NCBI GenBank assembly: GCA_946699065.1
Contig: CAMPDV010000089.1
Location: 186,001-250,000 of the forward strand
Direction: 5' to 3'
Length of the DNA stretch: 64,000 nucleotides
DNA from: Loxodes magnus
Taxonomy: Eukaryota > Ciliophora > Karyorelictea > Loxodida > Loxodidae
In this document: piece after piece, positions 1 through 64,000 of the stretch
Layout: every line of letters begins with the position of its first letter
Position numbering within the stretch: the first letter of the stretch is position 1
Made by a program: the position numbers and the translations under genes
The notes under the pieces: model-generated
Told to the model about the DNA's origin: nothing
What the model saw: the letters and a program-made list of their open reading frames with translations, nothing else
Database searches by the model: none

Positions 1-1196
1 CTAAAATACTTTATTCACTCTATGTCCAATTAATTCTTAATCTTTTTAATGTATTAAAGGGAATTTCTTCTATTAAAGTATTTTTTTAAATAATCTCTAC
101 ATCTCTTAATTCTAATCACTTTAATTAATTACAATTCTAATTGATAATACGGTAAGTTTCTTGATTTACACTTGGTATGGAGTAAAGTTCAATTTATTTG
201 AGTTTTCTACAATTTTAAAATATAAAATTTAGAGTTTAATTGCTTATTTGATTTAGTTCGACTAACTTTAGAATTTCTAAATTCTAGCCATAATTTCCTA
301 TTTCTCTTAATACTTAGTTTTCTGGTTATTTCGGATTTATTAGAAAAAACTTTATATAATTTATTAATAGTTACCTCAAATTAGGAGAGCTTTGTAATAG
401 AGATTTGAAATCCTTATCATTTATACTATTATATTTCCATATTTCTAGTTTTTATAGTTTATTTAGATTAAAAGAAACTTATTTGCTAAAGATTTGATTA
501 AGCTAATTCCCTTTTATTTTTAAACTCTGAATATTATTTATATTTAGCTTAGCAAATATTTATTAACTGTCAGTATTTAAACGCAAATCTATCTTTTTTA
601 AATTAGGGCAAAAGTCTATGAATTAATAAATTTTACGATTATCATTTATTTTTAGTTCTTATATAAGATATCCTTTATCTCTTATAAATTACCTTAAAGA
701 GTCTATATTAAGATAAGCATCATTTATTTTTAATACTTATAAGCTATTATTTTAAAATGCTTACTAAGTTTCTCCTTTAAATTTTCATTATGTTTTCTAA
801 ATTAAATCTATCTTATTGTTCAAATTTTAAATTACCATTTAAATCTAATTTTCGCAATTTATTGCAATGCTGTAAAAATTATAAATCGTCAATATAATAA
901 TTTCCATTAAGTTTAAGCTTTCTTAAATTACTTAAAGATAATCAATTAGGAACTATAAGTTTGTTTTCGTTGCTTTTATCATTAGTTATTATAAGATCTT
1001 CCAACTAAGCATCTTTAGGATTTTTTAGATTATTCTTTCATGTGGTTAAAAAGGCTTTTTATAACAAATAATTAAGTTAGTCAAGTAAACTTTGTTAAAA
1101 ATATGATAAATCAACTTATAGTTATTTCACTCTATTAAACTCAACTTACTTTAAAATTCATTTTACTTTATTGGATAATTCTTCTTTATCTTCCAT
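1..1196 (-). CDS. Leucine-rich-repeat protein, C-terminus beyond window
   Basis: The minus strand from ATG at 1196 (MEDKEELSNK...) reads as successive leucine-rich repeats of the Cys-containing, F-box/AMN1-like type, with blocks such as LRKLKLNGN, CPNLKKIDL, LEILKLVEL and LKQIELYS about 25-35 residues apart, and it runs off the left edge. Such repeats form a curved protein-interaction surface; a partner cannot be told. TAA and TAG are read as Gln and TGA as Trp throughout. The frame slips by one near 770-850 (after LDLNGN); I see no clean 16-nt GT-AG intron there, so this is an intron I failed to place, a sequence error, or a true lesion. LRR identity is well supported; exact exon structure is not. 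Confidence 0.75.
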
Positions 1197-1382
1197 AATT
1201 GATTTTATTTTCAAAGTTTTAAACTTAAATTTTAACGCATAGAAATAGGAGTTCACTGATTATAACTAAGAAATGCTTTTTTTGTCTAGAAATTAATAAA
1301 TAAATTATAAGATATTACTGTTACTTCAAATTTAAAATTTATTTAGTTACATCTTTAACTTTTTGTAATGTTAGTCAGAGAT

Positions 1383-3116
1383 TCATGTCTCTGTTTGCTG
1401 ATCCTTTTCTATTTGCAAGTAAAAATTATTATTCTTAGTTAAATTTTGTCCATCAAAAGTATATCCATCAATAAACTTAAAGGTTCCATTAAAGTTTGGA
1501 ATATTATTAATATACTGTCCCTCGTATGTATCTCCATTTCTATATTTTAAAATCCCTTTTTCACATTTTTGATCTTTGTTTCATTATCCTTCATACACAT
1601 CTCCATTTGCATAATAAAGAATACCTTTTCCTTGTTTTTATTCATTACATAATCATCCATCATATTTATCTCCATTACTATATAAAACATTTTTCTTTTC
1701 ACATTTTTAATCTTCAAATCATTTACCTTCAACTATACTACCATCTGCATAATAAAGAATACCCTTCCCTTATTTCTTTAATGCTATTATTTTTCCTTTA
1801 TACTTATCACCGTTTTAGTACTTAACCAACCCTCTTCCTTCATATGGTTAGTCGTTTCTTCATATTCCTTAAAATTATTCTCCTTCGGCATAATTAATTA
1901 TACCATTTCCTTCTCTCTTCCCCTTTACAAGCTATCCTTCATACCAATCATTATTATTATATTAAAACTTGTATTTTCCATTATAGGGTAAATCATTTTA
2001 TCATTCTCCTTCAAACGAAACTCCATTATCTTATAAAAGTTCTCCATAATATTATCTTTTTCCATTATTAAAGTTACCAAAAAATTCACACACACCTTTA
2101 CAGTATAAAAACCCATTGCCGCAATACTAATCTTAATCTCAATATCCTTTATAAGTATTTCCATTATTATAATTCTATATTCCATATCCATGCCTTTTAT
2201 CTTTAGCGAAACTTCCTTCATATATATCTCCATTTGCAAAATAAAATTTTCCTTTTCCTTGCTTTTGGCTTAAGCAAATTTATCCTTCATATTTATCTCC
2301 ATTCTAATATTAAATTATTTCACTTTCCATTAAGAAATCTTCATATCATGCTCCTTCCATAATTCTTCCATCTGCACAATAAAGAATTCCTTTACCATTC
2401 TTTTTATATCTAAGAAATTAGCCTTTATATATATCACCATTGCTGTATTTAAAAACACCTTTTCCAATATTTGGTTAATCATTATATCATAAACCTTAAA
2501 ATTCCTCTCCATCAACATATTATAAAACTCCTTTGCCACTTTTCTTACCTAAACAAATTTATCCTTCATAGGAATCACCATTTTCATATAAAATAAGTCC
2601 TTTTCCATCAAAAGGTTTGTCATTAAATCATTCTCCAGTAAAAGTTTTTCCGTTAGTGTAATAATAAATTCCTTTTCCTTCTTTTTTTCCTTGGATAAAA
2701 TTTCCTTTGAATTTGTCATTATTAGAGTATTTAATAAATCCTATTCCATGATACTAATCCATATTTCATTCTCCATCATAAAATTCTCCGTTTACTTATC
2801 CTAGTATTCCTTTTCCGTGTCTTTTATCTTTTTGAAAATATCCTTAATAGAAATCTCCATTTTTGTAATAAATTATTCCAGTTCCATGTTAATTATTATT
2901 TAATCACTCTCCTCTATATACTCTTCCATCAGAATAATAGAGAGTTCCAAAGCCTTACTTCCTATTATTTGTAAGTTACCCTTCATATTAACTTCCGTTT
3001 GAATACCAAATTTATACAGAATAAAGTGTATTTGGATTACTTTAAATTAATTTTATTTATCTGCCTTTCAGTCACATATCTTTGTGCTACTCGCTTTCTA
3101 AGGAAGCTTTTCGCAT
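1383..3116 (-). CDS. MORN-repeat protein, 577 aa
   Basis: An uninterrupted 578-codon frame from ATG at 3116 to TGA at 1385-1383 holds more than twenty MORN repeats, roughly 23 residues each, from about residue 45 to 545 (motifs such as YEGQW, HGKGI, NGDIYEG, GKGILYYANGD). MORN repeats bind phospholipid membranes or act as scaffolds at the cortex or cytoskeleton; no kinase or other catalytic domain is attached. The Trp of the GEW/GQW motif is spelled TGA several times (GGA GAA TGA), and Gln is TAA/TAG, so the code reassignment is visible in the repeat consensus. The start follows from the first Met upstream of the first repeat. If the final TGA were read as Trp the frame would continue as unpatterned sequence, so TGA is taken as the stop. 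Confidence 0.93.
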
Positions 3117-4738
3117 TTATTATTATTTTTGAGAAAAGTCAGTTAAATAGTAAGTTTATAAAATAATATTTAGAAATTATGTTGTAACTTAAAATAAATA
3201 ATTATATTGTATGGAAAAGTATTTACATTATTTAAATTATAATTAGTCTAAAATTATTTCTAGTCTCTGATATTATAATTTTAGTTAAAATTATTATTTA
3301 TTTAATTAAGCTAATTATGACTATTTATAAAGTAATGCATTAACCTTTTTTGTTTAGTTTAATGAATTCTTATGATTTATACTGTAATCATTTATAGTTA
3401 TGCTTATAAATTCTAATGAATAGGAACATAAAATGTTTATATAGTATTTATTTACTTTATATTTATCAAATTATTTTTATTTTATAACTTATTAATATTC
3501 TATTGTAATGCTCATAATTATTTAAATCCAAAGCTAAACGCAAACTAAATTTAAAAAATAAGATATTATTTATATTTTATATAACTAGCAAATGATGCTT
3601 GTTTAAATTTAAACAAAAAGAGAAATGTTTTCTAGATTTTAAATATTTGATAAGATAATAAGTATTTTACTTTCAAAAGCAAAAAGGAGAAAATATACAA
3701 ATTTCTTATAGATTGGCTGAATTTTAAATACCTTTCAGTAATAGTCTACTTTTGAACTGTAACTTACAATGAGATTCTATTTTCTACCTTAAGTCTTGCA
3801 ATTCTATTTAAATACACTAGAACTATTCTTTCATTTAGAAATATATTAACTATACTTGAATATAGTTAATCTTCATCTTATTTAAATATGTATTCAAAAT
3901 AAAAAAGAAAATACCTAGCACGCAATAATAAGAATCAAAAGTAGTAGCATTAACTATTAAAAGTATAATATTAATTATTTTCTATTTAAACTAATATCTC
4001 AGCTTCTTAATCTTAGATATTTAACACAAATTATAATTAAATCTGTTTAAATAGTAAAAATCAGAAAGTTAATGATTAAGCATATGCTTTACTATTCTTA
4101 TCATTATTTTAATCTGACAACAAAATAACTTTTTAGATTCCTACTTGATAATTTTGCTTTATTTACTTTTATAATTTTTTTCTTATTAAGCTTTTAATTT
4201 AAAATAGTTATACTTTTCCTTTTCCGTTTGGTATGCTTTTAATATGTGTTTAAAGGTTTTTTTAACAATTTTGAGTGAAATAATTTAACTCTTAAATAAT
4301 TTTTATAAATTTGCATTCTAATTATGTTAATTAGCATTAAATCGATTTTAGTTTTAGTTAAAACTTAATTAAGCCAATCTTCAACCACTTGAATTGAATA
4401 ATAAAAAGATTTTCATTAGAAATGATTAATGTAACAATGAAGACTAGCTATAAAGTTTCATTTTGTAGTATCTCTGCTATATAACGAGTTAAAAGTTATA
4501 AATTCTTAAAGTATTAGTTTTATATATTATTATAAATCATGGCTAGCTTAATATTTATTATATCAAAGCTTTTATTGCTGCTCTCTCTAAATAAAACTTT
4601 ATCTTCACCTAGTGGGCTTATCAACTCAGAGTAAAACAGTCAAGCTGCTAAGCGAATGATTTAAGAATTAATTTTTAAGATTTTATATCCTAACTTAAGT
4701 CGAAATTCTTTACTAGATAGCTTTTTTAAATGAAAGAT
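3117..4738. other. Intergenic, AT-rich
   Basis: Very AT-rich sequence with no recognisable domain or repeat on either strand. No gene is supported. Confidence 0.6.
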
Positions 4739-4755
4739 AATAAGCAAAAGACATA
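4739..4755. repeat. Target-site duplication, left copy
   Basis: AATAAGCAAAAGACATA occurs here and again at 5749-5765, directly flanking the gag-like insertion. A 17-bp duplication of this kind is typical of non-LTR (target-primed) retrotransposition. Confidence 0.85.
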
Positions 4756-5748
4756 AAAATAAAAAAATGGTTGAAGGGTTCAAGTCAGGCTTCTATGCCA
4801 ACTCTTCCTAAGCCAAAAAAGAAGGAAGGAAGGAAGCAAGAAACCAAGTCTTAATAATCTTAACAATCTTCTCTATCACAACCTTAATCAACACGGAACT
4901 AACAACTTGGATCTAACAAAACGAACGAAAGCCAACCTTGAAGAATATACACACGGAAACTCCAACCTCAAGCGAGAAACCGAGGAAACAGATGAAGTCT
5001 GTTCTCCACAAGGAGGTATCAGAGTTCAACCCTTCTAGCCAGATGAACATGGAGTAGCTCATCAAAGTGATACTGAACCTCCAGGAAGAGGTCAAGAGAA
5101 TGAAGAAGGACAATGATATGCTGATGGCAAAGCTAGACCTAGCAGAAGGAATTGAGTCAAGACTTATGTCCTAGGAAAGAGATCTTAACGCCTTTTGGAA
5201 TATCTCCACAAAGTCAGACTAACGAATCCTAAAATTAGCTTTAGAAACAGACTGAACTGGATAACAGACTCGGAAAAGTAGAAGAGAAATTGTAAACTTT
5301 TAAGAAAGAGTAAAGCGAAACTGGAGCTATACAAATGGAAATCGAAGCCTAGAAAGAGAAAACAAATCAAGGAAAATAATTAAAAATAAAAAAGAAATGT
5401 TTCTGCTGTGGAAGCGTATGACATTTTTGTCGGAAGTGTTAGAAATTCGAATAGAAATAAAGAAACTATTGGATAAAAGAGCAAAAAAAGAAGAAAAAAG
5501 AAGAAGCAAGAATGAAAAGAATGAAAAGAATGAAAAGAATGTATTGAAACCCGGATGGTTCAATATACAAGATTAAGATGGAACCAAGGCAAGTTAAAGG
5601 AGGGAAAACCTGGAAAATCCGAGTTCCCAATTTCACTAAAATTGGGCGACCCGAACTTTTATATTTAACAGCAGGGAGCATGAACTGCTGTATTCCTGAC
5701 AGGGTTGGAAATCCCTAAAACGGAAAATTTAAAATTAATATTATTATT
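4756..5748 (+). mobile_element. Gag-like non-LTR retroelement, copy 1
   Basis: A ~993-bp unit that recurs, inverted and nearly identical, at 12755-13729. It starts only about a dozen bases upstream of its ATG, ends in a short (ATT)n tail, and is bounded by 17-bp direct repeats (4739-4755, 5749-5765). These are hallmarks of LINE/SINE-type insertion. It encodes a coiled-coil plus zinc-knuckle protein but no reverse transcriptase, endonuclease or transposase, so it must be mobilised in trans if it moves. It is clearly more GC-rich than its surroundings. High copy identity implies recent insertion. Fewer than three copies are visible, so the full-length form is unknown. Confidence 0.85.
4767..5718 (+). 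pseudogene. Gag-like coiled-coil/zinc-knuckle protein, frameshifted
   Basis: From ATG at 4767 the frame reads MVEGFKSGFYA, then a Lys-rich region and a heptad-rich stretch (EEVKRMKKDNDMLMAKL, SRLMSQERDLNAFWN) to about codon 150. The coding signal then continues one base out of frame with more coiled coil and a perfect CX2CX4HX4C zinc knuckle (CFCCGSVWHFCRKC, near 5398-5440), a basic MKR repeat, and a C-terminal block ending in TAA at 5716. The zinc knuckle is the nucleic-acid-binding motif of Gag/ORF1 proteins. A diverged relative at 22320-23100 keeps the equivalent region in one frame, and the second copy at 12755-13729 shares the shift, so the master copy was probably already shifted. Programmed frameshifting cannot be excluded. 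Confidence 0.7.
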
Positions 5749-5765
5749 AATAAGCAAAAGACATA
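5749..5765. repeat. Target-site duplication, right copy
   Basis: Second copy of AATAAGCAAAAGACATA, just after the ATT-rich 3' tail of the insertion. Confidence 0.85.
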
Positions 5766-6398
5766 TAATAGGTGAAAAAAGAAATCTTGAAAATCCTCCT
5801 AGGCCAACTTGAATGCATTAATTTTGGAAAAATTGAGAATCTGAATACAAATAAAAAATTATTTTAGTGAGAATTATTTTAATGCTATCGTAATGAAAAA
5901 TAACTAGAAAGAAATGCAAATTAATAGTTGGATTAAAATAATGCTATTTTAAGGATCCTTTTACTTTATAAAAAGCAACAGAGTAACTGCTAAGATGGTG
6001 CAAAAACATTTATAATTATCATATATAAAATGGAAATTTTTTGTTTTATACTCCAGATTCAAAATGATGATATATGAATTCAGTGCCTTATTCTATAATG
6101 CAATAAAAATTCTACTAACTTAATTTTAAACTTTATCAAGAAAGTACTTAAATACACATATATCTTAGAAGCTTAATTAAAAGAACTATAAATAATGTCT
6201 TTATATATAAAATAATATATCTTTATCTCATTGCTTTTAATTAGAGTTCTACATAGAACAAGGATTTGCATAATATTGATCTCAAATTTTTGTATTAGTC
6301 AACTTACCCCATTTAATTAAAGAACAGTATAATAACATCAAAACTAAGCAATAATATAGAAAATAAAGAAAAAGGAGTTAAATAAATAAATAAATTTG
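5766..6398. other. Unassigned, possibly interrupted open frame
   Basis: If the insertion and one duplication copy are removed, a frame beginning MKDNKQKTYNRW near 4732 reads on through here to about 6390 with fairly balanced composition. It has no recognisable domain, and in this code open frames are uninformative, so it is not called as a gene. Confidence 0.3.
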
Positions 6399-7212
6399 AT
6401 TATAGAGCGCGTAGCACTCTTGTTGGTGCGCAGCTCTTTAAAAAAAATGTTTCATACTGACAAGAATGTTTGTTACTGATAAAATTATCAGATACTGATA
6501 AACCTTGTTCAATACTGATATAATTTTAGAATACTCGTAATCTTTAATACTTGCTGGAGGTCCAAGGACATGGCAGGATTGTGTCTCATTGCATCACCAA
6601 AGCAGAGGACGACATGTGTCAATTATGGGTACTTAAATTCCCCACCTCTGATGAAGCTCGCAATATTATTTCTTTTTAGTTCCAGAATTAAAAATAAACG
6701 AAGCCAAGCCAAGCCAAGCCAGTGTCGAAGGTCTAAGAATCTTATGTCTTGAGGTCAAACCAAAGCAGAGGAAGACATAAAGTCGATTATGGGTACTTAA
6801 CTTCCCCAACCTCTGATGAAGATGACCTTGTTGTTCACCTTCGAACAACTATGGCTGTTTTAAAAAATATATATAATAAAAGAAAATAATGTGATAAAAA
6901 GAAATAGGAAAATATTAAAGAGTGGATTGAGGATAATTTTTATGGGTACATAAAAATTTGCTATAAAAAATAAGATGTAGGTAAGAAAATATAGAACAAA
7001 TGAAAGAAAATGCTTAAATGCTTGATAATAAGAAATTTTAAAAAGAAAGAAAAACAGAAAACAAGATTTCAAAAAATAAAAAGAAAAAAGGAGCAAAAAT
7101 TCTAAAAAATATGAGAAGAATATCTTTTATCTTAAGGTTTATGGAGGAAAAGGAATTTTATTAGCATTCTAAAAAGAGTTGCGCGCCATTGAGGTATTAC
7201 GAGTTTTGTAAT
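6399..7212. mobile_element. Short element with ~42-bp inverted terminal motifs
   Basis: The stretch is bounded by two versions of a hairpin-forming motif in inverted orientation: 6399-6440 (TATAGAGCGCGTAGCACTCT...) and 7171-7212 (AAAAAGAGTTGCGCGCCATT...), whose reverse complements align over about 40 bases. The same motif recurs at 7274, 9503, 14299 and 18537, with a weak version at 16400. Inside lies a plus-strand coding remnant. The motifs may be terminal inverted repeats of a small DNA element, or independent 3'-end hairpins of adjacent gag-like units; no transposase is visible and no target duplication was identified. Confidence 0.5.
6543..7170 (+). pseudogene. Gag-like remnant with internal duplication
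   Basis: Plus-strand coding-like sequence between the two hairpin motifs. A ~75-bp unit (KAEDDMCQLWVLKFPTSDEA in one frame) at about 6585-6660 recurs in diverged form at about 6750-6826, separated by an (AAGCC)n run at 6702-6721. The second half carries DNFYGYIKI, matched by DSFYEYIKI at 14050-14090 upstream of another hairpin motif, so both are 3' parts of related units. No catalytic domain is seen. Frames shift between blocks, so it is probably decayed. Confidence 0.45.
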
Positions 7213-7273
7213 ATAATTTTTTTCTAAATAAACGTATTAAAAATATGATAAATAATAAATAAATAATAAACTC

Positions 7274-7318
7274 AATTAAAGAGCTCGTAGCTCATTCGAT
7301 GGTGTACATCTCTTTAAA
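7274..7318 (-). repeat. Hairpin motif of the gag-like family
   Basis: TTAAAGAGCTCGTAGCTCATTC...ATCTCTTTAA folds with an AAAGAG/CTCTTT terminal stem. Read on the minus strand it follows the coding remnant at 7319-7590. It matches the motifs at 6399, 7171, 9503, 14299 and 18537. Confidence 0.6.
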
Positions 7319-7590
7319 TTAATTTTATTTAAAGTTAATAAAATTTCTCCTAGAAAATCTCCAGTACTTTACTCCTTTGGAAATTCTATATTCCAATAAG
7401 GCATGGTTGGAGTGATGCCCAAGAGATTTAATCGTCTGGCATCTTTCAGCAACCGTTACTCAATACCTCCAGTTTTTTCTTGCTGTGTCCTGCTAAGATT
7501 CTTGATCAGTTTGTTTCTCCTGAAGTACTTCCTGGTACTATGAGTTAAGTTAATCTTAGTTTGAGGATTGTTCCTCCCTATTTAAATATT
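7319..7590 (-). pseudogene. 3' fragment of a gag-like unit
   Basis: Minus-strand sequence of raised GC reads IVPGSTSGETNWSRILAGHS and KKKLEVLSNGC in shifting frames and ends at the hairpin motif 7274-7318. No start codon or complete domain. The placement beside the motif links it to the island's gag-like family. Confidence 0.4.
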
Positions 7591-7744
7591 TAATATATAT
7601 AATAAAATAATCATAGTTATTGTTTAAAACTCTGCTTAATAAATTAATAGAGAGTAAATAGCAATTCACTAATACTTTTAAGGTTTATATTAATATTAAT
7701 ATTTTATTTTAATTTAAATAATAATCTTTAGTTTTAATTTGTTC

Positions 7745-9127
7745 TCACTAGATTGAGCATCCACATGTTGTGTCTTTTTCTTCTTCTTCTCCCATAATAA
7801 TTCATCTTCTATCCTATGCTCTAAGATCATAAGAATATAATTTATCTTATAGGCTTACTGTTTAACTCGAGCTTCACATCCAAAGTTTTCCGTAAGAGAA
7901 TAAACCATTATACCAAAATTAATAATTACGATATTTCAATGGATAACTTTCTCCATTTTTATATATGCACTTTTAATCGTATAAACACGTCTGATTCAAA
8001 CATTTGCAACCGTCAAATATAAAAATGCCTTAATTTTCCTCTGCATATATAGATGCAACTAAAAATGTCTAGTTAGGTAATTTTGTATCCTCAAAACTAT
8101 TTCAAGAATTCTACTAAGAATCATATTCGAATATTTTATCCGATCTTTAACAAACTATCTTATTCTAATTTTCAAAAATTTGTCCTCCAAACGTTAATAA
8201 TTTGCCTTCTGCGCAGCCAGATCCATTAGCTTTAATTTATTATTTGTGATCTGCTATCTATTTCGATAAGTGTCTAGTGCTGTCATATACTTCGCATTTA
8301 TTCGTCTAAAAATAATGATTATAATTTTTATTTAATATAAGCCCTCCTATTATATATACGAAATTAGCATTATCATAGGCTAATGAAGTCTCAAATATTG
8401 GAGTTTGTGTTTATATCTGACTTATTACCTTTCTGTTCTCAACATCCGTAATTCCAATATACCTATCTTTTAAATCATATCCCCCTACCAACACTATTTT
8501 ATTATCACTCATCTATTGAGAAGTTGTAAGGTTTAATTTTAAACGGTGTAAGTTACTTATTACATAAGTTGAAGAAACATCTGGACTTTATGAAACGTCT
8601 GAGATTTAAAGAATGTTGTATTTTCTACTTAGTCTGTAATATTTTGTAATAGTCTTAGGTGGTTAATCTTTAGCCATTTAAGCTATTTCTTAAGGTAAGC
8701 TATAAGAATATTGATAATTTGTTTTTACCTCTTCTTAAATGAATTAGCTCTATACCATCGATTTTATTTAATGCTCTATATGTGATTATCTACACTCAGC
8801 ACATATGGGTATATCGTCTTGAATGCATATTAAATAGCAAGGAAGTTAGTGAATAGAACAATCTTAAGGTCCTTGGTCATTAGATTCTAGCTATTCTTAA
8901 TTTGAAATTACTTCTTACTAAATTATTACATTTATATCGACTATTTGTAGCCTGTCAATACTTTATGTGGTAGTCATTTAATGCTAATCACATACCAATT
9001 TTCCTTGACGCTTGACAATATTTACAAGACAGGTTTCACAACTTATGCATCCACAAACTTGCCTTCTTGGTATCTTTTCGGTGTCATTAAAAGCTATTCC
9101 ACAATCTTTGCACAAAAACTCTTACAT
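7745..9127 (-). CDS. TRIM-like RING/B-box/kelch protein, paralogue 1
   Basis: A 461-codon intron-free frame from ATG at 9127 to TGA at 7747-7745. Residues ~6-49 form a RING-like Cys/His array (CKDC, CGC, CETC, CDQH), about 89-125 a B-box-like array (CSIH, CLICIQ, CAEC, HIEH), and about 200-440 a kelch-type propeller (motifs LVGGYD, YIIGGL, TFGGQI, WFWYNG). By analogy with TRIM/KLHL proteins it could be a ubiquitin ligase, but the finger spacing is not canonical, so this is inference. Trp in the propeller is spelled TGA. The ending CGCSIQ-TGA matches the paralogues at 19670 and 27898. The closest relative is 19670-21070; beyond the stop the two align only with indels, as expected of untranslated sequence. 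Confidence 0.85.
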
Positions 9128-9502
9128 TTTATATAATAACTTTTGGTATAAATACAAATAGTTAGATATTAAAAAATAATAATTAAATATAATCCTTTCT
9201 ATTTATAAAGCATACTTATGCTGGTATTTTATATCTTAAACTATACTTAATTCATTTTATTTAATAAGTAACAAAATAATATAATAATTGTTATATTCAT
9301 CATAGTTTCAGTGATGGCTTTTAATGATTAGATATAATTAAATTTTTATTGAGTTATTAAATTTTTACTTATTTCAAAATATTATTATAAATATATATTT
9401 TTCTAATTCAAACACTCAGACTAATCAAACAAAAAATGTATCAGTAAGTCATTATGTAAAGATATCATTAAATACAATGTTAATATAATAATATATATAC
9501 TA
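9128..9502. other. Intergenic, AT-rich
   Basis: Upstream region of the TRIM-like gene; nothing recognised. Confidence 0.6.
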
Positions 9503-9545
9503 AATTAAAGTGCTCGTATCTCCGGGGATTTTAAACCCCTTTAAT
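9503..9545 (-). repeat. Hairpin motif of the gag-like family
   Basis: AATTAAAGTGCTCGTATCTC...GGGGATTTTAAACCCC followed by TTTAAT. TTAAAG/CTTTAA closes the outer stem and GGGG/CCCC an inner one. It lies directly 3' of the minus-strand gag-like gene at 9546-10301. Confidence 0.65.
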
Positions 9546-10301
9546 ACATACATCCAAAGTTCATTTCTTGAAGTTTAAAAAAAAGTTCGGGACTAATATT
9601 TTTTTTGAGTTCTGGTATTCTCTTGAAAAAACTTCCTTCTAAATATACTTACATCCTTGTCTACATAATTACTTGACATTTCTCTCCAAATCTCTTAACT
9701 GTTTCTTCTCTGCTTATCCAAATATATCTTGCATCTCTTGTAAGTGTGGAATCTTGATTTGCACAGGTATAGCTTGACGATTCTTCTGGGAGGAGTTATT
9801 TCTATTTGTTTTAGGTATTCTAGTTCCATTTTGTTTTCAGCTAAGTTTTAAGTTTAAATTATTTTTTCTCCCAAAATTTTACTTCAATTTCCTGTTTCAT
9901 CAATCTTTCTTCATTTTTTTAACTTTTCTATAATAATTTTTGGTTTTCTTTCTTTAATATTTGAACTTATTCATATAAGTTACTTATAGATTTCATAAGT
10001 TATTCTATTATGAGCTATTCATCATTTTTCTATTTCTACATTATTTTTTAGTTATCACTTTTCATGTAATTTCTTGCCATGACTAAGTGAGTGAAAAGTC
10101 AAGCTTGTTTTAGTCAGTTTCTGTTGATTTAATTTCTTATTCAATTTAAGATTATCTTTAGTTTTCAAAATTTGAGGGTTAAAGAGCCAAAGAAAATTAT
10201 TAAGTTATTAAAGAAGACATCTTTGAAGAAGAATTAAGATTCTCTAGTTTTCTTTCCTTTTATGGAGCTGGAAAAAACCCCTTCTTGAGACCTTCTGCCA
10301 T
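9546..10301 (-). pseudogene. Gag-like protein, diverged copy
   Basis: ATG at 10301 opens MAEGLKKGFFPAP, similar to the MVEGFKSGFYA start of the 4767 unit. A Lys/Gln/Asn-rich probable coiled coil follows, then in another frame LCKSRFHTYKRC, which is a CX4HX4C remnant of a CX2CX4HX4C zinc knuckle lacking the first Cys, then EIWREMSSNYVDKD up to the hairpin motif at 9503-9545. Frame changes and the lost Cys suggest decay, though short introns could account for the shifts. No reverse transcriptase is linked. Confidence 0.5.
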
Positions 10302-11074
10302 TTTATATTAAATAAAATGTTATTTTAACTTCTTGATATAGCAATATATCTGTAAGATTTGAAGAAATAAGGATATATATTAAAAGTTATTAAGTATTAA
10401 ATTCTACTATATATTGCAATAAGATTTTATTTTATCTTAAATATTGCTTATATTCTAATGTTATACTTTTAAAAATGCATTATATATTATATATTTTTTT
10501 ACCTTTTATCTATCTGTGAAATATATAATAACCTTTAAGATATTTTTTAAATAATATTAATTTAAATTAAAATATTTTATAGTATTTCAAATATAGTTAT
10601 TCAGTTTATATAAGATAAGTATTAAATGTTTATATTCTTGAGTTATAACTCATAAACATTCTTAAAGATGTTTTTTACTATTATAGAATGACGATTTACA
10701 TTTTATACTTGAGTTTATTGTGAATAATGGAATTCTCATAATTCTTCATTCACTCTTATATGAAATTTTTATCTCTTTAATATTAATTAATTACTAATCA
10801 TTAAAATAACTATTTACCTTTCGGTTTATTGGAGTTTTAAATGTATAAATCTCCTTTCCTTATGTTCTATCCTTGCATCATATTTTTCCTTGACTTCCTT
10901 CCTTTTTATATTATGAGTAAAATTTTTTTTTAATTTTCTCATTTTCCAATGAAAATAATTTTGCCACTCTTTACTTCAGTAAGTGGCTATTAACATTTCT
11001 TCAGATATAAAATCTTATTTATTTTTATTAAGAGTATTTCTGTCACAAACTCTTTTCCTAAGAAAAAAATAGAA
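10302..11074. other. Intergenic, AT-rich
   Basis: Nothing recognised on either strand. Confidence 0.6.
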
Positions 11075-11545
11075 ATGGTGGATGAATAAATAAAAATATT
11101 CATTCAAATGTTTATTAAAAGGAGGCGAGAAATTCTATAACAAGAGAAAGAAGAAGAGAAATACGAGAAATAATAAAAAGAAGCAAATCTAAGAATAGAA
11201 AATGTTAATGAAGAGAATGAAGAATAATAAAAACAAGAAAACAAAGAATAAGATGTCCAACAAAATTAGATGTAAAATGATGAGGAAGAAGAAGATTGGA
11301 ACGAAGAGGAAAACGATAGCGAAGATGAAGAAGAAGAAGACTGACAATAGAAAATAGAAAAAATGAAAATTAGCTTGAAAATGAACAAGAAAGGAAATAC
11401 TTAGAAGAAAAAAAAAACCTAAACTAGAAAATTAGTTCTGAAGAGCAATAAACTTGATATATAATAACATTTAAAAACAATATAATACCTTCAATTGGAA
11501 GAACATATTCTGAAAATTGAAGGTACCACAAATTTTTTTAGTTAA
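11075..11545 (+). CDS. Small acidic Glu/Gln/Lys-rich protein, 156 aa
   Basis: ATG at 11075 (MVDEQIKIFIQMFIKRRREI) to TAA at 11543-11545, in one frame. The middle is strongly acidic (NDEEEEDWNEEENDSEDE) with TGA and TGG both as Trp, flanked by Gln/Lys-rich segments likely to form helix or coiled coil. No known domain. Composition and codon pattern differ from surrounding AT-rich DNA, which supports coding. Its 3' end overlaps the minus-strand gag-like unit 11530-12329 tail to tail. It may be a second product of the island's elements or a host gene; function unknown. If TAA is Gln the frame continues with unconvincing sequence. Confidence 0.5.
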
Positions 11546-12329
11546 ATAATATCAAGTACTCTTGCAAATGTAGCAATTTTTCTTGTTCAAGGAAATGTCT
11601 TTTCTTATTTCTCTTTTTTATGGGATTTCCTTATGAAGGCTTCTTCAAACTTTTTTTTATTAATTAGAGCTTAAATCTAATTCTACTCAATTTTTTTCGT
11701 CTTGCACTTTCACTATTCAAGTATCATTCTCTAATCCTGTCATTCGTTCATTGATTCCGGTTTTATCTATTCTATCTACCATATAACTTCATCATCATTT
11801 TCATGCTATATCAGGTCCTGACTTATTTCGAATAATTCTTCCTTCCATGAATTTATTTCCTTTTCAAGCTTTTTTATTTTTTATTTTTTAATTTAGATAG
11901 TATATTAGCTGTATAATCTATTAAGAGTCCATTTTTTCTATTTCAATATTATTCAAATAAAAATTATCAGGATCTATATTGAATTTTCATGCTTTACCTA
12001 TTTCTTTTATTTTTTATTTCTTTATTATTTTTCTGGATATTTTTTTTGTGGTCTTTTTCTTCATTTTTTAGTGGCGGCGTTAATATCTACGTTAACTTCT
12101 CTGTTTGGAATTTTTTATTCAACGTCTATTTGTCAGTTGAAAAAGAATGCCACTTTACATTTTTTATTATTGAGAATCCTGTTCTTAAATTTATAACTTT
12201 ACTTCCTAAGACCAATTGTTGGTCTTAAGCAAAGTAGATTATTTAACCAAAAAACGTGGTAACAAAAGATGCTTCTAGTTGTATCTCCTACTCTGAAAGG
12301 TGGTAAAAATCCTTCCTGAAGCCAGCCAT
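11530..12329 (-). pseudogene. Gag-like protein, diverged copy
   Basis: ATG at 12329 opens MAGFRKDFYHLSE, again the family start. A central Glu/Lys-rich coil (LEKEINSWKEELFEISQD) and a C-terminal CYICKSTWYYLTKKIC-like segment follow in different frames. The last resembles a zinc knuckle with the His replaced by Tyr. Several frame changes are required, so it is called a probable pseudogene. No hairpin motif is seen at its 3' end. Confidence 0.45.
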
Positions 12330-12740
12330 TTTATATCATAACTCTAAAATAAGTAAAATATTGAATAAGCTTCCAAGTATTAATATAGAACTAACTAATC
12401 TAAATCTATTTAATCAAATAAATCTCAATTAATTTAAGCTAATTTAGTAATACTTCCAATTAACTCTTCCATTATTTAAAGCATTTTTTACATTTCTTCT
12501 ACTTTATTTTATTCTAAATTAGGAATTACTTTATATAATATAAGATATTAAGTATAAAACTATATTTATATAAAGGTATTTTAGCATATAATAGCTAGAT
12601 TAAAACAATTAATTGTAGAAGCTTTAGATATAAATTAAACCTTTTTATTAGATAAATTAATATTTAAAATATAAGGAGTTTACTCATTATCTAAAATGGC
12701 TGATATTTTAGAAGAGTTCTAAAATATTTGTTTAATAAGA

Positions 12741-12754
12741 GGTTACTTATTATT
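12741..12754. repeat. Target-site duplication, left copy
   Basis: GGTTACTTATTAAT, repeated at 13730-13743, flanks the second gag-like insertion. Confidence 0.8.
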
Positions 12755-13729
12755 AATAATAATATTAATTTTAAATTTTCCGTTTTAGAGATTTCCAACC
12801 CTGTCAGGAATACAGCAGTTCATGCTCCCTGCTGTTAAATATAAAAGTTCGGGTCGCCCAATTTTAGTGAGATTGGGAACTCGGATTTTCCAGGTTTTCC
12901 CTCCTTTAACTTGCCTTGGTTCCATCTTAATCTTGTATATTGAACCATCCGGGTTGCAATACATTCTTTTCATTCTTGCTTCTTCTTTTTTCTTCTTTTT
13001 TTGCTCTTTTATCCAATAGTTTCTTTATTTCTATTCGAATTTCTAACACTTCCGACAAAAATGTCATACGCTTCCACAGCAGAAACATTTCTTTTTTATT
13101 TTTAATTATTTTCCTTGATTTGTTTTCTCTTTCTAGGCTTCGATTTCCATTTGTATAGCTCCAGTTTCGCTTTACTCTTTCTTAAAAGTTTACAATTTCT
13201 CTTCTACTTTTCCGAGTCTGTTATCCAGTTCAGTCTGTTTCTAAAGCTAATTTTAGGATTCGTTAGTCTGACTTTGTGGAGATATTCCAAAAGGCGTTAA
13301 GATCTCTTTCCTAGGACATAAGTCTTGACTCAATTCCTTCTGCTAGGTCTAGCTTTGCCATCAGCATATCATTGTCCTTCTTCATTCTCTTGACCTCTTC
13401 CTGGAGGTTCAGTATCACTTTGATGAGCTACTCCATGTTCATCTGGCTAGAAGGGTTGAACTCTGATACCTCCTTGTGGAGAACAGACTTCATCTGTTTC
13501 CTCGGTTTCTCGCTTGAGGTTGGAGTTTCCGTGTGTATATTCTTCAAGGTTGGCTTTCGTTCGTTTTGTTAGATCCAAGTTGTTAGTTCCGTGTTGGTTA
13601 AGGTTGTGATAGAGAAGATTGTTAAGATTATTAAGACTTGGTTTCTTGCTTCCTTCTTTTTTGGCTTAGGAAGAGTTGGTATAGAAGCCTGACTTGAAAT
13701 CTTCAACCATTTTTTTTAAACTGTTTATT
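12755..13729 (-). mobile_element. Gag-like non-LTR retroelement, copy 2
   Basis: Reverse-orientation copy of the unit at 4756-5748, nearly identical over ~950 bp. It has the same (ATT)n 3' tail (here at the left) and its own 14-bp target duplication (12741-12754, 13730-13743). Sequence just 5' of the ATG differs from copy 1, so the 5' junctions are independent. It sits inside the 9.5-14.3 kb stretch bounded by hairpin motifs, so it is probably a younger insertion into older element DNA. No enzyme gene is present. Confidence 0.85.
12785..13710 (-). pseudogene. Gag-like coiled-coil/zinc-knuckle protein, copy 2
   Basis: ATG at 13710, TAA at 12787-12785. It carries the same frame break after the AFWN segment and the same CX2CX4HX4C knuckle as copy 1. 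Differences seen: a Gly/Phe to Asp/Phe change near the start, two fewer 9-base AATGAAAAG units in the MKR repeat, a TGC Cys where copy 1 has TGA after MKRMY, and Leu for Phe in the C-terminal block. The shared frame break means either programmed frameshifting or a defective common parent moved in trans. Confidence 0.7.
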
Positions 13730-13743
13730 GGTTACTTATTAAT
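13730..13743. repeat. Target-site duplication, right copy
   Basis: Second copy of GGTTACTTATTAAT. Confidence 0.8.
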
Positions 13744-13976
13744 TGATTATATGTTTAATAAGCAAAAAAATTAAATATGTGATACCTAGAAATAATCTAT
13801 TAATTAAAACCTTTTATAATAAAAGTAATATTTGAGATTGTGTTTTATTAGAATGTGGGCTTATGGTATAATTTTGACTTGGCATATTAAATTTTGTGAT
13901 TATTTATGAACTTAAGAATTAGAAAATGAATAAAAATTTATCTGGAAACTAAAGAATTTATTAGGCATATTATAGA

Positions 13977-14298
13977 GCTAAGAAAAAAGGATATAAAGAA
14001 AAGAAAATACTATGAAGGAAGGAAATAAGTAAGGATACTAGAGCTGGCATAGGATAGTTTCTATGAGTATATAAAAATTTAATATAGAAGAAAAGATACA
14101 AAGGCGAATTTTAGAATGAAGTAAAAGAGTAAGATATTTAAGCTTATTAAAAAGAACTAATCAAAAGAAGATAAAATCTGGAATAGACAAGGTAATGAAA
14201 AAAAGAAAGACGTAAAAGAGAAGGAAGAAGATATGAATGAAATTGAAAAAAAATTTTATCTCAAAAAATATTCTTGAAGAATTCGAGGTGTATTGACA
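13977..14298 (+). pseudogene. 3' fragment of a gag-like unit
   Basis: Lys-rich plus-strand sequence reading DSFYEYIKI and further Lys/Glu-rich blocks, similar to 6890-7160, and ending at the hairpin motif 14299-14340. No start codon is identifiable and frames break, so it is taken as a remnant. Confidence 0.4.
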
Positions 14299-14340
14299 TT
14301 TAAGAGCTGCACTAATGAGGTACTACGCGCTTTATAATCT
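14299..14340 (+). repeat. Hairpin motif of the gag-like family
   Basis: TTTAAGAGCTGCACTAATGA...TACTACGCGCTTTATAATCT. Directly comparable with 7171-7212 and 18537-18580, and with the reverse complements of 6399, 7274 and 9503. It lies 3' of a plus-strand gag-like fragment. Confidence 0.65.
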
Positions 14341-14706
14341 AAGTAAAGAAATTAAAAAATTAAATAATGTTCTTAACTGATGAACGATTATTTTATAGAA
14401 AAGTTACTATAAAGTGAAATATAAAGATTTCTTATACCATTGTTTATAAATACTAATATTTCACTAACCAACTTAATATATTCATTTAGAAATTTTGGAA
14501 ATTTTAAACAAGAAAGGTTTAAAAGGACTAAAATAGAATATTCTCTCTTAATTTAATTATAGAGCATATTTATTAGCATATAGTGATGATAATTCCTTTT
14601 ATTTTTTAAATCTTATATGCAATCAAATTTATTTCTAAATTATATTGTTCCTTTAAAGATTTTTAATCATTTAAGATTAATAGTCATAAGTAGTTCTAAT
14701 AAAAAA

Positions 14707-15501
14707 ATGGAAATGGAATAGAATATTCGACTATCTAAAAATTAGGCAAGGAACGCAAGAAGAAGAGCTAACAAAGAACTAGAGGAGAAGTAGAAATAAA
14801 TGGAACACTTATCAAACTCCTCTTCAGAAGGCAAAGTAATGGTTGGACAAGTTAATGAGAGCACTTCGCTTTCAATTGAAATGGAAAAGATGAAAAAATT
14901 AATTTCTAAATATGAAGAAGAAACATATAATCAAGGAGAAAGAATTAGAGAGCTTATGAATAACATTGAGAATCAAAATAACGAACTATTAATTCTTAGG
15001 AAGTAGCTTATATAAGACAATATTGTGACAGAACAATAGCTCTATACTCAGTCTTAAAATAATTTCAAACAAGGGGTAAACATGAGTATTGAAGTCCTCC
15101 CTTCTTAAGCAAAAGATTAAGAAATAAATATAGAATAGAATGTTGATAAAAGTTTAATTAAAAGAATAGAACAAATAGAAAAATTAGTTTTGCCTTAGTT
15201 GAATAAAAAAAATAGACAAAAAATTGTTGATGTTGTAGGTTGAAATATCACTTATTAAAAAATTGTTAAAAATGATAAAAATTGAAAAAAAGAGAAGAAA
15301 TAAAAACATGAAGGATGTTAAACAAACTTTGAATAACCGACTCATGAATTTATAAATATAAATTATTTAGTGGTAACATGGAAAATTCATTGTGGTAGCC
15401 ACCCACATTCAAAAAAAGGTCGTGGTATATATCCACGTTAAAAAAAAGGCGGAGTGAAATCGGTTGGAATCCCGAAGAACTCCAAAACTCTTAACATTTA
15501 G
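14707..15501 (+). CDS. Coiled-coil protein of the gag-like island, 264 aa
   Basis: A single 264-codon frame from ATG at 14707 (MEMEQNIRLSKNQARNARRR) to TAG at 15499. Residues ~55-105 are heptad-rich (MEKMKKLISKYEEETYNQ, RIRELMNNIENQNNELL). The C-terminal third is Lys/Gly-rich with scattered Cys and His (HEGC, PTHEF, HCGSHPH), perhaps an unusual metal- or nucleic-acid-binding tail. A diverged inverted homologue lies at 16433-17141 (YEETILRQGEIRELTNTIDD). It resembles the gag-like family in layout but lacks the CX2CX4HX4C knuckle. An intact frame suggests function or recent activity. No enzyme domain. Confidence 0.6.
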
Positions 15502-15895
15502 TTTACATTATTATTATAAGTAGTTCTAATAATTTCTTATTTTTTAATTTAAATAAAGATAAATGAATACTAATATAAAACTAAGACTAATTATGCCAAA
15601 CTCTTTTCCATATATTTGATATTTTATATTATAAACTATGCTTAACATAAAAATAAAATAAACTGTCACCTTCTTTTTTTCTAGTAGCTTTAGTATAAAC
15701 AATATAATGTAATGTATCTTTTATATTTCTAATTTTTTCTAAATTGCTAGTAAAAGTTTTACTTTATATCTATTTTTCTTTTTTCTTCATATTATTGGTT
15801 TTCCTTTGAGATTTTCTAAACTTCATATATTTAAAAATAGGTTTTTATACTTATTTCTTCAGTAATTTTAGATATATACATTTTATAAAAATTAG

Positions 15896-16183
15896 ATGAG
15901 TATTAAATAAAAAGGAATTGAAATAAAGAGTTTTAGCTTCGTAGAATGCGATGAATAAAATGAATTAATTAGAGATTTTAAAAGTTAGGTAGATAGTACA
16001 ATGCACGATAGTTAGATGAATATCATAAATATCTATCTTATAAATTATAACTCATATACTATTAGAGTCACAAATCTAATTTTCTTAAAAATATCTAATC
16101 AATTAGGTTAAATTTATTATATACTTAGAAGTAAAAAGATTAGATTAATTTAATTAAAAAATAATTAAAAGAATAAATCATGA
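15896..16183 (+). CDS. Hypothetical small protein, 95 aa
   Basis: ATG at 15896 to TGA at 16181 in frame. The first 40 residues (MSIKQKGIEIKSFSFVECDE...) have balanced composition and codon-like periodicity; the rest is AT-rich. No domain recognised. It lies between two convergent homologous coiled-coil units. It could be non-coding sequence that is open only because this code has few stops. Confidence 0.25.
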
Positions 16184-16399
16184 TACACTAGGAGTTATCT
16201 TCAATAAGTATCAATTTTAAATTAATAATAATTGAGAATTTGTTCTTAGAAACTTTATTTGCTTGGTAAAATTAAATTATATTCATGTCAGATACTTTAT
16301 AAGCATTATATAAAACAATTATGAATACCTTCAAAGATAAAAGTTATCTTACATATTTAATATAAAAAAAATGAAAATATTAATAATAATAATCTAATA

Positions 16400-16432
16400 A
16401 ATTAAAGTGTTTACATTCTTGAAATTCTCAAC
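16400..16432 (-). repeat. Weak hairpin-motif copy
   Basis: AATTAAAGTGTTTACATTCT shares the outer part of the motif (AATTAAAGTG) and lies 3' of the minus-strand homologue 16433-17141, as expected, but the inner stem is not conserved. Confidence 0.3.
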
Positions 16433-17141
16433 CTGATACCTGCAGATATTTTGTTTATGTGGATGAATACTTCGTCCTTTTCTTTATGTGGTAGGTTACC
16501 ACTAATAATTTTCAACATTTATTGCAGACATTTTATATTTTTTATTCCAGTTTTAGTTATTGGCAATTAATTTAACATCCTTCATTTTTTTAATGTTCTT
16601 TTATCTAGAGTTTTTTCAAGCACAGCATTTTCGCAATACATAGTTGTTGACCTTGCATTATCAGCAATTTTTTTTCTTTTTTTATTCTAAAAAAATTTTC
16701 CCAATTTCTCTATTCTCTTTTATAAATTTTAATCGATTTTTTTTATTGTTTAATTTCTTAATAAATTAATTAGCTTAGTCTTTTTTATAATCATGTTTTG
16801 TTATTGACTAACTGTCGATTGTGATTGTTCATAAAGTTACTAATTTATTACTATTTTTTTTAGATTAGTTGTCAACTTAGTCGTCAATAGTGTTCGTAAG
16901 TTCTCTAATTTCACCTTACCTTAAAATTGTTTCTTCATAATTTTAGATTAATTTTAAAATTTTGCCTAATTAATTTTAGAATTTTTGATAAATTTCATTT
17001 TTAAGTTCTTTTATCTCTAAAAATTTAATCATAGACTTAACTTCTGATTAGTAACTAGATTTCTCATGTTTCTATCGCTATTTCTCCATTTCTTTTACTG
17101 CTTTTCTCCTAAAATTTTTAAAGTTAATTTTTGAGAGGCAT
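16433..17141 (-). pseudogene. Inverted diverged homologue of the 14707 gene
   Basis: ATG at 17141 (MPLKNQLQKFQEK). In a shifted frame it carries ILKLIQNYEETILRQ and GEIRELTNTIDD, matching the coiled coil of the 14707-15501 protein, then GCQIN and CNKCWKLLVVTY matching its tail (GCQTN, NYLVVTW). Here the tail has two extra Cys that form CX2C. The pair point toward each other across ~1 kb. Several frame changes indicate decay unless small introns explain them. Confidence 0.45.
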
Positions 17142-17703
17142 GTAAATTATTCTATTTTTAAAAAGGAAAATTATAATGATAAATGAAAAAAGACTTTAAG
17201 CAAATATTAAGATTTAAATTATTCTTTTTGCTAAAAATAAAATAAATAATAATAAAAAATAGCTAGTATCATATGTTTACTCTTATATAGCAAATTAAGG
17301 AAATATGCTATTAAGTAAAAATAAATTTTTCACTTTATTTGGAAAGTCAAGAAAGCATCGTTTATAATATTAAAGACTAAATTACATTACTTTATAATCT
17401 CCTAGATAAGAGAAAAATAAATCTTCTATGTGCATAATTGCTAATTTTTATGATGAATATAATAATAAAAATACCAAAAATATTTATTTTAATGATTGTG
17501 TCCTATATATAAACTATTATAATTTGCTTAACATTGGATTTAAAAGAATCTAGGATAAAATAGCTTAACCATCGTGATAAATTAGTTTAAAACGCAATTT
17601 TTTAGAATTTGTAACTATCTCTTGCTATCTTTGATTTTCTTCACTTTCACTTAAATAGTTATTATCCATCTAGTTTTTATTATATTATATATTCATTTTT
17701 AAA
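17142..17703. other. Intergenic, AT-rich
   Basis: Nothing recognised. Confidence 0.5.
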
Positions 17704-17705
17704 AT

Positions 17706-18536
17706 GGATTCTGATTTCTAGTCGACCGAGTAGATAATCTGGTGCAGTTATGTCTGCATTGCAAGTACTCTTGCAATAGATGCCACCATAAACAAGTAAA
17801 GACGGACCCATTGTGTGATAAGCCTTACTTGTTTGAGGGTTCTCTCTAACGTTACGAGAGATCGACTAGAGGAGGAAACCGAAATCCAGATCTCAGAGTT
17901 ATCCTGATTCTACATATCGCTATTCTGATCAGAAAATAAAAAACAACAAAGACATGACTGAGATTAAAATAATTATTACTTAGAAAAATTAACCTAATTG
18001 AGTCATTTGACACTAATATTGGAATGTTCTCTAACTCCAGCCTTTGGGAGAATTACAAGAATTTGAAGAGTGAAGTCAATCAATTTTGATTATAAAAACG
18101 GAGAGAAGAAGACAAGAAGCAAAGAGACCAGATGAAGCTAGAAACATTTCTAGCCTATTATTAATAATTAAATTTGGTTTATTTATTTTTTTGTGGTGAA
18201 CCAAGCAATGGTGGTACCACGCTAATTTAATTAATTAATTTATTTATATATAATTTAATTAAAAAAGGAAGAATAATCCTTCAACTGATAACTGAAAGTG
18301 ATAAAAACTTCGGTACAAAGAAGTATCTGTATGTGAAAGTTCATTCAAGAGTCTTGACAGAAACTAAGAAGGATGGAACTGAAGTCTTCAAGTAATTTCA
18401 AACTAATAGATGCCAAACGTTAAAGTCTTTAGAATAACCCTTCTATCACGATCTATAGAAGACAGGTTTTTCAAGAGAATGCTAAAATTGAGGAAGACTT
18501 TCAATAAAAAGCATTTAAAGACTTAAAAAATTTATT
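17706..18536 (+). CDS. Cys-rich zinc-finger-like protein of the island
   Basis: One open frame runs up to the hairpin motif. It begins near RVDNLVQL, then a Cys/His cluster (CLHCKYSCNRCHH, later LCDKPYLFEGS), a helical Lys/Glu/Gln-rich middle (RREEDKKQRDQMKLETF) and a C-terminal block with charged, well-mixed composition (KYLYVKVHSRVLTETKKDG). The first ATG (17704) is in a different frame, so the true start is unclear. GC content is far above the neighbourhood. A short inverted pair, CTAGTCGA/TCGACTAG, flanks the Cys cluster. It shares position (5' of a hairpin motif) with the gag-like units. Function unknown; nucleic-acid binding is a guess. Confidence 0.45.
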
Positions 18537-18580
18537 AAAAGGGTTGCGCATCGTTAAGGTATTACGTGCTTTATAATCTA
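18537..18580 (+). repeat. Hairpin motif of the gag-like family
   Basis: AAAAGGGTTGCGCATCGTTA...ATTACGTGCTTTATAATCTA. GCGC/GTGC can pair. It aligns with 7171-7212 and 14299-14340 and sits at the 3' end of the plus-strand unit 17706-18536. Confidence 0.65.
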
Positions 18581-19669
18581 AATTTTTTAGGCCGTTTAAT
18601 ATTTATTTGAGCAAATAAACTACTAGAATTTCTATTCTTTTTTTTTGAAAAAATCAAACTTACATAATATAGTTAATCTTAATAAATAAATTTAAGATTC
18701 CTCTTATATAAAATGAAGTTTAATAATAAGAAAGGAGTTAGTATGGAGAAGCTGATGGAAATATAAATATAATATATTATTTTAATAATAAGGTGCTATA
18801 ACTAAGTTAGGTATATAAATTTTATTATCCCTTAGCTTTAATAAATAATCATAAGTAACTTCACTTTTAAATAAGCATAAAATGCTATAAGCACTTAAAT
18901 AATATTTTAGGTAAAGGCAAATTAACAACATAATTAGATATTATTTCAAAATTTTAAGATAATTAGTAAATCTCAGTAATTCTAGTAAGTTCTTATTAAA
19001 AAAGAGTTCAATTAGCTTATTTAAATATAAATAAGTTTATCTATTTAATTTGTAGAAATTTAGAAATATAGCCTTTAAGATTCTAATAGTTTAATATCTA
19101 GTTCCTTACTATCTCAAGTTGATATATTATTCTCTCTTTCAATCATCTTAAAAGTATCTAGATGTATAAAATTCTTAATTATAAGACTGACAAAATATTT
19201 TTAAATTAACCAATCAAAGAAGCAAGTTAATTGAAAATAATAATAAGATAGAAGTAATTAAATGTAAATAATTAAGGTTCTTAAGGGAATATTTTAATTA
19301 GGCATAAATAACATTAATAGAGTTCAGAGTTAGGGAATATATTTCAAGGTGAAAAAGGAGAATTTAACTTAAATGTACACGAAAAATTCAGAAAAATGAA
19401 GTTTTTTCTAAAAAGAAATGATCAATATATATAGTTTAAAAACATTTAATTTAACATACTTTAAGACTCATTAATAAGTTACTGCTATTGAACTTAAGAT
19501 AAAAGGAAATTGATTAACTCCTAAATAATTTGATTATGTATTTTTCATTCTGTTTAATAAATTACCAAGGAGTAAATTATAATACACTAATGATTTTTCC
19601 TTTTTCTAAACTTTTTATTTAATTTATAATTTTAAGTTTAAATAATAGTCTTTAGTCTGTAATTCGTTC
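18581..19669. other. Unassigned, AT-rich
   Basis: Some stretches (for example 19260-19420) look weakly coding in two competing frames, but there is no domain or frame preference good enough to call a gene. Confidence 0.4.
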
Positions 19670-21070
19670 TCAATAGATTGAACATCCACATATTAAGTCT
19701 TTTTCATTTTCAACAAATTCATCTCATTTTCTATACTTTGCTCTAAAGTCATAGGTATATAATTTATCATAATAGTTTTGATTTGTACTCGAGCTTCACA
19801 TTCAAAGTCTTCCACAAGAATTCAAGCCATTATACCAAAACCAATCATTCAAATATTTCATCGGATAACTTTTTCCATTTTTTTGTATGGATTTTCAATC
19901 ATATAAGCACGTTTGATTCAAGCATTTGCAATTATCAAATATATACATGCATTAATTTTCCTCTGTAAATATGCAAGCCAATTAAATTGCCTAATTAGGT
20001 AATTTTATGGATTCTATATCAATCCATACATTCTACTAAGAGTCATACTCAAAAATTTTATCTGATCTTGAATAAACAAAATTATTCAAATCTTCTAAAA
20101 TTTATCCTCCAAATGTTTATACTTTGCCCTTGGCTGATCAAGTTCCATTGAACTTAAGTTTTTTTTTGTGGTCTGCTATATGTTTCGATAATCGTTTACT
20201 ATTGTCATATACTTCACATTTATTCGTCTCAAAACTAAATCCTCCTATTTCGTTCATTATATATCCTCCTATTATATATACATAGTTATCGTTATCATAA
20301 GCTAAGGATGTTTAAAATCTTGGAGTTTATGTTTATATCTAACTTACTGCCTTTCTATCCTCAACTTCAGTAATGCCAATATAATCTTTCTTTTTATCAT
20401 ATCCACCTACTAATACTATTTTATAATCATTTATCTATTACGAACTAGTAAAGCCTCATTATAAAGAATGCATGTCATTTATTACATAAGTTGTTATTAC
20501 AGCTGGATTTTATTAAATATCAGAGATCTAAAGGATTCTGTATCCTTTACTTAATCTGCAATATTTTGTAATAGACTATAGCGAATTATTTTTAAACATT
20601 TAAGATATTTCTGGAAGTAAATCATAAGAATAATGATAGTCTGATTTAGTCTCTTCTTATATGAATTAGCTTCACTATATCGAATTTATTTAATGCTTTG
20701 AATGCGTCTCTTATCTACATTTAATACATATTGGTATATTGTCTTGAATACATATAAAATTGCAGGGAAGTTTGTGAATAGAACAATCTTAAGGTTATTA
20801 ATCATTAGATATTGCTAAATTTCTAGTTTATTGATCTCCTTATTTTTATATTTCTTCTTATTTAATTATTTCTCTTTTATCAACTATTTGCAAACTATCA
20901 ATTCTTTAAGTTGTGGTCATTTAATGCTATTCACAAACCAATTTTCCATAATTTTTTACCATTTCTTTAAGACAATTTTCACAATTTATACACCCACAAA
21001 CTTATCTTCTTGGTTTCTTATCTTTTTCATTAAAATTTTTGGCACAATTTTTACAATTAGCCTCTTACAT
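19670..21070 (-). CDS. TRIM-like RING/B-box/kelch protein, paralogue 2
   Basis: A 467-codon intron-free frame from ATG at 21070 to TGA at 19672-19670. The layout is the same as paralogue 1 and clearly homologous over the full length: N-terminal Cys/His array (CKNCAKNF, CGCINC, CLKEMV), B-box-like CSIHKLPC / CIQDNIPICIKC, then kelch repeats (LVGGYDKKKDYIGITEVE, YIIGGYI, WFWYNGLNSCG, LWMW). TGA codes Trp in the last motifs. The end is CGCSIY-TGA, the same position as in the other two copies. About 12 bases past the TGA an extra base appears relative to paralogue 1, showing loss of coding constraint after the stop. It lies ~1.1 kb from the hairpin motif at 18537. Confidence 0.85.
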
Positions 21071-21321
21071 TTATATAGTAACTTTAGATGAAAAAAGTAT
21101 TTGAATAGTTTAATATTAATAAAATAAATAAAGCATAGTCCTTTTTATTTATAAGGCATGCTTATACTGTTTATTTAACTGTATTTACTACCTAATTAAC
21201 TTTGCTAACTGCACTTCATAGTAAAATATTTAATTAACATATTTTTTATATTTTAGCTTATTTCAAACGCTAAATAATATTCATTTGAACTAGATTTAAG
21301 TGCATAAGCAATAAAGATTGT

Positions 21322-21860
21322 ATGAGAGCATTATTTAACTTACTTAGCTAATTTAAGTTTACTTTTAATGATTGTCCTGCTGCTACTCAAGAAATGCTAC
21401 TATTTTATTTCGTTTATTCAATTTGGATAAAAATCAAGACAAACGCTTTAATTCTCGAGAAAAAAGATAAAATTTAAATAAAATTACATAGATATGCTGC
21501 TTTATCCATTGTGGCTTAGTAAAAGAGAAGGAAATAATGAAATGTCCTAGATTTTCTTATTTTTAATCATCCTTAAGAAATAAAGAGATAAATAAAGAAT
21601 GTATTCATTAACAAATATTTATAGAACAATGTAATGAATGGCTTCCAGGATTTATAGAGCTCTAGTTCATTAATGATACACACTGTTTGTAGCTTTATAG
21701 GTTATATGTTAAAAGGAGACTAAAAGCTAAATAAGTTATGCAAAGAAACAAAGATTCAAATTTTAAATTTTGGAATCTAGCCTAAAGATTTTTATTAAGT
21801 CCAAAATGCAGTTTAAAGAAATATTCGGTCAAACTTCTATACTAAATTAAAGAAATATGA
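21322..21860 (+). CDS. Hypothetical protein with one 17-nt intron, 173 aa
   Basis: ATG at 21322 (MRALFNLLSQFKFTFNDCPA) reads to a 17-nt GTGGCTTAGTAAAAGAG intron at about 21510-21526, then continues (KEIMKCPRFSYFQSS ... EQCNEWLPGFIELQF ... FWNLAQRFLLSPKC) to TGA at 21858. Start-to-stop minus 17 is divisible by three. Composition is balanced, with Cys, Pro, Trp and Gly unlike random AT-rich translation. No domain recognised. The frame switch at a well-formed short intron is the main argument that it is a real gene. Confidence 0.5.
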
Positions 21861-22319
21861 AAAGCTATTATTTTACTTTTAAAACAAAAGCTTAAAACAT
21901 AAATTTAAAATTAAATGTATTTAATATCATTAACTAATTTCATAATTAAGGGAAAAAGATAAAATACTGATTAAAGCTTATTTAATAAATAAGTAACCTA
22001 TTATTATTTTAGTTAAACGAAAATGATATACATAAAGAATGCAATAAGGTAAAATATGAAATCAAATAAGTTTTTAAAAAAGTACTATAAACTAATGTAT
22101 TTACTGTTTATTATTTTATTTTAACTCTTCATTAGATAATTACTAAATAAATTTAAATAGTTTAATTAGTAATTCTAAAATCAGTATTTGAAGAAGTTGA
22201 AGTCTTAGATATTTTTCTATAAATTCTAACTCTTAAATGATCATTTTCTTTTAATGTGAACTCATTTACTATATTTAAGGATTCGTTTAAAAATTTATTA
22301 GATATAAGCTAAATATAAG
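21861..22319. other. Intergenic, AT-rich
   Basis: Nothing recognised. Confidence 0.5.
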
Positions 22320-23100
22320 ATGATAAATTATAGGTTTGCAAGTGATATTATTCAGAAAGGATCTAGCAAGGATACAGTTATCCTAAAAAAAAAGAAACAA
22401 AAAGAATAAGAAAAATTAAGCAATTAAATCAAGTATTGAGTTGAGATTCCTCTGAAGAAAACTCACGGAAATAGGTCAAATCTTAGTACATAATCAATAT
22501 CAGATTTTTCCGATACTGAATATTTTAAATGAAGCAAGTTATAAAAATAGAGTTGAACATATAAGAGCAAATCAACAATTGAAAAAGGAAAATGAAAAAC
22601 TAATGCTGTTATTAAGCTAGTTAGAAGATCTTGACTCAAGACTTTTTTCTTAAAAGAGTAATTTAAATATTTTATGGAACTAATAATAAGATAAAAAAGC
22701 ATTACTATCTCCGAAATATAGTATAAAAGAGCAAAATAAGCAGATAAAAAAATAAGTAATTTCAATTTTTATATCTTTAAGTTTTATCGTAGATTTTAAA
22801 GACTGACAGAGTTGAATTTTAAGTAACTAAATTCGAAAAGAATCTTTTAATAGAGATATAATCTTACTGGTATATTTTGCAGAAACATCTCAGTAAAAAT
22901 ATAGAACTTTATGAACTTACAATTTACAATTTGAAAAAAGAAATGAAGAAATAATAAAAGGAAAAAAATTATAATGCAATGGCATTTTAAATGAATGGAA
23001 AATGAAATTTTAGACACTTAAAATATTTATAGAACTTCCAGGTAATACATAAGTAGAGGATAAGTGGTTGAAGCAATCTTATAATCAGCAAATTTTATTA
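22320..23100 (+). pseudogene. Diverged gag-like remnant
   Basis: A plus-strand segment reads NQQLKKENEKLMLLLSQLED and SRLFSQKSNLNILWN, matching the coiled coil of the 4767 unit (NDMLMAKLD, SRLMSQERDLNAFWN), then SPKYSIKEQNKQIKKQ in the same frame. It shows the ancestral reading frame across the point where the two young copies are shifted. No ATG, zinc knuckle or terminal motif was identified, and the flanks are AT-rich, so it is an old decayed copy. Confidence 0.45.
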
Positions 23101-24363
23101 ATATAATTGATAATGCAAACGATATTTACATAGATAATATTTAAATAACATTGAAATGATAAACTGAAAATTAGGAAAAATTCTAAATTTTTCAATTAAA
23201 TAGGATTTAAGTTATTCTTTCTTATAACAAAATCAGAATTTCCAATCATCATTTCATAGAATTTATAAACTTATATACCGGAAACATTAAAATTTAAAAC
23301 CATAATATAAAAAATTATCTGTTTATGATAAATTTAGTAATCCTAATTCTTGAAACTATAAACCTAGAGTTGTTCAAATACAATTGATTATTAATAATTA
23401 AAATATTTTTATATAGTTCTTATATTCTTCCCTGTTTTATGGTGATTTTTGTCAATAATAATTAGAAATTCTAATTAAAAAAATGGAAGGTTTAATATGA
23501 AAATTTTAGAAAAAAACGAAAATTAAGTTTATAGTTTTATAAGAGAGTCTTGAGAATCTTCAAATCTTGTATTTTATTTCCTAATTTAAAGAATTGCTTA
23601 GGAGTTCGTTAATAAGTTATCATTGCTTCTAAATATTATTTATTTAGTGTGGTCCAATCTCTTAATAAAATTATTTTAGGGGATGTTGATCTCTAATTAT
23701 AGAACTTTTTCCTATAGATTAATTCATTTTTTTGTTGGTCAGATTTTAAATAAATTGTTCAAAATAACCTATTTATTTATGCTATAAATTTCTAATTTTT
23801 TCAATTTCTTTTATAATGATGTAGCTTTTAATATGAGACGCAATTTTTTTTCTTATGTCTTATTACATTTCGTTTTGCTCTATATCCTTGATATCCATAG
23901 ATCCTTTAAATAATTTCCAATTCTAATGTCAACTTTTCCTATAGTTCTTTTATTTAATATTAGAATGTTGAAAACTAAAATTAAAATATTTGAGGAATAT
24001 GCTTAGATTATTTAATAAATTCCTATAGTTTGTACCTCCTGATATGATCTTATAGATTACCATTTCAATAGATGAAAATTTAAGGTTTAGTTATTTGCCT
24101 ATTTAATAAAGTACTTATTCTAATCTTTCATTTTTAATTTGTTTTAGCTTTTATTAAAAACTTATTCTTTGATTATCTTATTTGTAATTGACTCTTAAGA
24201 TTAAAGTTATTCCTATCATTAAGGTTTGCTTTTTCTATAAGTATATTATTCTTATTTTAAAGATTCTCGAAAAAGGAATCGACTGTTTCTTAGGAGTTTT
24301 TTTATTTTATTATATAATAAAAATGATAATAAACTGATAGAGGATATTGGAGTTATATTGAAG
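23101..24363. other. Unassigned, mostly AT-rich
   Basis: A minus-strand stretch at about 23840-23980 reads KELQEKLTLELEIIQRIYGY in one frame and may be another gag-like remnant. Otherwise nothing is recognised. Confidence 0.35.
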
Positions 24364-24873
24364 ATGTAGAGTAAGAGATGAGGGAAATTAAAAACTAAAG
24401 ATATAAGCAAATTAAGTGATTACACAAGATTATAGAATTAAGAAGCATTAGACATAATATAATCTCAAGTAGGACTCTAGATCAATTAAAATGCAAGCAC
24501 TCTTTCTTTTTATACAGTAAAGAGTTTCGAAGTCCTGAAATTAATAATTTTTATACGAAATAAGTATGAGTTTTCATAAGTAAATACTGTAGATTATTAT
24601 AATTACATTAAAAAATAAATTAAGTCATAAGTTCATGAGTACAATTAAAACCTATTTAGTGAATATGATCTTACAGTATGTTTGAAAGATATAAAATAAA
24701 AAAATCAAATCTTCTAGTGAAGAACATCCTTTATCAGTAGAAAATTTAGTTTAAACTAAATTCTTTAAGTTTTACTTAAAGAAGGAGCTAAAATTTCTAA
24801 TAGCTTGAGTGTTATAATAAATAATAAAAAGGTAGGAAGTAATGATAAATTGAAAATTAAGCTAGTGGAATGA
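24364..24873 (+). CDS. Hypothetical protein, 169 aa
   Basis: ATG at 24364 (MQSKRWGKLKTKDISKLSDY) to TGA at 24871, in frame, with fairly balanced composition and codon periodicity (DYTRLQNQEALDII, CLKDIKQKN). The frame also continues openly past the TGA for over 1 kb with poorer composition. No domain. It may be a real gene or chance; the call rests on composition only. Confidence 0.3.
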
Positions 24874-27800
24874 AAATGAGATAGTTAATTATTAATTTTA
24901 AAAAGATTTGAGGTATTAATAACAATAAGCTTTTAAAAGAAATAATAGAAAAATATAATAAGATACATAGCTTTTATTTAAGTAAGTTAAACACTAGCTT
25001 TTTAAATAATACTCTTTAAAATAAGTCAAATAAATAGTAATATAATTAAAAAAAAGTAACTTATAAATAATTAATATAGCAAAGCTTAAATTTTAGCTTT
25101 TGTTCTAAAAGGAACAATCATTAATTTAAAAATAGCGTTCGATAATTTAATAGCAAAAAAGACTTATAGAATAAAATAACAGAATAAAAATTTTAAAAAT
25201 ATTCAGTTATTTTTATATGATGAAATGGTTTAGTTTTACTAATAAATTAAGTAGAATAAAATAAATAAAAAATAAGGCAAATTAAGAAAAATAATAACAA
25301 TATCATTTTACATTTTTATCGACGGAACAAAAGAGAAAAAAATTTAATATCTTTGACTTAAATATATTACTAGTAACATTTTCAAATGAGTGAATTTTAG
25401 TAAGATTTAATATTATTGATTTTAGATTTTCTTAGGAATTAAAATAATAAAGGTAACTTTTTTTGAAGAATAATTATAAATTATATCGGGAAATTGCAAA
25501 ATGGATATAGAGACTATAAAGAAAAAAATAAGATAGATAGATAGATAAATTAAATATAAAGAATCATATCTTATAAATATATAATTAAATCATATATAAT
25601 TCTTAAATTTTAAACCATTTGCTTCTTTAATATCATAATTTCAGAAAGATGTAAAAAAATAATTTAAAGACCATGTATCTAAATAAAGAAAATCTAATGC
25701 AAAAAATATTGTGAACTGTCTAAAAATAAGTTTAAATATACAACCTTTTAAAGAAAAACTAATTGTCAAAGATAATTATAATTGAATGAATAATCTTGAA
25801 TTTTTCAATTTAAAAGAGCTATTGGAATAGTTAAAAATTAGATTTTAGTATCTTTAATATTAAAATATAGTATTATTTATTTTTCTATTTAAAACTTAAA
25901 ATTCTTATATGTTTTATTAGGAAATGATATCATGAGTCATCATTATAGCTGGATTTTTTCCTTAATTATAAGCAAAGTTATATCTATTATATATTTATAT
26001 ATTTTAAGTTATTATCACTTTTTATTTAATTGCAAATATTTAAATAAGATAGTTGTTTAATTGTTTAGATATAAAGATAAAAGTAACACACAACGCTATA
26101 CAATGATTAAAGAAAATCTTATTTAAATAATGCTAATAATCATATTGAAAAGGCTTCTAAGAATGTAATCTCATATTATTTCTTTGTTTTGAAATAGAAA
26201 TATATTTCTGTTTTAATAGTTCTCATTCCATTTATAAACTTAAACTTAGTTTCTATTCTTGATTTTTTCTTAAATATAAAATCTTTTTCTTTATTAAGCT
26301 ATTTTATTTAAAACTCCTATGTAAGTTGTATAGACTAAATGATTTATATTCCGATCATTATTACATTAATTTTTTTTAATTTTGTTATTTTTCTTAAATT
26401 TCGCTGTTTTTATTTTCCGTTTATGTTTTGTGGATGTTCATTACAAATTTTGATATTCTGATATACACTAAAATGAATATATTACTTCTTTATAGTAGCA
26501 ATATTTTAAGCAAACTTATTATATTCAGACTATCATTCTGCTTCAAAATATTCTTTTTTACAGCTTAAAAAAAGGGAAAAATTTAAAATACTATATTTTA
26601 TGAGAATAGAAGCCAAAATGAATCTCTATAATAATTGACTTTAATATTTTTTGAGATTAAATGGATTCTATTGTTTTTCCAGTTCTTTTAAGTTTTAAAC
26701 AAACTAATAATTAACCAGTTCATTTAATTTTCATTGATAACTCTATAATAGTAATCTCAAAGGGCAAAATAAAACTGAAAAGCAGTTATAAAGATGCTTT
26801 TTTGCATAAATTAAGTTACCCTTTCTAAAGATGGAATTATAATAATTTGCATTATTATAAGTTTTAATTTGGTCACTTACTTCTATTATAGATAAGCTAA
26901 TAACTTTTTATTTTTATAAACTTTTTGAATCCAGGTTATGGAAACTGTAAATCAATATATCCAAGTAATTAAAAATAGATAACTAAAGGAATGTAGGAAA
27001 AAGTTAGACAATAAAAGGAAGAGAAAGTGGTAGGTGTTAATTAGATATAGTAAAATATGCTTTGAAATTTCATATAAAAGGACCTTGTCATAAGTATAAA
27101 ATTATTCATCTTGCATAGTTTTCTTTTAGACTATGTAACTCTTTATATCAATTACTTAGCTAAAAAATTATAACTATATACCTTTGCTTCATTACTATTA
27201 ATTAGAGAATCCAGCTATTTTTATTAGTTCTTAACTAATTTTTGTGAATATTCCACCATTTGTTCTTTAAACATTAACGTAATTTCTTAATTTAAACTTT
27301 AATAGAGAAATATTGTACTATAAGCGTTTTCTAGACCATTTAAAAAATAAAATTCGAAAATCAATTTTTATCTCTTTTCGATAATAATCAGGTAAGTGAG
27401 TTTAGTTAGATTTAAACTAAGCTAATAAAAGTAAGAGAAATGGTAAAAAATACCTTTTTCTGCTAATTTTAAATAGTAATTTAGTAGAAGTAAATATATA
27501 TTTGATTACTATATAATGCTATTTATTCATTTAATAATTTAAATATAATATAGTTAATAAAATTTTGCTATTGATATTATCCATTGATTAAAGAAGCTTA
27601 AGGATGATATTTTTACACTCTTCTGAGTATTTTACACTATTCTTAAAATAAATTAGTTTCTGGCTAATAAGCAAATGTCTTTTATTAATTATTCTGGTAA
27701 TTCATATCTGTTCAATTCAACAGATAACTAAGTATAATCGATATGATCTAAATTATTGATTTAGCTTCTTCTCTGTTTTGCCATTGAAGTGTAAAAATAG

Positions 27801-27897
27801 GTTTAGTAAATAACTTGAGACTAATATATATTAAAAGATAAAATGGAAAATTTTAGTTTTTTAATCTTTAAATTTAATTTAAGTAAAAATTTTAGAA
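24874..27897. other. Long AT-rich intergenic region
   Basis: Includes a short AGAT repeat near 25528-25546 and a Lys-rich stretch near 26940-27060 (KECRKKLDNKRKRKW) that resembles element protein tails but has no other support. No gene called. Confidence 0.4.
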
Positions 27898-29954
27898 TCA
27901 AAAAATTGAGCAACCATTCTTCAGCTTCACTATTTTAGAGGCTTCCCATTTTGCCTATTGTCTTACTTCGTAGCAGTAAAGTAAATCCAACTATTTTTAG
28001 CTTTTATTTTAATTTCACATTCATATTCTGCTATTGTCATATATCCCATTATACCAAAATGGTTATATGTCTGAATACTTTGGATATTCTTATCCATCCG
28101 AAGTTATTTCTTTTTAGTCATATAAACAAGTTTGATTTAGGCAACCAAAACTATCAAAAATAAATACGCAATTTAAATTTCTTGCCTATACTGATGCCAC
28201 TTTATTTGCCATTTACGGTAGTTTAATATCGCTTTCTTACCATTTATTCTGTGTTTAGTCATAGTAGAATATTTTATCAGTTTTTTATTCATTATTAATT
28301 TGTTCCTGTATACTTCCTCCAAATGTGCTTATCATATCAAAAGCATAGCATGATCCATGAGAAAATATTTTATAAATATGGTTTGGTATTGACATAGATT
28401 TTTTCTACTAAATCTTATAAACTTCACTATTATTTATTTAATAGAAATTCTAACTACTACCATTTTATCCTCCTATTATATATACCTCTTTCTCCCTATC
28501 ATCATAAGCTAAAGACGTACGAAATCTGGGTGTTATCAAATTGTCTTTACTTACAACTTAGGTTTTCTAAATATTCGTTATATAATTCTTGTTCGTATCC
28601 ATTCTACTTCCTCCCACTAATATAATATAATCATTTTCTATTTAGTATGAAGATGAAAAAGATTAATAAATCTAATTTAAGTTAGGAACTTTTTAACTAG
28701 TAAACAATACAGGATCAGAATCAATATCACTTATTTATATTTAATTAGATCAGGGTTCAATACGAAGGTATTACTTAGGTTATTTGTTTATTTGTTTATT
28801 TTTTTTATTTTGTAAATCTATTTTCTTTTTTTTAAAAATTTCTTTTTATTAATTTAAACCAACTTAAACTTCTGATTATTTAACACTTAATTATATATTT
28901 TTTTTTAATCTAATAAATTGACTGTTTCCCATTAAGAATTTGCTTTTTATTAATTGCCTTATCGGAAGCTTCCATCCAAATTTTACTTATTTTGATCTTT
29001 TAACTTCTATAATTCTTCTTTAGTTTTCTATTTTTATTCTTTTAACTATTTTATTTAATGCTATTAATGTTCAAATATGTTTTCTTATTCTTTTATCCAA
29101 ATTTAAAAAGGCTTTCTTTCTTTTAGTTACTAAAAAAGCAGCTAATGATAGTTATCTTCTTTCTCTTGACATAAACTTTTATATATTGTCTCTAATCTCT
29201 ATTAGTTGGCAGTTATATCCTTATTTATTCTATCGATTTCCTTTTATTTTAGTTAGCATTCTTAAAATGTTTATTCATTTAAAAGACTTACTGCTTCCAT
29301 CTTTCGCTGTAAATTCTAAATGGTCATTATAACTTCGGATATTTATTATTATGCAAACTCATATTTTTCTTCTATCGTTTTTAGTTAAATTTAGTTTATT
29401 CTATCTGTCTCTTCACAAATAATGCTCTACACTTCAGTAACTCATTTCATTAAATCCATCCTTTTATTATTCATCATAGTATTAATGCTTCCATTGTCCT
29501 TTATGTATTTATACTTCTACTGAATCTTTAGTTGTAGCTCTTATAAACTACTCTTTATTTATTTTTTCATGATGATTACTTCTTCATTTTGTGATTCTGC
29601 TTAATACTCTACTTTTGTTGTTTCTATGCATTAAAGGCATTAGGGTTAATCGCACAAAGTACTAAAAAATTATAAAGGACTTCCATGGAGAGAACATAAC
29701 TATGCTTGCTATTATAAAATAAGACTTTTGTCTTATTTTATTGCTTACGTGGATTTATTAGCAATAGGAATTTCAAGTTATTAAATGGATTTATTAGTGG
29801 TAACATTATGCTAGACACATAATGCCCTTTTGTCAACCTTTGAGACAGTTATAAGACATTTTTCACATCATATGCACCCACAATCTAACTTCCTTAGTTT
29901 TTCATTAGTTTCCTCATACAATTGCTTGCATTTCCCACATCTCAAAACTTACAT
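27898..29954 (-). CDS. TRIM-like RING/coiled-coil/kelch protein, paralogue 3
   Basis: ATG at 29954 (MQVLRCGKCKQLYEE) to TGA at 27900-27898. N-terminal Cys/His array (CGKC, CGCIWCEKC, CVQH) and second array (CSLHGSP, CDQPQC, CIE), then a long Gln/Glu/Lys-rich coiled coil from about residue 110 to 360, absent or short in the other two copies, then a kelch region (ILVGGSRMDTNKNY, VYIIGGQNGSS, STFGGSI, KWQESDIKLP, WYNGIYDNS). The kelch frame is offset by two from the coil; total length minus 17 is divisible by three, so one 17-nt intron is expected near 28750-28870, but I could not fix its ends. It ends NGCSIF-TGA like its relatives. About 679 aa. The longest and most TRIM-like of the set. Confidence 0.8.
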
Positions 29955-31156
29955 TTTTAATATTTATTAAAACAGTATATTTAAATATAAGCATTTTATA
30001 AGTTAATTTTAGTTAGGATTATTTTATAAAAGCATCTAAATACTAAGTAACTTAGTAGCTAATATAATAAAAGCATCTCTAATTTAGCGGAATGTATTAA
30101 TATATATGACTAGTTACTAGAACAAACTATAAAGTATTCTTTTTAAATCTTAGTTATCATGTCTATATACATTATGTTCCCCTTTTATTTTAGAACCTTT
30201 TTTAGAATTACAAGCCACATCTTTTAGTCTAAATAAAAGGCTTAAAAAATAAGTTAGAAATACTTAAAATAAAGTAGAAAGGGAAAAGAAGAACTAAGAG
30301 GTAAAGAAGTAAAGGCTTTCAAACTTATAATGATAGAGTTTTTCTCCTTAAGAATATATAAATCTAATGTATTAGACAGTTGCATGAGATTTACTAGTTC
30401 TAAATTAATATTTTCATAAATGTAAATAGATTCTTCTATTATTCTATACATTAGCTTAATTAATTACTAAGGCCTTTATTTCACTATTTTAATCTAATTT
30501 AATATAAAAAATCCAGTATTATTATATTTTTAAAATTAAGCTGTTTTCTAGCTGCATTGATTAGCTTTTTCATTTATAAACCTAAAATTGAGAATATAGT
30601 CAGTATAAGTTAATCATCACTAATTTATATATATCTTTGTAAAAAAATTATATTGACTACGAAAGATTAAAAATTGTTTGATGCAAGTATCTAATCTCTA
30701 AAGCCTTCAGATTTAGACTCTTATTATGATTTGATTTAATTAGTGTAGCTTAAGTTCTTTTTATATATAGATTATCTTATCAATACTCTTATTTTACTTT
30801 ACAGCACTAGGTCTTATAAATAGCCAAGTCTAAATTAATGATATCATATCTCTATAGAAAGCTTTATAACTCTTCTCATATTTTAATTTTACTCATAGGA
30901 GATATTTAAGTATTTCAATTATAAAAACCTTCTTTCTCCTTAGTCTATAGAAGAAAGCAATAAATTTAGTTATATTTATAGGTTTAATTTTAAGAATATT
31001 TCATGTATTCCTGATTTGAACTTGATATAGTAAACTTTATAAATTTGATGTCGGCTTATATTATGCTTACCTAATTTAATCCCACTTTAATATACCAAAT
31101 ATAATAATAAAGGAATAATTAGTTATTTACACTTTAACTGCTTTATTAGTTTGACT
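29955..31156. other. Intergenic, AT-rich
   Basis: Nothing recognised. Confidence 0.6.
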
Positions 31157-32701
31157 TCACGAAAAATCAATATGTTAATCTTCACTTAGAAAAGCCCCAT
31201 TTAACAATTTTAGTTTTTTGCTGCTGGAAAAACTACTCGGCCAATATTAACATGAGGAGACTCCTGAGTCAAGTAGTCCTAGCTTTTTATATAAGCAAGC
31301 GATAAGCTCTGAGCAAAAATAGCCTCTATCTTCTTACTATTAATGAGTTTGATTAATTAGGGATTTCTGACGAAATAACTTTTTGGCATTCCAACTGTAC
31401 TTAGCTTTATAAACTGTCTGAATGTAAATTCATACCTCTACGAAAGATCTAATAGTATCATAAAAAAATTGATTTCTGTTTATATGAAGTTTTCTGTATG
31501 TTACATAGTGGTAGCAATCCTGTCATTTTTGATGCAAAAAGTACTCTCACGATATAAGATCAACTCCTAAATCTCCTGTTGCTTCGAATATAAACAATTT
31601 GTTGTTATTATCTATAAGCACCACTGCAACATGATCATATTAACTTACTCCCATTACCGTTCTTAATAATTTAGCATTGAGACTTTTTCCTCTAAAGAGC
31701 AAAATATCTCCAGAGTCAGCTTCTTCGCAGAATTACTAATTAGTGATTCTCTCAAACCGTCAAAAATTTTACTCGTGAATTACTTAAGTTAGCTCAACTT
31801 TATATCCTCTAGAGTCTATCTAGTTTTGGTATATAGCTATTAGTCATTCATGCAATTGCTTAGTATCCTTACACCTTATGGAAAAAGCCTTTTTGCTACC
31901 TTTTACCTGAATGACAAAATCTATTAATTATTTATCTTTAATTACATAGACATCAACTGATATGAAATCAAAATTGATAATTCCAATAGCTCTTTAGTTT
32001 ACTTCCTCTTCTTTTCTATAATATCTAAGGCATTTGTTACGAAGAACGAAATATCGGTCTACTCAACTATGTATTATCTTAGTAGTTTTTTTCTTTAGCC
32101 ACCCTTACAATTCTGGTAATTTTTGCGGCTCTTAAGATTTTAAAGACATGAAGGGTCCAAATATTGCTCCACATTTTATAGGAGTTTGACTAAAAAATTC
32201 ATTTTAGTCTTATTTAGAAATCAAACTTCTTCTAACAGACTCATTTTAAATAGGGATTTCCTCGTCTACCTCAGCATTTTATATTCTTCAGATATGTTTT
32301 TTATGATTCTCAATTTAGCTTTAAATTTATTTTTCTTCTTACTCTGTTGCAAAATTATCTATTTTCCACTCGCTTTGAATTTAGCTACTATATAAAATCT
32401 AATCAAAGAAGGAAACAGCATCTGATTTCCTAATTTCAATTTCTTTTTTCGCTTCCTATTCTTCATTTTTTTCCTTAGTATCCTCAGTATCTGATTCATG
32501 CAATTCTATAATAATCTCACTTTTTCTTTTTACTTCCTGCTCGTCATTACATCTATTTTTTCTTTTTGGTACTTAAAGCAAATTTAACTATTCTTATTCT
32601 TAACCTAGCTAAAGTTCAAAGATGGGTTATTTATCCTCCTTTTCTCTTTTATTCTTAGAGTTTGTAATAAATTATCCTTATAACTATTCAGATTCAACCA
32701 T
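31157..32701 (-). CDS. PH domain plus NlpC/P60-like papain-fold protein, ~514 aa
   Basis: A single frame from ATG at 32701 (MVESEQLQGQF) to TGA at 31159-31157. Residues 1-195 are Gln/Glu/Lys-rich and disordered. About 199-293 is a PH domain (GWLKKKTTK, WVDRYFVLRNKCLRYYR, FSIRCKDTKQLHEW), expected to bind phosphoinositides. About 328-500 matches the YiiX/LRAT-like NlpC/P60 superfamily: SGDILLFRG, then YDHVAVV with the candidate catalytic His (~357), and FCSELIACLYKKLG with the candidate Cys (~462), an order seen in permuted papain-fold enzymes. Trp is TGA at HSW, HEW and ISW. A likely role is a membrane-targeted lipid or amide hydrolase; substrate unknown. The TAA ten codons further on is an alternative stop. 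Confidence 0.85.
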
Positions 32702-35181
32702 TTTCTAGCAAATTTATCTTAATCACTAAGAAAAAACTTAAATACTAGTACTTTTTTAGCTTCTCCTTGACTTTCTTCCAATGTAATTTTAAAATATGCT
32801 ACGCTTCTGTTTTATATTTAAAGTATCTTACTTTATATTAGCTTTTATGCACTAATCTATTAATATTTCTTTACTTTTTATATTTAGGAGGTTTAGTTGG
32901 CAATGCTTAGTCTAATTATTTAGAGATTTAAGTATAGCAAGTGAAAGATAAGAGAAAGATGAAAAATACCTTTATGATTGCTATAGAAATTAATCTACAT
33001 GCTAAGGTTAAGACATTTCTAGCTGTTCAATTACTAATTAGCCAAATATTATTATAAGATATAAAGGTGAGATAAGCTTAAGGGATATTAAACAAGAGGC
33101 TTATGAATCAATAATTATATTTATATTAGGATGCTTTCTTGGATATAGTTTATATTTTTGAAAACAGAGAAATATTTCTAGCTTCTCTACTTGAAGTCAA
33201 AATAAATTAGTGCTGTGCTGTATTTAAAAATTAGCTTTATTTAACTTTTTATTATTTTAAAGTTTAAACTTAGCATAAATTTAGAATTAGCTTAAGCTTT
33301 TTAAAATTTCTTCTTCCTTTAGCTTCAAATTAAATACCATTGTTATTAGTATTTAATCTTACTACAAGTTCTTTAATCCTATGCTTATTAATCCTTTTTA
33401 CTTAAAGCTAGAGTTGTCTAGATAAGTTTTTCTTCTTTAAATACCCTTTATATAAACTACCGTACTACAAAAGGTAAATTAAAATTAAGAGTGTATAAGT
33501 ACTAAATCCTTGTTCTTTATTCTTACATTATGCTTAATATAGCCCAATATTACTTACTGAAGCAACTTAATCTAATAACCCTCTATCTATTTAATTCATT
33601 AGTTAAAAAGCATTCTAACAATAACCGACATATTAAATTTAAATAGTGGAGACTGAGTTGAATTTTTCATTTAAACTAATTTCATAATTTAAACAATCCT
33701 CCATTTTTTATCGTTTAAATAGGGACCAAGCCAAAATTAATTATAAAAATAAGTATAGCATGTCTAGTAATATTCTTAACTACTATGATGACTTATCTAT
33801 GAACGCTGCTGATTTTATGAGCGAATAAACAAAATACTGATAAACATAATGAATGAATATTACTATTAGCTTCAATTTTCATATTGTAAACCATATCAAT
33901 CTACTATCTCTTTTTTTAATTAATTAAATGCTCTTGTGCTTCTCCTTTTACTAAATACAAAATATTCTTTATAGCATATGTAACCCTGTCTCTCACTTAA
34001 TCAAGTAAGAGCTGAGTATTCTTGCAATAATAAGCTTAATATACTTAATCATAATAAGCATATTGGCTTATTTAATAGGATTGTATTGCTTTGTATCTCT
34101 AGAAGTTAAGAGAAAGCTATATAAATTTTGCTATTGCTGCTATTAAATATTTTAAGACTTTCAAACTGAAATCATCTTAATTTAAGAATCTAGAAAGCTT
34201 TTTGTTTCTGAATGCTCCAAAACCTTTTATAAGAAATGAACATAAGAGTTGTAATTTATGGAAAATGACGAAATGCTAGTTATGAGTAGCTTTCTTATTG
34301 ATTTTAAAAGTAAAAATAGCTTAGCCAAGCTGATTAAACTTTTCATTCAAATGAATATTTACCAATTTAATAGTCAAAAGTATATTTAATATAGCTTGTA
34401 TAATAAAATCCGTTTTCTCTTTATTTTATCTCTTAATATATTTACAATAATGCCTTTCTCTTTCAAATCGAACGTTTAAACTCTAGCCAATACTCTTTAA
34501 TACCTAGTCAAAGCTTCTTATCATATACTTAATTTATCTTAGTCAAATTTATTCTATTTTTACCAAGCATTTTAGACTATCAATTTTATACTAGATGTAA
34601 GATTATCTTTTTAAGTTTTAACATAAGTCTAATAGACTACGAAATATATACTAGTATGCTTAAATATTTTAATGAATACTCAAAAAAGTAAAAATAGAAG
34701 GGAAAAATGTAGCAATAGATGTATCATTTAAGTGTTATATTGTACTCATTAGTAAGTAGATTGCTTTGATATTCAATACTTTATGCTTAATACTGCTAAT
34801 TTCAAGCAAAAATGAAGAAATTTTAAGAGTTTTTTGAAGTATTTTTTGAGAATAAGAGTTTAAAGAATGAAGTAGAAAAAGATAACTAAATAGTTCACGT
34901 AAGTTAGAAAACCTCATGAGAGAGTATATTGACTATATAGCATCTAGAAGATAACGCTGTATATTGAGTAATTTACAGTTAAATGCTTATTTGATTGAAA
35001 AATAAAGTATTTTTCATATAAACTAACTAAGTGCATCAGAAGCGAATAAATGAAAATAATAAAGTAAACTGTTGCTAAATATAATTTTAAATGAATTAAG
35101 TAAGGATTAAATAAAATTAAGGAACTATTAGCATATTTCCACATATTAAAAGTATAAATAGTCATTTATAAATAAATCAAA
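32702..35181. other. Intergenic, AT-rich
   Basis: No gene supported on either strand. Confidence 0.55.
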
Positions 35182-37242
35182 ATGGCGTCAGGGAAAATAG
35201 AAATTATTAAAACTCTTAAGAAGCCTTAATATTTTGATAACAACTCCAAACTTGAAATTTTGTTGGTCAAGATTAAAAATGAAAAACGAGTAATCAGAAG
35301 ATACTGCTCAGAACGTTAAGAGGCACTTCAAGAAGCATTAGTTGAAGTAGAAAATTAGAAGACTTTATGTGACCTTGCAAGAGATCATTTCTGCTATATC
35401 TACCAATATTATTAATAAATCATTCCTGGGAGATTGCCTTTTTAACTGGATATTGTTATGGAATACTGCGAAAAAGGAGATTTACTAAGAGAAATTCACA
35501 AAAAGTTTGAAAGTTCTCAGTGTTATACTGAAGAAGAGCTTTGAGAGTGTTGATCACATTTAGTGTAAGCAGGAGTTTATATGCAATAGTTGAAAATCGC
35601 TCATAGAGATATCAAACCTGCTAACGTCTTCATCACCAAAAATCACTAATACAAGATTGGAGATTTTGATGCTACTACAAACTACAGCACATTACGATTT
35701 AATCGTAATTCAATAAAAGGCACCTAAAATTACTTATGCCCTATAAAATCCTATAATCTGATATTATGAAATAAAGGTGAGAAAGAAGATAAATTTCTTA
35801 ATTATGATGTTATAAAGTCGGACGTTTTTTCCCTAGGTAAAACTTTTGCAGATATGGCTCTATTGAATGTTCAAAAGCTCACTTTCAAGGATATAGAGAA
35901 AGAGATTAAAAACATTCTAAGTTCCGTCTGATAGAGATATTAGAGTCATAGGATCAACAGAGTGTTGGTTAATATGTTGCATATAGATCAGACACTTAGA
36001 AATGACTTCTACTAGCTAAGTGAAATGTTGAAGTTATATAGTCACTATTCATGCTCTGAGCAAGAAATTAATTCCTTAAAGCTATACTGAAATGATTCGA
36101 AATCTTCTGAAGAAGACAGAAGCAGAACAAGTATGGATAGTATTTTTTCTGACTCTATAAATGTCTAAAATATTCAAGAAGGAACTCCTTCAACTTGTTA
36201 AAATGAGCCAAAAGGAAAGCAAATTTAGGAAAATTAGAATCTTAAGGAAAACAAAACAGTAAATAATGAATAATAAATTCCGTAGTAAGAAGTTAATTTT
36301 AACATTCAATTTATACACACCATTGTATGGAACAAAAATAGAATTCGTTATTATGAGATAAACAATGATTAATACAGAGAAATTGTAACTGATTTCACTA
36401 TTCCATATCTTTCAAAGTCAATCCAAGATAATGGAAGCATATGAGTAGTAGGAGGAAAATCACCCGACGAATCTTAGACTCTTAAAACAGTATAGGTGGT
36501 AATTATAAATGGAGATAGAGTATAGGCACCTGATCTTCCTCAATCAAGAGCACATTCATCGCTAGTCATTTATAATAGATATCTATACTGTATAGGTGGC
36601 CTTTACAAAACATAGCAGTCAAGTGAGGATTAAATGATGAAATCGACATTCAAATTAAATCTAGAATAGGAATCCTAATGGTAAGAATTATCCAACATAA
36701 AAACAGCTAGGTCAGGAGCTGCATCAATAGTGTATAACGATAGTATACTTTTGATTGGAGGAATAACTGAAAATAGCCATTATTTGAAGAGCATTGAGAT
36801 ATACAATGATAAAGAAGATAAATGATAAGAACATATTTTTGAACTTCCTAAACCTCTATCAAATGTCTGTGCCTGAGGAGGAGATCAAATTATAGTGTTT
36901 GGAGGCTTGTATCACGATGGCGTTTAGAAGTGCTATGATAAAGGTATAAGATATATCGACAATCATGTCTAAATTTTTGAACTTCCAGAATCACTATGAT
37001 GCATACAAGCTCCTGTTAAACATTAAGATTTCTTATTCTCGTGGATAACTAACGAAAAGGGAAAAGATCATTTATATCGAATTAACATAAACAATTATCA
37101 GAGCAAACTTATATGTAGAGCGAAGGCAATCCTCGACTATCGTCAAGTAGAATTCATAAAGCAATTGCAAAAATAATTGGATTGGGATAAAAAGTCAATA
37201 AAAGGAGATCCCAATGGAAAGACAAACTGTCTTTTGTTTTGA
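35182..37242 (+). CDS. Protein kinase-kelch fusion, 686 aa
   Basis: An intron-free frame from ATG at 35182 (MASGKIEIIKTLKKPQ) to TGA at 37240; TAG at 37258 is the next candidate stop. Residues ~20-290 are a Ser/Thr kinase domain: MEYCEKGDLL hinge, HRDIKPANVFI catalytic loop, DVFSLGKTFADMALL helix F. Two key sites deviate: no glycine-rich loop is seen, and DFG reads DFD (KIGDFDATT). The region expected to hold the ATP-binding Lys reads RVIRRYC, so activity is uncertain. Residues ~375-660 form a kelch propeller (VVGGKSPDE, LYCIGGLYK, ILLIGGITEN, KWQEHIFELPKPL, IVFGGLYHDG). Conserved kelch Trp is spelled TGA. Unrelated to the TRIM-like genes apart from kelch repeats. A substrate-tethered signalling kinase or pseudokinase is plausible. 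Confidence 0.88.
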
Positions 37243-39797
37243 TTTGATATAAATAACTAGTTTAATTGAATAATTTGCATTCGTAAATTAACTTATCTCA
37301 ATAAGGTGTTATTACCTAGCTATAATCTATTTCTCTTATATAAGATATAATAATATGCTTCATAATATTACTAAAAATAGTAAAATTCTTAAAGCATTCT
37401 AACTTAATAATTAGCTGAGAATTGAGACTTAATTTATTAATAGAAATGAATAGATAAGAAATTTATGAGTTCTTTAGTTATTATACCATATTTTGAAATT
37501 AGCATTAAATTTTAATTAAGTTCCTTTCAGTTTTTTGTATGATATTGTGAACATTGCTTAGTCTTTTAGAGTAATATTATAATACATATTAAAGAATAAT
37601 TATAAAATTAATTTAAAATTAAATTAATTATTGGCATAAGCAAAATGCTTTAATTTGGCATTAAGATTTATCTTTTTTTCCTATCCAGATTTTTTAGTTT
37701 AATACCCTAAATAAGCTCCTTTCTTGATCACTCAACTTGCATTTAATTTTTATGGTAAATATCTTTAAATTTAAGATCTAGAATCTAAAAATTTCAAGCA
37801 TCTTAACGTTTATTTATCTCTCTTAATGTTTGTTTTGCTTGTTTTCATTTAAAAATACTGTAATATATTTGCTATTTATAATATAATTTAAATACTTTAT
37901 GTGATTTATTGCTACTAAAAATCTCAATACCTTATAAATGTTTAGTTTCTAATAATCCTAAAATAAGAATATGATTTCGTTAATATGTAAAAAAGAAGTT
38001 TAAATTAAGAAGTACTACACTAAAGAGACTATTACTATGTCTATAAGTCTGCTGTAGTATGATAATATACCTTTATTTTAATCAAAATGATTATAACTTT
38101 ATTAATTAAGTAAGAACTCATTTCAAAAGCAAATTCCTTTTGTGATATTATTTCTCAATTTCTTTAAGCTAAATTTATTAGCATCAATGCAGTTCTTTTA
38201 GTAATTTGTTTCTTATAAAGTTAATCATTTAGATTCATTTTGATCTGTAATCTTAACTAGAGGATTAATTACTTTTCTTTTATATCAGTTAATAGAAAAC
38301 TTGGTAATAGGAATAAATTTCTGAGTTGATATATCTGATGTTTATCTGTAAGCTATATAAATAGCATGATATAACACTTTGATCTAATATGATGATTAAT
38401 ATATTGCTTTAGTATCTTACAACTTATATTAATATATAAGGAAATAATTCAATTAGAGAAATACATGAGCATTAATATCTCAACTATAAATACTATTCTA
38501 AAGCTTATGAAGCTGGCTAATACTTGCTGAAATGTAATTATGTTTGATAAGAACTTACTAAATATATCCATGATTGGTATAGATAATTATATTTAAAACA
38601 TGTATTGTTATTAGTGTTTAAGAGTAAGTTATCCCATGCAAATCTGAAATAAAAAGCAACATGTAGAATAATGTAATTAAGTCTAAAATTATAACTATAA
38701 TTAGAGATTAGCTAATATTCTTTTTAGTTACTAGTTTATAGAAGTTTAAGCGAAGCATATTACTAAAAATATATGTATTTATTGTTCTTTATCGATTAGA
38801 AAATGTAATATATTACAACAGCTTTAAGATTATCAAGAAACTCATTAATTAACTAAAATCTGAGTAATTTCGAGCTTATTACTAGAGTTAATATTCTAGT
38901 TCAAATAAGAGTTTTCAACTTAGATATAATCTATCAGGAGAGTGATTTAAAGAGACATATTCTATAGTAAATTCAATTTCAAAAGTTGCAGATCTAAAAT
39001 AATCAGCGATAGTATCTCAATAATAAATCTCTATTTAGCTTTCAAAGCTTAAAAGTTAGTTAAAAATAGTAATAAATTAAGAGGAAAAAGTATTTTAGAT
39101 AGTTTATATTAGAATTATTTTAGACTAAATTACTTATTTTTAAGATTGAACTAAGTAAATATTAGATAATACCAACTGCTATTTTAAAAGAATTTAATAA
39201 TATCAATTATATTTAATTGGACTTAATAGTTTTCTATCTAAGATTTAAAAGGCTATTACCTTTCTCATGACTAAGATATATTATAAGGCTTTTAATCCTT
39301 GTTTCTAACTCTAATTTCTACATTATAAATAAAAGAAAGGCATTTATTAATAAAATGCTAGTTACATTAGTGAGGTTAGTACATACTAAGAATGATTAGC
39401 AATAAAAAAGAAATTTAATTTCTGAGTTCTAAAATCTAATGATTATTACATCAGAGCCAATTAATCTTTAAGCTATTTAGTCTAAATCTTATTAGAAATT
39501 CGCTCTAAATACTGTCTTAATTAGTCTCTTCAGTTTTTACTTATAGATAACTAACAAGTTTTGATTTTTGTATTAATCCTTGCAATCTAATAAATTTAAA
39601 ATATCAGCATTATAATAAATAAATCTGATAAGATGTGAAACATCTTATGCTTAGTTTAGTACCGCTAATAAAAGTTGTATCTAATAAACTTAAAAAGGAG
39701 TAATAGTATTAATTAGAAATATATTTCTAATTAATATTCCTCATAAATTTCTTTAGATGCTTGAGAATTTAATATAATATAATCCAATTCAATCAGT
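37243..39797. other. Intergenic, AT-rich
   Basis: Nothing recognised. Confidence 0.55.
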
Positions 39798-41003
39798 ATG
39801 GCTAATAGAACATAAACTAATCAAATAGTTCCATTTCCTATCTAATCCAAGGAAAATCAACCTCAATCTCCAATGGGATTTTAGTAGATACCTTATAACT
39901 AAATACCATAACCTTAGATGTAATATACCTAAATTTCCTATTCATAAGTACCATAGAATAATTAATAATAGCAGTATTATCCAATCTAAACGACATTATA
40001 AGAACCTAATATGAATTAGATCTAGCCAGCTTAAATATAAAACAGTCTACCATCTTACTAGCATTAAACTTTTCCTAGTTAATAAAATTTTCCTCAAAAC
40101 TAATAATATAACTCTTAATTGAACTAATAAGATACTAAAGACCAACAAGAAATCAGTGTTGAAGAAACAACATTTTAGAATTTAAAAAAAGATTCGTATA
40201 AGATTGTGGAAGTAGGTCACGCATAAAACGTTCCTGTGATATAAAATTAACCTAAAATAGAAATAACTGATTTGTAATAAAAGAAAAGAACTTTGATTTA
40301 ACGTATTGGAAAGCCTATAAGAAAAGGCATAAACCCAATATATAGATATAATTTTTGCATTTCGTCTTATAATGAAAAAAATGTTATTGTTGATGATATA
40401 AAACTTAAAACCATACCATAAAATATTTGCCTTAATATTCTCTTTGATTGCTATATTTATCTAGTTTATTGATTGTTATGAAATGCTAGAGTAGGCTTAA
40501 GCAATTGTAAGAAAAATAATAAAAAAGCATAAGGTTTTGGCATATTACTTTTAGTATCCTTCATTTTTCTTAGTCTTTTTTTGATTCCAGGTTTAAGTAT
40601 TGCAAAGTTGACGGTTCATTCCTTTTTCACTTTCTACTGAATAATTGGAGTTATTTGTCGTTCAATGAACAAAAGTAAGATATCTGAATAATTAATGTGA
40701 TAAAATGCTTTATATATACCTGAGTGTGATAAAAAGAAGGTTATTGGCAATTATACAAATGAATGAATGGAAGTCTCAGAAACTACCTGAAGCATCTTAT
40801 AAGGCAAGATTTCGAACTAGTAAATAATTTTGAATTTCAAAATAATAACATAAAAACGTGCTTGTACGGAAATTCTTCTATACAGTGATGACTGGCTTAA
40901 GGAAGTAAAAATACTTTCTTCGTTTTGCTGGTTGTTTGTAGGATATACTGCCTTAGTTATATTTACAGCTGTTTTGGTAAATAACTACGCTTTGGCTTCT
41001 TAA
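39798..41003 (+). CDS. Gln/Pro-rich N-terminus, multi-pass membrane protein, 401 aa
   Basis: A single frame from ATG at 39798 (MANRTQTNQIVPFPIQS) to TAA at 41001 (TGA at 41019 if TAA is Gln). The first ~120 residues are Gln/Pro/Asn/Tyr-rich low complexity, largely built of TAA/TAG Gln codons. Residues ~185-400 carry hydrophobic segments (NICLNILFDCYIYLVYWLLW, GFGILLLVSFIFLSLFLIPG, FFTFYWIIGVI, SSFCWLFVGYTALVIFTAVL), giving about four membrane helices with charged loops between. No family recognised. Frame arithmetic and balanced loop composition support it as real. Probably an endomembrane or plasma-membrane protein with a cytosolic disordered tail. Confidence 0.65.
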
Positions 41004-42016
41004 TAATTTATAATTTAATGAATATAAGAATTTCTATTTATCTTTTATCTTTTCTATTAATACCAGATTCACTTTCTCCATACTTTACTCTAATAAATTT
41101 AACTGTATAAATGCGTGATTTTTATTAGTTACCTGCTAATTATATCTAAACAATACACAAATCATTAGTTACTTCCTTCTTCACATGTTGATAATTATAA
41201 AAGTTGAATATTTTATATGTGCTCTTTTTATTTAATATATGGAAAGATATTTTCGCTATACTTAATATAGAGAAATAGCTCAGTATTAAATAACAGTCTT
41301 AAAGCTTATACAATAATTATTAAAATACTTAAATACGTATATTGATAGAAAGTGAAGAAAACTAATAAGAATATAATTGATTAATCTGCTAGTTAGACAA
41401 ATAGCTTTATTAAACTATGACTTGATGATCTATTATGTACAGATGCTTCAACATTTAACTTAAATAAAAAGCAGCGAGACAAATTAAAAAATATAGAGAT
41501 CAATTGTTAATAATAAGCTTATCAATTGCAAAGATCTTTTATCTTTCTAATATAATTAAGCTATCATTAAATAAGAAAATAAGAATGATTAGCTAACTTT
41601 AATTTTCTCTTATAACATAAAATAAATTAAGAAGTACTAATATATCACACGTATATAATGTTTAAGCATCTTAATAAATTTTTTTTTCTTTTAGACGGTT
41701 TTATTTGTAGATTTATCCACCCCTTTTTTTCTTTTTATTGTTAATAATATTTTTCTACTAAAGTTTAAGTATTAATGCTGTTAAATTTCAAAAATTCAGT
41801 ATACTAGTCAAAGACTAATTCTTGACATGCAGTTCTTTGCTAATTGTGTTAGACGAAAAAATCTTACTCTGAGTTAACTAGTTTTGCATCTTAAGTACTT
41901 ACCTTAATTATATCAGCATAGTATATGAGAATGGCATCCAAATGCTCTAATCTATCTCTTGAAAACTTGTAAGTTATCAATTTGGTTTAAAATTTTAACT
42001 AATTAAGCTATTTAAA
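41004..42016. other. Intergenic, AT-rich
   Basis: Nothing recognised. Confidence 0.6.
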
Positions 42017-43762
42017 ATGTAAAGACTAGAAACTGCACTTTCAATTCTGAAATAAACGAAGCCAAATAATAGAAGTGAAGCCTAAATAAGGTCTATTTAT
42101 GAATGCTTGAAAAACGTGAAATTTTTTAAAGAATTGGAGGAGGAGTATGCATTAGAGTGCTGTGCTAGAATATACTTAGAAGACTTTAAGAAAGACTAGT
42201 TGATATTCCAATACATGGATGAAGGATTTACTTTTTATATTATACTTCAAGGTAGTGTTGGAATACTTGTTCCTAGGGATGTTAAACTAGCTTAAGAGCA
42301 TTTCTATTAATATGAAAAGAAACTTAAAAAGAAGTCAAACAACTAGAATGTCTAAAATCCTTGTAGTATTATTCAATTCTATGAGTGTGTTGTATTGTAA
42401 GCTGGTGCTAGTTTTGGGGAAATTGCATTGATAAAGAAAAAGAAGAGATAGGCGGGTGTAGTGGCTAAAGATGATTGTAGTATGGCAGTGTTAAGTAAAT
42501 ATGACTATAACGAAGTATTAGCCAAAATAGAAAATCAGAAAATTGAAAGAACAATTGATTTCTTTGCTAGTATCAAATTCTTCTAGCACTGAGCAAGACC
42601 AAGACTATTTGAATTGAGCTACTTCTTTCAGATAAAATCTTTTAGGAAGTTATAAGTAGTTTTTGACCAAGGAGAACAACCATATCAAATCTATTTCGTG
42701 AAAGAGGGAGAATTTCATCTATTCAAGAATAGAGAAAAGAACCTGCCTAAAATATAGCTTGCTATTGTAGGGTAACATGATATAATTGGTATTGAAGATA
42801 TAATATAAAATAGAGCATAAAGATCATATACTTGTAAATGTCACTCTGAAAATGGGAAGCTATACTCTATCTCAATTACTGATTTTTAAAACAGGATAGA
42901 TGAGCTAACTATCAATAAAATGAAAACGCATGTTTACTTTATAGAAAAATTTAGAGAAAGAGGTTCGGATAAAGGGAAAGAAAAAGAAATTAAGATAATA
43001 GCTAACAAAACTTAGGAAGATGTTAGCTTTTATATATAAAGTTCCACAGTCACTGATGTAAACAAGAAAATGTTCTCTAAGGAGTGTAAAAGTTCGACTC
43101 GTTAAAAGACAAACTAACTAATTAAGAGACTGCAATTTCAACTAAAAGAAAGAGATATGAACCAAGATAGAAATAAGAGATCTTATTTAAGGTATTAAGA
43201 ATAAATCTATTCAAACAAGTGAGATACTTAAAAAGGAAATGCTAGTTAAACTCCTACTAAATAAAAACAAACCAATTAAATAAGTTTACCTAAGATATCT
43301 GAAATATAAGTGATGAAAAGAAGAGTATTGAGCTCACTGATATAGAGTTTAGCTAAAGATAATACATAATCTGTTTAATTATAATCTCTTAATAGAGTAG
43401 AAACACTATATTCAACACCTCAAAAAAAGCAGACTAGAAAATGTGCTTGTAATCACTCAGATAACCTCAATTCGATTACCCCATAATATTAGAACAGTTA
43501 TTGATCTAATTGTACTAATTTTTAGAAAATAGGCAAAGAATAAATGCCAAAGAGCTTTTTAACAGTAAATAAGTTAAAGCTAGAACAATTTACAGACTTT
43601 CAATTAAAAACTGACCGTGAAAGATATTAAGTTTGACATTCTAATAAGATAGGAAATATCACCTTAGATAGAAAAAGAAATTATAACTTCTATCACCGTT
43701 AAAGACTTCTGACGAATACTTTTGATGACTTGAGATAGCCGAATTCATTTTAAGAATATTGA
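42017..43762 (+). CDS. Tandem cyclic-nucleotide-binding-domain protein, ~581 aa
   Basis: ATG at 42017 (MQRLETALSILKQTKPNNRS) opens an intron-free frame. Residues ~28-180 are a cNMP-binding domain (SIYECLKNVKFFKEL, GFTFYIILQGSVGI, SFGEIALIKKKKRQAG phosphate-binding cassette). Residues ~185-300 are a second domain (FFASIKFFQHW, YQIYFVKEGEF, IIGIEDII) with a degenerate cassette. The last ~280 residues are Ser/Lys/Gln-rich and probably disordered. Such proteins sense cAMP or cGMP; this is not a kinase subunit fusion, though a free regulatory-subunit-like role is possible. The stop is ambiguous: TGA at 43760 (used here) or TAA at 43790, both in frame. Internal TGA codons read as Trp (HWARP, QVWHS). 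Confidence 0.85.
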
Positions 43763-43972
43763 GATTCTTAAGATAAGGCTAAATTACTATAAATATACAC
43801 TTAATTGTCAATACTTATAATCTTTTAACTCTTATAAATAATAATCATTTTCCATAAGTTGAACGTATTTCCTCAATAAATTGATATATTTTATGGTAAG
43901 CATAATAAGCAAATATATAAGCTTTTATAAGTTAGCTTTAATTTAGAATCCTATATAAGGTAGGGAATATAA

Positions 43973-44795
43973 ATGTAAGGAAAGAGTAAAAAACCAAAAA
44001 AGGAAAAAAAATAGACAGGAAAAAAGAGAATAATAGAGACTGATTCGCCTCCTGACCAAGAGCCAGCAATCCAAGCTAATGAGAACTATAATATCCCTCC
44101 TATTTAGGAGATTGTTATGTAAGATATCGAAAATACATAAAATCAAGAAATGGAAATAGTTAATAATGAAAATTAGTTACAATAATAAGAAGAGATTAAA
44201 GAGTCTAGTAATCAGGTAGTTAATTAGTAATATTAAGATATGGAGATAGAATAAGTTTAGAATAATGTCTTGGAATAAAAAACAGAATCTGAAAATAATG
44301 CTGTGAAGGAAGATAGATTTATAGAATACGATATCGTTTTTTAGCCTAATAAAAAAAAACTGACTTTTCTTCATTTTCCATTGAGACCAAATTATCGACC
44401 TTACGCAGATTTAGGAGAGATTAAGCAAGTCAATCGAAGGGAAGATATGTTAGAGTTACAGTACAACCTTCAAAAGAATGAAAATTTTGATAAAGACTAA
44501 GCTGAATTTAAAATAGAAAGTTTTTCATTCAAATCTCGTTTAGTGGAATAAGATTAGAGATACATGGTTGGATATATTAAATTTGAAAAATTATACATGC
44601 ATCCGATAAATGAATTCCTGCAAATGAGACCTAATTTTTCATACATTTCGGAACAGTAAAAACAAGAAGTAACAAGTCAATTATAAATATCTTCTACAGG
44701 TGATTTCTAATATAGAAAATGAGGAAATTCTTGAAAGAATATTTTTAGATGAAGAGGAAACTGAAAGTAAAAACCTATAAGAACATCTTAATTGA
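43973..44795 (+). CDS. RPC5: RNA polymerase III subunit RPC5 (Rpc37/POLR3E-like)
   Basis: ATG at 43973 (MQGKSKKPKKEKKQTG), a 16-nt intron (44700-44715, GTGATTTCTAATATAG), TGA at 44793; 268 aa and in frame after splicing. After a ~110-residue Gln/Glu-rich leader comes the family core: YDIVFQPNKKKLTFLHFPLR, RPYADLGEIKQVNRREDMLE, YNLQKNENFDKDQAE, YMVGYIKFEKLYMHPINEFL, QMRPNFSYI. These match the dimerisation region of Rpc37/RPC5, which pairs with Rpc53/RPC4 in the TFIIF-like arm of Pol III and acts in initiation and termination. The metazoan C-terminal extension is absent, so it is closer to yeast Rpc37 in length. Unspliced reading would change the C-terminus, so the intron is well supported. Confidence 0.82.
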
Positions 44796-45059
44796 TAAAA
44801 TTTAAAGCTATTTAAAATAAAATTTATATGCTAAAGGTGTATTATTTTAGCTATCGTTTTTATTGATTCTTTTTAGAAACAAAAGATTCAAGGTAAAGTT
44901 AAATTTGGAACTTCATCGTATAATATAGTTGTTTACTTTTAATCTTAATTTATTTAATTTTATTTAAGGTTCATTTATCTTATTATATTTTTAATTTAAA
45001 TTCTTATTTTTCTTTTTTAACTATTTAAATTAAGGACAATTCTAAATTTTTTGGGAAAG
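44796..45059. other. Intergenic between convergent genes
   Basis: Short AT-rich gap between the convergent RPC5 and the minus-strand gene at 45060. Nothing recognised. Confidence 0.6.
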
Positions 45060-45840
45060 TTAATCTTTTTCTGCGATATTTATCTGAATAATCTCTTTAA
45101 TGGATATAATGGGTATTTTCTGTATTTCATTTTCTGAAAGAAAAGTTTTCGATTTGTAATAAATGCAATTTTCATGGCCAAATATTTCAAAATCCTTACA
45201 GGCAGATATAACCATACGTTAATTTTCTTATAGATCTTGAGTCTATCTTGGAACCTCTAAATTTTAATAGTTCAATCATATATTTCAAATTTTTTCTCAC
45301 CTTTCTTTTGATTATTGAACTATTTAAATTTTGATGATTTTACGGCATTAATTAAAAAATCCCCTTTCCTAAGTTATGAGTAATCTGCAAATAGTGAAAA
45401 TATAACTACCTTGGTTAAAAATATAATCATGACTAACAAAAGCCATAGAATTTCTACTCAAGTAAGTTTAAGTTAAAGACCTAATAATTATATATCAATT
45501 TAATCTTTTTCCCTCTTTATAGTTGGAAGAAGTCTTATCATCTTTCTAAAATCTAAAAAGTATTACAAGAAATATTTCCTTACAATATAGTAACTAATGC
45601 TTCATTAATTAATATAAAATTTCCTTAATTTCATGAAATTTGATCTTAGTTTATAGCTTAAATTTAATTCTTAGCATATTCTCATAGTTACCAATATTTT
45701 GATGTATCGTAAATCATATTTTTTGCTCATAAATCCTCAGATTACATATTCCCACCTTCATTCTTCAGGTATATATAGAGCCACCTTAGACTTTAAATTG
45801 ATAACTCCTACGCTTAAGAACTTATTTTAGAACATTTCAT
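45060..45840 (-). CDS. Hypothetical protein, about 254 aa
   Basis: ATG at 45840 (MKCSKISSQAQELSIQSLRW) reads SLRWLYIYLKNEGGN, DLWAKNMIYDTSKYWQLWEY, ERWQDFFQLQRGKKIKL and onward with balanced composition. Near 45240 the coding frame moves by one to DFEIFGHENCIYYKSKTFLS and ENEIQKIPIISIKEII, ending near TAA at 45062-45060. A GT-AG segment of 19 nt near 45236-45254 would fix the frame, but it is longer than the other introns, so the junction is uncertain. No domain is recognised. Function unknown. Confidence 0.5.
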
Positions 45841-46059
45841 TATGAAATAGCTATCTTTTACTCCAAATAATAAAATTGATTATTTTTTTAATTTTCTTAA
45901 ATATCAGTAACAACAAAAATTAGTCTGCATAATTTAACTAAGTGCTTTATAAACAGGTTCTTTTTAGTTCCTTTGCGAATACTTAATTATCAATTTCTCA
46001 ATCTTTAGTTTATTTTATATAACTTAGGATAAACTTGAAAAATGGTTTAAATACTTGTT
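45841..46059. other. Intergenic between divergent genes
   Basis: Short gap between divergently transcribed hypothetical genes; probably holds both promoters, but no motif can be named. Confidence 0.4.
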
Positions 46060-47096
46060 ATGAGAAATTTATGTACAGTATCATCGACTTTAATGTGATG
46101 TATGTAATTGAATTGTCTTTACTATATTAAGGATTACAATGTTGTAAGATACTTTATTATAAATAATAAATACTTTGTAAGGTTTGCTTTAAAGAGTCAA
46201 TTACTTAAAGAATTATTGCTGGAAATAAATTTAAGTCTTACTGAATAAGATTGTATGGATTGTTGAACGTAATTATAAAAAATCAGAATTAAATTAAATT
46301 AAATCATTGTTATCAATGCAAAAAAAATCCTCCGTAGGAGTTTCTAGCAAATCCAGAGTTTGTTTCAATACTATGATAGTCATTTATTATCTATCTTTTG
46401 GCTGAACTTTTATGTCCGACTATTTTAGGTTTGCTTGGGATAGGTAATGGAGATTATGCTGTATACTTGAGTTACTATAAAAGAGTATTCTTTAAACTTT
46501 CAGACATTCGTTCGTTTTAGTTTATCGCTTGTAGAATTTGGCTTTTTTCTAATTAAGAAGACTATGAAATTGTTCTAAATCCCTGTGAAGTTGATCTTTT
46601 AACTTAAATAGGTGTATTTTGTCTGTTAGGATAATCCCTGTAAAAATTAACGTTGTTATTTGCTGTATGATACTGATTGAAATCGATATCCTTTTCAGGA
46701 CGGTTTCATATTAAATTTGCAGATCTACCATGATGCATTTTCCTAATACCTGGTTCAGGTGTTCTATACTAAAGTGAATTTTCATAGCACATTATTCTAC
46801 TACCAGAAGAAGTTTTCGCAAGTTTCTACACTATTATATCTTAAGCTGCCTTGCTTAGAATAATAGGATCTCTTGATCTTATAGATTTAGTGTTATTAGC
46901 CATTATTTATATAATTTCGTTATTTTAATTCATCTACTGTTTTGCTTTTTCCTTAACTAAATTATTCTAAGAGTAACCGTTACAATCTGATGAACGAAGT
47001 GACAGAAGAATATAACTGTATTGCTTGATAGATATTAATAAGTAGTTGAATAGTAAGAAATTTATTAGGCATCTAGGTAGTTTCTATAATATTTGA
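46060..47096 (+). CDS. Hypothetical multi-pass membrane protein, ~339 aa
   Basis: ATG at 46060 (MRNLCTVSSTLMWCMQLN) reads to a 17-nt intron at 46340-46356 (GTTTCTAGCAAATCCAG). The downstream frame continues as hydrophobic segments alternating with charged loops: SILWQSFIIYLLAELLCPTI, KLSDIRSFQFIACRIWLFS, NPCEVDLLTQIGVFCLLGQS, SLDLIDLVLLAIIYIISLFQ, to TGA at 47094. Total length minus 17 is divisible by three. Two other frames are also open, but this one has the best third-position bias. About five or six membrane helices; no family recognised. Confidence 0.5.
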
Positions 47097-48329
47097 ATTA
47101 AGAAGCACAATAAAAAACATTTATAAGAGACTTTAATATTGCCTTGGTATTTCTTTTACCCTCAAACCAAAAATTTTAATTGGCCTAAAAATAAAATAAG
47201 AAGCATTACGGTTTTCATATAGACAATAAATATTTTTATTCTAATAAAAAGAAATTAATCAAACACATGAATTTTCCTTTTTTATTACTAATTCTCATAA
47301 TTCATAATATCATATTTCATAGACTAACTCTCCAACTTTTATTCCCATTCCTCAGTAAATTTCGCTAGTATCAACTTTCTTACTTAATTAACCATTCTTT
47401 TTTGAAAATTTCATTGTTTAACCTAATTTTACATCTTTAGCTTTACTCTTAGAATGAATTAGCAATCAATTTATACTATTATTGATGCAATTTATATAAA
47501 TAAAGTATCATTAATCTTGCCTTATATGAATATCTAAACCATAATATAGTAATTAGAGCCTATTATTTTACGCAAGGGCCTCTCTCTATTAAATCAAAAG
47601 ATAAAATTCCTAACTGCAAAATATAGAAAAGAGAGTATTCTAATAGCATTAATAATCACAAAAGTTATGTTTATAAAGGCTAAGAGTATATAATAGATAA
47701 GTAAGAAATGATTCTCATTTATGCTAATTAGATTTATATGTTCTTCCCTCTCTTTATATTAAAAACCAATGAACCTTATATTAGAAGAAGTTAATTGTAA
47801 GTAGGATATAGATACATCTAATGCTTCAAATCTATAAGTTAAAATAGTCAATTTATAATTATGCCAAATCAGGTATGATAGAGAAGCCAGTTGTATTGAT
47901 ATAATTTATTAAAATGAAGTGAGATTTATATAGAAATCTAAATTAGAAGCAACCTCTGTGATGCTTAAATAAAAATATATAAAACTATTTATGCTTCATG
48001 ATTGATTTCCTAAAATAGAAGGATTAAAATTAAGCCTAAGAAATAATAATGAGCTATAGAAACATTAAGATCATATTAATAGCCAAGTCAACATAAAAGT
48101 AGACTATGATTAAATTTTGTTGATATGATAATCATTCATATGTCAAATTTCTCATCTATAGATATTTTTAATAATAAACTAAATAAAGCTATTAAAAATA
48201 CTAATATGGTAAATATAATAAAAGTAGAAAAATTATAATATAATAAAGGATTTTTGAGTAATAAAGTAATATTTATAGAAAACACTTCAATTAATAATTA
48301 TTAATACCAGCATTAAAAAGACTTTTAAA
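47097..48329. other. Intergenic, AT-rich
   Basis: Nothing recognised. Confidence 0.6.
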
Positions 48330-48942
48330 ATGGAAGAAAAAGATAAAAAAACTAAAGTTGTTATAACAGGAAGCTCAGGAGTAGGTAAAACTTCGTTGTT
48401 ATTAAGATTCTCTGAGAATAATTTTTAGGAGTAAAATCAAACGACTATAGGAATAGATTTTAAAATAAAAAAATTAGTAGTAAATGGAACCGAATTGAAA
48501 CTGTTAATCGTAAGCTTTTATATAGTGAGACACTGCTGGTTAAGAGAGGTTTTAACCTTAATATGCAAAATTTTATTATAATGCTCAAGCGATTATATTG
48601 GTATATGATATTACAGATAGATAATCGTTCTAATATTTAGAAAAGATAATAAAAATAATAGATGAGAATACTAGTGACCCTCATGTTAAGCTTTTGATTG
48701 GAAATAAATCAGAAAGAGAGAAAGATCGATAGGTAGATTTTTTAGAAGGATAAAATCTAGCAAACAGTTTATCTATATAATTCTATGAAACATCAGCCAA
48801 AACAGGAGAAAATGTTACAAAGGTGTTCTTAGAATTAGCAGAGAAAATAATATAAATGCAAGATTTTTAGTCGAATATGAGAACTGCTAGTTTTGTACTA
48901 AATGACAATAAAAAACGTGAACCAAGAAAAAATTGCTGTTAA
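48330..48942 (+). CDS. Rab-family small GTPase, 198 aa
   Basis: ATG at 48330 (MEEKDKKTKVV), one 16-nt intron at 48510-48525 (GTAAGCTTTTATATAG), TAA at 48940. P-loop GSSGVGKTS, switch I TTIGIDF, switch II WDTAGQERF, NKSE where Rabs usually have NKxD, and ETSAKTG for the G5 box. The C-terminus KREPRKNCC is a typical double-Cys prenylation tail, so TAA must act as a stop here. In WDTAGQ the W is TGA and the Q is TAA, which is the firmest proof of reassignment in the window. Closest in style to Rab1/8/18-type vesicle-traffic GTPases; the subfamily is uncertain. The Asp-to-Glu change in NKxD is conservative but may alter guanine affinity. Confidence 0.93.
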
Positions 48943-49569
48943 TTTTCTATTAATGATTTAATATTCAAGATTATTCTATTGATTAAACTCCAACAGTAGA
49001 AGAGCTTTTATAATCATATGCTATATAGTCTAAAATTGTTAAATTATTTAAATGAGCTCTGGTTTTATTAAATTTTATAGACTCTATATTTAAGTTAATA
49101 GAAACTAATGAAATTTATGATATAAATGACTTTAAATCCTTATCACTTTTTATATAATTGTTTTTATCTTTAACTGATTGAAGATAAATGAATAGCATAT
49201 TAGCAATTCTATTTCTTAATATATTTAAAAAGAATAGCTTTGCTTTTTTTTCTATTTAATAGCTACTTTAAATAAATTTTTTTTTAATCACATGCATCAT
49301 CAAACTAAAGCTTTACTTCAAATAGACGTTCAAATGATAAGCATTGATAGTTTCATATTTGCTAAAGGGGTGAAAATGTAAGTAACTCAAATTTGGACTG
49401 GATAACTATTTATTTACAATCACTTCATTTTAGTTCTAATGGATAAATAAGCTTTTTAACATAAAAATTAGAGAAATAGCCTGATATAGATTAGACTATC
49501 AATGTATTTTCTTTTTTTCTAAATTTATAACATTTTAAAAAAAATTATGCTGCAGTTAAAAGCATTCTA
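48943..49569. other. Intergenic between convergent genes
   Basis: AT-rich, nothing recognised. Confidence 0.6.
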
Positions 49570-51231
49570 TCAGGCTCTTTCATACACATATAAACCTGTT
49601 CTTCCCCATGACATTTTTACACGTAAGTTATATCTTAGGATAAAGTTTTCATCATTTCTAAAATTTTTCATCGTCATTATAAGGGTTCCTTTCTTTAAGA
49701 GTTTGCTCTTTTCCTGGATTTCGTTGATGAGCTCATCTGGGAAACAGATTGAACTGGTAAAGATAATATCAGCATCACTCCAGTCCTATTTTGTCATATC
49801 GTTATTGAAAATTTCGATTTGATTGCATTTAAAATAGTTTTCCTTTTGTTGGTCTATATTTAAACTCTTTTCTGGGTACGTAATTGAAAAGAATGTTTAT
49901 ACGTTTTATTTGGATAAGGAAAATAATCCTTCTAGCATTTCAACTCCTTTAACACTTTTAACATCTGGATATAGCAAACCACAGACTATCAGAAATTTTC
50001 CAGCTCCAGATCCAAGATCTCAGATTACTTAATGATTTTTTGGCTTTATGAACTCTAGAACAGGAAGAAGATTTGTAAAATCGATCTAAATAATTAGCTT
50101 ACTTCACCATATGTAAACTAAGACTAAGCTGTTAATTATAGCCTTTTCCTTTCTGATTAGGATACTAAACTTCCTTAGTCTAAACCTTTGAAAATGTCAT
50201 TAAAAACAGAGTATTTTTGCCATGTTTCTTTAGACATTAAATTATGTTCGTGTACCTCTGTTATTTTTATTTATGGGTTTGTATCTTCAGTAGTGAAATT
50301 CATTATTGATATATAAGCTACATTTTTACAGTACTTTCATTCATCAGTATCTACACATAATTTCATCATTTCTCCTGTTTTCTCAGTTATTTGAGGAGAT
50401 TAAGAAGTGGTTGAGGAATGATTTGTCTTTCTTGTGTAGTACTTCGGTAGACTCTTCATAAATGGATCTAAATCTACAAACTTTTCATTCTCAAATCCTT
50501 CTACCGAAGAAATTTGGGATTAAAAATTCTAATAAAATCCCTATATTTATGATTTACCATACTAAAAGTGTGCTCGTTAAGATTTGGATACATCACATAT
50601 TAACTGGCGAAAATTGCGTGATATCCAAATCCAGGTTCTATTTCAATCTATAGTCTTGACTCAGGTATATGCTGCAGTTCATACTAAAAGAACTATATTT
50701 CTTATGCCTTAAAGCTTGCTTTAAAAATTTCTCCATTTTATAAAGTTCTAATAGGGTCTGTTTAGTTAGCCTACCTGGAACTTTTTATGTGACTTTTATC
50801 AAGAATCTGTTTAGTCCTTATTTATATGGATTTATCGCAATGTAATAGACTCCTTTATGAAATTCAGGATCTGATGGGTGAATATCAACTCGATCTTTTC
50901 CTATATTATTCGATTTCCATGTATAATTACTACTGTCAACCTTAGGATCTATGTTGGAAATATACAAATCAGGATCAGAATCTTCATCGCAAGGTTCAGC
51001 TGTTATAGTCAATAGCAATTCAGTGCTTTCAACATATAGCATGTATCTTTTATACGAACCAAATAAACATTAGCCTAATGTTTCTGTGTTAATATCGATA
51101 ATTTCAAAATTAGTAGGAGTAGATTCTGGTGAGCTATTTTACGAAGACTGATTACTTGATTCCTATATTTACATCTTATCTTTTGACTCTTCCGCTTGAT
51201 TTTCAAACTGAGAAGTTTATCAAATTTCCAT
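49570..51231 (-). CDS. DOT1-like methyltransferase with N-terminal PPC-like domains, 536 aa
   Basis: ATG at 51231, TGA at 49572-49570 (followed at once by TAG). Three 17-nt introns at 50758-50774, 50541-50557 and 50086-50102 restore one frame exactly. Residues ~55-145 (DPDLYISNIDPKVDSSNYTW ... VDIHPSDPEFHKGVYYIAI) resemble a PPC-type beta-sandwich; ~150-230 (LQNGEIFKASFKAQEIQFFQ, LQIEIEPGFGYHA) look like a second. The C-terminal ~180 residues are a SAM-dependent methyltransferase of DOT1 type: FTYGEIDFTNLLPVLEF, WDLGSGAGKFLI, VKGVEMLEG, DWSDADIIFTSSICFPDEL, LLKKGTLIM. DOT1 methylates histone H3 Lys79, but protist homologues vary, so the substrate is inferred only. Trp before DLGSG is TGA. Confidence 0.82.
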
Positions 51232-52397
51232 TAGTATCTAAAGATAAAATTAAAGGATTTATTTTATAATTAAATAGCTTAATCTTCCATCATAATAAAT
51301 ATTAATACTATAACATTTGTAAATTCACCAATTCATTTCAATGCTTACTTGTCAACTTATAGGCAAATATTAGCCTTGCTTAGTCATAACTATCATTATG
51401 ATCTTAAAGTGATGAAGGTATTTTAATGCCTCTGATTAAGGGAATTAATATAGGTCTTAAATGGACTTTTGATGAGTTCTAGTTGCAAATGGTGGATTTA
51501 AAGTATAAATTTTACTTTTTAGATAGAATATTGAGAAGAATGTTAAATATAGCAAGCTTATTTATAAAGATCATTCTTTTTTGCTATTCTTAAATTAGTT
51601 AACAGTTAAAGAATGTAATTTGAATATAAACTTAGTTTATGGAATTAATTTTACTCGCATATCAAAGCAAATTTCGCAATTTCGTTTAGAATAGTTCAAA
51701 CGGAATTTTCTTTATATCTGGGATTTAAATAAAGCTGCTTGTCGTATTCTAAAATGAGATAAATTTTGCTAATTAATTTTAAATTAAAGCTTAAAGCTAA
51801 CATAAACAAACTTAGAAGAGTATTGGCTATATTGATAGTTTGTCTATTATAAAATGATGATGTCATTTACTAAATATAATAGAAGATTATATTAATAAGG
51901 TATAGAAGTTAATCTGTTTGTATTTTCTTCTTACTTTATAGTATAAAAAATTATACTTGAAGTGAAATTTCATGAATAAAGTAAACTTTAATTCTCCCTA
52001 ATTATTTTTAGGGGAAATAACCTTTTTAATAACTTCATTAGAAGTAAATAAAATTGAACAAAAGATCTAAAGTAAAACGACTATTAACCTTCACTTTTAA
52101 TAGTTGCTTTCTTGTTTACTTTACTTTATTCGTGCAAAACAGTCTTTTATGCTTCTTGAATTATATAGTTTATCTATTAGTACAAAGCAATTTATTTTTT
52201 CTGTTTATTATTCTTAATGACATTCTGTATAATTAACTTTAAACTAGGGAATAAAGCTTGTGGCAAAACTCTTACTCTACTTTATTTTAGTAATATTATT
52301 GTATATGTACTAAAGTAATTCCTTCTTTAGATTACATAGGTATCATGACATTACTTGTAGATTAGCATTTAGTTAAGAGTATAAGTAACTTTAATAT
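51232..52397. other. Intergenic, AT-rich
   Basis: Nothing recognised. Confidence 0.5.
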
Positions 52398-52664
52398 CTA
52401 CTTTATATGATTTATATAGGAAATTATTAAAGGATTTTCAATTTCAAAGATGGTATTAAAAAGGCAAAGTTTCTTAATCTTTTTTATTAATAATTTTAGT
52501 ATAAACCCAACAAGCAGAAGCTAAACTAGGGCATTTTCTGAAATTTAATGAAATGCTTATATTTAACTTAAGTTACTCTTCTCCATAAAATTTATCTTAA
52601 TATTAGTTTTAATCGAATGCCTCCTTTTAGGCTGTTTCCCTATTCTTTTGCTACTTTTATCCAT
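52398..52664 (-). CDS. Hypothetical small protein, 88 aa
   Basis: ATG at 52664 opens a basic segment (MDKSSKRIGKQPKRRHSIKT) and a helical stretch (SNLSQIQAFHQISENALVQL), to TAG at 52398 in frame. Composition is good for ~60 residues, then turns AT-rich and hydrophobic. It vaguely recalls small basic histone-fold-type proteins, but no motif supports that. An unplaced intron may alter the end. Confidence 0.33.
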
Positions 52665-53074
52665 TTTAGCAAAAGATAAAGTTAATTTGATAAAATAATG
52701 AGTCTATATAAGTATAAAGACGAGCTAGAAGCTTTAAATCGTTTCTTATCATATGAACTAGTCATGATTGTTTACTTTGTGTCATTGGCTAATTTTAAAT
52801 AAAATATACCTATTTTAAGTATAACTGATATATAGAGAAGTCTATCATAAAGATATTATAAAGTATCAATTAAATAGAAAGCATCTAGCAAAATCTATAA
52901 AGCATGCAATCAAATTTTTACCTCTTTTTATAGAAAAGTAACAAATACTAGTTAAAATATCTGGATATTGTTGATTAAGGTTAGATTAGAAGTTAGTTTA
53001 TAACTTCTATCATAAGAAGTAAGTTAATTAGTTAAAAGATAAATAGAATATTAAATAGCCTAAAGATTCTTATC
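52665..53074. other. Intergenic, AT-rich
   Basis: Nothing recognised. Confidence 0.5.
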
Positions 53075-54160
53075 TCATTTGTTATCCTTGTATTCTGGAT
53101 CCGCCACCACTTTGCATTTCTGCCATTTGAACCAGCTTTGTGACATAACTCCAAAGACAAATAAGTGGAAAATCATTAGGAATACTAGAGCGATTATGAA
53201 CATTCCTTTTCCTGGTGTGTTTTCCATGTTTTAGTAGTATGGTAAGATAATTGCCTTAGGAAAAACGTAAAGTCGAGTGTAGAAGTAAATGATCATAGTT
53301 AAGCCATAAACTGAGAGTTGAAAAGATCCCATTTTAAACTCAATTATGTATTTGAGGAAGTACAACCATAAATCGCAAATTGAGTGACATAGCAAAACTA
53401 TAGCATTATATCTGTGTATATTAACCATATACGAAGGAACTACAAGAACCATTGTAGTATTATGATGGAAAAGCATTTCTCAATAATCGTCTCTTTTGTA
53501 ATCAAATAAGACCATATTTGTAAAGGAGTAGAGATGATAGCCAGTTTCCCACAGGATATAAAAACGAACGTATTTGTCAGTATCAAAGTCTTAGAAGGGA
53601 TAATCTTTGTAAAATTCTTCTGGATTTCCATATGGAAAGCCCAGATCTATAGGGGCATATTTAGCATTTCATAGTATGTAATATCCCATAACGCTTGAAG
53701 CAACGAATACTAAAAACTTAAACAAGCACTAAATCATTTTCTAAGCTCTAAATTATCTTAATTTTTGGTCAGTTTTTTTAGGATCTACATATTTCAAGTG
53801 TAGATCATGTAAAGTAGAAATCATTAATTTCTTCATGCAGAAAAAAAACAAGCAGACATAAATAGAGATTTAAAAATCTGACCACTAAGGTAATGGATAA
53901 TCAGGTCGTTCCAGTCTTCTTTTCTCGTTTATTTCCATGATAGGCTTTATAAACATCATTTGAAAGATAAACACTATGAAAGTTCCAAAAGCAAAAAAGG
54001 TTTTTTTCAAGCTAAAAGGACGCTTTTCGTATTCCTAGATTTAGATTTTCTGCTTGTTTAGATAATCTGTAGTCGGCTTTTAGTTCGGCTTAACTTGTTA
54101 ACTTGCTTAATTGTTAACTGGCACCGAATACTGATTTTCCATTTTATTTTTTGTCAACAT
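53075..54160 (-). CDS. TLC-domain membrane protein (ceramide-synthase-like), 361 aa
   Basis: An intron-free frame from ATG at 54160 (MLTKNKMENQYSVPVNN) to TGA at 53077-53075. After a Gln-rich cytosolic leader come about seven hydrophobic segments (TFFAFGTFIVFIFQMMF, SIYVCLFFFCMKKLM, FLVFVASSVMGYYILW). The TLC core is clear: YILWETGYHLYSFTN, DYKRDDYWEMLFHHNTTMVL, SYMVNIHRYNAIVLLCHSIC, DLWLYFLKYI, and a last helix GKGMFIIALVFLMIFHLFV. The His-His and His...Asp arrangement matches the Lag1 motif of ceramide synthases (HH...H..D), which N-acylate sphingoid bases in the ER; other TLC proteins share the fold. Trp is TGA at ILW and DYW. The C-terminus is short and basic/acidic (WQKCKVVADPEYKDNK). 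Confidence 0.88.
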
Positions 54161-57100
54161 AACAATTCAAAAAATGTCAATAGGTGTTTATTATCACAGA
54201 GTGATTCTTTGTTTAGCTGTTAATTTTATAATTTTAAGAACTTTACAATCCTCTCACTATTTTTTTCTTAAAGTAATAAAAAAGTATATGTTCAACTAAT
54301 TTAAAGGAAAGCAATAATCAAGAGGTATGATTTGCTGTTGTTTTTCAAACGAACTAAAAATTAAAATTAAATTGGCATTTTCTGGAAATGCCGAATAAAC
54401 CATAAATACTTGATGCCTTATTGTTATCATTTCTATACCTTTTTTTTTCCTATTTCTATTTTAATTTCCTACTTTCATAATTCTCTCCTTTTATCTGATT
54501 CCGTTCCTAATCTACTTAAGTTCAATAAAATGAAAAAAGAAGACTTTGTTGCTTTAATCAAATATAGCAGGATTCCAATGTTGCAAAATCATTAGTTTAT
54601 GTCTAACTACGCATAAGTAATGTAACAACATTAATCCTCAATTAATAAAATAAAGAATAGCAAAACATGGAATTTTAACATACTTAGAAAGCCTATAGCA
54701 TCTAATAGTTGTATTAACTTTGTATATCAATCTAAGTAAATAAAACTAAAAGTTAAATTATTTAAATGATACTTTTATTGTTGATAATGACAAAAATATT
54801 TCTTAGAGCACCTAATATATTTAGTGATTCATATTTATTTGTCCTTAGTGCTTTTTAGGAATTTTTTCTTATCAGAAGATTGAATGGTTTTAGAGTTAGA
54901 TTGCTAAGATTGTATGATTAAGATGAAGAAGTTTGAGAGGAAAGTATTTATAAGTGTGTATTATTTGGTGAAATAGTGTGATATATGTTTTAGCTAAATC
55001 TGCCAATTGAAGATATAAAATATAAAGATATAAGGGGATTTTAGAACAATCCTTAGATTAGTCTATTATTAAGCCTTTTAATTTTTAAAGTATTATTAAA
55101 AGAAGTAAATATAAGGTAAGATTTCCGTGAAATAGCAAAGATTGAGAAAATTTAAGAATCTAAAAAGAGTAAAGAGGGGTTTTAAAACAATTACCGCTTG
55201 TATTGGCTGTGAGAAGGAAGAAAAATTAAATTGTAATTAAAAAAAATTAATATATCACTGTATTATGGACTAAACCTAATAGAAATTTTATATACAATGC
55301 TATTGAAAGTGGATATTTAAATTAACTCAAGCAAAGTGAAAGACATCAAATACCTATCAATTCAAAACCAAAATGAGATGAAATGAAATGAAATTTTTTG
55401 TCTCATAGCTTTTGATCATTTTAGTGAAATTTATGCCTATGAATAATAAAAGCATTCTTTAGGAAATTGAACTAAAGATTGCAAATAAAAAAACATAAAA
55501 TCCTAGTTTTAAAGTTAAATAAAATAGAATCTAAAATGTAAAAATTAAAATAATCAATAATTTGAATGTATAATAGAATATGTTCAATAATGGAATGCTA
55601 AAATAGGATAAGACAGATACCCAAATTATAAGTTAAGAAATAACCAAGATAAGCAAAAGCTATTTTTGTTAATCTAAGCTGATAATATTTTTTAAGGGAT
55701 AAGTAGCAATTTACTTTTAACATATCATTCCCAATATTCAATCATTATCACAATGATCTTTACAGAGTTAATGTCATTTTATCTAAACCTAGGTATTTAA
55801 AATACAAATTTAACTATAATGTATATAACATAATCTATTTTACCCTTTCTCAGCTTATCTCTGCTTGTCTGATGAGAGAATTATTGAAGTTTTAGCTTTA
55901 AAAGGCAGATGAGAAGAAGAAATTGTAATAAAAATGATAGCAAAATATATTTAAAAATTAATAAAAAGTCTAAGAAACTAAGCTTTAAAGGAGGAGAGTA
56001 TATTAAAGCATCAAAAAAGTTACTTCAATTTATCATTCAAATTATAGGTTAAAAAACTTATTTTTATATGAATAAAGCAAATAAAACAGAATTTTGATAT
56101 GCTGGTTGTTATTTTAGACTCAATCAAAAAAGGCAAAATTACTTAAAATTAATTGAAAGAAGAATGGTGAAATATAAGAAAATCTAGTATTTCAGATTTA
56201 AATTATTAGTAATTATATGATAATTACCACATTCTTACATAATTTATCACTAGATTATATGAAAAATCTAACGATATAGAAACACTGAAGATAGAAATGC
56301 AAGGTATTTAATTAGCAATAAATCATAGTACCTTCAAATTAAAAAATTAAATATAATACTTAAATTTCATCTCTTTAAGCAAAATTATTAATAACGATCA
56401 AATTTAAAAATCTTAATAACAAAAAAATATTTATATCTCAACAGTCACAAATCAGAAATAAAATAAAAAATTAAAATTCCATAGATTGTATCTTGATTCA
56501 ATAACTAGTTGAACATACTTTATTTGAACGCTAAATATTCTTGTAATTATTAGATCTTAATATATCATAATTAAGTTTATTTTATTATATGAACATATCT
56601 CTTTAAATTAAATCTTTAGTCTGACTATTCTAGTAAAATTTAAATTGTTGCTATAACTAAATGAGTATTAATCTGCCTTTTAATTTAGAATTATAACATC
56701 TAAATTACTGAAGAATTTATTGATAAAAAGATTTTTAAAATTGAAAATAGAGAGTTGATGTAAAGATAATTGAAGTATGATAATTTTTGGTTGCATTTAA
56801 TAAGAAAGAATCTAAAATAATGATTAAAGCAAAAGGTAGTTTAAATTGAATAGATTAGTTTGCTTAGATTAAAGCTAATCTTAGCTTTAAATCCTAAACT
56901 TCTAAACTAGAAAAGAATAAAAAGAATTTTCTTACAAGTAAAAGTTCTAAAGGATTAAAATTTGAGATTATTAATTTATTAATAGGAAATAAAAAGGAAT
57001 AGGAAAAGTAAGTATACAGTTTAGAAACTTACATAAAAGAGAAAAAAGGAAAACACTCAAATATAATAACTATAAAGGAAAAGTTTAGATAACTTTATAA

Positions 57101-57737
57101 TTATAACTGAAGAGTTATATCTTTCTTTATAAATGTAATATAAAACCAAATTACTAATTTTTCATTTTTAATCTAATTTTAAAGAATCTTAATTCAAAAA
57201 TTAAGTTTAAAGAGATTACTCAAAGTTGTTATAATAGTTATCTGTCTATTTAAGACTTATAACTAGCAGTAGAAGTATAAATAAAATTAAATATCGTATT
57301 AAAATTAACAAAAAGGAAAAGATCTTACATTTTGAATTTAATTAGCAAGGGTAAATTTAAATAATTATAATAAAATTTAAAATAATACCAAAAACTAAAA
57401 GCTTAAATTTTAAGCATTCGAAGCAAATTAATTATGCAATTTTCAATTAATAAGGTATAGCATAATTACTATGACTTGGAGTATTTTTTATAACTATCTT
57501 ATTTTTAATAAAGAGATATGGATAGCTTTATTATAACACATTAGCAACTGAATAGAAGAAATATAGCAATTCCTTCTTTTATAGGAATTTAATTACCTTA
57601 AACTATAAATGCTCATTATGTGTCTAGCGAAAAGTAATTTTGTAATATTGAAAGATCTAATAATTTTTTAGTTTGTATGTATTGAAATATTCGATACTCA
57701 AGTTAAATCAGAAATAATTAAATAATGTTGATCATGC
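54161..57737. other. Long AT-rich intergenic region
   Basis: A short stretch from 54530 reads MKKEDFVALIKYSRIPMLQN and a further ~40 reasonable residues, possibly a small gene or exon. The rest shows nothing recognisable. Confidence 0.4.
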
Positions 57738-59236
57738 TTACAAATCGCTTCTTATGATTTTTTTAAACTCCTCAAAATCAATAGATCCTGTCTAATTAAA
57801 GTCTGCCATTTTAAACATCTTCATCAGATTAGGATCATTTTTCATTCCCAATGCTTGAGCGAAATCAGTTGGAGTAATTGTGCCTGTTTATTTCTAAATG
57901 AACAAATTACGTAATCAAAGAAGCGGAATGCTTATTACAAAATTTCATCATTATTTTAAATTTTGTCTGCTAGAACTGATGTTAAATACTCTGAAGTATT
58001 ATAAGCATTACCTGAAAACGTAATCGAATCTTATTTTTATTTTCCAAGCTTTAGGAAAAATTCATCTATAACTTTGTTTATGACTTATTTCTTTACATTA
58101 GAGACCTTTTACTATAACATTCATTTTAGTTCTTTCCTCTCTATACTTCCTGTCCCATCAGAATCTATGCATCTAAAAAATGCTTCAGATTCGATTTTCA
58201 TTTCTTAATTAGCAAATCTTTCTATTATGAATGCATATGCCATTATTTTCCATGGATTCATTTTATTAAATTTTTGGAAGCTTGTCAAAATTGAGTAGCA
58301 ATATTCCATAGAATATTAGTTTTGTTACCCTGATAACTATAAATTCCTTTTCTAAGCTTCATGAGGCGAAATTCGTGATTTAGGGTCCGTTTTTAGCATA
58401 TTCATAATGAGATCAACATATTAGCTATCATATTTAGATAACTAATTTTAGAAAAGTTTGTAAACGTTAAAGTTGGAATCTGCTAGTGATTTTAAAATTA
58501 TCTCTTCACTTGGTCAAATTTTTACGAATTCTTCTCCTACCAACATTCTCAAAGCTATAATACCTATAGATCAAATATCAGATTTACTATCTATCAATTA
58601 ATGCTTCTCATTGATTATTTCAGGAGATTCATACATATATTTAGTCGCGCTTTCTTACTCTGGAAACTCTTTTGTTATCATACAAGTTGAAAATTACTAT
58701 AAAGCTAAGTACTTTAAAGAGTTTATTTTTCTTAGTAGAATCAAATTAGGATTTATTTATCTGTGTGTTATCTCTTTTTCACTTAAAAAGCAGACAGCAG
58801 AAAGCATTTGGTATAAGAACTATTTAACATCTTCTAAACAAAACTTCCATTTCATTTACTCTGCGTATTACTCAAATGAACTACCTTCACAGTGTTCAAG
58901 TATAAGAAAGCAGTAAGGAGGTTCAATGAAGTATTCATAGATCTTGACAAAGTTATTATGATCTATGAGCAATAATCTATCCATCACATCCTAAAAGACT
59001 AACAAACTAAGTTAAGGATTAGCTCTAATTATCTTAGCCACTGAAAGCTAATCTTTCTAGTGCTTAGAAAATATCTTTAGTATTTAAACATTCTTTCTCT
59101 AATGAATTATAGCGTTCTATTATGCCTTTTAGTAGCAGATTTCAAACATTTCCTAGTTCCTTTTAACAAAAACTTTTGGCTCATATTAAAATATACCTCA
59201 ATTTTTATGGTCTCTGTGAAGACAACAGCTTCCCAT
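57738..59236 (-). CDS. N-acylated CDPK-like pseudokinase with EF-hands, 493 aa
   Basis: ATG at 59236 begins MGSCCLHRD, a consensus for N-myristoylation with adjacent palmitoylation, as in many CDPKs. One 17-nt intron (57894-57910, GTAATTTGTTCATTTAG) and TAA at 57740-57738 give exactly 494 codons. Residues ~75-335 are kinase-like (NNFVKIYEYF, YCFLILEHCEGSSFEQY, SPEIINEKHQ, KSDIWSIGIIALRMLVGEEF), but the catalytic loop is HRQINPNLILL (Asp to Gln), no DFG is seen, and no Gly-rich loop is present, so it is probably inactive. The C-terminal ~140 residues hold EF-hands: DSDGTGSIERKEL, DYKQTGTITPTDF, ADFNQTGSIDFEEF. The first looks calcium-competent, the others degenerate. Likely a calcium-responsive membrane scaffold. 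Confidence 0.85.
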
Positions 59237-62035
59237 TTATCTTTACAGGTAAAAACTAAAATAAAAATAATTTAATAATATTTATGTCTATCTAAATTTT
59301 CCACATACCATATATCAGTTACAATTGCTTTAGTCAGAGTCTTAATATTTAAGTTACTTTGATATTAAATCATAATATTAGCAAATTTAAGTATCCTAAA
59401 GTTATCCATAGTAGGCTTAAACTATATAGTTATTTGTAATTATTTTTATTAGATTTTTGTATTAAAGGAATTTATTAAGAGTATTATAATACCTAAGAAA
59501 TGTAAATCTCCATGGCTTTGCTAAGACCATATAAGCGATTAAATGTGATATGATATGCTTTTTCAGCCAATTTTAGCTATAAAGTATAAAATACTCATCT
59601 TAGATCTTACCAAGTTCCTTGATAAATAAAATTTTGATTGTTAATCTGAAATATAAATTTATATAACCTGTCTATTTAATTAACTCTATATCACATTAAT
59701 AAATTACTCAATTTGTGGAATAATAATTTGCTATCTATTTCAGATCCTATTAATTACTTTTATCTTTAAAGGCTATATTAAAAACATATACTATAAACAG
59801 CAAAAAGCATTAGTATCATTAATTTTAGAAACTAATCTTTTAATATCTTAGAGCTTTGCTTCTAATTGTAATCAGCATTGCTAATAATTTATTTAAAACC
59901 ATAAGCTAGTTTAATTTACTGCAAGTAAATAAAGCTTTGCCTTCTCTTAATTAATGTATATTTCTATGTACTAAACTAATGATAATTCATTATTACTTAT
60001 TATTCCCATAAAGTGTTGATCATATCTATGCAATGAAAAATACAGGTAATTTCTATTTTATTTATTAAAGCTTCTATTTTAGTTAAGTAGATGAAGCAAT
60101 AATATTTTATCAAAAAAAGAAAATTTATCCCTTAAGGTAAAAATTAATATAAGGCTAATAACTAAAGCAGAGAAATTATTTATTTATCATTAAAATATAA
60201 AAATTATTCCCTTCTACTATCCTTTTCTTTTAATTTAATCAATAGATAAAAGCCTTTTTACAAATTGATCACATTTATTTAAATATGAGGTTTTCATTAT
60301 TAACTAAGAGTGGAATATTAATAACTTTTGCTTTAAGTATAATTAATATAAAATGATATGCTTTAGATTTAAAAATTTAAGAGGGACAAAATAGAAGGAT
60401 TATAAAAAATGAGGAGTATTAGTAAATAAGATTTCTTCATGTCTCTTTAAATAGTAAATACAGGAAAAAGCACTTAATTTCATTTTTAGTCACTTCAGTG
60501 AAGTCTTTTATCAATAGAAGAAATTTTTGTTTACATAATTTAAAAGAATAAATAAAATAAACTGACTAGCATTCTTGAAGATAGCATTTAATATTTTAAA
60601 ATAATAGTAAAAATAAATAAAAATATAGTGATAATTTGCATCATATAGCAATGATTGGGTTTTAAGAACTTTACTATTAAGCTATGACGTTAATTATTAA
60701 AATAAATTATATAATTGAAAATAAAATCTCATTTCATTCACTTTTAAGTCTAAATTACAAAAATAATAAAAGCATAAAAAAAGCGAAAAGATAAAGCAAT
60801 AAAAATAAGATAGATATGAAAGGCTTATGATAAAACTATAACTCAAATTTTTAGGCACTAATATTTTGATGAAAATGCTATTTTACGAGTAAAAGATTAT
60901 AACATAAGCAATAATCTAAATAATAATCGTAAAGAAAAGATAATAATTTAACTTTAACGGAATCATAGTAGAAGATTCTAAAGTTATTCAAGTTATAAAC
61001 AAAATAGAGATAATTGTGTAGCTAAATAAGGAAAAACTTAAGTAATTTAGAGAAAAAACCATTAAAACTGCGAGAATAAGTAGAACAAATAATTTTTAAA
61101 TGAATGTAGCTTATAATAGTAAATAAGTATATTATAATAATAAAATTTATAGTCGAAGTAAAATGTTCATGACATATTAAATTAATAATAAAAGTAAAAG
61201 CTAAAAAGTAGAATAATTATGTTTTGATTTTATAATTATATAACTATTTCTTCATATTTTATCAAGGAAACGCAATCTTTAAATATATTCGAACAAAGAT
61301 AAATTTAACAATGTTTAAAAGTAAGAAAATTAAGAAATTCCACATCAAGTTGTAAAAGTATTAAAATAATTTAAGCATAAAGAATGAATATTAATTAGAT
61401 AAAATCTAATTGAATCTTATCTTAGAATGAAAAATAATTAATTATAGCAAGAGAATAGCAAAATCTTAAAAAAAGAAAGTAGATTCTAAAAATTTAGACA
61501 TAAAACTTTTATGTGTATATAAAGATGAATTTAATTATTAAGCTGTCAAAAATAAAATGTAAGTATTAAATAAATTGAAAAAAAATTTATCAAATAAAGA
61601 AATCAGTCTGTTGAAAGCTTAAGATTAAAACAATGCAAATAAAATGAGGAATTAAAGATATTTTATCAATTCTGAGAAATTATAACTCTGATAAAAATAT
61701 AATCTTTTTGTTTAAAAAATATTTTAAAAAATCATGTGATCACTTTCAATAATTAATATTTATCTATATTTTCACAAAAATAGCAAGCCATAAGCAAATT
61801 TAAATAAAATAAATTTATCTCTTATAGTCTTTATCATTAGAACCAATGCTGTTAGCAATACTAATAAGTTAAATGTTTATGATAATTTTTAAATGAAAAA
61901 TAAATTTTTTAAAGATCCCTATTTTTGAAGCTTAAATATAAAAAAATGATAAAAATAACTTATAAAAAGAATACGGATACAGTTTGAAAAAATCCTTAAA
62001 ACTTAATTAATTTAAAGAAAATAATTTAAATTTCT
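59237..62035. other. Long AT-rich intergenic region
   Basis: No gene or repeat supported. Confidence 0.55.
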
Positions 62036-62433
62036 AGTAATTCAAATAAATAATCATTAAATTATAAAAATGTCGTTACTGAACTCACATGATTTTACCT
62101 ATTCTTTTTACTAGTAAACTCATACTTTCTTCTTTACTCTCTCGTTATTTTATATTCTCGTGCATCATCACAAAATTTGGTTACTGTAAATGCTTTAATT
62201 ATTTCAGTTTGTACTTCAACATCTTGAAAGTGTAGTTAGGATATTCTTTCTTCATTTTATCCCAAAATCTTCGACTCGTGTGTAAGTATTTTCTACAAAA
62301 CTCACTAAATCTCAAGGCTTCTTTTCTATCCCACTTTTATAACAAGCATGGTTGTAAAACTTTGAGCCATCTTCTCTTCACTTGTTTGAAGTTTTTAGCT
62401 TCTTTATCTTTATTGGCCCATTAATTAAGTGTG
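62036..62433 (+). repeat. Left arm of ~400-bp inverted repeat
   Basis: The reverse complement matches 62614-63012 with only a few differences, including non-coding sequence beyond the gene end. The 180-bp spacer 62434-62613 is single-copy. Confidence 0.95.
62085..62433 (-). pseudogene. Truncated mirror copy of the Myb-like gene
   Basis: Minus-strand copy of the Myb-like coding region from codon ~37 to the TGA (62087-62085). It lacks the start and the first helix, which lie in the single-copy spacer. One difference replaces a TAG with a TAA Gln codon, which is synonymous in this code; another changes GTA to GTT (both Val). So the arms have either diverged under coding constraint or been recently homogenised. 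Confidence 0.7.
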
Positions 62434-62503
62434 TACAAATTAAATAAATTTTAATTACTGGAATTTAAATCTCTCTTATAAGCAAATTACTGACTAAATT
62501 ATA

Positions 62504-62962
62504 ATGAAAAATATGAAGCTAAGTCTTAAAGAATCCTGGTCCTTCCAAGAAGATTAATTCATCGTCTAGTTCTTATCTAATAACAACAATGTCATATGAA
62601 CTCAGTTCACTCTCACACTTAATTAATGGGCCAATAAAGATAAAGAAGCTAAAAACTTCAAACAAGTGAAGAGAAGATGGCTCAAAGTATTACAACCATG
62701 CTTGTTATAGAAGTGGGATAGAAAAGAAGCCTTGAGATTTAGTGAGTTTTGTAGAAAATACTTACACACGAGTCGAAGATTTTGGGATAAAATGAAGAAA
62801 GAATATCCTAACTACACTTTCAAGATGTTGAAGTACAAACTGAAATAATTAAAGCATTTACAGTAACCAAATTTTGTGATGATGCACGAGAATATAAAAT
62901 AACGAGAGAGTAAAGAAGAAAGTATGAGTTTATTAGTAAAAAGAATAGGTGAAATCATGTGA
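62504..62962 (+). CDS. Myb/SANT-like DNA-binding protein, 152 aa
   Basis: A single frame from ATG at 62504 (MKNMKLSLKESWSFQEDQFI) to TGA at 62960. Two Myb-like helix-turn-helix repeats: residues ~11-66 (WSFQEDQFIVQFL, NVIWTQFTLTL, FKQVKRRWLKVLQP) and ~69-115 (KWDRKEALRFSEFCRKYL, TSRRFWDKMKKEYPNYTF, KMLKYKLK), with the regularly spaced Trp of each repeat present (one spelled TGA). Expected to bind DNA as a small R2R3-like factor. From codon ~37 on, the gene lies in the right arm of the inverted repeat and has a truncated mirror copy at 62085-62433. If both strands are transcribed, the arms could pair as RNA. Confidence 0.75.
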
Positions 62963-63012
62963 GTATCAGTAACGACATTTTTATAATTTAATGATTATTT
63001 ATTTGAATTACT
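62614..63012 (-). repeat. Right arm of ~400-bp inverted repeat
   Basis: Mirror of 62036-62433; contains most of the Myb-like CDS and ~50 bp beyond its stop. Confidence 0.95.
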
Positions 63013-64000
63013 GTTATTAAAATAGACTCTATTTATCTTTAAATTGTATTTAAAGTTTTATTTTTAGTTTTAAAAGCTTTTTATATATTTATTATTTATA
63101 ATAATTTCTAATTTTTTTATTTTTATTTAAATTTTTTATTAATTAAACTTTTTTCCAAAGCATTATGATTTTCCTTACTTTTGAAGATATTTATTTAATT
63201 ATTTTTCAATAAAATATTTTAAGATTTGATTCCTATTTTTAAAAAAATATTTTTGAAATATAACTAAATATTTCTACTAGTCAGATTGCATAATTATTTT
63301 TTAACTTAGATTCTTGTCTGTTTTTATGAAATTGATCAATTTTTTTTTAAATATTTTTTTGTTTCTATAATTACTTAATTCATCATACTTATCTACCTAA
63401 ATGTGGATATTAAGTTCAAATTCAACTTCGATTTTTAATATTAAAAACTTAAAGTTTTATTTTAAAATTAGATAATATAGTGGAATCTAGCACTAAAGAC
63501 TCTTATATATTAGTAAATAACTATGATTAGTTATTTAACGATGCAGACTTATTTAATTTTGAGATATTGCATTTGGTATTCTTTTATTTTTTGGTTTTAT
63601 TTAGCTTTAATTTAAAATAATTTAAGCATCTATGGTATCTTTTTTTGTCTTCTATTTATTTGAATCAATTTAGATAATTTTATTTTGAAACGAACATTTA
63701 TTTTTTTATTAGATAACTAGAGAAAAGAATTTAGATAAGCTTTTAGCTGGTTTACTATATTATCTCAGATCCCTTCATTGCTTCTGACATAGTCTTTAAT
63801 TCTTACACTGATTCGCTAATGAGTTTGTAGAATTTAATATTGAAATTTAATATAAAAAGAGACTTGATATAGTTAAATATTAAATTGATAGAGTTATTAA
63901 AGATATTTTATATGTGGAAGCAAACTTCAAATATTATTATGAAATTAAGGGAGATTAAAAATAAAAAATAGGTAGTCTTGGATAATAAATTTTAAAGGAA
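63013..64000. other. AT-rich region to the window edge
   Basis: A minus-strand stretch at about 63740-63850 reads KFYKLISESVQELKTMSEAM and may be an exon, but no start or domain is seen. Otherwise nothing. Confidence 0.35.

Follow-up and report, generated by a model that had tools for sequence, protein, structure and literature searches.

The window, by which we mean the whole stretch of 64,000 nucleotides of Loxodes magnus DNA that was analysed, contains an inverted repeat that includes most of a small gene. Repeat finding and gapped alignment delimited the arms, and translation delimited the gene, giving the following features:

62036..62433 (398 nt), minus strand: left arm, an inverted copy that begins at the end of codon 37, passes the stop codon and includes about 50 nt of 3' flank.
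62434..62613, no strand: spacer, 180 nt of single-copy sequence made up of codons 1-36 and the 70 nt that precede the ATG.
62504..62962, plus strand: small gene, complete, 152 codons and a terminal TGA, with a weakly Myb/SANT-like N-terminus.
62597..62599, plus strand: in-frame TGA, probably tryptophan, at codon 32 within the spacer and 20 positions after W12; a kinase gene of the window provides the precedent.
62614..63012 (399 nt), plus strand: right arm, the source segment, beginning at the third base of codon 37 and running to the stop codon plus 50 nt of 3' flank.

The first-pass annotation had reported a gene with a truncated mirror copy, near-identical arms that run past the gene end and a spacer carrying about the first 36 codons. 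The repeat search and the alignment reproduce these arms exactly, the right copy is complete and the left one lacks codons 1-36. Absent from that annotation were two features described here: the in-frame TGA at codon 32 and the orientation of the left copy, which lies head to head with the intact gene.

In the repeat search, the arms are recovered as two segments, one of 351 nt with 99% identity (62083-62433 and 62614-62964) and one of 47 nt with 100% identity (62036-62082 and 62966-63012), which are separated by a single base, 62965, present only in the right arm. Over the 399 columns of the gapped alignment, the arms differ by this one-nucleotide gap and by four substitutions (left/right positions 62358/62689, 62337/62710, 62114/62933 and 62096/62951), a divergence of 4/398 or about 1%. 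With up to three mismatches allowed, the outer part of 47 nt matches only these two sites, against 0.00 expected from 100 shuffles, which excludes chance. Non-coding sequence around the arms has a GC content of 0.171-0.191; the left arm reaches 0.291 and the right arm, over its coding part, 0.309. When the sequences beyond the arms were compared with dinucleotide-simulated flanks, the best score on the outer side (48) was matched by 64 of 300 simulated sequences and the best score on the inner side (16) by 133 of 300, so that neither is significant. A blastn comparison of the window with itself does prolong the alignment beyond the arms, if weakly (516 columns at 91%), but the flanks are AT-rich and the simulation accords this no significance. 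On these scores, we reject a longer, decayed palindrome outside the arms.

Other repeats are present in the window. Another inverted repeat, about 1 kb long (4738-5753 and 12750-13741) and with arms 7 kb apart, is 96.7% identical over 993 blastn columns; it has a 698-nt core that is 100% complementary, and most of the difference consists of two length changes in short repeats. Inspected by eye, it shows an interrupted frame that includes a CCHC-like motif and may derive from a retroelement gag. A CCHC-like motif was also seen by eye in a more diverged inverted pair (15116-15562 and 16344-16762, 66% identity); as this motif finds no Pfam support in either repeat, we do not retain it. A direct duplication (7631-9231 and 19549-21177) has 75% identity, and a frame whose B-box and Kelch matches fall slightly short of their cut-offs overlaps its first copy. 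Finally, positions 1518-2960 hold a diverged array of 11 copies, mostly in steps of 69 nt, with long open frames on both strands. Searches of the window returned no Rfam match at the gathering score and no tRNA.

The intact gene had been described as Myb-like. A partial Pfam match to Myb_DNA-binding speaks for this, but it covers residues 9-26 only, with an E-value of 0.024-0.032 and a score of about 15 bits where the cut-off is 24.4, and no full Myb domain above the gathering score was found in the 152-residue protein. A search of solved structures with the gene product gave a best match of only E 0.76. Tryptophans stand at positions 12, 32 (the TGA), 42, 59, 71 and 94. Two tryptophans with 19 residues between them are the usual Myb spacing, and reading the TGA as tryptophan yields exactly such a W12-19-W32 pair; W59 lies 26 residues further on, which is longer than usual. 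We treat the possible Myb-like identity as a lead and not as a finding. Bacterial, archaeal and viral collections, which may not include the genome of the window itself, were searched for relatives. In viral contigs, a query with 120 of the 152 residues gave one pattern match; in prokaryotic genome contigs, three stretches matched. None of these was confirmed, and an exact DNA pattern matched none of the prokaryotic contigs; this is as expected for a ciliate gene.

How codon 32 is to be read depends on the use of TGA elsewhere in the window, for which one gene is particularly informative:

57732-59197, minus strand: protein kinase gene with EF-hand-like segments, three in-frame TGAs within domain matches and a likely 17-nt intron.

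This gene reads ...SKSDI-TGA-SIGIIALRMLVGEEFVKI-TGA-PSEEI..., with TAA and TAG as glutamine codons in frame, and its first TGA occupies the conserved tryptophan site of the SDIWSxG motif. Translating TGA as tryptophan lengthens the Pkinase match from residues 73-208 to residues 73-283 and raises its score from 53.7 to 94.7 bits; the TGAs at residues 209 and 228 lie within this match and that at residue 359 within the EF-hand match. Removal of the likely 17-nt intron (57894-57910, minus strand) restores the EF-hand-like segment FDYKQTGTITPTDF; an alternative intron of 20 nt also keeps the frame, with a poorer fit to the motif. A second gene (41963-43219) runs on through an in-frame TGA (42590-42592, residue 210) located between cyclic-nucleotide-binding matches at residues 144-190 and 225-312 and within neither of them. 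Presumably this TGA corresponds to a conserved tryptophan of such proteins; the joined score, 77.4 bits, does not exceed what the two parts give together (42.7 and 38.8), so this gene is the weaker evidence, showing one frame on both sides of the TGA and not tryptophan itself; the duplication hypothesis does not depend on it. The reading of the code is based on two genes, each picked since its domain match abutted a TGA. As a counter-example, some long frames lack TGA, such as one of 591 codons at 27819-29591 with only one TGG; this frame has no Pfam match and may not be a gene.

The kinase gene displays the karyorelict-type code (NCBI table 27), in which TGA is tryptophan and TAA and TAG are glutamine; that TGA also serves as a stop codon was assumed from position. 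In L. magnus, TGA is reported as both tryptophan and stop, with an intron mode of 17 bp and a negligible number of introns below 16 bp (PMC11441545). The TGA use and the putative 17-nt intron of the window fit this karyorelict code, as in Loxodes, and since they do, we consider the right-hand gene probably intact and still working, with codon 32 translated as tryptophan. Without this reading, the gene would look like a pseudogene broken by a stop. A pseudogene with a premature stop is less likely, given that TGA occurs within the domain matches of another gene and that the tryptophan reading produces the W12-19-W32 spacing. It is possible, and again less likely, that a 15-nt GT...AG intron (62591-62605) excises the TGA, as this would delete W32 and Loxodes introns shorter than 16 bp are negligible. 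Pfam cannot choose between the two, with E 0.024 when the 15 nt are removed and 0.032 when TGA is tryptophan.

The left copy begins with the final base of codon 37; its frame is preserved up to the stop codon, beyond which about 50 nt of the copy follow. It has no codons 1-36, and its end lies 70 nt from the ATG of the intact gene. The spacer contains no in-frame ATG upstream of it, and its first in-frame methionine is found 59 codons inside the arm. The left copy, which lacks an upstream start codon, is probably an untranslated pseudogene. Three of the four substitutions between the arms are synonymous (V62, Q69 and L144) and one is nonsynonymous (E150K); the difference at codon 69 is the TAG/TAA glutamine change noticed earlier, which is real. 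By type, they are three transitions and one transversion. The expected synonymous share of random substitutions here is 17%, or 37% for transitions alone, and the probability of at least three synonymous changes out of four is 0.018 if all substitutions are equally likely and 0.14 if all are transitions. This excess is at most suggestive of constraint, which would be unlike a dead left copy; the changes may sit in the right copy.

From these observations, we hypothesize that the repeat is probably a young local inverted partial duplication of the gene, formed through template switching or fold-back repair. The nascent strand would have folded back, or switched to the opposite strand, inside the gene during replication or break repair; about 399 bp would then have been copied, through the stop codon and a short 3' flank, and the copied segment would finally have been rejoined to the upstream sequence. 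What we found are two near-identical inverted copies, a single-copy spacer and sharp outer ends, and we favour a local copying error because the mirror orientation, the distance of 180 bp from the source, the sharp ends and the single-copy spacer then need the least coincidence. Foldback inversions have reportedly been described in a yeast study. In fold-back inverted duplications, a single-copy spacer adjoining the inverted copy is the signature (PMC3907307); those events are large, mostly with kilobase spacers and terminal deletions, whereas the duplication here is interstitial, with 399 bp and a 180-bp spacer. Template switching reportedly creates new hairpins, and such mutations resemble our locus in being local reverse-complement copies whose perfect stem can later gain mismatches; the cases considered concern microRNA loci and rRNA stems and were inferred from phylogeny (PMC8794818), while here the reading is drawn from the anatomy of the repeat. 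The duplication may be young, or even polymorphic, because the arms, about 1% apart, differ little more than do the alleles of L. magnus, for which a heterozygosity of about 0.6% is reported (PMC11441545).

The same closeness bears on an artefactual origin, in which a fold-back read or an inverted chimera of whole-genome amplification would have joined two alleles during assembly or amplification: with so small a divergence, the differences by themselves are not enough to tell a duplication from two joined alleles. Chimeras of the fold-back type are a familiar artefact. However, such an artefact has one junction with arms that continue outward, whereas at this locus each arm comes to an end and the flanks outside them are unlike each other, so that a chimera would need two independent junctions; we consider this origin unlikely. 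A further alternative is that a dispersed repeat or mobile element is present here twice, with the left copy truncated at its 5' end as in a LINE-mediated insertion or a processed retrocopy. The 5' truncation and the 50 or so nucleotides past the stop do resemble a cDNA end, 3' UTRs in L. magnus having a mean of 53 and a median of 41 bp (PMC11441545); the genome is also rich in non-LTR retrotransposons (PMC11441545), and dispersed repeats may account for the window's other inverted repeats. Yet there is no poly(A) and no clear target-site duplication: the longest T run is 3, so no poly(T) marks a retrocopy, and the best candidate duplication, with shifts of up to 6 allowed, measures 6 nt (P 0.064). 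We therefore reject a processed retrocopy. Furthermore, blastn finds no other copy in the window, where just three isolated 14-mers are shared, and a mirror-oriented insertion 180 bp from its own source would be a coincidence. We regard a mobile origin as highly improbable.

It had also been suggested that a read-through transcript would form a hairpin of about 400 bp. The folding part of this proposal holds: an RNA across both arms would fold almost completely, with a long near-perfect stem, at -671 kcal/mol where 20 shuffles average -178, although this is inevitable for any such repeat. The expression part fares less well, in that, with the copies head to head, a promoter placed in the spacer would transcribe each of them in the sense direction only, and double-stranded RNA would need read-through from outside, on either strand. 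At present, hairpin RNA is a possible but incidental consequence of a local inverted duplication. That the locus is instead a functional hairpin-RNA locus, whose read-through product of about 400 bp would be cut by Dicer into siRNAs of about 24-25 nt that silence the gene or its paralogues, seems to us doubtful. It could draw on the strong fold and on exact left-arm matches to 272 of the 375 25-mers of the right arm; in plus-strand RNA, each of the three transitions results in a G.U pair (a 1 in 8 chance) and the transversion in A.A; but three G.U sites are too few to show selection, and the spacer could drive only sense RNA of either copy. L. magnus has Dicer homologues and strand-biased small RNAs of 24-25 nt, probably antisense siRNAs (PMC11441545). 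In Drosophila, young hpRNAs can arise from partial copies near the target gene, with precedents in D. simulans (PMC10317233). A newborn self-targeting hairpin-RNA gene, in which the upstream mirror copy would yield gene-specific siRNAs and the G.U-leaving transitions would keep the plus-strand stem paired, is quite unlikely.

The palindrome had, in addition, been tied to ciliate genome rearrangement. This link is weak and finds no support here: L. magnus showed no IES excision, and the passages of PMC11441545 that deal with small RNAs report no evidence for editing-associated ones. On a hairpin-RNA reading, the gene would have arisen in a lineage from which genome-editing small RNAs have so far not been reported.

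Among known systems, plant microRNA genes are said, from work by Allen in 2004, to be born by inverted duplication. In them, as here, part of a coding gene is copied close to the original to give an inverted repeat, but they are supported by RNA, whereas here there is DNA alone. The likeness is the same for the Drosophila hpRNA loci Dsim-hp58 and ballchen (PMC10317233), which are likewise backed by RNA data and differ in this from a locus known from its DNA. In the literature searched, we found no ciliate hairpin locus of this kind described; in the portions of a Paramecium siRNA paper available to us (PMC6735861), mention of hairpins is confined to the introduction, where miRNAs are discussed. 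Even without transcription of a hairpin, the locus is a clean case of a short local inverted duplication. If the hairpin is made, a karyorelict-like ciliate would hold a very young siRNA locus that arose by inverted duplication, through which the birth of such loci could be tracked outside animals and plants.
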